From positions 1,240,001 to 1,304,000 of the forward strand of contig CP086683.1 in the NCBI GenBank assembly GCA_030544685.1: a stretch of 64,000 bases of DNA. The letters are read 5' to 3'. This document shows positions 1 to 64,000 of the stretch, piece by piece. Below the pieces are notes generated by a model. It ran no database searches, was not told the DNA's origin, and worked only from the letters and a program-made list of their open reading frames with translations. The stretch comes from Pseudomonas sp. B21_DOA. GTDB lineage: Bacteria; Pseudomonadota; Gammaproteobacteria; Pseudomonadales; Pseudomonadaceae. The first letter of the stretch is position 1. Each line of letters opens with the position of its first letter. Both the position numbers and the translations under genes were made by a program.

Positions 1-1280
1 TGATGATGGGCGCGGCGATCATCGTTGCGGTGTCCGGTGTCGATAAAGGCGTGCGGGTGATGTCCGACATCAACATGCTGCTGGCCTGCGGGCTGCTGCT
101 GTTCGTGTTGTTTGCCGGGCCGACGCAGCACCTGCTCAACACCCTGATCCAGAACGTCGGCGACTACCTCGGCGCGTTGCCGATGAAGAGCTTCGATCTT
201 TACGCCTACGATAAACCGAGCGACTGGCTCGGTGGCTGGACCGTGTTCTACTGGGCCTGGTGGATCGCTTGGTCGCCGTTCGTGGGCCTGTTCATCGCGC
301 GGATTTCCCGTGGCCGCACCATCCGTGAATTCGTCTTCGGCGTGCTGTTGATTCCGCTCGGTTTCACCCTGGCGTGGATGTCGATCTTCGGCAATAGCGC
401 CTTGGATCAAGTGCTCAACCACGGCATGAGCGCGCTGGGTATGTCGGCCATCGATAATCCGTCGATGAGCATTTATCTGCTGCTGGAAACCTATCCGTGG
501 AGCAAGACCGTCATTGCCGTGACGGTGTTCATCAGCTTCGTGTTCTTCGTGACGTCTGCGGATTCCGGCACCGTGGTGCTCTCGACCCTGTCGGCCAAGG
601 GCGGCAACCCGGATGAAGACGGGCCGAAATGGCTGCGGGTGTTCTGGGGCGCAATGACCGCGCTTATCACCAGTGCGCTGCTGTTCTCCGGCAGCATTGA
701 TGCGCTGAAGTCGGCGGTGGTGCTGACGTCGTTGCCGTTCTCGTTGATTCTGCTGCTGATGATGTGGGGCCTGCACAAGGCGTTCTATCTGGAATCGCAG
801 AAGCAGATCGCGCAGCTGCATTCGCTGGCGCCGGTCTCCGGTTCGCGGCGTGGCACCGGCGGCTGGCGCCAGCGCCTGAGTCAGGCCGTGCACTTCCCGT
901 CCCGCGACGAGGTGTACCGCTTCATGGAAAGCACGGTGCGTCCGGCGATCGAGGAAGTGACCGCCGTGTTCGTCGAAAAAGGCCTGCACGTGGTCACTCA
1001 GCCGGATCCGGCGCATGACAACGTCAGCCTGGAAATCGGCCACGGCGAGCAGCATCCGTTCATCTATCAGGTACAGATGCGCGGCTACTTCACGCCATCG
1101 TTCGCGCGCGGCGGCATGGGTTCCAAGCAACTCAACAATCGTCGCTACTACCGCGCCGAAGTGCACTTGAGCGAGGGCAGTCAGGACTACGATCTGGTCG
1201 GCTACACCAAAGAGCAGATCATCAACGACATCCTCGACCAGTACGAACGGCACATGCAGTTCCTGCATCTGGTGCGTTGA
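1..1280 (+). CDS. betT: BCCT-family choline transporter, C-terminal part (start lies before the window)
   Basis: Inner-membrane transporter for choline or a related quaternary amine, usually feeding glycine betaine synthesis. About 426 codons are visible. The first ~260 residues hold several hydrophobic helices, including the tryptophan-rich BCCT signature GWTVFYWAWWIAWSPFVG near position 235. The last ~150 residues are a hydrophilic cytoplasmic tail, which is typical of BetT-type BCCT proteins and is linked to osmotic control in that group. The reading frame is open to the window edge, so the true start is upstream. The family is clear; choline rather than carnitine or betaine is inferred from the long tail. 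Confidence 0.85.
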   Translation, partial: MMGAAIIVAVSGVDKGVRVMSDINMLLACGLLLFVLFAGPTQHLLNTLIQNVGDYLGALPMKSFDLYAYDKPSDWLGGWTVFYWAWWIAWSPFVGLFIARISRGRTIREFVFGVLLIPLGFTLAWMSIFGNSALDQVLNHGMSALGMSAIDNPSMSIYLLLETYPWSKTVIAVTVFISFVFFVTSADSGTVVLSTLSAKGGNPDEDGPKWLRVFWGAMTALITSALLFSGSIDALKSAVVLTSLPFSLILLLMMWGLHKAFYLESQKQIAQLHSLAPVSGSRRGTGGWRQRLSQAVHFPSRDEVYRFMESTVRPAIEEVTAVFVEKGLHVVTQPDPAHDNVSLEIGHGEQHPFIYQVQMRGYFTPSFARGGMGSKQLNNRRYYRAEVHLSEGSQDYDLVGYTKEQIINDILDQYERHMQFLHLVR

Positions 1281-1288
1281 TCCAACGG

Positions 1289-1324
1289 CTGAGCGCCGAG
1301 ACGTTTTTACGCCTCGGCGCTCAG
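1289..1324. terminator. Hairpin between convergent genes
   Basis: A near-perfect stem CTGAGCGCCGAG / CTCGGCGCTCAG encloses a short T-rich loop just after the betT stop codon and overlaps the stop of the convergent small gene. There is no clean T tract outside the stem, so termination is a reasonable but unproven role. Confidence 0.5.
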
Positions 1325-1567
1325 CACCATGAACAACACCATTGCCGCCATCGGCACGCCGAATACCGCACTGCCAATCGCTATTTCCGACCCTACGGAC
1401 TGGCCGGCATGCACCACCCCCACCGTGCCATTAATCACCGTCAACGCCAGCCACAGGGCGGCGAAGCCGAAGGCCATGGTCTGGCGGCTGAAGCCGATGC
1501 GCTCGCCGATGTAGAGCATCAGGGCGAGCAGGATCAGGCCGAAGAAGATGATGATGGCGGTGTGCAT
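1307..1567 (-). CDS. Small hypothetical inner-membrane protein (86 aa)
   Basis: I do not recognise a named family. The protein is almost entirely hydrophobic, with three likely membrane helices at about residues 3-21, 30-51 and 66-83 and a short charged loop (GERIGFSRQ) after the first. It is convergent with betT and followed by an intergenic REP pair. The start gives a clean N-terminal helix. Composition matches the surrounding genes, so it is probably a genuine small membrane protein, function unknown. Confidence 0.6.
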   Translation of the reverse strand: MHTAIIIFFGLILLALMLYIGERIGFSRQTMAFGFAALWLALTVINGTVGVVHAGQSVGSEIAIGSAVFGVPMAAMVLFMVLSAEA

Positions 1568-1600
1568 GAGTGTGCCTGCGGGTTATGCGGTGTTTGATCG

Positions 1601-1700
1601 GGCCCTTCGCGGGCAAGCCCGCTCCCACAGGTTTTTGGTTGAATACAAAATTTCTGAAACACGCAAATCCCTGTGGGAGCGGGCTTGCCCGCGAAGGGCC
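1601..1700. repeat. Paired inverted REP element (CCCTTCGCGGGCAAGCCCGC type)
   Basis: Two REP units face each other (CCTTCGCGGGCAAGCCCGCT ... GCGGGCTTGCCCGCGAAGG) around an AT-richer spacer of about 40 nt. This is a typical Pseudomonas BIME-like pair between a small gene and lacI-type regulator ends. Confidence 0.85.
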
Positions 1701-1748
1701 ACTTCGGTGTCCTTTAGAGCATAGTCAATCCAGCCTCCGTCATATTCA

Positions 1749-2810
1749 TCAGGTGCTTTCGCGTTCTATGACTTGGCACTGCAGCAGGTTCAGCCGCTGC
1801 ACCTCGTCGCTCGGCAACACGCCAAGGCTTTCCAGCACGCGTGTTGCGGCGAGTACACCAATCTCCAGTGCCGGTGGTTTGATCGTGCTCAGACTTGGCA
1901 AAAGCATCTCGGCGAACGGGTAATCGCCGAAGCCAAGAACGGCGCAATCTTCGGGGATTTTCAAACCTGCGCGTTGCCCGGCGAGCAGGCCGCCGGCGGC
2001 GAGGTTGTCGTTGGCGAAGATGATCGCGTCGGGGCGTGGTGAGGCATTCATCAGGGCGTCCATCGCCTGTTTGCCGGCCTCGAATGGCGCGCGATCAGCG
2101 TCAGGGGCGTAGACCCAGGGTTCCAGGCCGGATTCTTTTAAAGTCGCCGCGTAACCATCGCGACGTTCCAGCGCGCTGAAATCACCCGGTGCGCTGTTCT
2201 GCACGAAGGCGATACGTTGGTAGCCTTTTTCCAGCAGATGTTTTGCCGCCGTCACACCCACTTCAAAATGCGAAAAACCGATCTGCATCGGCTCACGTTC
2301 CGGCTGGAAATCCCATGTTTCAATCACCGGAATATCTGCCTCGGCGATCATCTTTTCCGTGCCGGCACTGTGAAAGTGACTGGTCAGTACCAACGCCGCC
2401 GGCGACCAGCCGAGAAACGCACGCACGGCATTTTCTTCTTGTTCAGTGCTGAAGTAACTCGACGCCAGCAACAGCTGATAGCCATGGCGGCTAAGCGTAT
2501 CGCTGAAGCCTTGAATGGTATTGGCGAAGATCGGCCCGGAAATGTTCGGGATCACCATGCCGACGATTTTCCCTCGTGCCGAGGCCAGCCCGCCGGCAAC
2601 CAGATTCGGTACATAGCCCAACTCCGTCACCACCGCCGCAATGCGCTCGCGGCGCTCGGGCGAAACCTGCTCCGGCTGGTTGAAGTAGCGTGACACGGTG
2701 ATCGCTGAAACCCCGGCCTCGCGCGCGACGGCATTCAGGGTCACGCGTCCGGCGCCACGGCGTTTGCGGGGTTTTTCTTCGCTCAAGGCGCCATCCCTCT
2801 TAAAAACCAA
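1749..2810 (-). CDS. LacI/GalR-family transcriptional repressor
   Basis: 353-aa DNA-binding regulator. The helix-turn-helix lies at about residues 22-46 (LNAVAREAGVSAITVSRYF) and is followed by the hinge helix (LVAGGLASARG) that reads the centre of a palindromic operator. The rest is a periplasmic-binding-protein-like effector domain (about residues 65-340). It is divergent from the TonB receptor gene, and a perfect 14-bp palindrome lies between the two starts, so it probably represses both. It resembles gluconate-type GntR regulators of Pseudomonas, but the effector cannot be told from sequence. Confidence 0.85.
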   Translation of the reverse strand: MVFKRDGALSEEKPRKRRGAGRVTLNAVAREAGVSAITVSRYFNQPEQVSPERRERIAAVVTELGYVPNLVAGGLASARGKIVGMVIPNISGPIFANTIQGFSDTLSRHGYQLLLASSYFSTEQEENAVRAFLGWSPAALVLTSHFHSAGTEKMIAEADIPVIETWDFQPEREPMQIGFSHFEVGVTAAKHLLEKGYQRIAFVQNSAPGDFSALERRDGYAATLKESGLEPWVYAPDADRAPFEAGKQAMDALMNASPRPDAIIFANDNLAAGGLLAGQRAGLKIPEDCAVLGFGDYPFAEMLLPSLSTIKPPALEIGVLAATRVLESLGVLPSDEVQRLNLLQCQVIEREST

Positions 2811-2832
2811 ATCGCATATAAAAGTAATTTTT

Positions 2833-2869
2833 CAGTATTGGACGCTCTATGTGCGGCTTGCCAATACTG
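2833..2869. promoter_or_regulatory. Inverted repeat CAGTATTGG / CCAATACTG in divergent promoter region
   Basis: Nine-base arms separated by 19 bases (2833-2841 and 2861-2869), lying just left of the LacI-type palindrome. It could be a second regulator site or an RNA hairpin in the receptor leader; nothing decides between these. Confidence 0.4.
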
Positions 2870-2873
2870 GCGA

Positions 2874-2887
2874 TGTTAGCGCTAACA
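2874..2887. promoter_or_regulatory. LacI-family operator (TGTTAGCGCTAACA)
   Basis: A perfect 14-bp palindrome with the central CG step usual for LacI/GalR operators. It lies 64 bp from the regulator start and 105 bp from the TonB receptor start, placed to control both genes. Confidence 0.7.
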
Positions 2888-2991
2888 AAGCGCGCTGTCT
2901 GCTACTCGCTCGAGCGAATGCCCAAGACACCGATTCAGGCGTTGTCGTCGCAGAACGGCAGCGGTTAAGGGCCAATTTCGAGCGGGCAAAC

Positions 2992-5216
2992 ATGCACAAT
3001 ATTCCTGGGGCGACACACACACTGGCGCAGTCGATTCGCGCTGCAGGCTGGTTATTCACGGGATTGGCGGCGCTGTCGTTGCCCAACGCATTTGCTGCCG
3101 AGAGCAGTGATCAAGAGCCGACACTCAAATCCGTGACCGTTACGGCCACGCGCCGCGAAGAGTCGTTGCAAAAAGTGCCGGTGGCGGTCTCGGTGATCGA
3201 TGGCGAGCAGCTTGAGCGTGACAACCGCAACGGCGTGGCGAGCATCGTCCAGCAAGTGCCGTCGCTGAATTTCCGTACCGGCGCTTCGAACAAGGACCCC
3301 TCATTGTTCGTGCGCGGCGTCGGTACGATTTCCACCTCGCCGGGCGTCGAGCCGACCGTGGCGACGGTGATCGATGGCGTGGTGTATGCGCGGCCGGGTC
3401 AGTCCACGCTCGATCTGCTGGATCTGAAACGCGTCGAAGTATTGCGTGGCCCGCAAGGGACGTTGTTTGGCAAGAACGCTTCGGCCGGTGTACTCAACAT
3501 CACCAGCAAGGCGCCGACCGCTGAGACCCACGGCTACATTGATCAGTCGTACTACAGCGGCAACGAAAGCCGCACCCGTTTCGGCATCGGCGGCAGCCTG
3601 ATACCGGACACGTTGAAAGGCTCGATCAGTACGCTGTTCGGCACCTACGACGGCAATGTCGACAACCAACACAACGGTCAGGAGGTCAACGGTTACAACC
3701 ATCGCGGGGTGCGCGGCAAACTCGAATTCACCCCGAATGACGACGTCACCTTCACCCTGATCGCTGACTACATGCAGTCCCACGACGACGCGCCCAATGG
3801 CGTCGTCAGCCAGGCGCTGACGCCGGCCTTCGCCAACGCGCTCAGTCCGGTGAATGCGACCAGCCACAATCGCGATATCAACACCGATACCCGCTCTCAC
3901 ATCGAGGACGTCAACAAAGGCCTGTCCGGCCAGCTCGACTGGCAATTGGGCGATTACACCCTGACGTCGATCACCGCATGGCGCGGCTGGGACAACACCC
4001 AGTATCAGGATGGCGATCGCCTTGGCACCGTGACCGCCGCGTTTCCCGGCACGGCGGACAAGGGCGATCTGGCTTTCGACCAATACTCGCAAGAGCTGCG
4101 TCTGGCCTCGCCGAAAGGCGAGTTTCTTGAGTACGTCGGCGGCCTGTTCTACATGCATGGCAAGGACGACGAGACCTATCAGCGCACCCTCACCACGACC
4201 GCTCGCACTGACCGTGGTGTCGCCGATTACAGCACCACCAATGACAGCCACGCGGTGTTTGGCGAGAGCACGCTGAACTTCACTTCGGACTTTCGCGGCA
4301 TCGCCGGCCTGCGCTATACCCACGACGATCTGGAATACGATCACCGCCGCGTTTCCACGTCGGCGACCACGGTCAGCGGCATTCAACCGGCGACCAGCAG
4401 CTCAGGCTCGGTGGACGAAGATGGCTGGTCCGGCCGCCTCGGTTTGCAGTACGACCTGAGCGATACCGTCACCACTTACCTGACCTATTCGCGCGGTTAC
4501 AAAGGCCCGGCCTACAACGTGTTCTTCAACATGCAACCGCGCGATACCGAAGCGCTGAAACCGGAGACGTCCAACACCTGGGAGGCGGGGATCAAAGCCA
4601 CTTCCTGGAACAATCGCCTGACCACCAACCTGACGATCTTCCACAGCGAGTACGACAACTATCAGGCGAACTTTTTCGACACCGTCGCCGGGCAAGTGGT
4701 GACGCGGTTGATCAACGCCGGCAGCGTCACCAGTGAAGGCGTCGAACTCGACTACGCCCTGCAAGCCACCCAGCAACTGAAGTTCTCCGGCGCACTGGCC
4801 TATACCCGCGCACGCATCGACGAGTTCGCTTGCCCGGCCGGCGCGGCGGCGTCGTGCAACGTCAACGGCAAACCTCTGCCATTCAGCCCGGACTGGAAAG
4901 CTACGTGCGTGCCGACTACACCATCCCGCTGGACAACGGTCTCGATATCGAACTGGGCACCGACTACAGCTGGCAAAGCGAAGTGCAGTACGACATCAGC
5001 CAGAACCCCGATACCAAACAGGGCGCCTATGGGCTGTGGAACGCCAGCGTCGCCCTGGCCGATTACAGCAATGGCTGGCGCGTCGCGCTGCTCGGCAAGA
5101 ACCTCGCCGACAAGTCCTATTCGCCATTGCTGGCCAGCGGCGGCAGCTACATCTATCGCGCCGTGCCACGGGATGACGAACGCTACTTCGGCGTGCAACT
5201 GCGCAAGGATTTCTGA
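2992..5216 (+). CDS. TonB-dependent outer-membrane receptor (single-base frameshift near 4897)
   Basis: Outer-membrane importer of a scarce ligand. It starts at the ATG at 2992, giving a signal peptide (AALSLPNAFAAES cleavage region). The plug domain follows (about residues 55-165: ESLQKVPVAVSVIDG, FVRGVGTIS, VEVLRGPQGTLFGKNASAG), then a beta-barrel. The frame breaks after ...FSPDW at 4896; the remaining ~105 residues, ending GVQLRKDF, continue one frame back to a stop at 5214. Adding one A to the AAA run at 4897-4899 restores a 741-aa protein. It lies one base before the monooxygenase gene, so the two probably form an operon under the LacI regulator. The ligand is unknown. Confidence 0.85.
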
Positions 5217-5217
5217 G

Positions 5218-6537
5218 ATGAGCAAGCAGATGAAACTCGGTGCGTTTCTCATGGCCACCGGGCATCACGTAGCGGCGTGGCGTCATCCGGATGTGCCGGC
5301 GAATGCGGGGCTGGATTTCGCCCATTACAAACGTCTGGCACAGATCGCCGAAGCGGCAAAGTTCGATGCGCTGTTTGTCGCCGACAGCGTCGCCGCACCG
5401 ACCGATGACATCGCCAGCCGCATGGCGCGCTCCGATCACTTCGAGCCGCTGACCTTGCTCTCGGCACTGAGTGCATTGACCGAGCACATCGGCCTGATTG
5501 CCACAGCCACCACCAGTTACAACGAGCCGTACCACGTGGCGCGCAAGTTTGCTTCGCTCGATCATTTGTCGGGCGGACGTGCCGGATGGAATCTGGTGAC
5601 TTCGGACAACGCCGCCGAGGCGCTGAATTTTGGCCGCGATGCACACATCGGCCATGCCGAACGCTACAGCCGTGCCCGCGAATTTCATCAGGTGGTTACC
5701 GGGCTCTGGGACAGTTGGGAGGACGATGCCTTCCACCGCGACAAGGCCAGCGGCGCCTATTACCACCCGCATAAGCTGCACGTGCTCGACCATGTCGGTG
5801 AACATTTCCGGGTCAAAGGCCCGCTGAATGTCGCGCGCTCGCCGCAGGGACAACCGGTGATTGTTCAGGCCGGATCTTCCGAGGCGGGGCGGGAGTTGGC
5901 CGCACAAACCGCTGAAGTGGTGTTCACCGCGCAGACTTCGTTGGCCGCCGCACAGGCGTTTTATGCTGATATCAAGGGACGCTTGGCCAGGTTCGGGCGC
6001 AGCACCGATTCGCTGAAAATCATGCCCGGTGTGTTTGTCGTGGTCGGTGCCAGCGAGGCTGAAGCGCAGGAAAAATGTGAAACGTTTCAGCAATTGGTCG
6101 AACCGGAGGTGGGCGTCGCGCTGCTTGGGCGTATGCTGGGCAACTTCGATTTATCGAAGTACCCGCTGGACGGCCCTCTGCCAGAGTTGCCGCTAACTGA
6201 CAGCGGCCAGCGGAGCCGACAGAAACTGCTGACTGAGCTGGCGGGGCGGGAGAATCTGACCCTCGCCGAACTCGGGCGCAGGATCGCTGGCGGACGTGGG
6301 CATTACAGCTTGGTCGGGACGCCGGCGCAGATTGCCGATCGCCTGCAGGAATGGTTCGAGCAAGGCGCAGCGGATGGCTTCAACGTGCTGGTGCCGCACC
6401 TGCCGGGCGGGCTGGAAGATTTCGCCAGTGGCGTGGTACCGGAACTGCAACGGCGTGGCTTGTTCAGAACTGAATATGAAGGCCGCACGTTGCGGCAGAA
6501 CCTGGGGCTCGCCCGACCTGTAAACCGCTTCGCATGA
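5218..6537 (+). CDS. LLM-class flavin-dependent monooxygenase (NtaA/SnaA/DszA type)
   Basis: 439-aa FMN-dependent oxygenase of the bacterial luciferase superfamily, similar in layout to nitrilotriacetate, pristinamycin and dibenzothiophene-sulfone monooxygenases. Visible features: KLGAFLMATGHHVAAWRHP at the N terminus, the DHLSGGRAGWNLVTS segment near residue 120, and a C-terminal GTPAQIADRLQEWFEQG block typical of the family. It starts two bases after the receptor stop, so it is probably co-transcribed. Next to a TonB receptor, an aldo-keto reductase and taurine genes, oxidation of an imported organosulfur or similar compound is plausible, but the substrate is unknown. Confidence 0.85.
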   Translation: MSKQMKLGAFLMATGHHVAAWRHPDVPANAGLDFAHYKRLAQIAEAAKFDALFVADSVAAPTDDIASRMARSDHFEPLTLLSALSALTEHIGLIATATTSYNEPYHVARKFASLDHLSGGRAGWNLVTSDNAAEALNFGRDAHIGHAERYSRAREFHQVVTGLWDSWEDDAFHRDKASGAYYHPHKLHVLDHVGEHFRVKGPLNVARSPQGQPVIVQAGSSEAGRELAAQTAEVVFTAQTSLAAAQAFYADIKGRLARFGRSTDSLKIMPGVFVVVGASEAEAQEKCETFQQLVEPEVGVALLGRMLGNFDLSKYPLDGPLPELPLTDSGQRSRQKLLTELAGRENLTLAELGRRIAGGRGHYSLVGTPAQIADRLQEWFEQGAADGFNVLVPHLPGGLEDFASGVVPELQRRGLFRTEYEGRTLRQNLGLARPVNRFA

Positions 6538-6546
6538 TTGATGGGG

Positions 6547-6686
6547 CCTTTGTGGTGAGGGATTTATCCCCGTTCGGCTGCGAAGCAGTCGTAAAACCAG
6601 CGCACTCGGTACACCTGATTCACCTAGGTTTCAGGTTTTGGGGCGGCTTTGCCACCCATCGGGGATAAATCCCCTCGCCACAAAGG
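6547..6686. repeat. 140-bp MITE-like inverted repeat
   Basis: The ends CCTTTGTGG (6547-6555) and CCACAAAGG (6678-6686) are inverted. Inside them, GGGATTTATCCCC / GGGGATAAATCCCC also face each other, with a GCGAAGCAGTCGTAAAACCAG core. The element fills the gap between the monooxygenase and reductase genes. Confidence 0.75.
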
Positions 6687-6729
6687 TGTCCGGTTTCTGA
6701 TGACTAAAAGACAGACAAGAGAGGATTCG

Positions 6730-7767
6730 ATGACTTACACCGCTGCCGAAAACCGCTATGACTCCATTCCCTACCGCCGCGTCGGCCGCAGCGGTCTGGT
6801 GCTGCCGGCCTTGTCACTGGGGCTGTGGCACAACTTTGGTGACAGCACACCGATCTACACCCAGCGCGCCTTGCTGCGCACGGCGTTCGATCTGGGCATC
6901 AACCATTTCGATCTGGCCAACAACTATGGCCCGCCCTACGGCAGCGCCGAGATCAATTTCGGTCGCCTGCTGCGCGAGGACTTCAAGCAATATCGCGACG
7001 AGCTGATCATCTCCAGCAAGGCCGGTTGGGACATGTGGCCCGGCCCTTACGGCCAGGGCGGCGGTTCGCGTAAATACGTGCTGGCCAGCCTCGACCAGAG
7101 CCTGCAACGCCTCGGCCTCGACTATGTGGATATCTTCTATTCGCACCGCTTCGACCCGGACACCCCGCTGGAAGAAACCGCCAGCGCCCTCGCCACCGCT
7201 GTGCAGCAGGGCAAGGCGCTGTACATCGGCATCTCGTCCTATTCCGGAGTGAAAACCCGCGAAATGGCCGCGCTCCTGAAAGAGTGGAAGGTGCCGCTGT
7301 TGATCCATCAACCGGCGTACAACCTGCTCAATCGCTGGGTGGAAAAGGATTTGCTCGATACCACCGATGAGCTCGGCACGGGCGTGATCGCTTTCACTCC
7401 GCTGGCGCAAGGTCTGCTTACCGACAAGTACCTCAACGGCGTGCCAGCGGATGCGCGAGTCAATCGCCCGGGCGGCGGTTCGTTGCAGGCTTCGCACTTG
7501 TCCGAAGCAAACATTGCTCACGTGCGAGCGTTGAACGAGATCGCCCAGCGTCGCGGCCAGAGTCTGGCGCAACTGGCACTGGCGTGGACGCTGCGTGATC
7601 CACGAGTGACCTCGGCGTTGATCGGCGCGAGCCGGCCGGGGCAGATCATCGAGAACGTGGGGGCGTTGAAGAATCTGGATTTCAGCGCTGAAGAGCTGGC
7701 GGAGATCGACCGGTTTGCCCAGGAGGGCGGGATCAATCTTTGGGAGAAGCCTTCGACAGCCGAATAA
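6730..7767 (+). CDS. Aldo/keto reductase (YghZ-like, AKR family)
   Basis: 345-aa NADPH-dependent reductase. The chosen ATG follows a GAGAGGA ribosome site; an upstream in-frame start would run through the repeat and is rejected. It has the catalytic Asp61 and Tyr66 (GINHFDLANNYGPPYG), the catalytic Lys in IISSKAGWDMW, and a C-terminal NADP-binding ALIGASRPGQIIENV. The GPPYGSAE insertion is typical of YghZ-like enzymes (reductases of glyceraldehyde-3-phosphate or methylglyoxal-like aldehydes). It sits downstream of the monooxygenase but is separated by a repeat, so co-transcription is uncertain. Its substrate here is unknown. Confidence 0.85.
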   Translation: MTYTAAENRYDSIPYRRVGRSGLVLPALSLGLWHNFGDSTPIYTQRALLRTAFDLGINHFDLANNYGPPYGSAEINFGRLLREDFKQYRDELIISSKAGWDMWPGPYGQGGGSRKYVLASLDQSLQRLGLDYVDIFYSHRFDPDTPLEETASALATAVQQGKALYIGISSYSGVKTREMAALLKEWKVPLLIHQPAYNLLNRWVEKDLLDTTDELGTGVIAFTPLAQGLLTDKYLNGVPADARVNRPGGGSLQASHLSEANIAHVRALNEIAQRRGQSLAQLALAWTLRDPRVTSALIGASRPGQIIENVGALKNLDFSAEELAEIDRFAQEGGINLWEKPSTAE

Positions 7768-7778
7768 GCCGCTGAGAG

Positions 7779-7888
7779 GATCGTTCCCACGCTCTGCGTG
7801 GGAATGCCGCCGGGACGCTCCGCGTCCCATCTAAAGCCGAACGCGGAGCGTCCGTTGATGCATTCCCACGCAGAGCGAGGGAACGATC
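7779..7888. repeat. GATCGTTCCCACGC-type inverted repeat, copy 1
   Basis: An element of about 110 bp whose ends GATCGTTCCCACGCTCTGCG and CGCAGAGCGAGGGAACGATC are inverted, with an inner GGACGCTCCGCG / CGCGGAGCGTCC stem. A second copy lies at 11641-11744, so the two copies flank the tau operon. Confidence 0.85.
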
Positions 7889-7896
7889 ATCAGCTA

Positions 7897-8739
7897 TCAC
7901 TTGAAGAACGGCACATCCCCCAACACTGTCGCCCGCTGCATCACCCGCCGCGCCGGGCGGTAATCGTCCACCGCGTAATGCTGGGTCACGCGGTTATCCC
8001 AGAAGGCGATGTCGTCTTTCTGCCAGCGCCAGCGGATAGTGAATTCCGGCCGGGTCGCGTGGGCGAACAGAAACTTCAGGATCGCCTCGCTCTCGGTTTC
8101 CGAGAGCTCGTTGATTTTCGAGGTGAACCCTTCACTGACGAACAGCGAGCGCCGTCCGCTGACCGGATGGGTGCGAATCAGCGGGTGCGACAGCGGTGGA
8201 TTCTTGCGTCGTGCCTCTTCCCACTGCGCCAGCGCTTCAGGCGTGTTGCCGTAGCGCTCGAGCGGAAACGAACGAGTGAAATCGTGGGTGGCGGTGAGGC
8301 CTTCGAGCAGGCTTTTCATCGGCGCCGACAACGCTTCATACGCAGCAATCCCGCTGGCCCACAGCGTGTCGCCACCGAACTCCGGTAGCAACTTGGCGCT
8401 GAGCACCGCGCCCATTGCCGGCGTCGGCAGGAAGGTCACGTCGGTGTGCCAGATTGCGTTGTCGCGCACGTCGGTGACCGCGGTGTCGAGGATCAGCACT
8501 TCCGGTTGTTCCGGCACGTTCGGGTAGATCGGATGAATGTGCAGGTCGCCGAAATAATGCGCGAAGCGCGCCTGCTGTGCCGGCTCGATCGGCTGGTTGC
8601 GAAAGAACAGCACCTGATATTTGAGCAACGCCTGCTCGATGGCGTCGCGGTGCTCCAGGCTCAGCGGCTGGCTGATGTCGACGCCGCTGATCTGCGCACC
8701 GAGGGCCGAGCTTAACGGGGTGATGTTGAGGGTGCTCAT
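7897..8739 (-). CDS. tauD: Taurine dioxygenase TauD
   Basis: 280-aa Fe(II)/2-oxoglutarate dioxygenase. It hydroxylates taurine so that it falls apart into sulfite and aminoacetaldehyde. The iron ligands are His98 and Asp100 (WHTDVTF) and His254 ([10 protein letters not shown]), with the 2-oxoglutarate-binding Arg in [11 protein letters not shown]-terminal VLFFRNQPI is also typical. It is the last gene of the tauABCD operon, read leftwards, and is separated from tauC by a 145-bp gap holding a REP pair. Expression is expected under sulfate limitation. Confidence 0.93.
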
Positions 8740-8772
8740 GGTCGTTCTCTTCGAATTCGGAGTGTCATGCTT

Positions 8773-8866
8773 TTGTGGGAGCGAGCCTGCTCGCGAATGC
8801 AGAGTGTCAGGCGACAGTGCAGTGACTGATCTGACGCTTTCGCGAGCAGGCTCGCTCTCACAGGGG
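8773..8866. repeat. Paired inverted REP element between tauC and tauD
   Basis: TGTGGGAGCGAGCCTGCTCG and CGCGAGCAGGCTCGCTCTCA face each other across a spacer of about 45 nt. Lying inside an operon, the hairpins could set different mRNA stability for tauABC and tauD. Confidence 0.85.
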
Positions 8867-8883
8867 AATTTTCACAAATCGAT

Positions 8884-9717
8884 TTAGTGCGCCTGGCCGT
8901 GCCATGGCACGAGTTTGCGCTGCAGGGCACGCAAGCCCATTTCCATGGCGAAGGCGATCAGGGCGATGACCAGAATCCCCAGCACCACCACGTCGGTGAC
9001 CAGAAATTGCGCCGCCGACTGCACCATGAAGCCCAGGCCGCTGGTGGCCGCGATCAGTTCAGCGGCGACGAGCGTCGACCAGCCGACGCCCAGACCAATG
9101 CGCACGCCGGTGAGAATGTCCGGCAGAGCGCTCGGCAAAATCACATGACGAATCAACTGCACGCGCGTCGCACCCAACGACTGCGCCGCGCGCAGTTTTG
9201 CCGGATCAACGGTGCGCACACCCGTTGCAGTGGCGATGGCAATCGGCGCGAAAATCGCCAGATAGATCAGTAGCACTTTCGACAACTCGCCGATCCCGCA
9301 CCAGATCACGATCAGCGGCAGATACGCCAGCGGCGGGATCGGGCGGTAGAACTCGATCAGCGGATCGAGGACACCACGGGCGATGCGATTGGCGCCGATG
9401 GCAATGCCCACCGGCACGGCGGTCAGAATCGCAAAAGCGAGGCCCAGACCGATGCGGCTGAGGCTGGCGCCCAGGTGCTGCCACAGCGTCGAATCCATGT
9501 ATCCCGAGGTCGCGAGTAACCAGCCTTTTTGCAGCACGGCAGAAGGCGGTGGCAAGAACAACGGTTCGATCACGCCGGTCGCGGTCACCGCCCACCAGAT
9601 CGCCAAGAGGCCGAACAGCGTCAGCAGGCTGATCCAGCGAGTGCTGAGGCTGCGGCGCACCGGGATGCTCACCGAAGGTGTTTTCACCGCCGCAGCGGAA
9701 ACGTCGTAACTGCTCAT
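8884..9717 (-). CDS. tauC: Taurine ABC transporter permease TauC
   Basis: 277-aa inner-membrane permease of the SsuC/TauC type. It has about six membrane helices and the ATPase-contact EAA loop around [20 protein letters not shown]. The start overlaps the end of tauB by four bases, so translation is probably coupled. It passes taurine delivered by TauA, powered by TauB. Confidence 0.92.
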
Positions 9718-10508
9718 GCGCGCTCCTGCCGGGGTACGGCGCTGCGTTGCGAGAAGACTTTGCTCAGCACGTGCTCGCGGGTTTCGATAAAGCGCGGATC
9801 GGATTTGACCGCACGGGCCGACTCGCCAGCGGCATAACGCTGACCAAAATCCAATTGCAGCCGCTCAACGATCTGCCCCGGATTCGGTGCCAGCAGAATC
9901 AGGTCCGTGGCGAGGAACACCGCTTCTTCAATGTCGTGGGTAATAAGAAAAACCGGTTTGGCAGTGCGCTGCCAGACTTGCAGCAACAGCTCCTGCATCT
10001 GCTCGCGAGTGAATGCATCAAGCGCACCGAACGGCTCGTCCATCAGCAACACGCGCGGGTCGGCGGCAAGGGCGCGGGCGAGGCCGACGCGTTGTTTCTG
10101 GCCACCGGACAATTGCCAGATGCGCCGGTCTTCGAAACCGGCGAGATCGACCAGCGCGAGCATTTCCCGGGCGCGCTGTTCGCGTTTGTCCTTGGTAACG
10201 CCGGCCAGTTCGAGGCCGAAGGCGACGTTGGCCAGTACGTCCTGCCAGGGCAGCAAGGCGTCATCCTGGAACACCACGCCACGTTCGGCGCTCGGACCTT
10301 TGACCGGCACGCTGTCGAGGGTGATGCGCCCGGCGCTCGGTTCGACGAAACCGGCAATCAGGTTCAACAGCGAAGTCTTGCCACTGCCGGACGGGCCGAG
10401 GGCAACCAGCAGTTGCTGCGGCCCCAGGGTCAGGGAAATATCCGCCAGCACCGGCTCCGGGCTGCCCGGGTACTGTGCGCTGATGCGCTCCAGCTGTAGC
10501 AAGGCCAT
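9714..10508 (-). CDS. tauB: Taurine ABC transporter ATPase TauB
   Basis: 264-aa cytoplasmic ATPase. It has Walker A ([10 protein letters not shown], about residues 37-46), the signature [15 protein letters not shown], Walker B with [12 protein letters not shown], and a switch His in [12 protein letters not shown]. It lies between tauA (16-bp gap) and tauC (overlap), as in other tauABCD operons. Confidence 0.93.
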
Positions 10509-10524
10509 CGCTGTTATCTCCCGA

Positions 10525-11502
10525 TCAGTTGGTGATGTATTTGGCGCTGACGTACGGCGCGTAGTCCGGCAGCACGGCTTCGACCTTGTCTTGCTCCTTG
10601 AGGAACGCGGCGGTGTCGGTGATGGCTTTGGTGGTCGGCGCGCCGAGGTCGCTCACCTGATCCGCCGCCAATGGGTAGACGTTGCCCTGCAGCAGCAATG
10701 GAATGTCGCTGGCCTTGGCGCCGGAGAGTTTGACCAGTTTGTCGACGTTGCTCTGGTTGGCCAGCCAGGCCTGCGGATCCTTGCGGTAATCGGCGTAGGC
10801 ATCGAGGGTGACCTTGGCGAATGCGGTGACGATTTCCGGGTGCTTGGCGGCGAAGTCCTTGCGCACGATCCACGCATCGAAGGTTGGTGCGCCGAACTTG
10901 GCCAACTCGCCGGAGGTAATCAGCACTTTGCCGTTTTCCTTGGCGACGCCCAGTGCCGGATCCCACACGTAAGTGGCGTCGATGTCGCCGCGCTTCCACG
11001 CCGCGATGATCGCTGGCGGCGCGAGGTTGAGCACAGTGACTTTCGACGGGTCGATGTTCCAGTGCTTGAGCGCGGCGAGCAGGCTGTAGTGCCCGGTGGA
11101 CACGAACGGCACGGCGATTTTCTTGCCGATCAGATTCTGCGGAGTCTTGATGCCGGAGCCGTCGCGCGCGACCAGTGCTTCAGCGGCGCCGATCTGCGTG
11201 GCAATCAGGAAGGTTTCTACCGGTACCTTGCGGGTGATCGCGGCGGTCAGTGGACTCGAACCGAGGTAGCCGATCTGCACATCGCCGGACGCGATGGCGG
11301 CGATGATGTCGGCGCCGTTATCGAACTTGCGCCAGCTGATATCGGCCTTGGTGGCTTTCTCGTAGGCGCCGTCGGCCTGAGCGACTTTGGCCGGGTCGAC
11401 GGTAGTCTGGTAGGCAACGGTGAGGTCGGCCGCCTGGGCGAGGAAGCTTGCAGCGGCCAGCGAGGCGGCGGCGAGCAGGCGAAGCGGGAAATTCAGTTTC
11501 AA
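10525..11502 (-). CDS. tauA: Taurine-binding periplasmic protein TauA
   Basis: 325-aa substrate-binding protein with a cleavable signal peptide ([18 protein letters not shown]). The mature domain has the sulfonate-binding-protein segments [15 protein letters not shown] and [18 protein letters not shown]. It is the first gene of the operon and captures taurine for TauBC. About 140 bp of promoter region lie upstream; CysB/Cbl control is expected from the family, but I cannot mark a firm site. Confidence 0.93.
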
Positions 11503-11640
11503 TTGAGAGCTCCAGATCAGGCGACCGAATGTCGGCGTGAACGGAGACTAAATGATCTAAGAATTCAAAAATAAATAACTTTTTCGAATGAGCTTATGAG
11601 CGGAAAAATCTAAGGCAGGAGAGGATGTGAGCTTTTGACT

Positions 11641-11744
11641 GATCGTTCCCACGCTCTGCATGGTAACGCCTCAAGGGACGCTCTGCGTCCAAAGCGACGC
11701 GGAGCGTCACAGGCTGCATTCCCACGCAGAGCGTGGGAACGATC
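11641..11744. repeat. GATCGTTCCCACGC-type inverted repeat, copy 2
   Basis: Same family as 7779-7888. The ends GATCGTTCCCACGCTCTGCA and CGCAGAGCGTGGGAACGATC face each other with an inner GGACGCTCTGCGTCC stem. It lies between tauA and gshA. Confidence 0.85.
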
Positions 11745-11759
11745 ATGGCCGGGGCGGCT

Positions 11760-13358
11760 TTAATTGCTGATGGCGAGGATACTCGCCTGATACGCACCAA
11801 CAAAGACGTCGAAATCGCCGACTTCGTTCTGCTCAAGCTCGGTCTGCTGCGCCAGCGACGCGCGCGCCAGTTCTTCAAACTTCGCTTGCTCGTCAGCTGC
11901 CAACGGCTCGCTGCGGAAGAACTCGGCATGGGCCTGGCTCTGACGCAGGGAGAACTGCGCAAAGCTTTCCTTGTGCTCGGCCATGGCGGCCAACACCTGC
12001 GCCGATGGCGTCAACGACGGGTCGTTGACCTTGGCCAGTTGCGCATCCAGCGCCTTGCTGTGGGCATCACCGCCAACGCTCTGATCAAGCATCGCCGCCA
12101 GCGGAGCAATCTGCTCCAGCAGCTCGGCCGCCCACTGTTTCATCTCGACCGGCTGACCGTCACGCTGCAATTGCAGGCCCGGACGGCGGCCTTCCTTGAC
12201 CACGCTGAGGAAGTTCGAGGTGGCATTGCCGCACGAAGTGTTGGTCAGCAGCGGGCTGTCGTTCAGCGCGCAATACAGCAGGAAGGCGTCGATGAAGCGC
12301 GACTCGGTGATATCGATGCCCATCGGCAGGAACGGGTTGATGTCCAGGCAGCGCACTTCGACGTACTGAATGCCGCGCGCCATCAGCGCCTGGATCGGCC
12401 GCTCGCCGGTGTAGGTCACGCGTTTCGGGCGGATGTTGGAGTAGTACTCGTTTTCGATCTGCAGGATGTTGGTGTTGAGCTGCACCCACTCACCATCCTT
12501 GTGCGTACCGACTTCAACATACGGCGCATACGGCGTGGCCACGGCTTCGCGCAGGCTGTCGGTATAGCTCGCCAGATCGTTGTAGCACGGTGTCAGGCCG
12601 GCCTGGGCGTTGCTCTGATAACCGAGATCGCTCATGCGCAGGCTGGTGGCGTACGGCAGATAGAGGGTGTCCGGATCGAGTTGTTCGAGCTGATGCGAAC
12701 GCCCGCGCAGGAAACCGGCGTCCAGCGCCGGCGAAGCACCGAACAGGTACATCAGCAGCCAGCTGTAGCGACGGAAGTTGCGGATCAGGGCGATATAGGA
12801 CACTGACTGGAAATCGCGGTCAGTGCCGACGAAACCTTCGGCTTCGCGCAGCAATGGCCAAAGCTGTTCCGGCAGGGAGAAGTTGTAGTGAATCCCGGCA
12901 ATGCATTGCATGGTCTTGCCGTAACGCAGGGCCAGGCCCTTGCGGTAGACGTACTTGAGCTGACCGATGTTGGAGGTGCCGTAATAGGCGATCGGAATGT
13001 CTTCCTCGGCCGGCAACGGGCACGGCATCGATGGACTCCACAGGTACTCGTTGCCGAGTTTGCTGTAGGCAAAGCGATGAATCTTGTCCAGGCTCGCCAG
13101 CGTGTCGGCAGGATCCGGCAGGGCAGGCGTGATGAATTCCAGCAGCGACTCGGAGTAGTCGGTGGTGATCTGTTCGTTGGTCAGCGCGGAACCCAGGGCT
13201 TCGGGGTGCGGCGTCTGCGCCAGGCGACCTTCACTGGTCACGCGCAGGCACTCACGTTCGATACCGTGCAGGCACTGCTTGAGCAGAGAGAGGTTAGCGC
13301 GCTCGCCAAGCAGAGCCAGGCGGCGGTTGAGAAGTTCGCTCAATTTGGATTCCTTCAC
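11760..13358 (-). CDS. gshA: Glutamate-cysteine ligase
   Basis: 532-aa enzyme for the first, rate-limiting step of glutathione synthesis (ATP-dependent joining of glutamate and cysteine). The length fits the proteobacterial class (about 520-530). Family segments include [40 protein letters not shown], and [11 protein letters not shown], which carries active-site residues. A start a few codons inside ([12 protein letters not shown]) is also possible. It is a single gene, with repeats on both sides. Confidence 0.93.
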
Positions 13359-13463
13359 GCGTCAGTCGCCCCAATATGGGGGTGGGCAGGACGGTCTACA
13401 AGGGTGAAGTTGAAACTGGCGTTATCGCCTGGTTTTCTAGCCTGTCAGCCGCACACATAACCC

Positions 13464-13550
13464 GTAGGAGCTGCCGAAGGCTGCGATCTTTTGATTTTGT
13501 TTTTTAACACCAAGATCAAAAGATCGCAGCCTGCGGCAGCTCCTGCAGGA
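13464..13550. repeat. GTAGGAGCTGCCGAAGGCTGCGATC-type inverted repeat
   Basis: GGAGCTGCCGAAGGCTGCGA and TCGCAGCCTGCGGCAGCTCC are inverted, with GATCTTTTGAT / ATCAAAAGATC arms inside. A diverged copy is at 37384-37487. Confidence 0.8.
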
Positions 13551-13589
13551 TTCGTTGCGCCGAAATTAACTCAAAATGATGAGCAACAT

Positions 13590-13973
13590 CTACAGGACAG
13601 CGAAGGTGCCTTGCGCTTTTGCGACCAGTTTGTCGCCCTGCATCACCTCGGCTTCGACCACCAGCGTGCGCCGGCCCGGGTGGATCACCCGCGCCGTGCA
13701 CAGCACCTCGCCCTCGGAAACGGCGCGGATGTAGTTGATCTTGCATTCGATGGTCGCGCTCTGCTGATCGAAGCCATGGCTGCTGGAGCAAGCCAGGCCC
13801 ATGGCAATGTCGACCAGGCTGAACAGCGCGCCGCCGTGCAATTTGCCGCCACGGTTGCGCAGTTCGGGCTCAAGCACCAGGGCGACTTGCGCCACCCCGG
13901 TGTCGAGGCTGTGCAGGCGGCAGCCCAACAGCTTGAAAAACGCGCTCTCGACGAGCCCGGCCGGCATGTCCAT
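13590..13973 (-). CDS. PaaI-family hotdog thioesterase
   Basis: 127-aa acyl-CoA thioesterase-like protein with a single hotdog fold. The active-site block RNRGGKLHGGALFSLVDIAM carries the HGG motif and the catalytic Asp of the PaaI/YdiI type. The end of tex abuts its start (one shared base), so the two are probably co-transcribed. The substrate is unknown; aryl- or acyl-CoA housekeeping is likely. Confidence 0.85.
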   Translation of the reverse strand: MDMPAGLVESAFFKLLGCRLHSLDTGVAQVALVLEPELRNRGGKLHGGALFSLVDIAMGLACSSSHGFDQQSATIECKINYIRAVSEGEVLCTARVIHPGRRTLVVEAEVMQGDKLVAKAQGTFAVL

Positions 13974-16297
13974 CAGCGTTTCTTCAATTGCTTGGCGTTG
14001 GCGAACAGCGAGGCCATCGCGTTGTTCACCGGTGCGGCGGTCGCAGTTTCCTTGCGTGGCGCATTGCCCGAAGACTGGCGCGGTGCCGAGCCCGGACGCG
14101 AGCCACGGGCGCCGTCGACCTTCTCGCCCGGCGTGTCGCTCATGCGCATCGACAGGCCGACGCGTTTGCGCGGAATGTCGACTTCCATGACCTTCACTTT
14201 CACCACGTCACCGGCCTTGACCGCTTCGCGTGGGTCCTTGATGAACTTCTCCGAGAGCGCCGAGATGTGCACCAGACCATCCTGATGCACGCCGATGTCA
14301 ACGAACGCACCGAACGCCGTAACGTTGGTCACCACGCCTTCAAGGATCATCCCCAGTTGCAGGTCCTTGAGGTCTTCGACGCCTTCCTGGAACTCGGCAG
14401 TCTTGAACTCCGGACGTGGATCGCGACCGGGTTTTTCCAGTTCTTGCAGGATGTCGGTCACGGTGGGCAGACCGAAGGTTTCATCGGTGAATTTCTTCGG
14501 ATCCAGACGCTTGAGAAACGCGGCATCGCCGATCAGCGAGCGGATGTCGCGGTCGGTTTCAGCGGCAATGCGCTGCACCAGCGGATAGGCTTCCGGGTGC
14601 ACCGCCGAGGAATCCAGCGGGTTGTCGCCGTTCATTACGCGCAAGAAACCGGCGGCCTGTTCGAAGGTTTTTTCGCCCAGGCGCGCGACTTTCTTCAGTG
14701 CTGCACGGGTTTTGAATGCGCCATGTTCGTCACGGTGAGCAACGATGTTCTGCGCCAGCGTTGCGTTGAGCCCGGAGATCCGTGCCAGCAAAGCCACGGA
14801 GGCGGTATTCACATCCACGCCCACGGCGTTCACGCAATCCTCGACCACAGCATCCAGACCGCGCGCCAGTTTCAGTTGCGAGACGTCGTGCTGATATTGG
14901 CCGACACCAATGGATTTCGGATCGATTTTCACCAGTTCGGCCAGCGGATCCTGCAAGCGACGGGCGATCGACACGGCGCCACGGATCGACACGTCGAGGT
15001 CCGGGAATTCCTTGGCCGCCAGTTCCGAGGCCGAGTACACCGAGGCGCCGGCTTCGGACACCATGACCTTGGTCATTTTCATCGCTGGATATTTTTTTAT
15101 CAGTTCGATCGCCAGCTTGTCGGTCTCACGGCTGGCAGTACCGTTGCCGATGGCGATCAGATCCACCGAGTGCTTGGCGCACAGCGCGGCGAGAATGGCG
15201 ATGGTCTGATCCCATTTGTTGTGCGGCACGTGCGGGTAAACCGTGGCGTGATCGAGCAGCTTGCCGGTCGAGTCGACCACGGCCACCTTGCAGCCGGTAC
15301 GCAGGCCCGGGTCGAGGCCCAAGGTCGCGCGCGGGCCGGCCGGAGCGGCCAGCAGCAGGTCGTGCAGGTTGTGCGCGAAGACGTTGATCGCTTCGGTTTC
15401 GGCGCCATCGCGCAACTCGCCCAGCAGATCGGTTTCCAGGTGGGTGTAGAGCTTGACCTTCCAGGTCCAGCGCACCACTTCGCCCAGCCACTTGTCCGCC
15501 GGGCGGTTCTGGTTCTGGATGCCGAACTGCTGGCCGATCATGCCTTCGCACGGGTGCATGGTGCCGGGCAGCTCATCGCCGACTTTCAGCGCGGAGCTGA
15601 GAATGCCTTCATTGCGGCCGCGGAAAATGGCGAGGGCGCGGTGCGACGGCATGCTTTTCAGCGGCTCGTCGTGCTCGAAATAATCGCGGAATTTGGCGCC
15701 TTCCTCTTCCTTGCCGGCGATGACGCGGGCACTGAGGATCGCTTCCTGCTTGAGGAAATTGCGCAGCTTTTCCAGCAGGCTGGCGTCCTCGGCGAAGCGC
15801 TCCATCAGGATGTACTTGGCGCCTTCCAGTGCAGCCTTGACATCGGCCACGCCTTTTTCGGCGTCGACGAAGCGCGCGGCTTCGGTTTCCGGCGACAGGT
15901 TCGGGTCGTTGAACAAGCCGTCGGCCAGTTCGCCGAGGCCGGCCTCGAGGGCGATCTGGCCCTTGGTGCGGCGCTTCTGCTTGTACGGCAGGTACAAGTC
16001 TTCGAGACGGGTTTTGGTGTCGGCGAGCTTGATGTCGCGCTCGAGGGCAGGAGTGAGTTTGCCTTGCTCTTCGATGCTGGCGAGGATGCTGATGCGCCGT
16101 TCGTCGAGTTCTCGCAGGTAGCGCAGGCGCTCTTCCAGATGACGCAACTGGGTGTCATCGAGGCTGCCGGTGACTTCTTTCCGGTAACGGGCGATGAAGG
16201 GAACGGTAGAACCTTCATCGAGTAGCGCGACGGCCGCTTCGACCTGTTGTGGGCGTACGCCGAGTTCCTCGGCAATGCGGCTGTTGATGCTGTCCAT
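13973..16297 (-). CDS. tex: Tex-family RNA-binding transcription accessory protein
   Basis: 774-aa nucleic-acid-binding protein linked to transcription in related bacteria. It has an N-terminal helical region, a YqgF/RNase H-like domain ([19 protein letters not shown] near residue 325), helix-hairpin-helix repeats (around [16 protein letters not shown]) and a C-terminal S1 domain ([20 protein letters not shown] near residue 650). The start at 16297 is chosen because AGGTGG lies six bases upstream; an in-frame start at 16312 is less well placed. The last ~50 residues are a basic low-complexity tail. Confidence 0.93.
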
Positions 16298-16655
16298 AAA
16301 ACCACCTGACATAGTTTGAAAGCAGGCTCTCAGGCACGCAGATAAAGGCCTGGAGGCTGATTGAGCGGCTAGTAGATTGCCGCTGCCTGGATCAAGAGGC
16401 AGCCCATTGACCCGTAAAATCGAACAGTTGCTGCACAGGGCCGGAAAAAATACCGGCCACTTACGGTAACGATTCAGACGTTGCCTGGCGCAAAACGCCG
16501 CGCATTATAACCAGCGTTCTGTCATTCGGGGGCGTTGCAGCCTGTAGGCATAAACCCCGGTTTTCTGGCAGTGAAGGAAAAATCTGCTAACAATGCACAC
16601 GGTGCGTATAACGGCAGCTACGCCATAATGCGCGCCGAGCTAAAAGGAGCATCCA
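16298..16655. promoter_or_regulatory. Divergent promoter region of tex and ompR
   Basis: About 360 bp between divergent genes. I see no gene here. AT-rich hexamers such as GCATTATAACC near 16501 could be -10 elements, and AAAGGAG at 16643 is the ompR ribosome site. No clear operator or terminator is visible. Confidence 0.4.
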
Positions 16656-17396
16656 ATGAGCAGCACTGCACAAACGGCTGAAGGCGAAAAAATTCTAATC
16701 GTTGATGACGATCCGGGGCTGAGCAGCCTGCTGGAGCGTTTCTTCGTCAGCAAGGGCTACCGTGCCCGTACCGTTCCGAACACCGAGCAGATGGACCGTC
16801 TGCTGGCGCGTGAAGTGTTCAATCTGGTCGTCCTCGACCTGATGCTGCCGGGCGAAGACGGCCTGACCGCGTGCCGCCGCCTGCGCGGCGCGAACAACCA
16901 GATTCCGATCATCATGCTCACCGCCAAGGGCGATGAGCTGAGCCGCATCAAGGGCCTTGAACTGGGCGCCGACGATTACCTGGCCAAGCCGTTCAACCCG
17001 GACGAGCTGATGGCACGGGTCAAAGCGGTATTGCGCCGTCAGGCCGCACCGGTACCGGGCGCACCGGGCAGCGAAGACGAAAACGTCACCTTCGGTGATT
17101 ACGTGTTGTCGCTGGCCACCCGCGAACTCAAGCGTGGCGATGAAGTGCACATGCTCACCACCGGTGAGTTCGCGGTACTCAAGGCGCTGGTGATGAACGC
17201 TCGTCAGCCACTGACCCGTGACAAGCTGATGAATCTCGCCCGTGGCCGTGAATGGGATGCGCTCGAGCGTTCCATCGACGTGCAGATCTCGCGTCTGCGC
17301 CGGATGATCGAACCCGATCCGTCGAAACCGCGTTACATCCAGACCGTCTGGGGCGTGGGTTACGTGTTCGTACCGGATGGCACCGCCACCAAGTGA
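16656..17396 (+). CDS. ompR: Osmolarity response regulator OmpR
   Basis: 246-aa response regulator partnered with EnvZ. The receiver domain has the acidic pocket (LIVDDDPG), the phosphorylated Asp61 (VVLDLMLPGEDG), Thr in MLTAKG and Lys in DYLAKPFNP. A winged-helix DNA-binding domain follows (about residues 145-240, ending YIQTVWGVGYVFVPDG). A strong AAAGGAG ribosome site lies upstream. envZ follows in the same direction after a 114-bp gap that holds a REP-like repeat. Confidence 0.95.
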   Translation: MSSTAQTAEGEKILIVDDDPGLSSLLERFFVSKGYRARTVPNTEQMDRLLAREVFNLVVLDLMLPGEDGLTACRRLRGANNQIPIIMLTAKGDELSRIKGLELGADDYLAKPFNPDELMARVKAVLRRQAAPVPGAPGSEDENVTFGDYVLSLATRELKRGDEVHMLTTGEFAVLKALVMNARQPLTRDKLMNLARGREWDALERSIDVQISRLRRMIEPDPSKPRYIQTVWGVGYVFVPDGTATK

Positions 17397-17406
17397 TCGG
17401 TGATTT

Positions 17407-17495
17407 GTAGGAGCGGGTCTGCAAGGCTCTGGCCGCACGGCCATTGCCACAGACTCGCAATCCGCAATATGCGAGCATTGCTCGCTCCTGCAAGT
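17407..17495. repeat. REP-like repeat between ompR and envZ
   Basis: TGTAGGAGCGGGTCTGCAAG on the left and a GCGAGCATTGCTCGCTCCTG unit on the right form a diverged inverted pair inside the ompR-envZ operon. Confidence 0.65.
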
Positions 17496-17510
17496 GTGTA
17501 GCGGTTAAAG

Positions 17511-18822
17511 ATGAAAACCCCCGTCTGGTTCCCCCAAAGTTTTTCTCCCGCACCCTCTGGCTGGTGCTGATCGTCGTGCTGTTTTCCAAGGCGCTGACCC
17601 TGGTTTATCTGTTGATGAACGAGGACGTGCTGGTGGATCGCCAATACAGCCATGGCGTCGCTCTGACGCTGCGCGCCTATTGGGCCGCCGACGAAGAAAA
17701 CCGCGCAAAAATCGCCGATGCCGCGACCCTGATCCGCGTGGTTGGCGCCGGTGTGCCGGAAGGCGAACAACACTGGCCGTACAGCGAAATCTATCAGCGC
17801 CAAATGCAGGCCGAACTGGGGGCCGACACTGAGGTGCGCTTGCGCATGCACTCGCCGCCGGCATTGTGGGTGAGGGCGCCGAGCCTGGGCGATGGCTGGC
17901 TGAAAGTACCGCTGTATCCGCATCCGCTGCGCGGCCAGAAAATCTGGAACGTGCTCGGCTGGTTCCTCGCCATCGGCCTGCTATCGACGGCGTCGGCATG
18001 GATTTTCGTCAGCCAGCTCAACCAGCCGCTGAAGCGTCTGGTGTATGCCGCGCGACAACTCGGCCAGGGCCGCAGCGTGCGCCTGCCGATCAGCGACACG
18101 CCCAGCGAAATGACCGAGGTTTACCGCGCCTTCAATCAGATGGCCGAGGACGTCGAACAGGCCGGGCGTGAGCGTGAGCTGATGCTCGCCGGCGTCTCCC
18201 ATGACTTGCGCACACCGCTGACGCGCTTGCGCCTGTCGCTGGAACTGATGGGCGATCACACCGACCTCACCGACGACATGGTTCGCGACATCGAAGACAT
18301 GGATGCGATTCTCGACCAGTTCCTCGCGTTCATCCGCGACGGTCGCGATGAGTCTGTAGAAGAAGTCGACCTCAGCGATCTGGTGCGCGAAGTTGCCGCG
18401 CCATACAACCAGAATGAAGAGAAGGTACGTTTGCGCCTGGAACCGATCCAGCCGTTTCCGCTACGTCGAGTATCGATGAAACGCCTGCTTAATAACCTGA
18501 TCGGCAACGCCTTGAACCATGCCGGCACGGGTGTTGAGGTCGCGGCTTATGTGTCAGGAGATACCAGCGCGCCGTATGTGGTCCTGAGTGTGATGGACCG
18601 TGGCGCCGGTATCGATCCGTCCGAGCTTGAAGCAATCTTCAACCCGTTTACCCGAGGTGATCGGGCTCGCGGTGGCAAAGGTACCGGGCTGGGACTGGCG
18701 ATCGTGAAAAGGATTGCGGCGATGCATGGCGGCAATGTCGAATTGCGCAACCGGTCCGGGGTGGACTGGAGGCGCGGGTGAGATTGCCGCTTGGATTGAT
18801 GTTGCCCCGAGATGCGGTCTAG
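17511..18822 (+). CDS. envZ: Sensor histidine kinase EnvZ (two single-base frameshifts)
   Basis: Membrane sensor kinase/phosphatase for OmpR. It has a first membrane helix (LWLVLIVVLFSKALTLVYLL), a periplasmic domain, a second helix (VLGWFLAIGLLSTASAWIFV), a HAMP domain, the H-box GVSHDLRTPLTRLRLS, an N-box with NNLIGNALNHA, and the G2 box GKGTGLGLAIVKR. The natural start at 17511 (MKTPVWFPQSF) is out of frame with the body; one T added to the T5 run at 17540-17544 joins them. One G added to the G4 run at 18758-18761 extends the end to a stop at 18820-18822. The repaired length is 437 aa, as expected. Confidence 0.9.
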
Positions 18823-18825
18823 AAG

Positions 18826-18900
18826 CAGCTGCAAGCTTCAAGCTGCAAGTTGCAAGTTGCAAGCAAAGCGCTGTTCACTTGCCGCTTGAAGCTTGCCGCT
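18826..18900. repeat. CAAGCTGCAAG-type repeat
   Basis: A run of short related units (GCAAGCTTCAAGCTGCAAG, TTGCAAGTTGCAAG) followed by the inverted CTTGCCGCTTGAAGCTTGCC. It separates convergent envZ and rimK and could act as a two-way terminator. Confidence 0.7.
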
Positions 18901-18913
18901 AGCACCTGCTTTT

Positions 18914-19819
18914 CTAGCCCTTGCCCTTGGTGCGGGTCATATTCGGCCCGCCATTCTTTTCCAGATGCTCGATGATGATCCCGGCGACATTCTTGCCGGT
19001 GGTGGTCTCGATCCCTTCCAGTCCCGGCGACGAATTGACTTCCATCACCAGCGGCCCGTGATTGGAGCGCAGGATATCCACACCCGCCACTGCCAGGCCC
19101 ATTACCTTGGCCGCGCGCAACGCGGTCATGCGTTCTTCCGGGGTGATCTTGATCAGGCTGGCGCTGCCGCCGCGATGCAGGTTGGAACGAAACTCGCCCG
19201 GCTTGGCCTGACGCTTCATTGCCGCGATCACCTTGTCGCCGACCACGAAGCAGCGGATATCCGCGCCGCCGGCTTCCTTGATGTATTCCTGAACCATGAT
19301 GTTCTGCTTCAGGCCCATGAATGCTTCGATCACCGACTCTGCCGCCGTCGCGGTTTCGCACAGCACCACGCCGATGCCCTGAGTGCCTTCGAGTACCTTG
19401 ATCACCAGCGGTGCGCCGTTGACCATGGCGATCAGATCGGGAATGTCGTCCGGCGAGTGGGCAAAACCGGTGACCGGCAAACCGATTCCGCGCCGCGACA
19501 GCAGCTGCAGGGAACGCAATTTGTCCCGCGAGCGGGCAATGGCCACCGACTCGTTGAGCGGGAACACGCCCATCATTTCGAACTGACGCAACACCGCGCA
19601 GCCGTAGAACGTCACCGACGCGCCGATCCGCGGGATCACCGCATCAAAACCTTCCAGCGGTTTGCCGCGGTAATGGATCTGCGGCTTGTGGCTGGCAATG
19701 TTCATGTAGGCGCGCAAGGTGTCGATCACCACCATTTCATGCCCGCGCTCGATTCCGGCTTCGACCAGACGGCGGGTGGAATACAGACGCGGATTACGCG
19801 ACAGCACAGCGATCTTCAT
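18914..19819 (-). CDS. rimK: Ribosomal protein S6 glutamate ligase RimK
   Basis: 301-aa ATP-grasp ligase that adds glutamates to the C terminus of ribosomal protein S6, changing ribosome behaviour. Visible features: N-terminal [21 protein letters not shown]-grasp segments [16 protein letters not shown] and [18 protein letters not shown], and the metal-binding [14 protein letters not shown]. The start at 19819 overlaps the rimB stop (ATGA), so translation is coupled. It is the third gene of the rimABK operon, in which RimA and RimB are reported to tune RimK activity. Confidence 0.95.
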
Positions 19820-20307
19820 GCAACACCTGTGGAGGAGGTAGATACCGGGAACACCGGCTTGTCTTGTACATACTTGATGCCCGGATTGACCACCAGTTGG
19901 CCATCGATCAGGGCTTTGGAACCGAGCAACAGGCGATAACGCATGGACTTGCGGCAGGCCAAAGTGAATTCCACTGGCCAGACCCGATCGCCCAAAGCCA
20001 GCGTGGTACTGATCACGTAGCGCACCTGCGCATGGCCGTTGGAGCTCTTGATGGTTTTGCGCGTGACCAGCGGCGCTTCGCAGCGCCGGTGACGCAGTTG
20101 CACCACCGTGCCTAGGTGCGCGGTGAAACGCACCCATTTCTCGCCGTCGCGTTCGAACGGTTCGATATCGGTGGCGTGCAGGCTGGAGGTGCTGGCGCCG
20201 GTGTCGATTTTTGCGCGCAGGCCCGCGACTCCCAGGCCCGGGAGCGCCACCCACTCGCGCAGACCGACAACGGTCAAATGATCAAATGTCTTCAAAGAAA
20301 AAACCAA
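19816..20307 (-). CDS. rimB: RimB retropepsin-like protease
   Basis: 163-aa protein with a single aspartic-protease half-site, Asp35 in [12 protein letters not shown], as in retropepsins. It is annotated in many genomes as a zinc protease-like protein. In Pseudomonas, RimB is reported to act on glutamylated RpsF and influence RimK output. It sits between rimA (4-bp gap to its stop) and rimK (4-base overlap), which makes the assignment firm. Confidence 0.88.
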
Positions 20308-20310
20308 GGG

Positions 20311-21089
20311 TTAACGCTTCCAGGCTTCGTCTGGCACCTGGGGCAACGCTTTGAAAGCAGGTTTGGCGAACCAGTAGCCCTGCATCAGAAATATTCCACA
20401 GTCCGCGAGGAAGTCCCGTTCCCCGGCGCTCTCGATGCCCTCGGCAATGACTGTAACGTTCAACTCCGCACACATTGTGACAATCCCCCGCACGATTACC
20501 TGACGGACACGGTCTTGATCGATATCGCGGATCAGCGCCATGTCGAGTTTGATCAGGTCCGGTTGGAAATCAGCCAGCAGATTGAGCCCCGAATAACCGG
20601 CACCGAAATCGTCGATGGCGGTCTTGAAGCCGAATTCGCGGTATTCACGCAGAATATTGGTCAAATGGCGATAATTATCTACGTGCTCGATCTCCAGGGT
20701 TTCGAAAATCAGCCGGTCGATCGGAAAGTTGTGTTTTCGTGCGGCCTCCAGTGTGCTGCGAATGCATAACTCTGGACGGTAGACGGCGTTGGGCAAAAAG
20801 TTGATCGACAAGTGTGTCTGCATATTAAGACTGGCCGCGCCTTCGATGGCGCGAGTCCGGCAGAGCTGGTCGAAGCGGTAGCGGTTGTCTTCTGTAACCT
20901 GATTTAACACGGACAGCGCCCCTCACCGGCCACACCGCGCACCAGCGCTTCATGGGCGAATACCGATTGGTCGCGCAGATCGACGATCGGCTGGTAGGCG
21001 AAGGCAAAATCGAAGTCCAGCGGCTCGCTCTGCTGGCAGCCCTGGCAACCGCCCTTTGGCGAGGTCAATGAAGTCGGAAATTTTGTCAC
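20311..21089 (-). CDS. rimA: RimA EAL-domain phosphodiesterase (single-base frameshift)
   Basis: EAL-domain enzyme that degrades cyclic di-GMP and, in the Pseudomonas rimABK system, controls RimK. The catalytic set is complete when the two frames are joined: EALVRG, FETLEIEHVDN, IDDFGAGYSG, IKLDMALI, VIAEGIES and MQGYWFAKP. The break is in the C4 run at 20919-20922 (G4 on the coding strand); one more G gives ...GVAGEGALSVLNQ and a 259-aa protein. It is the first gene of the operon. An N-terminal CQGC pair precedes the domain. Confidence 0.88.
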
Positions 21090-21205
21090 TCGATCACTCC
21101 AGGCCGGTCAGGCGGCGAAGATCACAGTCTATCTGGTGGGCCGAGTTCTTGCGCCCGACAGAAACGGTAGTACAGTTCCGACTACTGGCTGAGCGAGGAA
21201 TTCAT

Positions 21206-21613
21206 ATGGGACAGAAGCAGGAAGAGGACGACAAGGTCCGTCTCGATAAATGGCTGTGGGCGGCGCGTTTCTACAAGACCCGTGCGCTGGCCAAAGCAGC
21301 CATTGAAAGTGGCAAGGTGCATTGCCGTGGCGAGCGCTGCAAACCGGGCAAGGAACCACGCATCGGTGACGAGTTCGAGATTCGCACCGGCTTCGAAGTG
21401 CGCACGGTGAGGGTCGAGGCGTTGTCGATCGTGCGTCGGGGCGCACCCGAGGCGCAGACCCTGTATGCCGAGACCGAAGCGAGTATCGCCAAGCGCGAAG
21501 CAGCTGCGGCGATGCGCAAGGCAGGGTCGTTGGGCGTGAGCACCGATGGCAAGCCGAGCAAAAAGCAGCGGCGTGATTTGTTCAAGTTTCGCGGTAGCAG
21601 CAACGAAGATTGA
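21206..21613 (+). CDS. hslR: Heat shock protein 15 (S4-domain, HslR)
   Basis: 135-aa RNA-binding protein that rescues stalled 50S subunits carrying nascent chains. The S4 RNA-binding domain spans about residues 10-70 (VRLDKWLWAARFYKTRALAK, GKVHCRGERCKPG). The C-terminal tail is basic (KPSKKQRRDLFKFR). The ATG at 21206 is chosen because it begins the conserved N terminus and follows GAGCGAGGAA. It is divergent from rimA; hslO lies further downstream. Confidence 0.92.
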   Translation: MGQKQEEDDKVRLDKWLWAARFYKTRALAKAAIESGKVHCRGERCKPGKEPRIGDEFEIRTGFEVRTVRVEALSIVRRGAPEAQTLYAETEASIAKREAAAAMRKAGSLGVSTDGKPSKKQRRDLFKFRGSSNED

Positions 21614-21625
21614 AACGTTATGCCG

Positions 21626-21697
21626 GCCTCTTCGCGAGCGGGCTCGCTCCCACATTTGATCGAGTCGTCTGTGGCAGCGAGCATGCTTGCGAATCGA
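21626..21697. repeat. Paired REP element
   Basis: CTTCGCGAGCGGGCTCGCTC faces a degenerate partner GCAGCGAGCATGCTTGCGAA between hslR and the PAP2 phosphatase gene. Confidence 0.75.
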
Positions 21698-21710
21698 CTA
21701 CGACGCGGAA

Positions 21711-22511
21711 TCAGGCGCTACGCACCACACTCATCCGCGACACCAGCGGCAACTTGGCCAGCAATGCGAAAACCGGGGCGGTCAGCTTCAACCAGAAGTT
21801 CGCGGCGTGAAAGGCAAACGGCGTGTAGTAGCCCCAGCCCAACGCCCATACCGCCAGCAGTACGCCACCGATGTAATCGTCCTGGCCCCAATGCGCGCCG
21901 GCCACCAGACGCGGCAGCATGAACAACACTGCCAGACCCCAGGCCGTCAGAAATTGCCCGACCGTGCGGCTGAACACGCCCATGAACAGTGCCCAGATCA
22001 ACAGCACCGAAGCGTGATCACCCGGGAAGCTCTGGCCCGAGCGATCCTTCAGCTCCCAGGTTTTTTCCAGGTGCGGAAAGTAATCACTGATGTGTACGGC
22101 GCCCTCAAGCACCATCGACGGGCTGCTGTGCTGCCAGCCCATATGGTCGGCGAATTTGGAAAACAGCGCGCGAATCACCACCATCAACAGCAGGATGGAG
22201 AAAAAACCGAAGAATGCGCGGCGCACGTCGATCGCCCTGAAGACCCAGTCGCCCTTGATCAGCAGCGTCAGCAGAATCAGTCCGACGACGATGTCGAACG
22301 GGCGCAGACTTGCAATTGCCCAGATGTGGAGCCATATCGGGTTGCTGGCCAGCGGTGCATTCAGTGAGCGGAACAGCCACTCGTCGAAAATCACACACAG
22401 CATCTGGCCGGTAGGCCATAACCAGAAAGCCAGTAGCGCCAACGGCACTACGTTACACAGAACCAGCCGGCCGAGGTTCCACCTTGATTGGAACAAACCC
22501 GGATTGTTCAT
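21711..22511 (-). CDS. PAP2-family membrane phosphatase
   Basis: 266-aa inner-membrane lipid phosphatase or phosphotransferase. About six membrane helices frame the acid-phosphatase motifs KDRSGQSFPGDHASV (C2, with catalytic His) and RLVAGAHWGQDDYIGG (C3). The layout resembles LpxT-like lipid A phosphotransferases, but the exact reaction is not certain. The start at 22511 follows GGGAGG by eight bases; a longer in-frame start at 22547 is less likely. Divergent from hslO. Confidence 0.8.
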   Translation of the reverse strand: MNNPGLFQSRWNLGRLVLCNVVPLALLAFWLWPTGQMLCVIFDEWLFRSLNAPLASNPIWLHIWAIASLRPFDIVVGLILLTLLIKGDWVFRAIDVRRAFFGFFSILLLMVVIRALFSKFADHMGWQHSSPSMVLEGAVHISDYFPHLEKTWELKDRSGQSFPGDHASVLLIWALFMGVFSRTVGQFLTAWGLAVLFMLPRLVAGAHWGQDDYIGGVLLAVWALGWGYYTPFAFHAANFWLKLTAPVFALLAKLPLVSRMSVVRSA

Positions 22512-22617
22512 AAAATGCCTCCCATGGCGAAAAAGCGCCGGCACCAAAAAAGTGCCAGCAAGCGCAAATTTTCACGTTTTGTAATCATTTTGTCATCACA
22601 TTCAGATACCCAGACCT

Positions 22618-23520
22618 ATGACCGACCTAGCGGATACCGATTTCACTCAACGCTTCATCTTCGATGACAGCGACACTCGCGGCGAACTGGTAGCGCTGGA
22701 GCGCAGCTACGCCGAAGTCCTCGCCAAACACCCGTACCCGGAGCCGGTCGCACAGTTGCTCGGCGAACTGATGGCGGCCGCTTCGTTGCTGGTCGGCACG
22801 CTCAAGTTCGATGGCCTGTTGATTTTGCAGGCGCGCTCGGAAGGGCCGATTCCGCTGCTGATGATCGAGTGCTCCAGCGAGCGCGAAATCCGTGGCCTGG
22901 CGCGCTATGACGCCGAGCAGATCGCGGCCGACGCTACCCTCAGCGACCTGATGCCGAACGGCGTTCTGGCCCTGACTGTCGATCCGACTGTGGGCCAGCG
23001 CTATCAGGGCATTGTCGATCTCGACGGCGAAACCCTGTCCGATTGCTTCACCAACTATTTCGTCATGTCGCAGCAGGTCGGCACACGCTTCAAGCTGTTC
23101 GCCGATGGTCGTCGTGCACGCGGCATGCTGCTGCAACAACTCCCTGCCGATCGCTTGAAAGACGAAGAGGACCGCGCTGCTAGCTGGCAGCATCTCACCG
23201 CGTTGGCCAGCACTCTGAGCGCCGATGAATTGCTCAGCCTCGACAACGAAACCGTGCTGCATCGGCTGTATCACGAGGAGCAGGTACGTCTGTTCGATGT
23301 GCAGCATCTGCGCTTCAGCTGCAGCTGCTCGCGGGAACGCTCCGGCAATGCGCTGGTCAGTCTTGGGCTGGAGGATGCGCTGGCGCTGGCCGCCGAGCAG
23401 GGTGGCAAAGTCGAGATCGATTGCCAGTTCTGCAATCAGCAGTACCTGTTCGACGCGGCTGATATCACTCAATTGTTCGCTGGCGCGGGCGTCGATACGC
23501 CGTCAGATACCCGTCACTAA
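22618..23520 (+). CDS. hslO: Redox-regulated chaperone Hsp33
   Basis: 300-aa cytoplasmic holdase that becomes active when oxidised. The zinc-binding redox switch is near the C terminus: Cys pairs in FSCSCSRE (about residue 238) and [10 protein letters not shown] (about residue 270). The N-terminal core has [19 protein letters not shown]. It follows the divergent PAP2 gene and precedes pckA. Confidence 0.95.
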
Positions 23521-23701
23521 AACGGTTCAGCGCAGGTAAATTCACTGCGCAATGACGGAATATCGCCGTTACGACGGGAGGACCCTACTCTTTTTGGGCT
23601 TTTCTGGCATAATCCGGCCCACTTTTTTCGCGGTAGTAGTGCACGACTTTCTACTACAAAACGTTTGGAGCACACTCGGCCGCTGGCCGACGGGGAACCT
23701 C

Positions 23702-25243
23702 ATGACGCAAGCCAATAACGCCGTGTACACCGATCTGAGTGTTGATGATCTGGTAAAAGAAGCCCTGAATCGCGGTGAAGGCGAGCTTGCCGATACCGGC
23801 GCCTTGGTTGTTCGCACCGGTCACCGCACCGGCCGTTCGCCAGTCGACCGTTTCATCGTTGAAGAGCCTTCCACCCAGGCCGCTATCGCCTGGGGCCCGA
23901 TCAACCGCAAGTTCCCGGCCGACAAGTTCGATGCCCTGTGGGCTCGCGTCGAGGCTTTCAACAACGCGCAAGAGCACTTCGTTTCCCACGTCCATGTAGG
24001 CGCGGCGGAAGATCACTACCTGGCCGTGAAAATGACCACCCAGACTGCCTGGCAGAACCTGTTCGGTCGTTGCCTGTTCATCAATCCGGCCCAGTACAAC
24101 CCGGCTGGCCGTGAAGAATGGCAAGTGCTCAACGTCGCCAACTTCGAGTGCGTGCCTGAGCGTGACGGCACCAACTCCGATGGTTGCGTGATCATCAACT
24201 TCGGGCAGAAGAAAGTGCTGATCGCCGGCATGCGTTACGCCGGTGAGATGAAGAAGGCCATGTTCTCGGTGCAGAACTTCCTGCTGCCGGCCGCTGACGT
24301 GCTGCCAATGCACTGCGCTGCCAACATCGGCGAAGACGGCGACGTGACCCTGTTCTTCGGTCTGTCGGGCACCGGTAAAACCACCCTGTCGGCGGACGAA
24401 AGCCGTTACCTGATCGGTGACGACGAACACGGCTGGGGCGAAGGCGTGGTGTTCAACATCGAAGGCGGTTGCTATGCCAAGTGCATCGACCTCTCCGAGA
24501 AGAACGAGCCGGTCATCTGGAAAGCCATCAAGCACGGCGCGGTGCTGGAAAACGTCGTTATCGACGACGCCAAGCACGCCGACTACGCCGATGTCAGCCT
24601 GACCCAGAACAGTCGCGCCGCCTACCCGCTGGAGCACGTTGCCAAACGTTCCGAGAAGAACCTCGGTGGCGAGCCAAACGCGGTGATTTTCCTGACCTGC
24701 GACCTGACCGGCGTGCTGCCGCCAGTGTCGATCCTCAACGAAGAGCAAGCGGCCTACCACTTCCTGTCCGGCTACACCGCACTGGTGGGCTCGACTGAAA
24801 TGGGTTCGGGCAGCGGCATCAAGTCGACCTTCTCCACCTGCTTCGGCGCACCGTTCTTCCCGCGTCCGGCTGGCGAATACGCCGAACTGCTGATCAAGCG
24901 CATTCGCGGTTTCGGCTCCAAGGTCTACCTGGTCAATACCGGCTGGACCGGCGGCGGCCACGGTGTCGGCCAACGCTTCAACATCCCGACCACCCGCGCA
25001 GTGATCGCAGCGATCCAGAGCGGCGCACTGATCGGTGCTGCCACCGAACACCTCGACACCATCAACCTCGACGTGCCACTGGCCGTTCCGGGCGTTGATA
25101 CCAACCTGCTCAACCCACGCAACACCTGGGCTGACAAGGCTGCGTACGACGAGGCAGCGAAAGCACTGGCCGGTCTGTTCATCGAGAACTTCAAGAAGTT
25201 CGAAGTGAGCGACGCGATCAAGGCGGCTGGGCCGAAGTTGTAA
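23702..25243 (+). CDS. pckA: Phosphoenolpyruvate carboxykinase (ATP)
   Basis: 513-aa gluconeogenic enzyme converting oxaloacetate and ATP to PEP and CO2. Visible: the kinase-1a P-loop [15 protein letters not shown] (about residue 220), substrate-binding [11 protein letters not shown], and metal-site residues around [12 protein letters not shown]. The ATG at 23702 starts the conserved N terminus. A clear terminator follows. CATAAT near 23608 is a possible -10 for its promoter. Confidence 0.95.
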
Positions 25244-25262
25244 GTAGTGGTTTGCAGTGAAT

Positions 25263-25293
25263 AAAAAAACCGCCCTTTGGGGCGGTTTTTTCA
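25263..25293 (+). terminator. Rho-independent terminator of pckA
   Basis: AAACCGCC-CTTTGG-GGCGGTTTTTT: a GC stem followed by a run of T, about 20 bases after the pckA stop. Confidence 0.9.
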
Positions 25294-25419
25294 TAGGCGA
25301 AGATTTGGGTAAGCTGATTTCAACGGGGTTCTTCACTTGCCATGTAGCAATATCCATTCATTTTTGGCGTGATACGGCCAGAATCATTCCATTAACAGTA
25401 CTGCAACATGATCCTCTAA

Positions 25420-25691
25420 CTAAGGCCATTGCCGCCGTGCATGCATGACACGCAGCACTTCCCCCGGTCTTTTTTGATTGCGTAGACGATGACGTAGTTG
25501 GCGGCCGCAACGATTTCACGTGTTCCGAGGACCCTGCCCTTTCGGTACAAGGTTGGGCGCTGTCTTGCTATTTCCCCTTTTGATTCGAACATCTCATCGA
25601 GATCCGCAGCAGCGTCTGGGTTGTCCTGACCGATTCGATCCGTTATCCGGTCTCGGTCAGCAAGCGCTTCCGGGCGCCAGACCAACCTCAT
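25420..25691 (-). CDS. ParE/RelE-type toxin (single-base frameshift near its end)
   Basis: 90-aa type II toxin after repair. The N terminus VWRPEALADRDRITDRIGQDNP and central GTREIVAAANYVIVYAI are typical of the RelE/ParE fold. As written, the last residues read GKCCVSCMHGGNGLS to a stop at 25416. Adding one G to the C5 run at 25461-25465 (G5 on the coding strand) gives the classic family ending EVLRVMHARRQWP. The start overlaps the antitoxin stop (ATGA). Confidence 0.82.
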
Positions 25692-26137
25692 CAGCGCCCT
25701 CGTTGACGCAGGGCATCACGCTTGGCGGCGAATATTCGGCGAGCATCTTCATCGCTGATGCTTGGCCTTGGATCATCGATGCTGATCTGCACCTGTCGCT
25801 TGAACCATTCCTCATAAGCGGCCGCTTCATGGGCTTGTTTCAACGCTTCAGAGCGATCGGGCCGGGCGTAGGTTTTCAGTTGCTGCGGGTCATAATCGGA
25901 GGCATTCACGTTGAATTGGCTGATGCCCAAGCCCTGCAGATAGGTCACCAGCGTCTCCAGCTTCTTGAACAGGCGCACCTGACCACTGCGTTGTGCTGTC
26001 AGCGCGCATTTGCGGCTGCCTTGCCGAACCTCGACCGACCAGCCTCCTGGTTTCGCGACGATGTTTGTGCCGCTCACAGAACCGTTTTCGACCAAGCGAA
26101 CGAGGGTGCTGTGATCGATGATTTCAGTGCTGGCCAT
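25691..26137 (-). CDS. Antitoxin partner of the ParE-type toxin
   Basis: 148-aa protein placed just upstream of, and overlapping, the toxin gene. It is longer than common Phd or RHH antitoxins. The N-terminal half (MASTEIIDHSTLVRLVENGS, VEVRQGSRKCALTAQRSGQV) is probably the DNA-binding part. The charged C-terminal half (ARPDRSEALKQAHEAAAYEEW, ISDEDARRIFAAKRDALRQR) is the expected toxin-binding tail. The start at 26137 is chosen over upstream in-frame codons because homologous-looking sequence begins there. Antitoxin function is inferred from position. Confidence 0.7.
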   Translation of the reverse strand: MASTEIIDHSTLVRLVENGSVSGTNIVAKPGGWSVEVRQGSRKCALTAQRSGQVRLFKKLETLVTYLQGLGISQFNVNASDYDPQQLKTYARPDRSEALKQAHEAAAYEEWFKRQVQISIDDPRPSISDEDARRIFAAKRDALRQRGR

Positions 26138-26461
26138 AAATGCGAGCCCTTCGTTGAGTGATGGCTCCCATCGTACGCAATCAATAGTAGTTTGCAAATT
26201 TTGACTCCTGGTGCTGGACACGGCGTGTGCAGCGATGATGTTTCGTTTGTTACTGGGCCGGGGCATCTGACTTGCAGCAGGTCGCAGCCGTTCTGTGTCA
26301 GCAGGTACAGGGCGTGGGTGATGTGGGTGTCGCTGACCAAAGCAGCGACACCATGACTATAGGTTCGCACCACCCGCTCGCGATAGCCGACAAGGCATCG
26401 GGTGAAGTAGGAACGGGACGAACAATGTGTCAGACAGTCACTACTGTCGCTTCAACGCCTT
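26138..26461. other. Gene-poor stretch with a strong inverted repeat
   Basis: About 320 bp between the toxin-antitoxin pair and the lipase gene. It holds no convincing gene. It contains a perfect GGTGTCGCTG-ACCAAAG-CAGCGACACC hairpin at 26326-26352. Open frames on the minus strand (for example one beginning MVRTYSHGVAALVSDT) read through the hairpin and look non-coding or like a decayed fragment. Confidence 0.45.
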
Positions 26462-27604
26462 TCAACGCAGATGCTGGTAGCCGGAAATATCCAGCAGGCT
26501 CGTGGTCAGTCCGGTTGCCGGGCGGTAGATCGTGCCTTTGACCGCGGAAAACGGCACGCCTTTGCTGCCCAGCGAGACATAGCGCTCGCCTTTATCCAGT
26601 TCGGTGAAATAGGTGTAGGACTGGCTGTGCATCTTCTTGTAGCGGGCTTCGTCGCTGACGATGGCGCCGGTGAAACGAAGCAGGTCGGCATCGCTCAGGT
26701 TAAGGGTCTTGCTCAATGGCACGCCCCAGCGCTTTAGGCAGGTCTCGGCAAGATGGCGAACGATACGGCCGGGTTCGATCAGCGCGTTGAGGTCGCTGCT
26801 GCTGCTCGGCTCGCCGCCGAGTGCCGTGGCGTTGCCGGCGAGGGTGGCGTGGCGACCGGCCATTGGATAGATCGAGGTTTTTGTGCCGGTTGCGGTTTGC
26901 GGAATCACGCAGCTGAAGCCCTTCGAACGCTCATCGCGGGCATAGAAGGCGATGTATTCCTTGACGTTGGATTCGAGTTTCACGCGGTTTTCCTGGAAGT
27001 TGCCGATTCCCGGAACCGGGTCAACCGCAAAGATATTCACGGGAATATGTTTGAGTGCAGCGTCCTTGAACATTGCGTTGGCGAGCATATGGCAACTGAT
27101 ACCGCCACGGCTCCAGCCGACCAGATTGACTCGTGTCGGAATAACGCCGTCCTTGCGGAAAGTCTTGATGATTTGTTCCTGTAATTTCTGTTGGGTAATA
27201 CTACGATCGCCATAGTTGTACTGGCGCCAGAACCAGGAGCCTTCAACTTTCACATCGTCAATCGGAATGCCTGCGGTTTTAAGGCGGTTATATTCTGTCT
27301 CAGTCAGTTGTTTGCGCTGCCAGTCGCATTTGCCTTTGATAATGTTCACGGCGTGTTGCACGTTTTCGTCCCAGCCTTTACCGAACAGAGTACCGGACAA
27401 GCCGTATTCAGAGGTCTTGGTGAACAGGTCATCGGCTTGCAGATTGCCGCTGCCCGGGCCGTCGACGACGATCCACTCTGCAAATTCCCGTCCGCTGTGG
27501 TGCGCAGCAAGCGTAGAAACGATTTCGCCATCCCAGAAGCTTTTATGTTTGTCATCAAACTTGTTGGAGCCGGTGCCGCAGAAAAATATCGTCAAAGTTG
27601 TCAT
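26462..27604 (-). CDS. Alpha/beta-hydrolase resembling type VI secretion lipase effectors
   Basis: 380-aa predicted lipase or esterase. It has the nucleophile elbow GWSRGG with Ser165 (VNLVGWSRGGISCHMLANA), a following AVDPVPGIGNF block that fits a catalytic Asp195, and a candidate His252 (YPMAGRHATL). These three elements in this order resemble Tle-type phospholipase effectors. There is no signal peptide, as expected for such effectors. No vgrG, PAAR or recognisable immunity gene lies beside it. The upstream DNA is unusually AT-rich, which suggests acquisition by transfer. Function is inferred. Confidence 0.65.
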   Translation of the reverse strand: MTTLTIFFCGTGSNKFDDKHKSFWDGEIVSTLAAHHSGREFAEWIVVDGPGSGNLQADDLFTKTSEYGLSGTLFGKGWDENVQHAVNIIKGKCDWQRKQLTETEYNRLKTAGIPIDDVKVEGSWFWRQYNYGDRSITQQKLQEQIIKTFRKDGVIPTRVNLVGWSRGGISCHMLANAMFKDAALKHIPVNIFAVDPVPGIGNFQENRVKLESNVKEYIAFYARDERSKGFSCVIPQTATGTKTSIYPMAGRHATLAGNATALGGEPSSSSDLNALIEPGRIVRHLAETCLKRWGVPLSKTLNLSDADLLRFTGAIVSDEARYKKMHSQSYTYFTELDKGERYVSLGSKGVPFSAVKGTIYRPATGLTTSLLDISGYQHLR

Positions 27605-27903
27605 TTTGTTGCTCTCGTTCTATTTGGAAGAGCAAGCAATCTAGTTGCGGTTGATTGGATTGATAAAGTTTTTCGTTGTTTCGATTCTTGTAGTTTTTAA
27701 TAAATCCATTGTTGTTTGGTCTGTAATAAAATTTTTATTGCAGGAATTTTTAGTTGTCTGGAGACTTCATCTACCTGATGAACCCTCGTCTGCGCTTGAT
27801 ACCCTGTATTATTCCGTATCGATTTTACCTCCAACCTTTTCTCGACTCGCTGCAATCGCCCGCTAGTCTTTGGACATGGCAGCAGTCAAAGGAGTGACAG
27901 CAA
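27605..27903. other. AT-rich divergent intergenic region
   Basis: About 300 bp between the lipase gene and recQ. Its first 170 bases are clearly poorer in GC than the rest of the window. I see no gene, RNA or repeat. It must contain promoters for both genes. Confidence 0.5.
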
Positions 27904-29838
27904 ATGCACGACACCCTGAAACAGGTTTTTGGTTATCCCCAGTTTCGACCCGGTCAGGAAGCCGCTGTCAGCGCGGTGCTGGCGGGGCGTTCGGCAGCGG
28001 CGATCTTTCCCACCGGCTCCGGCAAGTCCCTTTGCTACCAACTGCCGGCACTTTTACTGCCACACCTGACTTTGGTGGTTTCGCCGTTGCTGGCGTTGAT
28101 GCAGGATCAACTGGCGTTTCTCAAGCGCCACGGCATTTCGGCCGGAAGCATCGATTCGGCGCAGAGCCGCGAGGATGCCAGCGATGTCATGGCCCGTGCG
28201 CGTTCGGGTGAATTGAAGATTTTGATGATTTCCGTCGAGCGCCTGAAAAATGAGCGCTTCCGCAATTTCCTGCAGCAGGTGCCGATCTCGTTACTGGTGG
28301 TCGACGAGGCGCACTGCATTTCTGAATGGGGCCACAACTTTCGGCCGGATTACCTGAAACTGCCCGACTACCAGCGTCAGTTCAACATCCCGCAGGCACT
28401 GCTGCTAACCGCCACAGCCACGCCGAAAGTCATCGCCGACATGCAGGCCAAATTCACCATTGCTCCGGACGATGTGGTCACCACCGGTTTCTATCGGCCC
28501 AACCTCAACCTATTGGTCGAGCCTGTACGCGGTCAGGACAAGCGCCGGCGTCTGGTCGAATGGATGACCGAACGCCCAGGGCAACCGAGCATTGTCTACG
28601 TGACGTTGCAGAAGACCGCCGAGCACATCGCCGAGCACCTTCAACGCAATGGAATCCAGGCCGAGGCTTACCACGCAGGTTTGCCGCATGATCAGCGTGA
28701 AGGCATTCAACGCCGCTTCATGGCCGGGCAGTCCAACTGCATTGTCGCCACCATCGCTTTCGGCATGGGCATCGACAAGAGCGACATCCGCAACGTGGTG
28801 CATTTCGATCTGCCCAAATCCATCGAAAACTATAGTCAGGAGATCGGCCGCGCCGGGCGTGACGGGCAGCCTTCGGATTGCCTGGTACTGGCCAATCGCG
28901 ACAGCCTCAACGTGCTGGAAAATTTTGTTTATGGCGACACGCCCGAACGCGACGGGATTCGTTATGTACTCGACGAGCTCAAAGCCTCGGTACCGGAAGG
29001 ACAGTGGGAGTTTCTGCTTGGGCCACTGGCCGATCAGAGCAATATTCGTTCGTTGCCGTTGAAGACGTTGCTGGTGCAGCTGGAACTGCGAGGTCTGATC
29101 GCGCCGCGTTACGCCTATTACGCCGAGTACCGCTTCAAATACCTGCTTGAGCCTGAAGCACTGTTCCAGCGCTTCGAAGGCGAGCGCAGGGATTTCGTTG
29201 CGGCGATCATCCAGACGTCAACTCGCGCACGCACTTGGGCCACGGTGAATTTCGAGGCGATGTACTCGCAGTATTCGGCCGAGCGCAATCGGGTGGTGAC
29301 GGCGCTGGATTATTTCCAGGAAAAGGGCTGGGTCGAGCTTGAAAGCAAGCAGATGACCGAGGTTTACAGCCTGCTGCACAGCGATTTTCACAGCGATGCC
29401 CTGAGCGCTGAGCTGCACGAATACTTCACTCGCCACGAGCAGACCGAAGTGGCGCGGATTCACGCCATGCTTGACCTGTTCGCCACCGAACGCTGCCTGG
29501 GTTATCGCTTGGCCGAGTATTTCGGTGATCACAATGCCCCTGAGCATTGCGGCCATTGTTCGGTATGTTACGGCCAGATCGCGCGGTTGCCCGAGCCGCC
29601 GCCATTGCCGCCGCTTGTGGATAAAAACTTCGCAGAACTGTGTGGTGAATTTATCCACAGGCATGAGCAGCAAACAGGCGGTGTTCCCTCGGCCGAACGC
29701 TTGACGCGATTCCTGTGCGGAATCAGCGTGCCGTTGTTCACCAAACTCAAGGCGCGGGCGATACCGGGTTTTGCTACGTTGGAAGAGTATCCCTACGCAG
29801 AGGTCCGCGATTGGGCGGACAGTCACTTGCTCAATTAG
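27904..29838 (+). CDS. RecQ-family ATP-dependent DNA helicase
   Basis: 644-aa 3'-5' superfamily 2 helicase. Motif I is FPTGSGKSLCYQLPA, motif II DEAHCISEWGHNFRPDYLK (DEAH box plus the RecQ aromatic-rich loop), and motif VI YSQEIGRAGRDGQ. A zinc-binding segment follows (GDHNAPEHCGHCSVCYG) with a winged-helix region. A typical HRDC domain is not evident, so this may be a second RecQ-type helicase rather than the housekeeping RecQ. Two TTATCCACA-like words near its 3' end are within coding sequence. Confidence 0.9.
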   Translation: MHDTLKQVFGYPQFRPGQEAAVSAVLAGRSAAAIFPTGSGKSLCYQLPALLLPHLTLVVSPLLALMQDQLAFLKRHGISAGSIDSAQSREDASDVMARARSGELKILMISVERLKNERFRNFLQQVPISLLVVDEAHCISEWGHNFRPDYLKLPDYQRQFNIPQALLLTATATPKVIADMQAKFTIAPDDVVTTGFYRPNLNLLVEPVRGQDKRRRLVEWMTERPGQPSIVYVTLQKTAEHIAEHLQRNGIQAEAYHAGLPHDQREGIQRRFMAGQSNCIVATIAFGMGIDKSDIRNVVHFDLPKSIENYSQEIGRAGRDGQPSDCLVLANRDSLNVLENFVYGDTPERDGIRYVLDELKASVPEGQWEFLLGPLADQSNIRSLPLKTLLVQLELRGLIAPRYAYYAEYRFKYLLEPEALFQRFEGERRDFVAAIIQTSTRARTWATVNFEAMYSQYSAERNRVVTALDYFQEKGWVELESKQMTEVYSLLHSDFHSDALSAELHEYFTRHEQTEVARIHAMLDLFATERCLGYRLAEYFGDHNAPEHCGHCSVCYGQIARLPEPPPLPPLVDKNFAELCGEFIHRHEQQTGGVPSAERLTRFLCGISVPLFTKLKARAIPGFATLEEYPYAEVRDWADSHLLN

Positions 29839-29961
29839 CAGAGAGTCTGTGGGCGCTGCATCCATCCGCTGAATGTCGATCATCACGCTAATAAACTTCA
29901 AAAAGCGCCGTTGCCTGACTAAGGTTGGAATCTGTCTTCGGATCGCCAACAAGAGAACAAC

Positions 29962-31188
29962 ATGAGCCAGACACTCTTCGATATTCAGCAGGCTGCCGTG
30001 ATCGGCGCGGGCACCATGGGCCGTGGCATTGTCATGTGCCTGGCCAATGCTGGCGTGAGCGTGCAGTGGGTAGATAACAGTCCACAGATGCTCGAGCAAG
30101 CGCTGACAGCGGTCGCCGAAACCTATGCACACAACGTGCGTCAGGGCCGCATCGATCAGGGCGAGGCGGACGCGCGCATTGTTCGCGTCTCTGCGGCGGC
30201 GGATTACGCGGCGATTCGCAATGTCGACCTGGTGATCGAAGCGGTGTACGAAAACCTCGAGCTGAAACAGAAGATCTTTCGCGAACTCGACGGACTGCTC
30301 AAGCCCGAGGCTCTGCTGGCGAGCAACACCTCGGCGCTGGATATCGACGCGATTGCCGCCGCAACCCGGCGCCCGGAACAGGTGCTGGGTCTGCACTTCT
30401 TCAGCCCGGCCCATATCATGAAACTGCTGGAAATCGTGCGCGGTGCGCAAACATCGCCGGCGGCGCTGGAGGCAGCGCTGGCGCTCGGCAAGCGCATGGG
30501 CAAGGTCAGCGTGGTGTCGGGCAACTGTCACGGTTTTATCGGCAACCGCATGCTGCATCCGTATGTACTGGAAGCGCGCAAAATGCTCCTCGAAGGCGCG
30601 TATCCACAGCAGGTGGATGCCGCGCTACAGGGCTTCGGTTTCGCCATGGGACCGTTTCGCATGTACGACGTGGTTGGCATTGATCTGGAGTGGCGTGCCC
30701 GCGAACTGGCTGGCAAAGGGCAGGATGCGCCGGAAGTTCAGGTGGATAACGGCTTGTGCGAACTGGGCCGGTTCGGGCAGAAGTCCGGTAACGGTTACTA
30801 CCACTATGAGCCGGGCAGCCGCCAGGCCGAGCATGATCCTGAAGTGGATGCGCTGGTGCTGCGGGTCAGCGAGGAGCTGGGTTTCCAGCGTCGCGACATC
30901 GGCCCTGAAGAAATCCTTGAGCGCTGTGTGCTGGCGCTGGTTAACGAAGGCGCGAAGATCCTGCAGGAAGGCATAGCCGGCTCAGCCCATGACATCGACC
31001 TGGTGTACTTGAATGGCTATGGCTTTCCAGCGGAGAAGGGCGGGCCGATGGCCTGGGCGGATCAGCAAGGGCTGGCGGACATTCATCAGCGCTTGCTGGC
31101 GCTGGAGACGCGACAGGGCGATCAGTGGAAGCCGGCGCGCTTGATTGGCGAACTGGCGGCGCAGGGGAAGGGGTTTACTGAGCGTTGA
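29962..31188 (+). CDS. 3-hydroxyacyl-CoA dehydrogenase
   Basis: 408-aa NAD-dependent dehydrogenase acting on 3-hydroxyacyl-CoA. The Rossmann domain begins AAVIGAGTMGRGIVMCLANAG. The catalytic region has LASNTSALDIDAIA, LGLHFFSPAHIMKLLEIV (with the active-site His) and GNCHGFIGNRML. Two C-terminal 3HCDH domains follow (about residues 185-285 and 300-390). It has no enoyl-CoA hydratase half, unlike FadB. A YbgC-like thioesterase gene follows in the same direction after a REP pair. Confidence 0.9.
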   Translation: MSQTLFDIQQAAVIGAGTMGRGIVMCLANAGVSVQWVDNSPQMLEQALTAVAETYAHNVRQGRIDQGEADARIVRVSAAADYAAIRNVDLVIEAVYENLELKQKIFRELDGLLKPEALLASNTSALDIDAIAAATRRPEQVLGLHFFSPAHIMKLLEIVRGAQTSPAALEAALALGKRMGKVSVVSGNCHGFIGNRMLHPYVLEARKMLLEGAYPQQVDAALQGFGFAMGPFRMYDVVGIDLEWRARELAGKGQDAPEVQVDNGLCELGRFGQKSGNGYYHYEPGSRQAEHDPEVDALVLRVSEELGFQRRDIGPEEILERCVLALVNEGAKILQEGIAGSAHDIDLVYLNGYGFPAEKGGPMAWADQQGLADIHQRLLALETRQGDQWKPARLIGELAAQGKGFTER

Positions 31189-31208
31189 CACCGGTCGGCT
31201 GTGCTGAC

Positions 31209-31277
31209 TTTCGCGAGCAGGCTCGCTCCCACAGAAGAGCGCGATCCAATGTGGGAGCGAGCCTGCTCGCGAAGGGC
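31209..31277. repeat. Paired inverted REP element
   Basis: TTCGCGAGCAGGCTCGCTCC and GGAGCGAGCCTGCTCGCGAA form a nearly perfect long inverted pair with a spacer of about 25 nt. Confidence 0.88.
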
Positions 31278-31328
31278 CTGCCACGGTTTGAATTAGACTC
31301 GCCGAAAATCCGAAGGAATCCCTGATCA

Positions 31329-31760
31329 ATGCCCAACCCGACACCGCAACGCTGCGACTACCCCCACTTCCAGCCCATCACCACACGCTGGCACGACAAC
31401 GACGCCTACGGTCACGTCAACAACGTCACCTACTACAGCTTCTTCGACACGGCGGTGAACACTTATCTGATCCAGGTCGGTGGCCTGGATATCCATGACG
31501 GCGAAGTGGTGGGATTCGTGGTCAGTTCGGCCTGCGATTATTTTGCCTCGATCGCTTTCCCCGATCTGATCGAGATCGGGCTGCGGGTCGGCAAGCTGGG
31601 CAACAGTTCAGTGCAATACGAACTGGCTGTGTTCAAGGTCGGCGAAAGCGAGGCGTGTGCGGCGGGGCGATTCGTGCATGTGTTTGTCGATCGGGCGAGC
31701 AATCAGCCAGTGCCGATTCCTGCCGGTTTGCGCGGAGCTCTGCAGCGGTTGGTCATCTAA
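31329..31760 (+). CDS. YbgC/4HBT-type acyl-CoA thioesterase
   Basis: 143-aa single-hotdog thioesterase. The active-site segment [20 protein letters not shown] carries the Asp of 4-hydroxybenzoyl-CoA thioesterase-like enzymes. It follows a hydroxyacyl-CoA dehydrogenase gene, so a role in releasing acyl groups from CoA is plausible. A terminator lies directly after the stop. Confidence 0.88.
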
Positions 31761-31764
31761 AGGC

Positions 31765-31800
31765 GCAAAAAAATCGCAGCCACAAGGGCTGCGATTTTCG
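31765..31800. terminator. Bidirectional rho-independent terminator
   Basis: AAAAATCGCAGCC-ACAAG-GGCTGCGATTTT, with A/T runs on both sides. It lies between the convergent thioesterase and glycine-zipper genes. Confidence 0.9.
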
Positions 31801-31814
31801 TTCAAGCCTTCGCC

Positions 31815-32300
31815 TTAGTGGTGGCGATAGTACTTGTGATGCTTGCGGTGGCCGTAGGCATGGCCGCGACCTGGATGACCACGGTCGCGGTAATAGCGAC
31901 GGTCATCATGGCGACGGTCGTAACGACGATCATCGTCGTCGCTCTTGTTGCCCATGTAGTTACCCAGCGCGCCGCCCGCGCCGCCACCTGCGGCGGAGCC
32001 AATCAGGCTGCCGGTGGTGCCGCCGAGGCTGCGACCAACCACGTTACCGCCGGCTGCACCCAGTGCACCACCGATGGCCGCTTCGCCGCGGCTGCGTTTG
32101 TCTGCGCCGACTGCGCTACCACCCGCGCCGCCCAGGGCTGCGCCGATGGTGGAACCTGTATTGCCGCCTAGCGATTGACCGACGACCGAGCCAAGAACCC
32201 CGCCCAATGCGCCGCCCACACCTGCTTCGGTGGTGCCTCCGGCAGAAGCGAAGCCACTGACCAGGCCAAGGGACAACAAGAGAATCGAGGAGAACTTCAT
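31815..32300 (-). CDS. Glycine-zipper envelope protein with His-rich tail
   Basis: 161-aa exported protein. A signal peptide (SSILLLSLGLVSGFASA) is followed by about 90 residues of glycine-zipper repeats (GGALGGVLGSVVGQSLGG and similar) that usually pack into membranes. The last ~45 residues are highly charged and rich in Asp, Arg, His and Tyr (HGHRKHHKYYRHH-like), which suggests metal or surface binding. I cannot assign a specific function. A palindromic operator-like site lies about 85 bp upstream. Confidence 0.8.
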   Translation of the reverse strand: MKFSSILLLSLGLVSGFASAGGTTEAGVGGALGGVLGSVVGQSLGGNTGSTIGAALGGAGGSAVGADKRSRGEAAIGGALGAAGGNVVGRSLGGTTGSLIGSAAGGGAGGALGNYMGNKSDDDDRRYDRRHDDRRYYRDRGHPGRGHAYGHRKHHKYYRHH

Positions 32301-32384
32301 AGAGGATGAGCCTCAAAGGGATGACGGCGCCGATCCTGAGGCTCTGCAATGGGCGTGACAATCGAAATCCGACGAATAACACGA

Positions 32385-32396
32385 CTTGTATACAAG
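32385..32396. promoter_or_regulatory. Perfect palindrome CTTGTATACAAG, GntR-type operator candidate
   Basis: The 12-bp palindrome has the TTGTATACAA core common for FCD-type GntR regulators. On the minus strand it falls in the 17-bp spacer of a possible TTGCAA / GTTATT promoter for the glycine-zipper gene. Confidence 0.5.
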
Positions 32397-32462
32397 ATTG
32401 CAAGTTACTGTTTTTTCACCGGAACTTAACCGATTTTCGCCGGTCTTTAGCTACTTCGGACA

Positions 32463-32492
32463 GGCCGTTTTTATGCAAAAACGGCCTTTTTT
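32463..32492 (+). terminator. Rho-independent terminator with no upstream plus-strand gene
   Basis: GGCCGTTTTT-ATGC-AAAAACGGCC followed by TTTTTT. The nearest plus-strand gene ends at 31760 and has its own terminator, so this one probably ends an unannotated short transcript. Confidence 0.75.
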
Positions 32493-32544
32493 GTGGGCGT
32501 TCAAAACTTGCAGGCAGGAAGAAATGTATTGAATGTCCCAGCGC

Positions 32545-32610
32545 CTCGCGAGCAAGCTCGCTCCCACATTTGAAACGCATTCCAATGTGGGAGCGAGCTT
32601 GCTCGCGAAT
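32545..32610. repeat. Paired inverted REP element
   Basis: CTCGCGAGCAAGCTCGCTCC and GGAGCGAGCTTGCTCGCGAA face each other just after the fdhF stop codon. Confidence 0.88.
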
Positions 32611-32630
32611 AGGCCGGTACTGACACCCCT

Positions 32631-34978
32631 TCAGGCCGATTTAGCCATGATCAACCCCGTCTCACTCGCCGCCTCCAGCCGGATCGCAATGAACTTCGAC
32701 GTCGGCGTGTGGCTGCCATCGCCCGTACTTTCCAGCGGCACCAGCGGATTGACCTCCGGATAGTATGCCGCCGCCTGCCCCGCAGGAATATCGAACGCCA
32801 ACAATGTAAAACCTTTCACGCGGCGCTCACGACCATCGTCCCAGATCGACACGATGTCGGCCTTCTGTCCCGGACGGAAGCCCAGACGAATGATGTCGGC
32901 CTCGTTGGCGAACAGCACGTCACGCTGGCCCTTCACGCCGCGATAACGGTCGTCGAGACCATAGATCGTCGTGTTGTACTGATCGTGGGAACGCATCGAT
33001 TGCAGGATCAGATCCGGCACTTGCCCAGTGGCACGGGTGCGCTCGTGGACCAGATCCTTCGGCAACTGGTTCGCGCGGAAATTGGCACGGCCCGACGGCG
33101 TGTTCCACTTGCGAGCGCCAGCGGAGTTGCCCAGATAGAAACCGCCCGGGTTCTTGATCTTGTCGTTGAAGTCCTTGAAGTTCGGGATGGTATCGGCGAT
33201 CAGTTCGCGAATGCGCCCGTAATCGGCCACCAGCCAGTTCCAGTCCACCGGTTGGCTGCCCAGTGTCGCGGCAGCGATGCCGGCGATGATCGACGGCTCC
33301 GAGCGCATCTGGTTCGACAGCGGCTGCAGTTGCCCGTTGGAGGCGTGGACCATGCTGAACGAGTCTTCCACGGTGACCGCTTGCGGCCCTTCGGTCTGGA
33401 TGTCGATGTCGGTACGGCCCAGGCACGGCAGGATCAGCGCGTCTTTACCGTGAGCGAGGTGGCTGCGGTTGAGTTTGGTGCTGATCTGCACGGTCAGGTC
33501 ACAGTTGCGCAGCGCTTCGAAGGTGCGCGAGCTGTCCGGCGTGGCCTGGGCAAAGTTGCCGCCCAAGCCGATGAACACCTTGGCGCGACCTTCGGCCATC
33601 GCATGGATTGCCTCGACCACGTTGTGACCGTTATGACGCGGCACCTTAAACTGGAAGCGACGCTCCAGCGAATCGAGGAACGCCACCGGCGGACGCTCGT
33701 TGATGCCCATGGTGCGGTCGCCCTGCACATTGCTGTGGCCGCGCACCGGGCACAGACCGGCGCCCGGTTTGCCGATGTTGCCGCGCAGCAGCATCAGGTT
33801 GGCGATTTCCTGGATGGTCGGCACCGAATGACGGTGCTGGGTGATGCCCATGGCCCAGCACATGATCACGTTCTTGCCTTTGGCGTACATGCGCGCGGCT
33901 TGCTCGATCTCGACCAGCGTCAGGCCGGACTGCTCGACGATCTGCTCCCACGAGGTGTCGTCGACGATGGCGAGGTACTCCAGCACGTTGGCGCTGTGGG
34001 CATTGAGAAAATCATGGTCGAACACCGCCGGCTCGCCAGCCTTCTGTGCATCGCGTTCCCATTGCAGGAGGAACTTGGCCATGCCGCGCAGCACCGCCAT
34101 GTCGCCGCCGAGTGCCGGGCGGAAGTACGCGGTGTTGGTCGGCTTGTCGCCATTGGTGAGCATTTCGATCGGGTGCTGGGGATGCTGGAAACGCTCCAGA
34201 CCGCGTTCTTTCAGCGGGTTGATGCATACCACTTGGGCGCCGCGTTTCACTGCTTCACGCAATGGTTCGAGCATGCGCGGATGGTTGGTGCCGGGGTTCT
34301 GGCCCCAGACGAAAATCGCGTCGGCGTGCTCGAAGTCGTCGAAAGTCACGGTGCCTTTGCCGACCCCGACACTCTGCGCCAACGCCACGCCGCTGGCCTC
34401 GTGGCACATGTTCGAGCAGTCAGGGAAATTGTTGGTGCCGTAAGCCCGCACGAACAGCTGATACAGATACGCCGCTTCATTGCTGGCGCGGCCCGAGGTG
34501 TAGAACTCGGCCTGATCCGGGCTTGGCAGATTGCGCAGGTGCTTGCCGATCAGGGCAAAGGCATCTTCCCAACTGATCGGCTTGTAGCGATCGGACTCGG
34601 CGTCGTAGACCATCGGCTCGGTCAGGCGACCCTGATATTCCAGCCAGTAATCGCTCTGCTCCAGCAGGAAGTGACGCTGTGCTTGGCGAAGAATTTCGCA
34701 TCGACGCGACGCTTGGTCGCTTCCCAGTTCACCGCTTTGGCGCCGTTCTCACAGAACTTGACCATGCCGCTTTCCGGCGAATCACCCCAGGCGCAACCCG
34801 GGCAGTCGAAACCGCCGTTCTGGTTGGTCTTGAGCATCATGCGCAGGTTTTTCAGGGCGTTGTCGCTGGTCAGCCACGCCTGGGCCACACTGATCAGGGC
34901 GCCCCAGCCGCCGGCGGCACCTTTGTAAGGCTTGTAACGCGGGACAGGTTTCTGGTCGGCTTGATGATGTTGGCTCAC
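32631..34978 (-). CDS. FdhF/YdeP-family molybdopterin oxidoreductase (single-base frameshift)
   Basis: About 782-aa molybdenum enzyme related to formate dehydrogenase alpha subunits. It begins with a GTG at 34978 that overlaps the fdhD stop (GTGA). The N terminus has an Fe-S-type Cys pair (GGFDCPGCAWGDSPE). Later blocks include YTSGRASNEAAYLYQ, DCSNMCHEASGVALA, VWGQNPGTNHPRM and a C-terminal molybdopterin-binding domain (LILQSMRSHDQYNTTIYG). The frame breaks at about 34667; one more base at the GG pair (CC on the coding strand) restores SVTSLLEQSDYWLEYQ. Formate as substrate is probable but not proved. Confidence 0.88.
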
Positions 34979-35814
34979 GCTTGATTCTCCATCGCGGGGC
35001 TGTACACCCGCGGCGCACTTTTCTGCGGCAGGTGGATGAGATTGAGGTTGTGGCGCCGGGCCCATTGCACGGCCAGGCCGGTGGGTGCCGACAGGCTGAC
35101 CAGGGTCTGGATGCCGGCACGCAAGACTTTCTGGATCAATTCGAGGCTGCAACGGCTGGTGACGATCGCCAGCCCGCCCTCTGTGGATATCTTCTGGCGG
35201 ATCAGTCCGCCGATCAGCTTGTCCAGCGCGTTATGGCGGCCGATGTCTTCGCGGCCGAGCAGCAAGTCACCGCTGGCATTCATGAACACCGCCGCATGCA
35301 CCGCGCCGCAGTGTTGGCCGAGCGGCTGGAACGCGCCGATGCGCTGGCGCAAGCCGTCGAGCCATTCGATCGGTGGCAAGGCTGCGCCAGGCAATACCTT
35401 GAGATCAGGCAACGCCTGTTCAACCGCTTCGACGCCGCACAATCCGCAACCGCTGGTGCCGGCCAACTGCCGACGCTGTTGCTTGAGGTTCCAGAATGCG
35501 CGATTGGCGATGGTCACCTGCGCGTATTGCGCCGAGCCTGCACCCGTCAGTTGCAGATCGTAGATATCGCTGGCGTCTTCGATGATGCCGCTGCCGAGGC
35601 TGAAACCGACGATGAAATCTTCGAGGTCGGTCGGGGTGACCAGCATCACTGCCTGGCTGATGCCGTTGTAGGCGATCGCCAACGCGACTTCCTCGGCCAG
35701 CGCGGTGCTGGCCGATGCCTCAAGGGGTAGATCGCTGTAGCTGTAGGTCTGGCTGGCGGCAGGCGCGGGCGTTTCGATTGCTGGCGCCGCGCAGGCTGGG
35801 CGCTTGGCGTTCAT
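34975..35814 (-). CDS. fdhD: Formate dehydrogenase accessory sulfurtransferase FdhD
   Basis: 279-aa protein that delivers sulfur to the molybdenum cofactor of formate dehydrogenases. It has the conserved Cys loop GTSGCGLCGVEAVEQ and segments LLGREDIGRHNALDKLIGG and IVTSRCSLELIQKV. Its stop overlaps the GTG of the downstream fdhF-like gene, so the accessory protein and its client are translationally coupled. Confidence 0.93.
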   Translation of the reverse strand: MNAKRPACAAPAIETPAPAASQTYSYSDLPLEASASTALAEEVALAIAYNGISQAVMLVTPTDLEDFIVGFSLGSGIIEDASDIYDLQLTGAGSAQYAQVTIANRAFWNLKQQRRQLAGTSGCGLCGVEAVEQALPDLKVLPGAALPPIEWLDGLRQRIGAFQPLGQHCGAVHAAVFMNASGDLLLGREDIGRHNALDKLIGGLIRQKISTEGGLAIVTSRCSLELIQKVLRAGIQTLVSLSAPTGLAVQWARRHNLNLIHLPQKSAPRVYSPAMENQA

Positions 35815-35906
35815 GGCATCACCGACGGTTTGATCTAGGTCAAGACTAGGCGCGGCAAGTTGTCGCGTCTAATCGCTATTACCGATCTACCGATAGATGC
35901 CGTCGA

Positions 35907-36792
35907 TCAAGCGTCGTTTGGTGATTTTTGATAGAGCGCGAAACAGGCTTCCGCCAGCGCTGAGCGGGGTGCCCTCGTCGCATGATCAGCCCCAGCGGCG
36001 CGAGGGTGTGGGCATTTTCGATCGGTTGCAGACGCAGATGATCGGCGAGGGTTTCCGCGCCGCCGTCGAGGGGCATGATCGCGCAGCAAAACCGCCGTGG
36101 ACCGCTTGCAGCAATTGATGCACGGCATCGGTTTGCAGCAGCGGTTGCGGCGTCAGGCCACGGCTGTGGAAGTTGTGGTCGATGGACTGGCGAAAATGCA
36201 TGCCGCTGGTGAGCATGCACAGCGGCAGTTCGATCAGCGATTCCCAGCTCAGCGGTGCTTCGCCGAAGCTGAACGAGCGCTCGTCGTAGAGCAGGCCCAT
36301 GCGCGTTTCGTTGAAGGCCAGCGAATCGAAGCGCTCGCTGTCCAGACGTTCCAGATACGACACGCCGATGTCGATGCGGTTGTTCGCCAGGTGTTCGAGC
36401 ACCTGCTCCGAGCTCAGCGACGACAGCTCGAAGCGCAGTTCCGGATGCGCCGCGTGCAGACGTTGCATCAGCGGCAACGGATCGAAACTCGACAGCGGCA
36501 CCACACCCAGGCGCAGCGTACCGATCAGGTTGCCGCGACAGGCCGCCGCTTCCGCCTGCAGGCCATCGTAAGCCGCCAGCACCGTACGCGCCCACGCCAG
36601 CACGCGTTCGCCCGGTGCGGTGAAGCCTTCGAAGCGCTGGCCACGGTTGACCAATGGCAGATCAAGTTCTTCTTCGAGGCTGCGCAAACGCATCGACAGG
36701 GTCGGCTGGGTAATGTGGCAGCGCGCGGCGGCCTGGCCGAAATGGCGGGTTTCGTCGAGGGCGATGAGGAATTTCAGCTGCTTGATGTCCAT
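35907..36792 (-). CDS. LysR-family regulator upstream of fdhD (two single-base frameshifts)
   Basis: 295-aa transcriptional regulator after repair. The winged helix lies at residues 1-60 (FLIALDETRHFGQAAARCHI, TQPTLSMRLRSLEEEL) and the effector domain follows. The frame breaks twice near the end. One T is missing from the T4 run (A run on the plus strand at 36088-36091), restoring HGGFCCAIMPLDGG. One G is missing from the G3 run (C run at 35972-35974), restoring RRGAPRSALAEACFALYQ and a stop at 35907. It precedes fdhD and fdhF in the same direction, so it may control them. Confidence 0.85.
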
Positions 36793-36930
36793 CTTCGCTC
36801 CGGGCGGTTGGCGGGGTGTGGCGATTCTACCGCCTGCGGCGCGGCAGCGTCATTGGTCGGACTGGAACCGGGTTCGGCTGGGGTGGTCTAGGCTTGGACG
36901 ACTGACCCTTTATTCCATGGAGTGAATGCA

Positions 36931-37371
36931 ATGAGCCTTTTGAGTTTTGTCAAAGAAGCCGGTGAGAAACTGCTTGATCTGTTGACTCCCGGAAACGCCA
37001 ATGCCAGCGAGCAGTTGAAGGAACATATCAGCAAGGTCGGGCTGGGCAATCCCAACGTGCAGGCGACCGTGGATGGCGACAAGGTGACAATCACCGGTGA
37101 GGTGGCAAGCCAGGAAGAGAAGGAAAAGATTCTGCTCGCGGTGGGCAACATTGCGGGCGTAGGCAGTGTCGATGATCAGATCACGGTGACCGGACCGGTC
37201 GTCGTGGCTGCCGAGTTTGTCGAGGTCAAGGCAGGTGACACGCTCAGTGCGATTTCCCTGCGCGTCTATGGCAATGCCAACCAGTACGAGAAGATTTTCG
37301 AAGCCAACAAACCGATGCTCAAGGATGTGAACAAGATTTATCCGGGGCAAAAGCTGCGCATTCCAAAATAA
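36931..37371 (+). CDS. BON and LysM domain protein (YgaU/Kbp-like)
   Basis: 146-aa protein related to E. coli YgaU, a potassium-binding cytoplasmic protein. It has a BON domain (about residues 20-85: VQATVDGDKVTITGEVASQE) and a C-terminal LysM domain (about residues 95-145: VKAGDTLSAISLRVYGNANQ, IYPGQKLRIPK). No signal peptide is visible. The ATG at 36931 is chosen with GGAG eight bases upstream; a GTG nine bases earlier is also in frame. Confidence 0.9.
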   Translation: MSLLSFVKEAGEKLLDLLTPGNANASEQLKEHISKVGLGNPNVQATVDGDKVTITGEVASQEEKEKILLAVGNIAGVGSVDDQITVTGPVVVAAEFVEVKAGDTLSAISLRVYGNANQYEKIFEANKPMLKDVNKIYPGQKLRIPK

Positions 37372-37383
37372 CGCGCTGTCCAT

Positions 37384-37487
37384 GTAGGCGCTGCCGAAGG
37401 CTCGGGCCGCGATCGGACGATCTTTTGAGCTTGTTTCAATCAAGGGCAAGATCAAAAGATCGCTGCCTTGGGCAGCTCCTACAAGGA
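37384..37487. repeat. GTAGGNGCTGCCGAAGGCT-type inverted repeat, second copy
   Basis: Diverged copy of the 13464-13550 family: GGCGCTGCCGAAGGCT on the left, GATCTTTTGA / ATCAAAAGATC arms and GGGCAGCTCCTAC on the right. Confidence 0.75.
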
Positions 37488-38150
37488 TCAGAGTCCGGTG
37501 ATGAGATCGCGGTAGTCCTCGACTGCGGCAAACTCGGCCGTGTCCTTGGGCCCTTTGCGGCTGTCCGGTTCTTTCACCGCGAGCAGATGCGCTACGCCAA
37601 AATCCCGCGCACTGCGCAGGATCGGCAAGGTGTCGTCGATAAACAGGCTGCGCGCCGGATCAAACCCGATGTCCGCCTGCAAGGCATCCCAGAACTGCGG
37701 GTTCTCCTTGGGATAACCATAGTCGTGCGAGCTGATCAGCCGTTCGAAGTACGGTGCCAGTTCAATCCGTTCCAGTTTCAACGACAACGAATCGCGGTGC
37801 GCGTTGGTGATCATGATCACCCGTTTGCCGGCGCGTTTGATCGCGTCGAGAAAGGTGTCGGCATCCGCGCGCAGGGCGATCAAGTGGGCGGTTTCCTGTT
37901 TCAGTTCGCGCACCGATAATTTCAGTTCCGCGCTCCAGAAATCCAGGCAGTACCACTGCAACTGGCCGGCGTGGCGTTCGAACAGCGGCTGCAATTCCAG
38001 CTCGGCCATGGCCCGGCTGATGCCGTGCAGTTCGGCGTAGCGCTGGGGCAGGTGCTCGAGCCAGAAGTGGTTGTCGAAGTGCAGATCCAGCAGCGTACCG
38101 TCCATGTCGAGCAGAACGGTATCGATGTCGGACCACGGTAAAGAAGGCAT
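37488..38150 (-). CDS. yrfG: HAD-family GMP/IMP nucleotidase YrfG
   Basis: 220-aa HAD phosphatase that dephosphorylates purine mononucleotides in E. coli. The nucleophile motif is LLDMDGTLLDL (Asp15), motif II MITNAHRDS, and motif III/IV PKENPQFWDAL and SLFIDDTLPIL. It is divergent from nudE, a pairing seen in other gammaproteobacteria. Confidence 0.9.
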   Translation of the reverse strand: MPSLPWSDIDTVLLDMDGTLLDLHFDNHFWLEHLPQRYAELHGISRAMAELELQPLFERHAGQLQWYCLDFWSAELKLSVRELKQETAHLIALRADADTFLDAIKRAGKRVIMITNAHRDSLSLKLERIELAPYFERLISSHDYGYPKENPQFWDALQADIGFDPARSLFIDDTLPILRSARDFGVAHLLAVKEPDSRKGPKDTAEFAAVEDYRDLITGL

Positions 38151-38238
38151 GGCAACGTCTCGAACGGTGAAAGGATATCCGACGCAAACAATCGGGAAAG
38201 CCGCGTTATAGTAGCGCGTTCACGCCAAGGAGCTTTGC

Positions 38239-38808
38239 ATGCGCCAGAAACCCACCGTACTCGCCCGCGAGATCGTCGCCACCAGTCGCCTGTTTCGCGT
38301 CGAAGAACTCAAGCTGCGATTTTCCAATGGCGTGGAGCGCACCTATGAGCGTCTGGTCGGCAAGGGTGCGGGCTACGGCGCGGTGATGATCGTCGCGATG
38401 CTTGATGCCGAACACGCGGTGTTGATCGAGGAATATTGCGGCGGCACCGACGAGTACGAATTGTCTCTGCCCAAAGGCTTGATTGAGCCGGGCGAAGACG
38501 TGCTGGCGGCGGCCGAGCGGGAGCTCAAGGAAGAAGCCGGTTATGGCGCGCGCCAACTTGAACATTTGACCGAACTGTCGCTGTCACCCGGTTACATGAG
38601 CCAGAAGATCCAAGTGGTGCTGGCCACCGATCTCTACGAAGAACGGCTGGAAGGCGATGAGCCGGAGCCGATGCGGGTCGACAGGGTCAACCTGCGCGAA
38701 CTGTCGGCGCTGGCGCTGAATCCGCAATTTACCGAAGGCCGCGCATTGGCGGCGCTGTATTTGACCCGTGATCTGCTGCGCCAGCGCGGGATGTTCAGCT
38801 ATGAGTGA
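38239..38808 (+). CDS. nudE: ADP compounds hydrolase NudE
   Basis: 189-aa Nudix hydrolase of ADP-ribose, NADH and Ap(n)A-type compounds. The Nudix box spans GLIEPGEDVLAAAERELKEE with the REXXEE core. The C-terminal SPGYMSQKIQVVLATDLYEE is typical of NudE. It is immediately followed by cysQ. Confidence 0.92.
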   Translation: MRQKPTVLAREIVATSRLFRVEELKLRFSNGVERTYERLVGKGAGYGAVMIVAMLDAEHAVLIEEYCGGTDEYELSLPKGLIEPGEDVLAAAERELKEEAGYGARQLEHLTELSLSPGYMSQKIQVVLATDLYEERLEGDEPEPMRVDRVNLRELSALALNPQFTEGRALAALYLTRDLLRQRGMFSYE

Positions 38809-38815
38809 GACCTCG

Positions 38816-39643
38816 ATGAATTTTCCCCATCCGCTGATGGCACCGGTAATTGAGTTGGCTTTACAGGCTGGCGAGGCAATTCTGCCGTTCTGGCGTGCCG
38901 GCGTTGAAGTCACCGCCAAGTCCGATGATTCGCCGGTGACGGCCGCCGATCTGGCTGCGCATCATCTTATCGTCGCCGGGCTGACGGCGCTGGATCCGAG
39001 CATTCCGGTGCTCTCGGAAGAGGACGCCGATATCCCGCAGAGCGTGCGCGCCAGTTGGCAGCGCTGGTGGCTGGTGGATCCGCTGGACGGTACCAAGGAA
39101 TTCATCAGTGGCAGTGAGGAATTCACCGTGAACATCGCGCTGATTGAAAATGGCCGGGTGGTGTTTGGCGTGGTGACGATGCCGACCAACGGTCGCTTTT
39201 ACGTCGGCGGTGCCGGACTCGGTGCCTGGCGTGGCGACAAGAGTGGTACGCCGACGGCGATTCAGGTGCGCGATGTGCCTGCACCGGGGGAGGCGTTTAC
39301 CGTGGTGGCCAGCCGTCGACATTCTAGTCCGGAGCAAGAGCGTTTGCTGGCCGGGTTGAGCGCCAGTCTCGGTGAGCTGCAACTGGCCAATATCGGCAGT
39401 TCCTTGAAGTTCTGCCTGTTGGCCGAAGGTGCTGCCGATTGCTATCCACGCCTGGCGCCGACTTCGCAGTGGGACACGGCGGCAGCGCAGGGCGTGCTGG
39501 AAGGGGCTGGTGGCGAAGTGCTCGATCTGCGCGGTGAAGCGTTTTGTTATCCGGCGCGGGAATCGCTGTTGAACGAGTTCTTTCTGGCGCTGCCGGCGAA
39601 GGCTGCGTGGCGAGCTCGGTTGTTGGAGTTGGCCCGAGGTTAA
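38816..39643 (+). CDS. cysQ: 3'(2'),5'-bisphosphate nucleotidase CysQ
   Basis: 275-aa magnesium-dependent phosphatase that clears PAP formed in sulfate assimilation. Inositol-monophosphatase-family motifs are visible: PVTAADLAAHH, VLSEEDADIP, the metal site WWLVDPLDGTKEFI and APTSQWDTAAAQGVLEGAGG. The start at 38816 (MNFPHPLM) is preferred; an ATG at 38801 would overlap nudE by eight bases. Co-transcribed with nudE. Confidence 0.92.
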   Translation: MNFPHPLMAPVIELALQAGEAILPFWRAGVEVTAKSDDSPVTAADLAAHHLIVAGLTALDPSIPVLSEEDADIPQSVRASWQRWWLVDPLDGTKEFISGSEEFTVNIALIENGRVVFGVVTMPTNGRFYVGGAGLGAWRGDKSGTPTAIQVRDVPAPGEAFTVVASRRHSSPEQERLLAGLSASLGELQLANIGSSLKFCLLAEGAADCYPRLAPTSQWDTAAAQGVLEGAGGEVLDLRGEAFCYPARESLLNEFFLALPAKAAWRARLLELARG

Positions 39644-39659
39644 TGTTCTGATCCGGAAT

Positions 39660-39834
39660 CCCCTCACCCCAGCCCTCTCCCCAGGAGAGGGAGCCGACCG
39701 AGTTGTCTGGCGCTATGCTCGGACCTGGAGAATCGAGTCGATTGTGGATTCGGCGAAGCAGTTTCAGGTCGACGTAAATCTGCAGCACCTCCGTATCGGT
39801 TCCCTCTCCCTCGGGAGAGGGCTAGGGTGAGGGG
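39660..39834. repeat. 175-bp MITE-like element with CCCCTCACCC ends
   Basis: The termini CCCCTCACCCCAGCCCTCTC and GAGAGGGCTAGGGTGAGGGG are inverted, with further inverted CTCTCC / GGAGAG units inside. The interior of about 100 bp shows no gene. It lies between convergent cysQ and a thioesterase gene. Confidence 0.75.
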
Positions 39835-39844
39835 GCTTTGATCT

Positions 39845-40300
39845 TCAACGGTGCAAAACGTACTGGCCGGTAAATCTCACCGCAACGTCCTCACTTCCCG
39901 CATTCAGGATCCGCGTATCCAGCGTCAACCGAGCTCGCCCATAACGCCGATACATCGCCACAAAGCGTTTCCAAATCGCCGCATCCGGCGCCGGGCAAAT
40001 AGCCACGGCGTCCCCGGTTACCGGCAGCGGATAACTGATCTGCCCTTCCTGAATGACGATGTGTCCGTCGGTAATCCCTTCTTCCTTCAACCGCAGATGC
40101 AACCAGCCCCAACCGGCCAGCACCGCGCCACAGTACAGGCTGCCGCCAAACATGGTGCTCTTGTGATTGACGTTGGGCGCGAGCGGCAGGTGCAGGCGCA
40201 GTTGCTGATCCCGCCATTCGAGAACTTCAAGTCCCATCTCGGCAGTCAGCGGAATGTCGTGATGCAGCACCGTTTGCAGGTATGCGCTTACGCTGCTCAT
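39845..40300 (-). CDS. YiiD C-terminal-like thioesterase
   Basis: 151-aa protein resembling the putative thioesterase domain at the end of YiiD. The block PNVNHKSTMFGGSLYCGAVL is the hotdog active-site region. Its start overlaps the end of dctD by four bases, so it appears to be the third gene of the dctBD transcript. Substrate unknown. Confidence 0.8.
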   Translation of the reverse strand: MSSVSAYLQTVLHHDIPLTAEMGLEVLEWRDQQLRLHLPLAPNVNHKSTMFGGSLYCGAVLAGWGWLHLRLKEEGITDGHIVIQEGQISYPLPVTGDAVAICPAPDAAIWKRFVAMYRRYGRARLTLDTRILNAGSEDVAVRFTGQYVLHR

Positions 40301-41679
40301 TCGTTGTCTTCCCCGTGGCTGCTGTCGCCGAAATTCAGACCGTGTTTGCGCAGTTTGTCATGCAGGGTCTTGCGCGGAATGCCCAAGGCTTCGGCAAGGC
40401 TGCGCACCGAGCTGTGCGAGCGCGCCAATTCGGCGGCGATCAGCGATTTCTCGAAGTTTTCCACTTGCTCGCTGAGGCCGCCACTGACCACTTCGACAGG
40501 CGTGCCGCCGCTGCCATCAGCGCTGTTGTCCAGTGCCAGCTCAAGCCCAAGGGCGAAGCGTTCGGCAGCATTTTGCAGTTCGCGCACGTTGCCCGGCCAG
40601 GTGTGGCGCAGCAGCAAGGCGCGGTGTGCCGGTTGCAGTTCGTGGGGCGGCAAGCCGTGGCGGGCGCTGGCTTCATCGGCGTAGTGCTGGAACAGCACCA
40701 GTGCGTCTTCGCCCCTTTCGCGCAGCGGCGGGATGCGCAGCGGCGCGACGTTGAGGCGGTAATACAAGTCGGCGCGGAAGCGTCCCTGATCCGCCGCCTG
40801 ACGCAGGTCTTCCTTGGTCGCGGCGATGACGCGGATGTCCAGTGGGATCAACTGATTGCCGCCCAGACGTTCGACGACCCGCTCCTGCAGCATGCGCAGC
40901 AGTTTCACTTGCACGTCCATGCTCATGCTTTCGATTTCGTCGAGAAACAGCGTGCCGCCGTTGGCGAATTCGAATTTGCCGATGCGGCGTTTCTGCGCGC
41001 CGGTGAAGGCGCCGGGTTCGTGACCGAACAGCTCGCTTTCCACCACCGACTCCGCCAGGGCGCCGGCGTTGATCGCCACGAACGGACCGTTGCGGCGGCT
41101 CGACAAGTCGTGCAGCGCGCGGGCCACGACTTCTTTGCCGGCACCGGTTTCGCCGAGGATCAGCACATCGGCCTTGGTCGCCGCCAGCGCACCGATCTGC
41201 TCACGCAGGCGCAGCATTGGCGTCGAATGGCCGACCAGTCGCGCGCTCAGTTCGTTGCGGTCGCTCAACGCCAGACGCAGGCTGCGGTTGTCCAGCACCA
41301 GACGCCGTAGCGAGAGGGCGCGACGGACGCTGTCGAGCAGCGCATCGCTGGCAAAGGGTTTTTCCAGAAAATCGTAAGCACCGGCGCGCATCGCCTGCAC
41401 CGCCAGCGGTACGTCGCCATGGCCGGTGATCAGCAGCACCGGCAGCTCCGGATCCTGTGCATGCAACTCGCTCAACAGTTCGAGGCCGTCCATGCCGGGC
41501 ATGCGGATGTCGCTGACCACCACGCCGGGCCAGTCACGCTCAAGTTGCGCGGCCAGGCCCTTGGCTTCGGACAGCGGCAGGATTTTCAGGCCGGCCAGAT
41601 CCAGCGTTTGGCCGAGGGCTTGGCGCAGGTGCGGATCGTCGTCGATCAACACTACCTGGATGCGATTGTCGATGGTCAT
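40297..41679 (-). CDS. dctD: Sigma-54-dependent response regulator (DctD type)
   Basis: 460-aa activator, probably of C4-dicarboxylate uptake. The receiver has acidic residues LIDDDPH and phospho-site Asp57 (VVSDIRMPGMDG). The AAA+ domain has Walker A LGETGAGKEVV, the sigma-54 contact loop GAFTGA and Walker B GGTLFLDEIES. A Fis-type helix-turn-helix ends the protein (SVRSLAEALGIPRKTLHDKL). It overlaps dctB by four bases. The dct ligand assignment rests on family likeness; no dicarboxylate transporter is in the window. Confidence 0.88.
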   Translation of the reverse strand: MTIDNRIQVVLIDDDPHLRQALGQTLDLAGLKILPLSEAKGLAAQLERDWPGVVVSDIRMPGMDGLELLSELHAQDPELPVLLITGHGDVPLAVQAMRAGAYDFLEKPFASDALLDSVRRALSLRRLVLDNRSLRLALSDRNELSARLVGHSTPMLRLREQIGALAATKADVLILGETGAGKEVVARALHDLSSRRNGPFVAINAGALAESVVESELFGHEPGAFTGAQKRRIGKFEFANGGTLFLDEIESMSMDVQVKLLRMLQERVVERLGGNQLIPLDIRVIAATKEDLRQAADQGRFRADLYYRLNVAPLRIPPLRERGEDALVLFQHYADEASARHGLPPHELQPAHRALLLRHTWPGNVRELQNAAERFALGLELALDNSADGSGGTPVEVVSGGLSEQVENFEKSLIAAELARSHSSVRSLAEALGIPRKTLHDKLRKHGLNFGDSSHGEDNE

Positions 41680-43484
41680 GCACTTCGATCCTCTGACGGT
41701 TGCAGGCTGACTCCGGGCGCGCCGGCGCGCAGGCGCAGGGTGATCAGGGCGCCGCCTTGCTTGTGGTTGGCGAACGACAGCTCGCCACCAAAGGCGCGCA
41801 TCAGCGTTTCACAAATGGCCAGTCCCAGACCCAGACCCTGGGTGCGGGTCTTGGTGGTGTAAAAGGGCTCGCTGGCGCGGCCAAGAGCTTCCATGCAGAA
41901 CCCGGGGCCGTTGTCGCGAATGTACAGATTGACGCCGTCGGCGGTGGCTTCGGCACTCAGCCACAATTTGCGCGGCGGGCCTTTTTCGGTGAGCGCATCG
42001 AGGGCGTTGGCCAGCAGATTGCCCAGCACCTGACGCAAGCGGGTTTCGCCGGCCTCGACCCACAGCGTGGCTGCGGGCAAGTCGCGGATCAATTCGACTT
42101 CCATGCTGCGCCGACGTTTGGCCAGCAATGCCAGCGCATCGTCCAGCGCCGGTTGCAGGGCAACGCTTTCCGGTGCGTGGCGATCGCGGCGGGCGAAGGC
42201 GCGCAGGTGGGCGATGATCGAGGCCATGCGCCCGGTCAGTTCGCTGATGAGCTTGAGGTTGCCCCGGGCGTCCTCGGTGCGCTGATGATCGAGCAGCACT
42301 TCGGCGTTCTCCGCATAACTGCGAATCGCCGCCAGCGGTTGATTGAGTTCGTGACTGATGCTCGCCGACATGGTCCCCAGCGCCGACAATTTGCCCGCCT
42401 GGACCAAGTCGTCCTGAGCGCGCACCAGCTCCTGCTGGGCGTGCTCACGCTCAAGCACTTCCTGTTTCAAACGGCGGTTGAGGCCTTCCAGGTCGCTGGT
42501 ACGTTCGGCGACGCGGCCCTCCAACTCGCGGCGTGCCTTGGCCTCGAAGGCGATGCGCTCTAGATAATGGCGGCGGCGCTGCATCATCAAACCCACCAGC
42601 AACATGACCACCAACAGTGTGGCACCGCCGATCGCGACCACCGTGCGCACCGGGCGATCGATCAGTGTACGCGGGGCGAGGATGCTGACGCTCCAGCCGG
42701 TTTCGGCGATGTCGTGGGTCTGCGTCAGCCAAGCGTCGGAACTGAGGTTCAGTGGCCGGGGTTCGCGGGTCGGGTAGGGCTGGATCGCGGTGATTGCAGC
42801 GCGCTCGGTTTCACTCAGCTCACGAGTGGCGCGGAAACGCCATTCCGGGCGCGACGTCAGGATGACCACGCCGTTATGGTCGGTCACCAGCAGTTGTTCC
42901 GGCGTCTTGCCCCACAGGCTTTCGGTGTGGTCGAGGTCGACCTTGATCACCAGCACACCGATGATTTTCTCGCCGTTGCGCACAGCGGCGGCGAAGAAGT
43001 ATCCGCGTTTGGCCGACGTGGTGCCGAGGCCGAAGAAGCGTCCGAGGCGCCCGGCCATGGCTTCACTGAAATACGGGCGGAAGGCGAAATTGCGGCCGAC
43101 GAAGCTGTCGCGTTTGTCCCAGTTCGACGCCGCCAGCGTCTGACCGGACGTGTCCATCAGGTACATGACTTCAGCGCCGGTCTGCGCGGCGATGTTGTTC
43201 AGCAGGCGATTGGCATTGCCTTGGGTGACGCCGTCGTCTGGCGCACCGAGCACCGCGCGCAGGGCCGGCAGATCGCCGAGAATCTGCGGCAACACTTCAT
43301 AGCGATGCAGGGTGCCGAGCAGGTTGGCGACGTAGAGATCGAGGGTCTGGCGGTTCTGCCCGGCGAGTTCGCTGCGGTAATAGCGTTCGGCAAGATGTTC
43401 CAACGGCCACAGCAGTGGCGCCAGGCACAGGGCCAACAGCGCGAGGCTGCGCCAGCGGGGTCTGCGGGGAAGCGATGGTTTCAT
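41676..43484 (-). CDS. dctB: Membrane sensor histidine kinase (DctB type)
   Basis: 602-aa kinase paired with the sigma-54 regulator downstream. Membrane helices lie at about residues 12-32 and 275-297 (VVAIGGATLLVVMLLVGLMM), enclosing a periplasmic double-PAS sensor domain (VLRAVLG..., SFVGRNFAFRPYFSEAMAG) as in DctB. A coiled-coil leads to the H-box SASISHELNQPLAAIRSYAE and an HATPase domain (LGNLLANALDAL, TQGLGLGLAICETLM). Expected to sense succinate, fumarate or malate. Confidence 0.88.
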   Translation of the reverse strand: MKPSLPRRPRWRSLALLALCLAPLLWPLEHLAERYYRSELAGQNRQTLDLYVANLLGTLHRYEVLPQILGDLPALRAVLGAPDDGVTQGNANRLLNNIAAQTGAEVMYLMDTSGQTLAASNWDKRDSFVGRNFAFRPYFSEAMAGRLGRFFGLGTTSAKRGYFFAAAVRNGEKIIGVLVIKVDLDHTESLWGKTPEQLLVTDHNGVVILTSRPEWRFRATRELSETERAAITAIQPYPTREPRPLNLSSDAWLTQTHDIAETGWSVSILAPRTLIDRPVRTVVAIGGATLLVVMLLVGLMMQRRRHYLERIAFEAKARRELEGRVAERTSDLEGLNRRLKQEVLEREHAQQELVRAQDDLVQAGKLSALGTMSASISHELNQPLAAIRSYAENAEVLLDHQRTEDARGNLKLISELTGRMASIIAHLRAFARRDRHAPESVALQPALDDALALLAKRRRSMEVELIRDLPAATLWVEAGETRLRQVLGNLLANALDALTEKGPPRKLWLSAEATADGVNLYIRDNGPGFCMEALGRASEPFYTTKTRTQGLGLGLAICETLMRAFGGELSFANHKQGGALITLRLRAGAPGVSLQPSEDRSA

Positions 43485-43526
43485 GAGCCGGATGCGCCTG
43501 AGGTAACTGGCGCATTATGCCCGGCC

Positions 43527-44072
43527 TCAGGCGAAGACGTCAGCGTCCTTGAGCAGCGCGGCCGCCTGATCCTTTGCCGATAGCGTCGGTGCTTCGTCCA
43601 GTTGCCAGTCGATGCCAATTGCCGGGTCATCCCAGCGAATGGCGCGTTCGTCTGACGGGGAGTAGTAATCGGTGGTCTTGTAGAGAAAATCGGCGTAATC
43701 GCTCAGCACCACAAAGCCATGGGCAAAACCCTCGGGTACCCACATCTGCCGATGGTTCTCGTCGGACAGCCGCACGGCCACCCATTTACCAAAGTTCGCC
43801 GAGCTGCGGCGGATGTCCACAGCAACATCGAGCACCTCACCGGCGGTCACGCGCACCAGTTTTCCCTGGGTTTGCTGCAACTGGTAATGCAAGCCACGCA
43901 ATACGCCTCTTTGTGAGCGCGAATGGTTGTCCTGCACAAATTGCACATCCAGGCTGGTTGCTTCCAGAAACGCCTTGGCATTGAAACTCTCGTAGAAAAA
44001 ACCGCGCTCGTCACCAAACACCTTCGGTTCGATGATCAGAACACCGGGTAGGTCGGTGGTGATTACATTCAT
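43527..44072 (-). CDS. rmlC: dTDP-4-dehydrorhamnose 3,5-epimerase
   Basis: 181-aa cupin-fold epimerase of dTDP-L-rhamnose synthesis, supplying rhamnose for LPS or rhamnolipid. Conserved segments: VFGDERGFFYESFN, FVQDNHSRSQRGVLRGLHYQ (with the catalytic His), KLVRVTAGEVLDVAVDIR and MWVPEGFAHGFVVLSD. The start at 44072 (MNVITTDLPGV) is chosen over an upstream extension. No other rml gene is next to it in the window. Confidence 0.92.
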   Translation of the reverse strand: MNVITTDLPGVLIIEPKVFGDERGFFYESFNAKAFLEATSLDVQFVQDNHSRSQRGVLRGLHYQLQQTQGKLVRVTAGEVLDVAVDIRRSSANFGKWVAVRLSDENHRQMWVPEGFAHGFVVLSDYADFLYKTTDYYSPSDERAIRWDDPAIGIDWQLDEAPTLSAKDQAAALLKDADVFA

Positions 44073-44233
44073 GAGTATTTCCATAGATTCGAGGCGAACG
44101 GCCGGTATTCTTGCGCAAAGTGCTACCGGGTGCGAGTACCGATGCAAATACCGTAGTCAATGTCGGACGGGGGTTGCGTATCGAGCAACGCAATGGCGAT
44201 ATAAGCGCCTAATAATACTTCAGGGGTCGTCTC

Positions 44234-47145
44234 ATGCCGCTCGCCACGTTGATTCATCGCGCCAGTTTGCCCGCTCCGCAGGTTTCAGAGGCGCAGGCGC
44301 TGCAATGGCTGGCCGAGCATTACGGGCTCAGCGGCACGTTGCAGGCGCTGGGCAGCCAGCAGGATCTGAATTATCGCGTTGACAGTGCGCGTGGGCGCTT
44401 CGTATTGAAAATCTGTCGTGGCGATTACGCGCTGGTGGAGCTGCAAGCCCAGCACGCAGGTCTCAAATACCTGGCCGAGCACTCGGCGATCAAGGTGCCG
44501 CAGGTGATCGCCGCCAATAATGGTGAAGACCTGTTGTCGCTGCAAGCCAATGGCGAAGCGGTTCATGTGCGATTGCTGGAATACATCGACGGGCAGCCGT
44601 TGACCGATTTCGATCATCTTGGTCAGGACGTGATCGCCGGGTTTGGCCGGCTCTGTGGCGAGATGGATCTGGCCCTGGAAGGTTTCGATCATCCGGGCCT
44701 TGAGCGCACATTGCAGTGGGACGCGCGTCACGCCAGCGCGTTGATCAGTCATCTGTTGCCAGTGATCAAGGATGAGCAGCAGCGTACGGTGATTAGCACA
44801 GCTGCCGATCAGGCCGAGCGCCGTTTGCAGCCGTTGCTGGACAAACTGCCGGTGCAGGCGATTCACATGGATATCACCGATGACAACGTCGTCTGGGCGC
44901 GGGATGCCCAGCGGCATTGGCAGTTGCAGGGCGTGATCGATTTCGGTGATCTGGTGCGCACCTGGCGTATCACCGATCTGTCGGTGACCTGCGCGGCATT
45001 GCTGCATCACGCCGATGGCGATCCGTTTGTCATCCTGCCGGCGATCAAGGCTTATCACGCGGTCAATCCGTTGCACTATGCAGAACTGCAAGCGCTCTGG
45101 CCGTTGATCGTCGCGCGAGCGGCGGTGCTGGTGCTCAGTGGCGAGCAGCAGGTCAGCATCGATCCGGGCAACACCTACAGCCGCGACAATCTCAATCATG
45201 AGTGGGAGATCTTCCGCGTCGCGACTTCGGTGCCATTGGCGCTGATGGAGGCGGCGATTCTCACTGCCGTGGGCCAGACCTTACCGAGGAACGAACACGC
45301 AGAATTTGCGCCGCTGTTGCCCGGACTGGTCGGGCGCGAATTTGCGCTGATCGATCTGGGCGTGTTGAGTCCGCACTTCGAGGCGGGCAATTGGGAGCAG
45401 CCGGGCATCGATCAGCGCTTGCTGACCGAAGCCGCAGCGGTGCATGGGCTGGCGGCGACGCGTTATGGTCAGTACCGCTTGTCACGTACTCGGCCGGACA
45501 GCGCGACTGAGCCGGATACGTTCGCGTTGCATGTCGAATTACGTGCGCCGTCTGGAAGCGAAGTGCAAACGCCGTTCGCCGGCGTTCTGAATCAAGCGGC
45601 AAACGGTGCGCTGCAACTCGATGGCCCACAGTTCAGCCTTCGCCTGTGGGGCGTGACGCCTGTTCTTGAGCATGGGGTGGCAGTGGATCGAGGCCAGAAA
45701 CTCGGTGCGGTCACGGGGCCGCTGCTGGTGCAGTTGTGCCGAGAAGCAGAACTCGACGCGCCGCTGTTTTGCACGCCGTCCCGTGCGCCGGCCTGGCAGG
45801 CGTTGTGTCCGTCACCGGCGACCTTGCTCGGGTTGGCCTGCGACGCCGAGCCGGAGCTGGACGCGAAAACGCTGCTCGAGCGCCGCGACGCCAGTTTTGC
45901 CCGCACGCAAAAACACTATTACCTCGACCCGCCGCGCATTGAACGCGGCTGGCGCAACCACCTGGTCGACATGCACGGCCGTTCGTATCTGGACATGCTC
46001 AACAACGTCGCCGTGCTCGGTCATGGTCACCCTCGGATGGCGGCGGTCGCAGCACGGCAGTGGTCGTTGCTCAATACCAATTCGCGCTTCAACTATGCGG
46101 CAGTCGCCGAGTTTTCCGAACGCTTGCTGAAACTGGCGCCAAAGGGCATGGATCGGGTGTTTCTGGTCAACAGCGGCAGCGAGGCCAATGACCTGGCGAT
46201 TCGTCTGGCCTGGGCCTTCAGCGGCGGGCGCGACATGATCAGCGTGCTCGAGGCGTATCACGGCTGGACGGTCGGTGCCGATGCGGTATCGACGTCAATT
46301 GCCGACAACCCGAAGGCGCTGGAAAGTCGCCCGGACTGGGTGCACCCAGTGCCGGCGCCGAACACTTATCGCGGCGAATTCCGTGGCGTCGATTCAGCGC
46401 CGGATTACGTGCGCAGCGTCGAACATCATCTGCAGAAACTCGCCGAGCAGAAGCGCCAACTGGCGGGTTTCATCTGCGAGCCGGTCTACGGCAATGCCGG
46501 GGGATTGCTTTACCGCCGGGCTATTTGCCGCAGGTGTATCAAAAGGTCCGCGCGCAGGGCGGGGTGTGCATCGCTGACGAAGTGCAGGTCGGTTACGGGC
46601 GCATGGGCCATTTTTTCTGGGGCTTCGAAGAGCAGGGCGTGGTGCCGGACATCATCACCATGGCCAAAGGCATGGGTAACGGCCAGCCACTGGGCGCGGT
46701 GATCACTCGCCGGGAAATCGCCGAGGCGCTGGAGGCCGAAGGTTATTTCTTCTCGTCGGCGGGCGGCAGTCCGGTCAGTTGTCAGATCGGCATGGCGGTG
46801 CTCGATGTGATGGAGGAAGAAAAGCTCTGGGAAAACGCCCAGGTCGTCGGCGCCCACTTCAAGGCGCGCCTGCAAGCGTTGATCGATAAACATCCGCTGG
46901 TCGGCGCGGTGCACGGCTCCGGGTTTTATCTCGGGCTGGAGCTGATCCGCGATCGGCAGACGCTAGAACCGGCAACTGCCGAGACTGCATTGCTGTGTGA
47001 TCGCCTGCGCGAGTTGGGGATCTTCATGCAGCCGACGGGCGATGACTTGAACATCCTCAAAATCAAGCCACCGATGGTGACGTCGCGCCAGAGCGTGGAT
47101 TTCTTCGTCGAAATGCTGGATCGGGTGTTGAGCGAAGGACTGTAA
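44234..47145 (+). CDS. Fused kinase / class III aminotransferase-fold PLP enzyme (single-base frameshift)
   Basis: About 970-aa three-part protein. Residues 1-345 are an APH/ChoK-type kinase (ATP site RFVLKICRGDYA, catalytic loop HMDITDDNVVW, metal site VIDFGDL). Residues ~350-520 resemble an M23-type beta domain without obvious metal ligands. Residues ~540-970 are a PLP-dependent class III aminotransferase fold (LNNVAVLGHGHPRM, LVNSGSEANDLAIRLAW, PLP Lys in ITMAKGMGNGQPLG). The nearest concept is hydroxylysine kinase joined to an ammoniophospholyase. The break is in the G5 run at 46499-46503; one more G restores GNAGGIALPPGYLPQVYQ. It precedes aguBA in the same direction. Confidence 0.88.
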
Positions 47146-47160
47146 GCGAGGCACATTCCC

Positions 47161-47250
47161 TGTGGGAGCGAGCCTGCTCGCGAAAGCTGTGTATCAGTCG
47201 CCACACGCGGTGACTGACACAGCGCATTCGCGAGCAGGCTCGCTCCCACA
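47161..47250. repeat. Paired inverted REP element
   Basis: TGTGGGAGCGAGCCTGCTCG and CGAGCAGGCTCGCTCCCACA form a long perfect inverted pair, with an inner TGTGTATCAGTCGCC / GGTGACTGACACAG arm. Confidence 0.9.
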
Positions 47251-47269
47251 TCTGTTTTCAGTCTTAAGT

Positions 47270-47345
47270 CCGATTTGTATCGATTTAATTGGCGTTAAAA
47301 CAGAAAGATTCCTTATTTACAGCTTCTAAAGCCGATATTTATCGG
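47270..47345. promoter_or_regulatory. Two related operator-like palindromes upstream of aguBA
   Basis: CCGATTTGTATCGA at 47270-47283 and CCGATATTTATCGG at 47332-47345 share the CCGAT-N4-ATCGR pattern, and their centres are 62 bp apart, close to six helical turns. The second is a perfect palindrome. They lie in the only promoter-sized gap before aguB and are candidates for an AguR-like or other regulator. No regulator gene is adjacent. Confidence 0.55.
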
Positions 47346-47450
47346 TTATAAAGTCGCCATTGCTCCGGCATGGTGATCTCTTGTCCGGTGCGCGCGTTTT
47401 CTTTTCGGTCGAACTCTTCGACCGTCAAAGCACTAGCCCGGAGATGATTC

Positions 47451-48328
47451 ATGAGCCGTATCGTTACCGTCGCCGCCACGCAGATGGCCTGTTCGTGGGA
47501 CCTGGAAGCCAACCTCGAAACCGCTGAAAGACTGGTCCGCGAAGCCGCCGGCAAAGGCGCGCAGATCATCCTGATTCAGGAACTGTTTGAGGCACCGTAC
47601 TTTTGCCAGAAGCCGAATCCGGATTACCTGCAACTGGCAACGACGGTGGAAGACAACGTCGCCATCAAGCATTTCCAGAAAATCGCCAAGGAGCTGCAGG
47701 TGGTGCTGCCGATCAGCTTCTACGAACTGGCGGGGCGTGCGCGCTTCAACAGCATCGCGATTATCGACGCCGATGGCAGCAACCTCGGGATTTATCGTAA
47801 GAGCCACATCCCCGACGGCCCGGGCTATCACGAGAAGTATTACTTCAATCCGGGCGACACCGGCTTCAAGGTATGGAACACCCGTTACGCGAAAATCGGC
47901 GTCGGCATCTGCTGGGACCAGTGGTTTCCGGAAGCGGCGCGCAGCATGGCCCTGCAAGGCGCGGAAATTCTCTTTATCCAACCGCGATCGGCAGCGAGCC
48001 GCATGACAAGACCATCTCGTCGCGCGATCACTGGCAGCGGGTGCAGCAGGGCCATGCCGGCGCCAATCTGATGCCGCTGATCGCCAGCAACCGCATCGGC
48101 AATGAAGAGCAGGACGGCTACGACATCACCTTCTACGGCTCGTCGTTCATCGCCAACCAGTTCGGCGAAAAAGTGCGGGAGCTGAATAAAACCGAAGAAG
48201 GTATTCTTGTGCACACGTTCAACCTCGACGAGCTGGAACATATTCGCAGCGCGTGGGGTTCATTTCGCGACCGCCGGCCGAATCTGTACGGCGCGTTGAA
48301 AACCCTCGACGGTTCCCTGGAGTCCTGA
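47451..48328 (+). CDS. aguB: N-carbamoylputrescine amidase (single-base frameshift)
   Basis: 292-aa nitrilase-superfamily amidase converting N-carbamoylputrescine to putrescine, CO2 and ammonia. The Glu-Lys-Cys triad is visible in [28 protein letters not shown] and [15 protein letters not shown]. The frame breaks at the T3 run 47973-47975; one more T gives [15 protein letters not shown] and joins the C-terminal half. The stop shares a base with the aguA start (TGATG). The repaired length equals that of the P. aeruginosa enzyme. Confidence 0.93.
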
Positions 48329-49434
48329 TGACCACATTGAAAAGTACCCCGCGCGCCGACGGCTTCTACATGCCGGCCGAGTGGGCGCCACAAACCCAGA
48401 CCTGGATGATCTGGCCCGAGCGCCCGGACAACTGGCGTCTGGGCGGCAAACCGGCGCAGGCCGCGCACGCCGCAGTGGCCAAAGCCATCGCCCGCTTCGA
48501 GCCGGTGACCGTTGCCGTCTCCGCCGGCCAATACGAAAACGCCCGCGCGCGCCTCGACGTGCCGAATATCCGCGTGGTGGAAATGTCCAGCGACGACGCC
48601 TGGGTTCGCGACAGCGGCCCGACCTTCGTCATCAACAACCATGGCGAAGTGCGCGGTGTGAACTGGGATTTCAATGCCTGGGGCGGTTTCGATGGCGGCC
48701 TGTATGCGCCGTGGAACCGTGATTCGCAGGTCGGTGGCAAGATTCTCGAACTCGAACGCAGCCCGCGCTACCGCACCGAAGGTTTCGTGCTTGAAGGCGG
48801 TTCGATACACGTCGACGGCGAAGGCACGCTGATTACCACCGAAGAGTGCCTGCTCAACCGCAATCGCAATCCGCACCTGAGCCGCGAAGAAATCGAAGCG
48901 GTGCTCCGTGACAACCTGTCGGTGGACAAGATCATCTGGTTGCCAGATGGCTTGTCCAACGATGAAACCGACGGCCATGTGGATAACTTCTGCTGCTATG
49001 TGCGTCCGGGCGAAGTGCTGCTGGCATGGACCGATGATCCGCAGGATCCGAACTACCCGCGCTGCCAGGCCGCAATGCAAGTGCTGCAAAACAGCACCGA
49101 CGCCAAGGGCCGCCCGTTCACGGTGCACAAAATGCCGATTCCGGGGCCGCTGTATGCGACCGAAGAAGAATGCTCCGGAGTCGATGCGGTGGACGGTTCG
49201 CAGGAGCGCAATCCATCCGTGCGCCTGGCCGGTTCCTACGTGAACTTCCTGATCGTCAACGGCGGAATCATCGCGCCGAGCTTCGACGACCCGATGGACG
49301 CGCCGGCCAGGGAAATCCTGCAGAAGCTGTTCCCGCAGCATGAAGTGGTGATGGTGCCGGGCCGCGAATTGTTACTGGGCGGCGGCAATATTCACTGCCT
49401 TACCCAACAGCAGCCAGCGCCGCACAAAGATTGA
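48328..49434 (+). CDS. aguA: Agmatine deiminase
   Basis: 368-aa enzyme converting agmatine to N-carbamoylputrescine, the step before AguB. Guanidino-group-modifying-enzyme motifs are visible: [44 protein letters not shown] and the active-site Cys near the end in [15 protein letters not shown]. Overlapping start with aguB indicates a coupled aguBA operon. A strong terminator follows. Confidence 0.95.
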
Positions 49435-49506
49435 GTTGAGTCGTAACAGCTTGAGTCGGTTAGCAAAACAGCGACACAACGGTTAGCTCGCCAGGCATGA
49501 AAGCAA

Positions 49507-49539
49507 GCCCGCGGCCCATCAGGACCGCGGGCTTTTTCA
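49507..49539 (+). terminator. Rho-independent terminator of aguBA
   Basis: AGCCCGCGG-(CCCATCAGGA)-CCGCGGGCT followed by TTTTT, about 75 bases after the aguA stop. Confidence 0.9.
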
Positions 49540-49678
49540 TGCGCGCTGGTCGGGAATCTGCGCGCCTTGGCATACCTCTTGTATTGCTTCTGGTGCACCA
49601 GGGAGGGAGGGAACTTCAACAGTTCTGTCACAAACCTTGGATAACGTAGCCGCTCATGAACGGGGAGAGAGCGCTGAG

Positions 49679-49891
49679 ATGAACGCCGAAGTGAACGTAG
49701 TCAGCGAGCGGACTGTGCATCCCATGGCCGTTAACGGCGAATCGCTCCAGCTGGTCGCGCACTGGTTGAAGTCCAATGGAACGCGTCAGATCAGACAACC
49801 TGATCCGCGCCGGATGATGATCGAGCGCTACCCTGCTGGCCTGTTCAGCGAGGCTGAACTGGAAGCGTTATGGGATGTGATGGAAGGATAG
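49679..49891 (+). CDS. Small conserved-looking hypothetical protein (70 aa)
   Basis: I do not recognise a family. The protein begins MNAEVNVVSERTVHPMAV and ends RYPAGLFSEAELEALWDVMEG, with a charged middle (NGTRQIRQPDPRRMMIERY). The ATG at 49679 follows a purine-rich GGGGAGAGAG; a TTG at 49637 is in frame but less likely. It has its own terminator and lies between aguA and the IS110 element. No membrane or signal segment. Confidence 0.65.
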   Translation: MNAEVNVVSERTVHPMAVNGESLQLVAHWLKSNGTRQIRQPDPRRMMIERYPAGLFSEAELEALWDVMEG

Positions 49892-49910
49892 ATTCAGCAT
49901 GGATTGATCA

Positions 49911-49942
49911 AAAAGCGCTGCCGGGATGGCGGCGCTTTTTTT
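49911..49942 (+). terminator. Rho-independent terminator of the 70-aa gene
   Basis: AAAAAGCGCTGCC-GGGAT-GGCGGCGCTTTTTTT with one G-U pair in the stem. Confidence 0.88.
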
Positions 49943-49970
49943 GCACTGACATTAGTGCACTTCGGTTCAA

Positions 49971-50055
49971 TGTGGGAGCGAGCCCGCTCGCGAAGGCATC
50001 AGCACGGTCACTGCCTTGTTGACTGGCCGCCGCTTTCGCGAGCAGGCTCGCTCCT
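49971..50055. repeat. REP pair interrupted by the IS110 element
   Basis: TGTGGGAGCGAGCCCGCTCG faces CGCGAGCAGGCTCGCTCCT. The right unit stops at CTCGCTC-CT, where the insertion sequence begins; its missing end (CT)ACAGACC is found after the element at 51334. Without the insertion the sequence reads GCTCGCTCCTACAGACC. Confidence 0.8.
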
Positions 50056-50069
50056 TGTATGTTCCCCAG

Positions 50070-50265
50070 ACACCAGCATGAATGAGATCTAAGCTCGCTG
50101 GTGCGACATACGAAGATGTGTTTCTGGGGAGACCGATCGCTCCTTAAGGCAGGACTTGCTCCTGACCTTGTCTGTAGAGAGGTCCCCCGCCTCATTGCCC
50201 ACCACGAAGAGTATCGAGAAGCCGACGAGTCGGACTTCGCATTACAAGGTTGCAGTGGCATGAAG
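50070..50265 (+). ncRNA. IS110 bridge RNA (target- and donor-specifying guide RNA)
   Basis: The 5' stem is CACCAGC 50071-50077 / GCTGGTG 50097-50103. The target loop is closed by GGGGAGACC 50126-50134 / GGTCCCC 50180-50186. It holds the left guide TCGCTCCT 50137-50144, identical to the target at 50048-50055, and the right guide GTCTGTAG 50169-50176, complementary to CTACAGAC at 51334-51341. The donor loop is closed by TGCCCAC 50195-50201 / GTGGCA 50254-50259. It holds AGAGTATC 50207-50214, identical to the right end at 51327-51334, and TACAAG 50242-50247, complementary to CTTGTA at 50054-50059. Each loop also carries an inner hairpin. The exact 3' end is a guess. Confidence 0.85.
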
Positions 50266-50322
50266 TTCGAGGTCAGGGGAACCAGGAAGCATTTTTAACT
50301 CAGTTCTCTTGGAGTTGAAAGC

Positions 50323-51318
50323 ATGAACATGCACGTCGGTTTGGATGTGGGATCTCGCACTACAGCGATGGGCTGGCGCAATGGCGGCCGCTTTGCAGGT
50401 CAGTGCAATATCGACCAGACGCCGGCGGGGCGCAAGGCTGCTGTCGGCAAATTGCTTGAGCTCAAGCCGATATCTGTGGTGATGGAAGCCACCGGTATCT
50501 ACTACCTGGACTTGGCCATGGAGCTCGCTGCGGCGGGTTTGCCAGTCTCGGTTATCAATCCGAAGAGTTTTCACAACTTTGCAAAGCTGATGCTGAAAAA
50601 CAGCAAAACGGACGCAATCGATGCCCAATTATTAGCTGAATACGGCGAACGGATGAGCCCAAGGTTGTGGACGCCGCCCACTTCAATACAGCTTGAGCTG
50701 CGTGCTATCGGCCGCCACATCAATCGTTTGACAGGTCACCGCACCCGCGCCAAAAACGAGCTGCATGCGCTAAAAGCTACTCAAACAACACTCCCGATGC
50801 TGATTGAGGATGAAGAAGAGGCCATCAACGCCTTTGACAAACGAATCGAGCGTTTCCGTGTCGCTGGTCGGGCATTGATCGACAACTGCCCAATGTTGAG
50901 CGCCCAGTTTGGACACATGATTGCCGCTCCAGGCATGGGTGAGATCTCAGTATTTGCAGCGCTGGCTGAACTGACGACCTTACCGGTGACGCTTAAATCC
51001 GCGCAGGTTAGCCGCCATGCCGGACTCGATGTCCGACTCACGCAATCAGGAAGCAGCATTGATAAACCCGGCCGGATAAGTAAGGGCGGCAATGCCTATT
51101 TGCGCTCAGCGATGTACATGCCTGCGCTGACCGCCATACGTTGCGACCCGAACGTGAAAGCGTTTTACGAAGCGTTGGTGGCCCGAGGAAAGAGGAAGAT
51201 GCAAGCTATCGTCGCAGTCATGCGCAAATACCTGACCGGACTATGGGCCTGCATGCAGGCCGGAGAAGACTTCGACACGGCCAAGCTTTTTAGCGGTAAA
51301 CACGTCCAAAAAGCTTGA
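50323..51318 (+). CDS. IS110-family recombinase (transposase)
   Basis: 331-aa DEDD-type recombinase guided by the bridge RNA encoded just upstream. The RuvC-like domain has Asp8 (GLDVGSRTT), Glu55 (VVMEATGIYY), Asp97 and Asp100 (SKTDAIDAQLLAEYG). The C-terminal Tnp domain has the likely nucleophile Ser253 in GRISKGGNAYLR. A coiled-coil linker lies between. The protein is full length, so the element may be active. The stop codon overlaps the TTGACC hexamer of the junction promoter. Confidence 0.95.
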   Translation: MNMHVGLDVGSRTTAMGWRNGGRFAGQCNIDQTPAGRKAAVGKLLELKPISVVMEATGIYYLDLAMELAAAGLPVSVINPKSFHNFAKLMLKNSKTDAIDAQLLAEYGERMSPRLWTPPTSIQLELRAIGRHINRLTGHRTRAKNELHALKATQTTLPMLIEDEEEAINAFDKRIERFRVAGRALIDNCPMLSAQFGHMIAAPGMGEISVFAALAELTTLPVTLKSAQVSRHAGLDVRLTQSGSSIDKPGRISKGGNAYLRSAMYMPALTAIRCDPNVKAFYEALVARGKRKMQAIVAVMRKYLTGLWACMQAGEDFDTAKLFSGKHVQKA

Positions 51319-51320
51319 CC
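51315..51320 (+). promoter_or_regulatory. Right-end -35 half of the IS110 circle-junction promoter
   Basis: TTGACC here and TATGTT at 50058-50063 in the left end come together when the element circularises at its CT core. The spacing is 13 + 2 + 2 = 17 bases, ideal for sigma-70. Transcription would start about 50070, the first base before the bridge RNA 5' stem. Confidence 0.75.
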
Positions 51321-51437
51321 GTGAACAGAGTATCTACAGACCAAAACTCCCTGCTTAATTTCATTTTTTTGCAATCGCCCAGCTAAGAATTTACGTTTCT
51401 TAGACGTTTTTCGCCTATTTAAAGACGATTCTTGAAA

Positions 51438-51467
51438 TTGACACACTGTTCAGGGCGCGGCTACGAT
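51438..51467 (+). promoter_or_regulatory. Sigma-70-like promoter upstream of the porin gene
   Basis: A consensus TTGACA at 51438-51443 and TACGAT at 51462-51467, with an 18-bp spacer. It drives a short region ending in a terminator before the OprD-family gene. Confidence 0.6.
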
Positions 51468-51473
51468 TCGGCC

Positions 51474-51549
51474 CAACGCCTGTGGCTAACCGCCATGACT
51501 CAAAACAAGGAGCAGGCCCGCCATGACGTTTGCGTTGGCGGGTCTTTTT
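51474..51549 (+). ncRNA. Candidate small RNA or attenuated leader before the porin gene
   Basis: About 75 nt between the promoter at 51438 and a rho-independent terminator at 51515-51549 (GGCCCGCCA ... TGGCGGGTC then TTTTT). It could be a free small RNA or a leader with read-through into the porin gene. The unpaired CAAAACAAGGAGCAGG stretch is accessible. I do not recognise the family. Confidence 0.55.
51515..51549 (+). terminator. Rho-independent terminator in the porin leader
   Basis: Stem CCCGCCA 51517-51523 / TGGCGGG 51536-51542 extended by two pairs and followed by five T. Confidence 0.8.
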
Positions 51550-51632
51550 GTTTCGGGGTGAATACAAGAGTGCAAAAGCGCCGTTTCAGCCGTTCGACAC
51601 AGCGCGTTTCAACCCGTAATAAGGAAAACAAA

Positions 51633-52919
51633 ATGTTGAACAAGCGAATCAGCCTGATCGCACTGGGGATGTTGAGTGCTACACAGGCCATGGCTAACGA
51701 CCAGGCCGAATCCAAGGGTTTCGTTGAAGACAGCAGCCTCAAAGTGCTGTTGCGCAACGCCTATATCAATCGTGATTACAAAGACGGTCGCCCGGACAAA
51801 GCCGAATGGGGCCAGGCGGCAATCGGAACGTTCTCTTCCGGTTTCACCCAAGGCACCGTAGGTGTCGGGGTTGACGCCTTTGGTCTGTACGCGCTGCGTC
51901 TGGACGGCGGCAAAGGCCGCACCGGCGCGCAAGGCATCGACTTCTTCAGACAGGAAAACGACGGTCGCGCGAACCACGACATCGCCAAGGGCGGCGCAGC
52001 GGTCAAATTCCGTGTTTCCAACACCGTGTTGACCTACGGCGACCAGATGCCGGCCCTGCCGGTGCTGAGTTACGACAACGTGCGTCTGCTGCCGGAAAGC
52101 TACACCGGGACTTTGATCACTTCCCGTGAGATCAAAGGCCTGGAACTGAACGCCGGTCGTTTCACCGCCGAGTCGCGCAAGAGCGATGAAGGCCGTGACA
52201 GCGGCGGTCTGAAGGCGATCAACGTATTGGGCGGTAGCTATCAGTTCACCGAACACTTCAAAGGCGCGCTGTACGCGTCCGACGTTGAAGACGTCTTGAA
52301 GAAACAGTACGTGAACGCCAACTACGTGATCCTGTTCAACAAGGATCAGTCCCTCACCCTGGACTTCAACGGCTACCGCACCAAGCTGGACAATTCCTAT
52401 GTCCGCGAAAACGGTGTAACCGGTGACGACAACAAGATCTGGAGCCTGGCAGCCACTTTCGCCACCGGCCCGCACTCGTTCACCGTGGCGCATCAGCGTT
52501 CCACCGGTGACAGCAACCTGGGTTATGCCTACGGCGGTTATCAGAAAGATCAGGGTCGTGTCGGTGACGGTGGTAACACCATCTACCTGGCCAACTCCTA
52601 CTGGTCGGATTTTAACGCCGAAGACGAACGCAGCTGGCAACTGGGCTACGGCCTGGACTTCGGCGCATTCGGCGTTCCGGGTCTGAGCTACAACTTCGCT
52701 TACGTGCGTGGCGACAACATCACCACCTCCACCAGCGAAGGCGGTACCGAGCGCGAGATCTTCAACCAGTTCAAGTACGTCGTGCAAAGTGGCCCGGCCA
52801 AAGACCTGAGCGTGAAGTTGCGCAGCTCGATCCTGCGCGTATCGCAGAAATCCAGCGAATACAACGTCAGCGGTAACGAGCTGCGGGTATTCGTGGACTA
52901 TCCGATCAACATCTTCTGA
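51633..52919 (+). CDS. OprD-family outer-membrane porin
   Basis: 428-aa substrate-selective porin for small nutrients. It starts at 51633 after a TAAGGAA ribosome site, with signal peptide SLIALGMLSATQAMAND. The mature protein is a beta-barrel. Its N terminus FVEDSSLKVLLRNAYINRDY and RLLPESYTGTLITSREIKGL, and C-terminal Phe (VFVDYPINIF), are typical of the family. It resembles the OprQ/OprE subgroup more than basic-amino-acid OprD, but substrate is not assignable. A terminator follows. Confidence 0.9.
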   Translation: MLNKRISLIALGMLSATQAMANDQAESKGFVEDSSLKVLLRNAYINRDYKDGRPDKAEWGQAAIGTFSSGFTQGTVGVGVDAFGLYALRLDGGKGRTGAQGIDFFRQENDGRANHDIAKGGAAVKFRVSNTVLTYGDQMPALPVLSYDNVRLLPESYTGTLITSREIKGLELNAGRFTAESRKSDEGRDSGGLKAINVLGGSYQFTEHFKGALYASDVEDVLKKQYVNANYVILFNKDQSLTLDFNGYRTKLDNSYVRENGVTGDDNKIWSLAATFATGPHSFTVAHQRSTGDSNLGYAYGGYQKDQGRVGDGGNTIYLANSYWSDFNAEDERSWQLGYGLDFGAFGVPGLSYNFAYVRGDNITTSTSEGGTEREIFNQFKYVVQSGPAKDLSVKLRSSILRVSQKSSEYNVSGNELRVFVDYPINIF

Positions 52920-52948
52920 TGATCTATACGTTGTAAGGAAAATGAGAA

Positions 52949-52975
52949 AACCCCGATTCGTTCGGGGTTTTTTTC
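52949..52975 (+). terminator. Rho-independent terminator of the porin gene
   Basis: AACCCCGA-TTCGT-TCGGGGTT followed by TTTTTT. Confidence 0.92.
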
Positions 52976-53149
52976 GACGGTTTTTCAGCGGAAACCGGAA
53001 ATAACCGATGTTTTTGTCATGTAAAAATTGTTTTTCAAGCGCTGCAGATTTCGTTTCAAGCAGTGCTTCAAATGCCTGAAATTCTTTCTCATGGACGCAA
53101 ATTCTCCACCTAATAGATTAGGGCGTTCAACGCAGCGGAGAATTGGGTA

Positions 53150-53896
53150 ATGATCGTTTTGAACAGAGAAGTGGGCGAATCGCTACGGCGCGACAAGTTT
53201 GTCAACGTCCAGGGTGGTGACTTCAATCTCTACGGTCATTTTGCCGACTTCGTCAGACTGACCAAAAGTTGGGAAAACATGGAGCCTGACAGCTACTACG
53301 GTCAGGCCGAGGCCGGCATGCGTTACCGTCGTTACAGCGACTTTGAATACAACCCGAAAACCCGTGAGCTCAAGCAACTTGAGCATCGCGCTTATGTGCA
53401 ATCGAAAGAGAACAACGCTTACGTCGGTGGCGTGGTACGGCACTTTCAGGATTTTTCCGAAGAAGTGATCTCTTCCCCGGTGATGCGCAGCCTGATCGAC
53501 ACTGATTTCGAAGTGTACAAAAGTGTATTGCCGGAAGAGTTGCACGATGAGATCTGGCAGTGCCAGATCCATCAGATCCGCATCGAAATCAAACCCGGTA
53601 AACAGTTGGAAATCACGCCTGAAGGCATTCACTGCGACGGCTATCCGTTCAGCGGCGTGCACTTCTGGGGGCGTAATAACGTCGATGGCGCGGAGAGCCG
53701 TTTGTACGACATCCACGAGCATCAATTGGCGGCGACCACCTACGAGGAAATTCTCGACACCACCTACTTCCTCGATCGCGACATGCGCCATTACGTGACC
53801 CCGGCGCGCAACACCCACACCCATGCCATGGCGTACCGTCAGATTCTGGCGATTTCCTTCTCGCGGCCCGGGACCGCTTTCGACATTGTTCGCTAA
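53150..53896 (+). CDS. 2-oxoglutarate/Fe(II) dioxygenase, amino-acid hydroxylase-like
   Basis: 248-aa protein of the 2OG-Fe dioxygenase group that includes L-isoleucine and L-leucine hydroxylases and the biofilm-linked BsmA. Iron ligands fit His161 and Asp163 (EGIHCDGYPFSGVHFWGR) and His223 or His225 (ARNTHTHAMAYRQ), with Arg230 for 2-oxoglutarate. It leads an operon with an acetyltransferase and an AzlCD exporter, so hydroxylation of an aliphatic amino acid that is then modified or exported is a reasonable inference. Substrate unproved. Confidence 0.82.
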   Translation: MIVLNREVGESLRRDKFVNVQGGDFNLYGHFADFVRLTKSWENMEPDSYYGQAEAGMRYRRYSDFEYNPKTRELKQLEHRAYVQSKENNAYVGGVVRHFQDFSEEVISSPVMRSLIDTDFEVYKSVLPEELHDEIWQCQIHQIRIEIKPGKQLEITPEGIHCDGYPFSGVHFWGRNNVDGAESRLYDIHEHQLAATTYEEILDTTYFLDRDMRHYVTPARNTHTHAMAYRQILAISFSRPGTAFDIVR

Positions 53897-54353
53897 TCAG
53901 ATCACCCCAATCGACGGCGTCGAGTGCTCGACGCCAGTGGTCCTGCGCCGTGCCACCGCCAAGGATGCGCAACGCATGGAGCGTTTCTTCCGCCAGTTCG
54001 ACGAAGTGTCGTTCTGCGAATGGCAGGACGCCAAATGCCTGCGTGGCGTGTTGATCCAGAAAACCACCACGGCGTATCTGGCGTTCGATGTGGAGGGTGA
54101 AATCGTCGGCGCGGTGCTTGGTGGCATGCTCGGCAGTCGTGGCACGATCAACCATCTGGCGGTCAGCCCGCGCTACCGCAGCCAAGGCGTGGGACAGCGC
54201 CTTGTCGAAGCTGCATCGTCCGACATGAAGCGGGTCGGGGTGCTGCGGATGTTTCTGTTCGTCGACGATGCTAACCTCGCGGGCAAGCGATTCTGGACTG
54301 CCCAGGGTTTTTGCGAGCCTCACGGCGAACGGACATTTGAGAGGGATCTATGA
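53886..54353 (+). CDS. GNAT-family N-acetyltransferase
   Basis: About 155-aa acetyltransferase. The acetyl-CoA binding signature is VSPRYRSQGVGQRLVEAA (motif A), preceded by AVLGGMLGSRGTINHLAV. The start is unclear: a TTG at 53886 overlapping the dioxygenase gene by 11 bases is the best in-frame choice, since no ATG precedes VVLRRATAKDAQRME. Its stop overlaps the azlC ATG, so it is within the operon. It may acetylate the dioxygenase product or an amino-acid analogue. Confidence 0.82.
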   Translation: MFANQITPIDGVECSTPVVLRRATAKDAQRMERFFRQFDEVSFCEWQDAKCLRGVLIQKTTTAYLAFDVEGEIVGAVLGGMLGSRGTINHLAVSPRYRSQGVGQRLVEAASSDMKRVGVLRMFLFVDDANLAGKRFWTAQGFCEPHGERTFERDL

Positions 54354-55066
54354 ATGAAAGGTCCGGCAGCGCACCGCTGATGGCGACTCATCAGCCGTCG
54401 CGCACGTTTGCCGAAGCCAGCCCGGTGGTCGCCGGGTATTTCACCGTGTCGTTTGTCTTCGGGTTGATGGCGGTCAACGCCGGCCTGCCGATGTGGCTGC
54501 CGGTGGCGATGTGCTTGTTTGTCTATGCCGGCGCTTCGCAATTCGCCGCGCTGGCGCTGATCTCCAGCGGCGCATCACTGACCACCATTGTGCTGACCAC
54601 TTTCCTGATCAATGCGCGGCACATGCTGATGTCGGTGTACATGGCCAAGGCCCTGCGCGCGCTGGGTTTGAGCCGCATGGAGCGTTGGGCTTACGCCGGT
54701 GGCCTGACCGATGAGTCCTTCGCTTTCCACAGCGTCAAGCTCGGTACCGGCGCACCGGTCAACGTGCGTTATCTGATCGGTTTCAACCTGTTCTGCCACA
54801 CCTCGTGGGTGCTCGGAGGTTTGCTCGGCGCGGTCTGCGCGCAGTACGCGGCGCACTTGATCAAGTATCAGCTCGACTACGCGCTGACGGCGATGATGCT
54901 CTACGTGCTGGTGTCGCTGTGCAACACGCGCAACAAACTGATCGCCGCTGCTGCCGCCGTGATCTGCATGGGCGCGCTGAGCCTGATCGGCAGTTCGCCC
55001 TTCAACGTATTTATCGCCACGTTTGTGGGCTGCGGAGTGGGTGTATGCCTGACCAAACGTTCCTGA
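54350..55066 (+). CDS. azlC: AzlC-family branched-chain amino-acid exporter, large subunit
   Basis: 238-aa inner-membrane protein with about seven helices. Family segments: VVAGYFTVSFVFGLMAVNAG, FVYAGASQFAALALISSG and LINARHMLMSVYMAKAL, plus GLTDESFAFH. It pairs with AzlD to export branched-chain or related amino acids. It overlaps the acetyltransferase gene by four bases and azlD by 22. Confidence 0.9.
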   Translation: MNERSGSAPLMATHQPSRTFAEASPVVAGYFTVSFVFGLMAVNAGLPMWLPVAMCLFVYAGASQFAALALISSGASLTTIVLTTFLINARHMLMSVYMAKALRALGLSRMERWAYAGGLTDESFAFHSVKLGTGAPVNVRYLIGFNLFCHTSWVLGGLLGAVCAQYAAHLIKYQLDYALTAMMLYVLVSLCNTRNKLIAAAAAVICMGALSLIGSSPFNVFIATFVGCGVGVCLTKRS

Positions 55067-55362
55067 TTCTGGTGGTGGTGCTGATGATGGCCGTGACGTT
55101 CCTGCCACGGGCACTGCCGCTGCAAATCAACACCGAACATTGGCCGCCATTTATCGCGCGGGCACTGGAATACTTACCGGTGGCGATCGTCGCCGCGATC
55201 AGCCTGACCCCCTTGTTGATCAAGGACCGGCAGATACAGCTCGATCGCCCGGAATTCTATGCCGCGATTCCGACGTTGCTATGTGCGTATTTCAGCAAAA
55301 ACCTCTTTCTCAGTGTGGCGGTGGGGACGGCTGCGTACATTGCGCTCGGCTCGTTCATGTAG
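55045..55362 (+). CDS. azlD: AzlD-family exporter small subunit
   Basis: 105-aa membrane protein with about three to four helices (FLILVVVLMMAVTFLPRALP, YLPVAIVAAISLTPLL, FLSVAVGTAAYIALGSFM). It completes the AzlCD exporter. It starts inside the end of azlC, a typical arrangement. The convergent lysR gene runs into its 3' end as written. Confidence 0.9.
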   Translation: MPDQTFLILVVVLMMAVTFLPRALPLQINTEHWPPFIARALEYLPVAIVAAISLTPLLIKDRQIQLDRPEFYAAIPTLLCAYFSKNLFLSVAVGTAAYIALGSFM

Positions 55363-56205
55363 GGGCAGATCAACGACGTCGTTCAGCGCCTGGTGCGACA
55401 GCTCCGGATTGTTTACCGCCAGGCGCACTTCGAGGAAATCCTCGAAACCGGGAAAAATCGTCAGTCCGTTCTTCTGCGCCGCTTCACGCGAGACCATGCC
55501 GACCGCATCCATCTGCGTGATCAACGACAGCGTCAGGGTTTCGCTGCAGGAATAGACCATGCGCTGGCCGTTCTCGTGGTTGCCAAGCCCGGCGTCGAGA
55601 AAACGCAAAAAGCTGTGGGAATACGGACAATCTTCCGCAGGACGCACCTGAAACTTGTTGCCCAGCAACGTCAGCGGATCGTTTTCTTGACCGCAATGCG
55701 CACCAACCACCTGCACCTGCACATCCGGCAGGACGATGCTCGGCAAGCCCGGGCGCTGCGGACCGATCAGCACGGCGAGGTCGAAATCTTCGTTCTTCAG
55801 TTTACTCAGATTCTCCATCGACTCGGCGTAGCTGAACTCCATCTGATAATCCGGAAACACCTCGATCAGACGCCCGATCATGCGCCGGTTGAAGTCGGGT
55901 GCCAGGGTATTGTTCAACGCCACCTTCAACGTGCGCTGCCCCGGCACTTTCAACGCCGCGACTTTTTCTTCCATCTGTCGCGTCGCGATCAACACCTTGT
56001 CGATGTAAGGCGTGAGCTCCGTGCCTTGCGGCGTCAGCGTCAGGCCCTTGTTGGAACGGCGAAACAAGCGGAAACCGAACTGCTCTTCGACCTTGTTCAA
56101 CTGTGCGGCCAATGCCTGCACGGTCAGGCACGAATGCTCGGCTGCAGCCGACAGCGAGCCAGTCTGCACGATGCGCATCAGGTTGCGTAAGGTTCTGCTA
56201 TCCAT
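55279..56205 (-). CDS. LysR-family transcriptional regulator
   Basis: 308 aa as written. Winged helix at residues 1-60 (LRNLMRIVQTGSLSAAAEHS, TVQALAAQLNKVEEQFGFRL), then an effector domain. The start at 56205 is chosen over a longer in-frame extension. The last ~25 residues (RAERNVRSRPHRHTEKEV...) are unlike a LysR ending and lie antisense to azlD. Adding one C to the run of four G at 55362-55365 (C on the coding strand) would end the protein at 55355 as ...VVDLPPT, 283 aa. A regulator of the convergent azl operon is plausible. Confidence 0.82.
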   Translation of the reverse strand: MDSRTLRNLMRIVQTGSLSAAAEHSCLTVQALAAQLNKVEEQFGFRLFRRSNKGLTLTPQGTELTPYIDKVLIATRQMEEKVAALKVPGQRTLKVALNNTLAPDFNRRMIGRLIEVFPDYQMEFSYAESMENLSKLKNEDFDLAVLIGPQRPGLPSIVLPDVQVQVVGAHCGQENDPLTLLGNKFQVRPAEDCPYSHSFLRFLDAGLGNHENGQRMVYSCSETLTLSLITQMDAVGMVSREAAQKNGLTIFPGFEDFLEVRLAVNNPELSHQALNDVVDLPLHERAERNVRSRPHRHTEKEVFAEIRT

Positions 56206-56516
56206 GGGTAATGCCCTCTGAAGTGGGCTGGTATTGTTGTTTACGAGACGACTGAACCGGCGCCATATGCTGGCTATATTCCCGTACCTGAGCATAGTTG
56301 TCGCGGACTTGGTAGCGAATTGATTTCCCCGCCGATGGCTGGAGGCTGACAGAGGATCGGGGTTTTTGCTGGGATGGGGGTGATGGAGATCAAAAAATGT
56401 GTGCAAGCAGTATGGATTTTTCACTCTGCACGGTTGTTCCTAAGTGTATTAATTTTGAGTAAATGTACAGATATGTACTAACCTCAAGGCATGATGATTT
56501 CTCTGGGGGCGGCCAA
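56206..56516. promoter_or_regulatory. Divergent control region of lysR and the Xre-RES module
   Basis: About 310 bp with no gene. At 56463-56479 the word ATGTAC occurs twice ten bases apart (ATGTACAGATATGTACT), forming a palindromic operator candidate about 45 bp before the antitoxin start, suited to autoregulation. Confidence 0.5.
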
Positions 56517-56927
56517 ATGCCAACTTCATCTACTGCGTTAAACCCACGCGAACAACTCGACGCCCCCGAAGCCGGCCGCGTTGCGCTGAAGTTCTTCTTC
56601 AACCTCATGGAGCACTGGGGCTGCAGCGCCGAGCAGCAACGCACCTTACTTGGCGGCGTCGGCAATACGACGTTCTACAAATACAAACACCTGCCGCCTA
56701 ACATCCGTTTGCCTCACGATACCCTTGAGCGCATTTCGTACCTGATGGGCATTCACAAGGCGTTGAGCATCATCTTCAGCAACAGCCGCGAACGTGCCTA
56801 CACCTGGGTCAGCAGCCCGAACACGGCAGCACCGTTCAATGGCAAAACGGCGCTCGATTACATGCTGGCGGGGAGGGTGATCGACATCGCCGATGTGCGC
56901 CGCTACCTCGACGGAGTGCGCGGTTGA
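56517..56927 (+). CDS. Xre/MbcA/ParS-type antitoxin
   Basis: 136-aa antitoxin partner of the RES toxin. The N-terminal part (VALKFFFNLMEHWGCSAEQQ, LLGGVGNTTFYKYKHLPPN) is a helix-turn-helix-like region. The C-terminal toxin-binding domain has RAYTWVSSPNTAAPFNGKTA and ALDYMLAGRVIDIADVRRYL, the hallmark of the MbcA/ParS/Xre group. Its stop overlaps the toxin start (TTGA). Confidence 0.92.
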   Translation: MPTSSTALNPREQLDAPEAGRVALKFFFNLMEHWGCSAEQQRTLLGGVGNTTFYKYKHLPPNIRLPHDTLERISYLMGIHKALSIIFSNSRERAYTWVSSPNTAAPFNGKTALDYMLAGRVIDIADVRRYLDGVRG

Positions 56928-57604
56928 AGACCCCGGCGCTGGTCGATGTGCCATGGCCGGGGGCGTATCGCATCGTCAACAGCAGCTTCCCGCCGATTGC
57001 TCTCTTCGAAGACGTGCTCGACCCCGAAGACCTCGAAATCGCCTACGCCATCGAAGCGCTGACCAACGATCGCCTGATCGAACAGGCCGGCGTACTCGCC
57101 CGCGTACGTCTCGAAGATCGCCTGTCCGGCCCCGGCTCCAGCCCGGTAATGGCCGCCTTCACCCACGTCGGCAAACGCAGCCGTTTCAGCGACGGCACCT
57201 TCGGCGTCTACTACGCCGCGAGCAGCCAGGCAGCGGCGATTGCCGAGACCTGTTTTCATCAGGAGCGTTTCCTTGCTGCGACTCAGGAAGCCGATCTTGA
57301 GTTGACCATGCGCACCTACGTCAATCGAGTGGTTAAGCCGCTACATGATGTTCGCCATGGCTTTGAAAGCCTGCATCAGCCTGACCCGGAAGCTTATGGC
57401 CCTTCGCAGGCATTCGCGCGGCAACTGCGCGACGCTGAATCGTGGGGCTTGCTCTATAACAGCGTGCGATTGGCTGGGCATGAGTGTGTTGCAGCGCTTC
57501 GGCCGCCGGCGGTTTCGATTCCGAAGCAGGGGAAGCATTTGCGGTATGTGTGGAGTGCGAGCGAGCGCAAGATTTCGATTGTGTTTGAGATTAATCGGGT
57601 TTGA
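56924..57604 (+). CDS. RES-domain toxin (NAD-degrading type)
   Basis: 226-aa toxin of the Xre-RES type II module. Characterised members break down NAD+ or ADP-ribosylate a target. The Arg-Glu-Ser set is visible: Arg in SRFSDGTFGVYYAAS, Glu108 in AAAIAETCFHQERF and Ser180 in GLLYNSVRLAGHECVA. It begins with a TTG at 56924 that overlaps the antitoxin stop, an economical way to keep toxin translation low. A terminator follows. Confidence 0.92.
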   Translation: MKTPALVDVPWPGAYRIVNSSFPPIALFEDVLDPEDLEIAYAIEALTNDRLIEQAGVLARVRLEDRLSGPGSSPVMAAFTHVGKRSRFSDGTFGVYYAASSQAAAIAETCFHQERFLAATQEADLELTMRTYVNRVVKPLHDVRHGFESLHQPDPEAYGPSQAFARQLRDAESWGLLYNSVRLAGHECVAALRPPAVSIPKQGKHLRYVWSASERKISIVFEINRV

Positions 57605-57608
57605 GCCC

Positions 57609-57635
57609 AAAAGCCCTCGCATTGACGAGAGGGCT
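57609..57635. terminator. Hairpin terminator between RES toxin and DUF3077-like gene
   Basis: AAAGCCCTCGCATTGACGAGAGGGCTT: an 8-bp stem between convergent genes, with short A and T runs. Confidence 0.7.
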
Positions 57636-57652
57636 TAGTGGGACGATTTACG

Positions 57653-57928
57653 TCAATGGCTGACTGGCGGCGCATCCAGCACCTTCACAACATCATTGAT
57701 CAGCGCCTTGCTCAACTCCTGCAAATACTGCGAGGCGTAGGCGTGGAGATCAGGATCTCGAGAAATCGTGGAGTCCGCAGTGAGAAGCTTTGAAATGTGG
57801 AGCAGGTGCGAGGCATGTGACAGAGCGGCAACCACCGGCACGCCTCGGTTGGTGCGGAACATCGCCTGGTTGGACTGAAAGGAAAAATGCGTGAGGCCGG
57901 GTAATTTCAGATCGAGGAGATTGGTCAT
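57653..57928 (-). CDS. DUF3077-like small protein
   Basis: 91-aa cytoplasmic protein. The segment FRTNRGVPVVAALSHASHLL followed by LHAYASQYLQELSKALINDV matches the pattern of a small helical family common in Pseudomonas (DUF3077/DUF6124 type). Function is unknown. A 28-codon frame overlaps its start by four bases. Confidence 0.7.
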   Translation of the reverse strand: MTNLLDLKLPGLTHFSFQSNQAMFRTNRGVPVVAALSHASHLLHISKLLTADSTISRDPDLHAYASQYLQELSKALINDVVKVLDAPPVSH

Positions 57929-58011
57929 TTCGCTTCACCGTTCGATTGAAAGTGAGGCGCGGTGAGCGGTTTAGCGAGGCGGCGGATTGCGGATGGATTT
58001 ATGTCATTCAT
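57925..58011 (-). CDS. Possible 28-aa upstream peptide
   Basis: A short frame (MNDINPSAIRRLAKPLTAPH...) whose TGA overlaps the ATG of the DUF3077-like gene (ATGA). Translational coupling would explain the overlap, but nothing else supports a peptide. Confidence 0.25.
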   Translation of the reverse strand: MNDINPSAIRRLAKPLTAPHFQSNGEAK

Positions 58012-58327
58012 CTGGGAACTCCCTGTATCAAATGAAAGAGCTGCCTTTTCGTTCTCAGGCGAAAGGGTGGCAGCTATGCGCAGGCTGAGAAACCGGAGAT
58101 ACAGGAACCCGGCAGACCCGAAGGTCTCCCACGCACAGCCGCCATTGCACGTTAAGACGGACACAAAAAAGCGCCGGCAATCGTGGGTTGGGGCGCTGGT
58201 GCGCCTGCATCTTACGCGGGTTCTCAGGCCCGGTCGCTGAATGGGCAGCGACGGGATTGACGGTAGCTCGACACGAGCAAGTGCGCAATCATGGCCGAGT
58301 GCTGGCCTTGAGCGGTTATTTACACGT

Positions 58328-58343
58328 GCAACAATTTTGTTGC
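58328..58343. promoter_or_regulatory. HicAB operator candidate GCAACA-N4-TGTTGC
   Basis: Inverted repeat about 50 bp before hicA, with a further TGTTGCA at 58358-58364. HicB antitoxins usually bind such sites to repress their own operon. Confidence 0.55.
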
Positions 58344-58390
58344 GCATGCATCAGATATGTTGCACATTCGCTCTACCGAAACAGCGAGTG

Positions 58391-58579
58391 ATGCACATGA
58401 AGTACAGCGAGTTTCGGCGATGGTTGAAAGCCCATGGCGTTGAGTTCCAAGCCGGCAAGGGCAGCCATTTCAAGGTTTCCTTGAATGGCAAATCAACTGT
58501 GTTTCCCGATCACGGAGCCAAGGAAATGGGCGAAGGGTTGAGAAAAACGATAATAAAACAGCTGGGCCTAAAGGATTGA
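58391..58579 (+). CDS. hicA: HicA-type mRNA interferase toxin
   Basis: 62-aa toxin (60 if the second ATG at 58397 is used). It has a double-stranded-RNA-binding-like fold with the catalytic His in KGSHFKVSLNGKSTVFPDHG. The Lys/Gly-rich ending EGLRKTIIKQLGL is typical. hicB follows after 30 bp. The last codons form the left arm of a strong hairpin. Confidence 0.93.
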   Translation: MHMKYSEFRRWLKAHGVEFQAGKGSHFKVSLNGKSTVFPDHGAKEMGEGLRKTIIKQLGLKD

Positions 58580-58589
58580 GGCCCAGCTG
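58559..58589 (+). repeat. Hairpin between hicA and hicB
   Basis: A perfect 11-bp inverted repeat, CAGCTGGGCCT 58559-58569 / AGGCCCAGCTG 58579-58589, with a 9-nt loop that includes the hicA stop. It has no T run, so it is more likely an mRNA-processing or stability element than a terminator. Confidence 0.7.
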
Positions 58590-58609
58590 TACCCATGAGA
58601 GGAAGCGTG

Positions 58610-59034
58610 ATGTTCGAATACGCCTTGGATGTTCACGAAGAGCCGGGCAGCGTCTGGCTGACTTGTGCTGCTATTCCAGAGATGCACGCTGTCGGCGACA
58701 CTCTGGGGAGGCATTGGCTACCGCCATCGATGCGATTGAGACGGCATTTTCCATCTATGTGGATGATCGCCGGTTGATCCCAACTGCTCACACAGGAGAG
58801 CCGGAAAACGATGTTGTGTTGCGCCTCCCTGCACTGACTGCCGCTAAAGTTGCGCTTTGGAATACGCTATTGGAGTCAGGTGTCAGCAAAGCCGAACTGG
58901 CGCGTCGTCTCGGCGTGCAACGGCCCCAGGTCGATCGACTAGTTGATTTCCTGCACCACTCCAAAATCGAGAATGTCGAGCGCGCATTGCAGCAGTTAGG
59001 GCGGCGGATTTCTTTATCGGTGGAGGCGGCGTAG
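58610..59034 (+). CDS. hicB: HicB-type antitoxin (single-base frameshift)
   Basis: About 141-aa antitoxin after repair. The N-terminal partial RNase H-like domain reads MFEYALDVHEEPGSVWLTCA; the C-terminal DNA-binding part has VSKAELARRLGVQRPQVDRLV. The break is in the G4 run at 58705-58708: one more G gives VGDTLGEALATAIDAIETAF. As written, the antitoxin would be truncated at about 55 residues while HicA is intact, which would be harmful, so sequencing error is the better explanation. Confidence 0.88.
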
Positions 59035-59532
59035 TTCAGCATTGAACGTTAGAAAGATCACCCTATGAGGCGGTTCAGCGCGCAGCGTCTAAATATGACG
59101 CGGTATCTGCGTCGTTTTCGAGCCTTCGCTACTGATAAACAGGCAGAGTTCAGCGGCTCGGCGGCAACCTTCCAAAGCGACTTGTAAGAGGGATAAACGA
59201 TGGATCGTGAGAAGGAACAATTTCAGCAGGATTTGCTGGACTCTGTACGGCAAATGAATGCTGGAAAAGCTGCACGCGTCACCGAAGGGACCCTTTCACC
59301 ACCAGTCGGCACGCCAGATAAGATGGGTGAAGTATCCGCACCCGAGAATTAACAAAGCCTCTGCATTTCCTTAGGAGCTTCGCTTTGTAGGGCAAGCAGG
59401 AGCGGGGCAGACCTATCTTTTCTTGTTTCGAAAGCGGTATCTGCGCCCAGTGATGCTAGCTTTGAATACCACATCAACTTGCTTGCATATGCTTCGGTAT
59501 CGAGCCAGTGCACTATTCAAGGAAAGCGCGTA
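59035..59532. other. Gene-poor stretch with possible toxin-antitoxin remnants
   Basis: About 500 bp. Besides the 50-aa frame listed separately it holds a short frame from 59086 (MTRYLRRFRAFATDK...) ending before it. The rest shows no gene, RNA or repeat. Confidence 0.4.
59200..59352 (+). CDS. Small ORF resembling the start of an HTH antitoxin (50 aa)
   Basis: MDREKEQFQQDLLDSVRQMN followed by AGKAARVTE resembles the N terminus of HigA-type helix-turn-helix antitoxins, but the DNA-binding part is missing and the tail (LSPPVGTPDKMGEVSAPEN) is unrelated. AGAGGG precedes the ATG. It may be a decayed antitoxin or a small independent protein. Confidence 0.35.
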   Translation: MDREKEQFQQDLLDSVRQMNAGKAARVTEGTLSPPVGTPDKMGEVSAPEN

Positions 59533-60174
59533 ATGGATCTACACCATGAGTTCGAGGACAGCCAATTTTTCCACCGATCCCGTATCGATCGTCGCGCCGC
59601 CGATGCTTTGGTCGGGTTGGCCGCTGGGATTACAGCCGACGGTATCGTGAACATTACTGAGGCGGTTTTTCTAAAGCAGTGGTTGGAGGACAATCTCGCG
59701 CATTTGAACGATCCGGTGATCAACCTGCTGTATTCGCGTTTAGCGTGCATGCTTCAGGACAATGCTCTAGACATGGATGAGTCGCAAGAGCTGCTGAACA
59801 TTCTGCGTAGTTTCTCTGGCGTGGGCATTGAGAGACCGAAGGATGGCGGTACTGCTGCCGTTACTCCTACGGATCTTCCTTTCAATTCACCAGTCCCCGA
59901 TCTGATTTGGGACGGCCGAATGTTCGTCTTTACCGGCGTCATGGCCTTTGGGCCGCGTAAGGATTGCCAGGCGCTGGTCGAAGAGCGCGGCGGCCTGATT
60001 GGGGGCAGCATAAGTAAAAAGGTGCATTACCTGGTGGTTGGTAGCGTGGGTAACGAGCAGTGGCGCCATAGCACTTATGGAACGAAGATCATGAAGGCCG
60101 TCGAGCTGCGTGAGGCGGGAGCGTCGATTGCCATTGTGGGTGAGGGCCATTGGCAGAAGATGCTATTTGGCTGA
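59533..60174 (+). CDS. BRCT-domain protein
   Basis: 214-aa protein. The C-terminal half is a BRCT domain like that of NAD-dependent DNA ligase (MFVFTGVMAFGPRKDCQALV, ERGGLIGGSISKKVHYLVVG), normally a DNA-end or phosphopeptide binding module. The N-terminal half (LVGLAAGITADGIVNITEAV, LKQWLEDN) is helical and resembles a TerB-like region. No ligase or nuclease domain is present. It lies in an accessory block beside a tRNA gene. Role unknown; a stand-alone repair or defence factor is possible. Confidence 0.8.
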   Translation: MDLHHEFEDSQFFHRSRIDRRAADALVGLAAGITADGIVNITEAVFLKQWLEDNLAHLNDPVINLLYSRLACMLQDNALDMDESQELLNILRSFSGVGIERPKDGGTAAVTPTDLPFNSPVPDLIWDGRMFVFTGVMAFGPRKDCQALVEERGGLIGGSISKKVHYLVVGSVGNEQWRHSTYGTKIMKAVELREAGASIAIVGEGHWQKMLFG

Positions 60175-60312
60175 TTTGTATCGTTATTAGTGCTTCAGGA
60201 GGCCCAGCGTTTTTTGATCCGCCGATCTTCGGTGGCTCTGGCGGCCTCATCGCGAGCAGGCTCGCTTCAGACTCCAGCACGTGGACAAAAAGTGGACGCC
60301 TCAGAAACAACG

Positions 60313-60339
60313 AAGCCCCTGCATTTCTGCAGGGGCTTT
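60313..60339. terminator. Hairpin downstream of tRNA-Thr
   Basis: AAGCCCCTGCA-TTTC-TGCAGGGGCTT, with TTGTTTT on the plus side. It lies nine bases past the tRNA 3' end on the minus strand. Confidence 0.7.
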
Positions 60340-60347
60340 GTTTTGTA

Positions 60348-60423
<76 letters not shown>

Positions 60424-60498
60424 GTGTGGGCGACGATTATAGCGATTGGGAAGATCCTGTAAACCCCTGAATTCAGACTATTTTTGCGTTGCCGCAAA

Positions 60499-61344
60499 TC
60501 ACGCTCTGCGCAGTACGTTTCGCAGCTTCTGCACTGCGCGAACGGTGCGGCTGTTTTGCAGGGCATGCAACTGCGTTTCGGCCTGTTCGGCGCGGTGCAG
60601 GGCTTCGGCGAGCTGTTTGGCGGTGTCGGATTCGTCGGGGCTGGGCGTGGTGAGCGGGTGGGCGAGGGCGTGGCCGCGGCAGAGCTGGAAGTTGTCGAGG
60701 TTGCAGGGCGGGATGTCGAACGCGGGTTTGAGGTTGAGTTGTTCGTTGGCGAGGAACCAGGTGTTGAGGCCATCGAACAGGATTGATTGGTAGCCGGCAT
60801 CGGTGACCAGGTGTTCCCAGGTGTGATCGCGCAGCCATGGGGTTTCGATGAGGATGATCCAGGGGCGGAAGCGGTTGAAGTCCATGCCGCGCAGGACGGT
60901 TTCTTCGTGGCCTTCGACGTCGATCTTGAGGAAGTGGATTGGGCGGTCGGGGGCGTGTTGTTCGCAGAGCGAGGTGAGTGTGCGGGCCTCGACCGTAAAG
61001 CTCTGCACGGTCATGCCGAGGTCTTTGCGTTGTTGGGCAACGACGGGGTCGGCGGTGGACAGGCCGGTGTCCGGGATGCCGTAGAAGGTTACGGCGCCGG
61101 GCTGGTCGCTGGCGATGCATTGCACGGTGGTGTCGCGCGGGCGTTGCTGGCAGAGCGCGTCGTAATAATCCTGCATCGGTTCGACGTTGATTCCGTGCCA
61201 CCCATGATCGTAGAACGCTTTGGTGACCGAGTCGTGGTTCGGGTCGTTGGCGCCGACGTCGATGTAGAATCCGTGTTCGAACTGCTTGAGCGCGCGCCAC
61301 AGGCGGACGTCTTCGAAGTTCTGTGCATAGGAGATGAACGTCAC
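60499..61344 (-). CDS. FkbM-family SAM-dependent methyltransferase
   Basis: 281-aa O-methyltransferase, a family that often decorates polysaccharides or secondary metabolites. SAM-binding motif: FYIDVGANDPNHDSVTKAFY. Family segments: GINVEPMQDYYDALCQQRP and IHFLKIDVEGHEETVLRGMD. The last ~45 residues (QLAEALHRAEQAETQLHALQ) form a coiled coil, seen in glycan-assembly methyltransferases. No polysaccharide genes are adjacent. Confidence 0.88.
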   Translation of the reverse strand: MTFISYAQNFEDVRLWRALKQFEHGFYIDVGANDPNHDSVTKAFYDHGWHGINVEPMQDYYDALCQQRPRDTTVQCIASDQPGAVTFYGIPDTGLSTADPVVAQQRKDLGMTVQSFTVEARTLTSLCEQHAPDRPIHFLKIDVEGHEETVLRGMDFNRFRPWIILIETPWLRDHTWEHLVTDAGYQSILFDGLNTWFLANEQLNLKPAFDIPPCNLDNFQLCRGHALAHPLTTPSPDESDTAKQLAEALHRAEQAETQLHALQNSRTVRAVQKLRNVLRRA

Positions 61345-61689
61345 GGTCGCTTCCTGTCGGTCGATTTTTTATTGTTCAGGCATGTGCCGGCGAGGCGGTG
61401 AGGCTTTGTATAGCAAGGCTGGCGGATGCTCGCAATTATTCACTTTGGATGCCCGGTATTCGGCGGTTATGCCGTTTGATTGGCGGCTTATGCACAACGG
61501 GAAGCCTTGGTCACCGACTTAGTCCGGTTTTTTAGCAGGCATTCTCCATTTTGTATGCAAATCGCTGTTTTGCCGGTTTTTTATCTATGTGAACAAAAAA
61601 TGACCAGAGCAGCACAAGGGCCGAAACAGGCGGTGATATTGGATCCGCGTAAATTTCATCAACAGAGTTATCCACAGGTTGGCAGGCTG
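61345..61689. other. Intergenic region with one DnaA-box-like word
   Basis: About 345 bp upstream of the FkbM gene. It contains a single TTATCCACA at 61668-61676 and AT-rich stretches, but no convincing gene or repeat. Confidence 0.45.
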
Positions 61690-62844
61690 TTATCCGCGCT
61701 CGGCCAAGAGCAGCAGATTACGCGGCGTCAGCGCCGTTTCGCAGAATGTGCCCAGACGCACGGCATAGCCTTGCTCGACCAGAAAAAGCGCGCGATCCAG
61801 ATTCAGCCAAAGCTCCAGTGGCCGGCGGAATAGCCCGCGCAGCAATTCCAGGTTGCGAGCTTCGGCCAGACGTTGCCAACCGGCGGTTTCCAAATGCTCC
61901 CAATTCGTCGAGCCGGTTGTGGATAAGTCTTTGAGAGCGGCGAGATCGCGGCAGTAGTCAGCGAACGGTTTATCCAGCCAGGCGCTCGGCAATGACGGGG
62001 TGGGCAAGTATTCGTCAACGCCACGCAACTGCCGTTGCAGCAAGTCGAAGGCCAGTCGTCGCGCCATGGACGTGTCGCGCTGGCGTCGGACTCGTGCACC
62101 GGCGGTGACGGTTTCGCTCATCGGCAGTGCCAGATCTTCCCGCGATACCCGTAGGCAAGATCGCAGGCCGTTGGAGGACAGTGCCTGATTTTCGCTGTGG
62201 ACGGTGCGGTTGTAGCAACACGGCGCAATCGCCATCTGCTGGCACCCGGTCGCGCTGGCCAGTTGCATCAAGCGGACATGCAGATCGCCGCAAGCGTGGA
62301 GCGCGACGGGGGTGTGCGCAGCGTTCAACACGGCGGATGCGTCGGCCGCCAGCGCGTCCTGTTCGATGTGCAGAGCATGCAAATGGTGGCGCCGACTCAG
62401 TGCCTGACCGCTGGCAACCAACGCAGGATCGTACTCGACACACGTCAGTTGCTGTCCTGCGTTGAGCAACCGCCGGCCCAGATGACCTTTGCCCGAACAC
62501 CAGTCCAGCCAATGCGTCGGCTGCGATGAAAAAGCCAAACGGCTGGCAAACGCCTCGATCTGTTGCCATTTGCGCCCCGGCACATCGACATTCAAGCGGT
62601 GGCCGGCGGTTTCAAGCGCATGCCCCGGCAGCGAACCGACCGCACTCAATTTTGCCGATAACTTTGCCAATGACGCGAACGGCTCAGGCGCATCGGCAAG
62701 ATCAGCAGGCTGGTTATGAGCGTTCTCTGCGTCGCCCAGTGACCGCCCGCGTAGCCACGAAGACAACTCGGGGTAGGACGTTTCCCAAGGAAGCGAAAGA
62801 TGCGTAAACGGACGAGGTTTCCAAAGCGCCTGATGCTTGATCAA
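61690..62844 (-). CDS. Class I methyltransferase of the METTL25/Trm13-like group
   Basis: 384-aa methyltransferase-like protein. The SAM site is HWLDWCSGKGHLGRRLL. The later HACGDLHVRLMQLA and MAIAPCCYNR motifs are typical of a group that includes METTL25- and Trm13-like RNA methyltransferases. The N terminus (residues 1-110) has no known domain. Single gene; substrate unknown. Confidence 0.82.
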   Translation of the reverse strand: MIKHQALWKPRPFTHLSLPWETSYPELSSWLRGRSLGDAENAHNQPADLADAPEPFASLAKLSAKLSAVGSLPGHALETAGHRLNVDVPGRKWQQIEAFASRLAFSSQPTHWLDWCSGKGHLGRRLLNAGQQLTCVEYDPALVASGQALSRRHHLHALHIEQDALAADASAVLNAAHTPVALHACGDLHVRLMQLASATGCQQMAIAPCCYNRTVHSENQALSSNGLRSCLRVSREDLALPMSETVTAGARVRRQRDTSMARRLAFDLLQRQLRGVDEYLPTPSLPSAWLDKPFADYCRDLAALKDLSTTGSTNWEHLETAGWQRLAEARNLELLRGLFRRPLELWLNLDRALFLVEQGYAVRLGTFCETALTPRNLLLLAERG

Positions 62845-62865
62845 AAAGCATCCAGCGCGCGGAAG

Positions 62866-62887
62866 CGGGCGAGTAGGGCCTCGCCCG
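62866..62887. terminator. GC hairpin between the permease and methyltransferase genes
   Basis: CGGGCGAG-TAGGGC-CTCGCCCG, without a T run, just after the permease stop. Possible weak terminator. Confidence 0.4.
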
Positions 62888-62904
62888 TCAGCACGTGGGA
62901 AGTA

Positions 62905-63594
62905 TCAGCGGCCTTGGCAGGCATCGACGCGCAGCCAGCGCTCCAGCAGCTTGAAGCCGCGAACCAGCACGTAAGCCATGACCAGATAGAACACACCCGC
63001 GGCGAAGAAGATCTCAACCGGCAGATAAGTGCGGGCGATGATCGTGCGCGCCATGCCGGTCAGTTCCAGCAGGGTCACCGTGCTGGCCAGGGCACTGGCC
63101 TTGAGCATCAGGATCACTTCGTTGCTGTAGGCCGGCAGGCCGATCCGTGCTGCACGAGGCAGGATGATGTAGAACATCGCTTTGGGCCGGGACATGCCCA
63201 AGGCACGGGCGGCTTCGATTTCACCGGGTGGAATTGCCTGAATCGCGCCGCGCAGGATTTCAGCGATGTACGCCGCCGTATGCAGCGTCATGGTCACGGT
63301 TGCACACCAGAACGGATCGCGCAGGTACGGCCACAATGCGCTTTCACGCACCGCGTCGAACTGCGCCAGGCCGTAATAGACCAGAAACAGCTGCACCAGT
63401 AACGGTGTACCGCGGAAAAAGAAGATGTAGGCGTAAGGCAGCGAGCGCACGTACCAGCGCTTCGAAGAACGGGCGATGCCCAGCGGAATGGCGAGCAGCA
63501 GGCCGGCGATGACCGCAATGGCGACCAGTTCCAGCGTCAGGGTCGCGCCCTGCGCCAGTTTCGGCAGCCACTTGATAATGACTTCCCAGTTCAT
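62905..63594 (-). CDS. Polar amino-acid ABC transporter permease (HisM type)
   Basis: 229-aa inner-membrane permease for basic or polar amino acids (histidine, arginine or ornithine type). It has about five helices and the ATPase-contact loop EIEAARALGMSRPKAMFYII. The ATG at 63594 overlaps the stop of the upstream permease gene (ATGA). The specificity cannot be fixed without the binding protein, which lies outside the window. Confidence 0.9.
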   Translation of the reverse strand: MNWEVIIKWLPKLAQGATLTLELVAIAVIAGLLLAIPLGIARSSKRWYVRSLPYAYIFFFRGTPLLVQLFLVYYGLAQFDAVRESALWPYLRDPFWCATVTMTLHTAAYIAEILRGAIQAIPPGEIEAARALGMSRPKAMFYIILPRAARIGLPAYSNEVILMLKASALASTVTLLELTGMARTIIARTYLPVEIFFAAGVFYLVMAYVLVRGFKLLERWLRVDACQGR

Positions 63595-64000
63595 TGCGCG
63601 CTCCTCGCAAAGCCGCGAGCGGCGCGTTTTTCCAGAAAGTGCATGCCGGTCATCGCCAGTACCGTCAGGCCCAGATACATGACGGCCGCGACCATATAGA
63701 AGGTGAACGGCTGTTTCGACACGGTCACGCCGATTTGCGCGTGACGCATGATTTCTTCCAGGCCGATCACGGAAACAAGCGCGGTATCTTTCATCAAAAT
63801 CATGAACAGATTGCCCAGCCCGGGCAGGGCGATGCGCCACATCTGCGGCATGATCAGGCGGGTGAAGATCCGCCATTTCGACAGGCCCAGGGCCTGGCCG
63901 GCCTCACGATGACCTTTGGGAATGGCCAGCAGGGCGCCACGAAACACTTCCGTGGCGTAGGCGCCGAAGCACAGGCCCAGTGCGATCACACCGGCGGCAA
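63591..64000 (-). CDS. Polar amino-acid ABC transporter permease (HisQ type), C-terminal part
   Basis: Second permease of the pair, cut by the window edge; about 136 codons are visible. The frame is open to the edge (AAGVIALGLCFGAYATEVFR). The EAA loop is HREAGQALGLSKWRIFTRLI, and two further helices follow. Overlaps the HisM-type gene by four bases. Confidence 0.9.
   Translation of the reverse strand, partial: AAGVIALGLCFGAYATEVFRGALLAIPKGHREAGQALGLSKWRIFTRLIMPQMWRIALPGLGNLFMILMKDTALVSVIGLEEIMRHAQIGVTVSKQPFTFYMVAAVMYLGLTVLAMTGMHFLEKRAARGFARSAQ

Follow-up and report, generated by a model that had tools for sequence, protein, structure and literature searches.

The window analysed here, a 64,000-nucleotide stretch of Pseudomonas sp. 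B21_DOA (contig CP086683.1, positions 1,240,001 to 1,304,000), carries an insertion sequence that interrupts one member of a REP pair. The features of the element and of its insertion site, all on the forward strand, are as follows.

49972..49997 (+), partner REP of the interrupted REP pair, GTGGGAGCGAGCCCGCTCGCGAAGGC, read from the sequence and from an aligned copy in L140
50030..50055 (+), left part of the REP that is interrupted, with the left target TCGCTC and the core CT at its end
50048..50055 (+), left target half including the core (t2–t9)
50054..50055 (+), left CT core
50056..51333 (+), IS110-group element, 1278 bp between CT cores, delimited by three identical copies and an empty site in a relative
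50323..51318 (+), IS110 recombinase of 331 aa, with D8, E55, D97, D100 and S242 as candidate catalytic residues
51327..51334 (+), left donor, which is the right element end, AGAGTAT plus core C
51334..51335 (+), right CT core
51334..51341 (+), right target half, CTACAGAC (t8–t15)

The recombinase matched PF01548 (2.1e-22) and PF02371 (2e-16), the DEDD RuvC-like and Transposase_20 domains in Pfam, as well as the NCBIfam model NF033542, ‘IS110 family RNA-guided transposase’ (182 bits against a cut-off of 140); a PDB search matched no solved chains other than those of ISCro4 (4.6e-34) and IS621 (2.8e-27). E55, D97, D100 and S242 aligned to IS621 residues reported as essential, while D8 (in GLDVG) falls inside the Pfam match and outside the PDB alignment, the first 59 residues having no match in the PDB at E up to 1. 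The D, E, D, D and S of the IS110 group are present as candidate catalytic residues. The non-coding ends measure 267 bp upstream and 15 bp downstream of the coding sequence, the long left and short right layout of the IS110 group. The IS1111 layout, with its RNA in a long right end downstream of the gene, is not seen here: the right end measures 15 bp and the guides lie upstream of the gene. Among plasmid records, 2413 matched, all at <60% identity, and no ISfinder name was recovered for the element, the named relatives among the 120 listed of 820 carrying generic names.

The genome carries three copies of the element, identical across all 1278 bp, at three REP-like ends. When the joined flanks were compared with nine loci, L140 (G033) alone spanned both sides, presenting the same neighbourhood without the element, continuous over the junction and with a single CT, from which it follows that the insertion was precise. 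Three other loci (L141, L142 and L146) matched the left side only as far as the REP end. The CT core at both ends and the precise insertion are as expected for the IS110 group of the IS110 family.

The 5′ non-coding end would encode an RNA with the following predicted parts.

50070..50265 (+), predicted bridge RNA with presumed ends, from alignment and fold
50071..50103 (+), predicted stem-loop at the 5′ side of the RNA (z −1.74; in some relatives it is weak)
50125..50189 (+), target-binding loop, comprising an outer stem and an apical hairpin (z −2.95)
50137..50144 (+), left target guide (LTG), UCGCUCCU
50170..50177 (+), right target guide (RTG), GUCUGUAG
50199..50258 (+), donor-binding loop (z −1.42)
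50208..50215 (+), left donor guide (LDG), AGAGUAUC, covering core C only
50218..50238 (+), apical hairpin of the donor loop
50241..50248 (+), right donor guide (RDG), AUUACAAG, from sequence and alignment, which could pair with CTTGTAT with one U bulged

The first-pass annotation had read four guide words in this region, and all of them are present and match the target or the element ends as it proposed. It placed TCGCTCCT correctly at 50137–50144, but set the other three one base too low; their positions are 50170–50177 (GTCTGTAG), 50208–50215 (AGAGTATC) and 50243–50248 (TACAAG). The suggestion that every guide includes the CT core fails for the LDG, where a G follows AGAGTATC and the match drops to 4 if the core T is included. 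The RDG is longer than the TACAAG first noted, since AUUACAAG can be set against CTTGTAT of the left end with one bulged U. The perfect 8 + 8 target match described at the outset holds for the window copy, whereas the other two copies differ at outer positions (left flanks TCACTCCT and CTGCTCCT; right flank CTACAGGG in both). In dinucleotide shuffles of 50070–50265, with the left donor scored to core C and the full CT shown alongside, match lengths of 8, 8, 8 (ending at core C) and 6 were reached singly by 65, 34, 87 and 468 of 20,000 shuffles, and all four together by none. In 16 of 18 representatives the LDG equalled the right element end; G698 and G759, where A is replaced by G on both sides, are among them, while G591a and G713 have mismatches. 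These words give a donor loop whose LDG and RDG match the element ends, with so little variation that donor covariation is thin.

Both apical hairpins proposed earlier (CAGGA/TCCTG and CCGAC/GTCGG) occur in the fold, and the target and donor loops are common to 18 distinct non-coding ends in the alignment. In the 32-pair structure, 97.7% of 575 cells were paired and 11 of the 32 pairs had changed on both sides, each value being reached by 0 of 500 shuffles, a result favoured by the fact that this alignment had also served in part to derive the structure. Four of the five fold measures were reached by 0 of 500 shuffles and the fifth (further pair types) by 433 of 500; sliding the partners along dropped pairing to 32–50%. 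The weakest part was the outer stem of the donor loop (helix 4; 91.7% of cells). Folded alone, the 181-nt stretch 50090–50270 was no better than shuffles (z −0.95), while among parts folded singly only the target loop was clearly stable, the donor loop and the 5′ hairpin being less so, and the 5′ hairpins of L125 and L132 were no better than shuffles. In Rfam, none of the 12 matches at E up to 10 attained the gathering score of its family. The alignment and fold support the conserved two-loop secondary structure of a bridge RNA.

Relatives were gathered by protein and by an 18-base donor-guide pattern, the latter having 44 occurrences, spread over 10 of the 398 Pseudomonas genomes; 41 occurrences were read (two of the other three lie at contig ends in G188 and one is unlisted in G444). 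The resulting table covers 55 insertions drawn from 17 groups of genomes. A left flank is present for 54 of them and a right flank for 54, and positions are numbered such that t8–t9 is the CT core. Set aside or handled separately before counting were the inner left end of L124, L122 (no right flank; contig end) and L138 (no left flank); L025, L026 and L028–L032, along with a set of partial matches, were unused, being either fragments or located on contigs already represented by a fetched locus. In L105, where an assembly gap falls within the element, the ends were read by eye, and neither the broken recombinase frame of G185 nor the gene with one internal stop in G235 was mended or joined.

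The LTG matched the left flank in 53 of 54 insertions at t4 and in 54 of 54 at each of t5, t6, t7 and t8, with guide letters that vary (G, A or C at t4; C or G at t5; U or A at t6; C or G at t7). Because the guide letters change, this match is more than conservation. Guides with A at t4 (G267 and PfAR1) were sited at CACTCCT (5/5), those with G at t5 (G020) at CGGTCCT (4/4), the one with G at t7 (G441) at GCTGCT (1/1), and the LTG CCCGACCU of a 56%-identical element from another family (G698) at CCCGACCT (4/4 with a left flank). The covariation of guide bases with flanks that the first-pass annotation had named as a check was thus borne out at t4, t5, t6 and t7. Further from these positions, t2 had a guide U opposite C or T in 49 of 50 copies, compatible with wobble, and C on both sides in the other four copies; t3 matched in 39 of 54 and t9 in 50 of 54. 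In G020 (L124–L127), the last LTG base is a C opposite the core T in 4 of 4 copies, a natural unpaired second core base.

On the right, the RTG matched the flank in 54 of 54 insertions at t8–t11 and in 49 of 54 at t12 (guide U with A, n = 42; guide C with G, n = 7; guide C with A, n = 5). All five t12 misses come from one genome, G698 (L131, L135–L138; RTG GCGCGUAG), such that covariation at t12 holds overall and breaks down in that genome. There, the LTG is perfect in the four copies with a left flank despite the RTG mismatch in 5 of 5, and the mismatch means that the right guide would pair over four bases only; perhaps only four right bases are used. Position t13 matched in 36 of 54, with guides carrying A at t13 meeting the expected T in 4 of 13, while t14 and t15 matched in 6 and 7 of 54, respectively. 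Since t13–t15 are often unpaired, an 8-base right guide is overstated, and the earlier impression of a complete guide programme was too strong.

When guides were swapped among the 17 groups (one guide per genome, the own guides of L102 and L134 not being used), the observed total was reached in 0 of 20,000 trials (left, 0; right, 2; t12 alone, 117; t13 alone, 102), a test that ignores phylogeny; the genomes are related and the insertions not fully independent. Identical guide words at different flanks, which the first-pass annotation had taken as evidence against guiding, were seen only outside the inner positions. At the three identical copies in the source genome, the inner left flank is either GCTCCT or ACTCCT and the right one is CTACAG. 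As a property of the sequences compared, then, a target loop whose LTG and RTG match the flanks, and covary with them, is shown.

Several relatives carry rearranged copies. All four loci of G267 (L093–L096) are 1695-bp composites, in which a second copy of the gene end and right end, 412 bp long, comes after a full element. The internal right end lacks the core T (ATC-G) and the target half CTACAG occurs only after the distal end, so that the composite seems to be mobilised as a single unit. In L124 (G020), the left end of a full copy is joined at CT to a 286-bp 5′ piece of the element that comprises a left end and a gene start; this gene start reads CGGT-CTTGATGTT, close to the end CTTGTATGTT.

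Most insertions read are at REP-like ends, and insertion flanks were compared with the REP-like ends counted in the same genome, counts that include chance words. The REP dialect forms listed were GCTCACTCC, GCCGGTCC, CCCGACC and GCTCC. G020 holds 113 GCCGGTCCTAC[A/G] ends, against 0, 0, 0, 1 and 0 in five other genomes, and its RTG demands G at t12, which was present in 4 of 4 insertions versus 28 of 100 listed A/G sites (p = 0.006); GCTCCTACA words in this genome were no more common than a reversed control. The guide in G366 demands G at t13 (6/6 insertions versus 242/467; p = 0.019) and that in G444 demands T at t13 (2/10 versus 8/310; p = 0.026), with G271 (p = 0.12) and G000 (p = 0.13) in the same direction and above 0.05. 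In G267, A at t4 is also the usual local REP form (46 of 50 listed of 915), so that the four copies of this genome prove little alone. A single copy in G441 (L105), with the LTG UCGCUGCU equal to its left flank TTGCTGCT, lies outside the usual REP end, beside a REP.

Guide letters follow the local REP form in G267, PfAR1, G020 and G698, as far as the flanks show. In the source genome, the G of the guide is found in just 11 of 100 listed (101 counted) GCTC[A/G]CTCCTACA ends, and the A form is the site of one of the three copies, presumably through a G–T wobble; one copy in the table has a guide G opposite A at t4. This disagreement between guide and local REP could reflect recent arrival or tolerance. 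That guides are reprogrammed naturally in step with the REP dialect of the host, that wobble lets one guide cross dialects, and that the drift of REP and guide amounts to measurable co-evolution is a tentative idea given somewhat less than an even chance, because the guide of the source genome does not follow the local REP form.

Two further sets of candidate positions bear on how the RNA might be expressed and used.

50058..50063 (+), −10-like box TATGTT in the left end, meeting the −35 of the right end in the circle only
51315..51320 (+), −35-like box TTGACC, which overlaps the stop codon and in the circle lies 17 nt from TATGTT
50178 (+), handshake-guide position A, the same base in all 18 representatives, which could pair with the donor base T left of the core
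50249 (+), handshake-guide position G, which could pair with the target base C left of the core

At a circle junction the two boxes would read as a sigma-70-like TTGACC-17-TATGTT. The 17-nt spacer geometry was found in 17 of 18 representatives, with 4–6 of 6 bases at the −35 place; the eighteenth, G713, has 2 of 6 and, by eye, a TTGACC one base further upstream. In the integrated state, the 17 representatives whose left flank is long enough matched 0–3 of the 6 bases at the −35 position (the G185 value was left out because the contig stops in its left flank), and a search of the integrated copy gave no promoter-like site. By its geometry, a promoter may be formed where the right end joins the left end. 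The first handshake positions, A50178 and G50249, could pair as in IS621. The second handshake bases are unpaired in this element and both pair only in G698 among the 18 representatives, and the t7 change in G441 breaks the first handshake pair.

That the element is an IS110-group insertion sequence whose 5′ non-coding end is predicted to encode a bridge RNA that would pick a REP end and the element's own joined ends around a CT core, is almost certain. A very unlikely reading is that the region serves mainly as a 5′-UTR or antisense-regulated leader for recombinase translation, as in ISPpu9, with the guide matches secondary. It lies directly upstream of the coding sequence and folds, and a structured 5′-UTR with an antisense sRNA is described for ISPpu9 (PMC8450116), yet a leader would leave unexplained the four matches to the target and the ends as well as the covariation with flanks. 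A leader role and a guide role could coexist. It is still less probable that the recombinase protein recognises REP ends and that the REP-like words derive from captured pieces of REP and guide nothing. Insertion of IS110 elements into REPs had been described at a time when no RNA was known (PMC1525189), and the preponderance of REP-like ends among the insertions would fit such recognition; against it, guide letters shift with the flanks while the adjoining RNA is conserved, the words are complementary halves at two separate positions of a covarying loop, and the G020 element, with a protein 80% identical, uses a different REP dialect that is spelled by its guide. Chance matches picked by eye can be given practically no weight: the words are short and three coordinates were off by one, but no shuffle of 20,000 reached all four, and chance does not account for the covariation.

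The bridge-RNA reading rests on a well-described class. In two reports, IS110 bridge RNAs, guide–target covariation over thousands of elements, the junction promoter and REP insertion are all presented (PMC11208160, PMC11208158). The same reports give IS621 of E. coli the features seen here, namely a DEDD plus serine recombinase, a bridge RNA in the left end with two guide loops, a CT core, an LDG that ends at the core C (A123–C130 pairs up to it; PMC11208158), a discontiguous RDG, a junction promoter and a REP target. The elements differ in REP type and guides, in a right target guide with at least 5 bases matched in 49 of 54 copies here versus 4 in IS621, and in an RDG read here as 8 nt with one bulged base versus 9 nt. 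By sequence, the closest solved recombinase is that of ISCro4 (9t56), compared as a protein alone. ISPpu9, ISPpu10 and ISPa11, compared by description only, are likewise IS110-family elements inserted in Pseudomonas REPs (PMC1525189). The direct repeat reported for ISPpu9 is AG, equivalent to CT on the opposite strand; for ISPpu10 and ISPa11, bridge RNA predictions are displayed (PMC11208160). ISPa11, for which a seekRNA is reported, is of the IS1111 type with its RNA downstream of the gene (PMC11187229), in contrast to the upstream position here.

By analogy with IS621, we infer transcription, RNP formation and catalysis. The element would leave as a circle, in which the joined ends build the promoter-like TTGACC-17-TATGTT that is missing from the integrated copy and that may act as a working promoter. 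Once folded, the RNA would have a hairpin on its 5′ side followed by the target and donor loops, both backed by compensatory changes, and would bind the recombinase. A REP-repeat end is likely picked as target by two short target guides flanking the CT core, while the donor guides would pair with AGAGTATC and CTTGTAT, and the recombinase would then join both DNAs at CT with no sequence lost.

Because bridge RNAs, REP targeting and junction promoters are published, the element is a further member of a known bridge-RNA class. What is added here is a set of naturally occurring guide variants that can be read beside the variant REPs; among the papers listed by an open-access literature search, none was seen to trace guide changes within a single subfamily from one REP dialect to another. 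The t4, t5/t12 and t13 variants (G267, G020 and G444) have open recombinase frames with 75–97% identity to the window recombinase, the recombinase of the G698 set is 56% identical, and in the t7 variant (G441) an assembly gap covers the gene. The predicted guides would account letter by letter for landing at one point of a REP, and the variants form a natural panel (t4, t5, t6, t7, t12 and t13) with matched targets, from which it may be learned which bridge-RNA positions bear specificity and how REP-targeting elements keep up with changing repeats.
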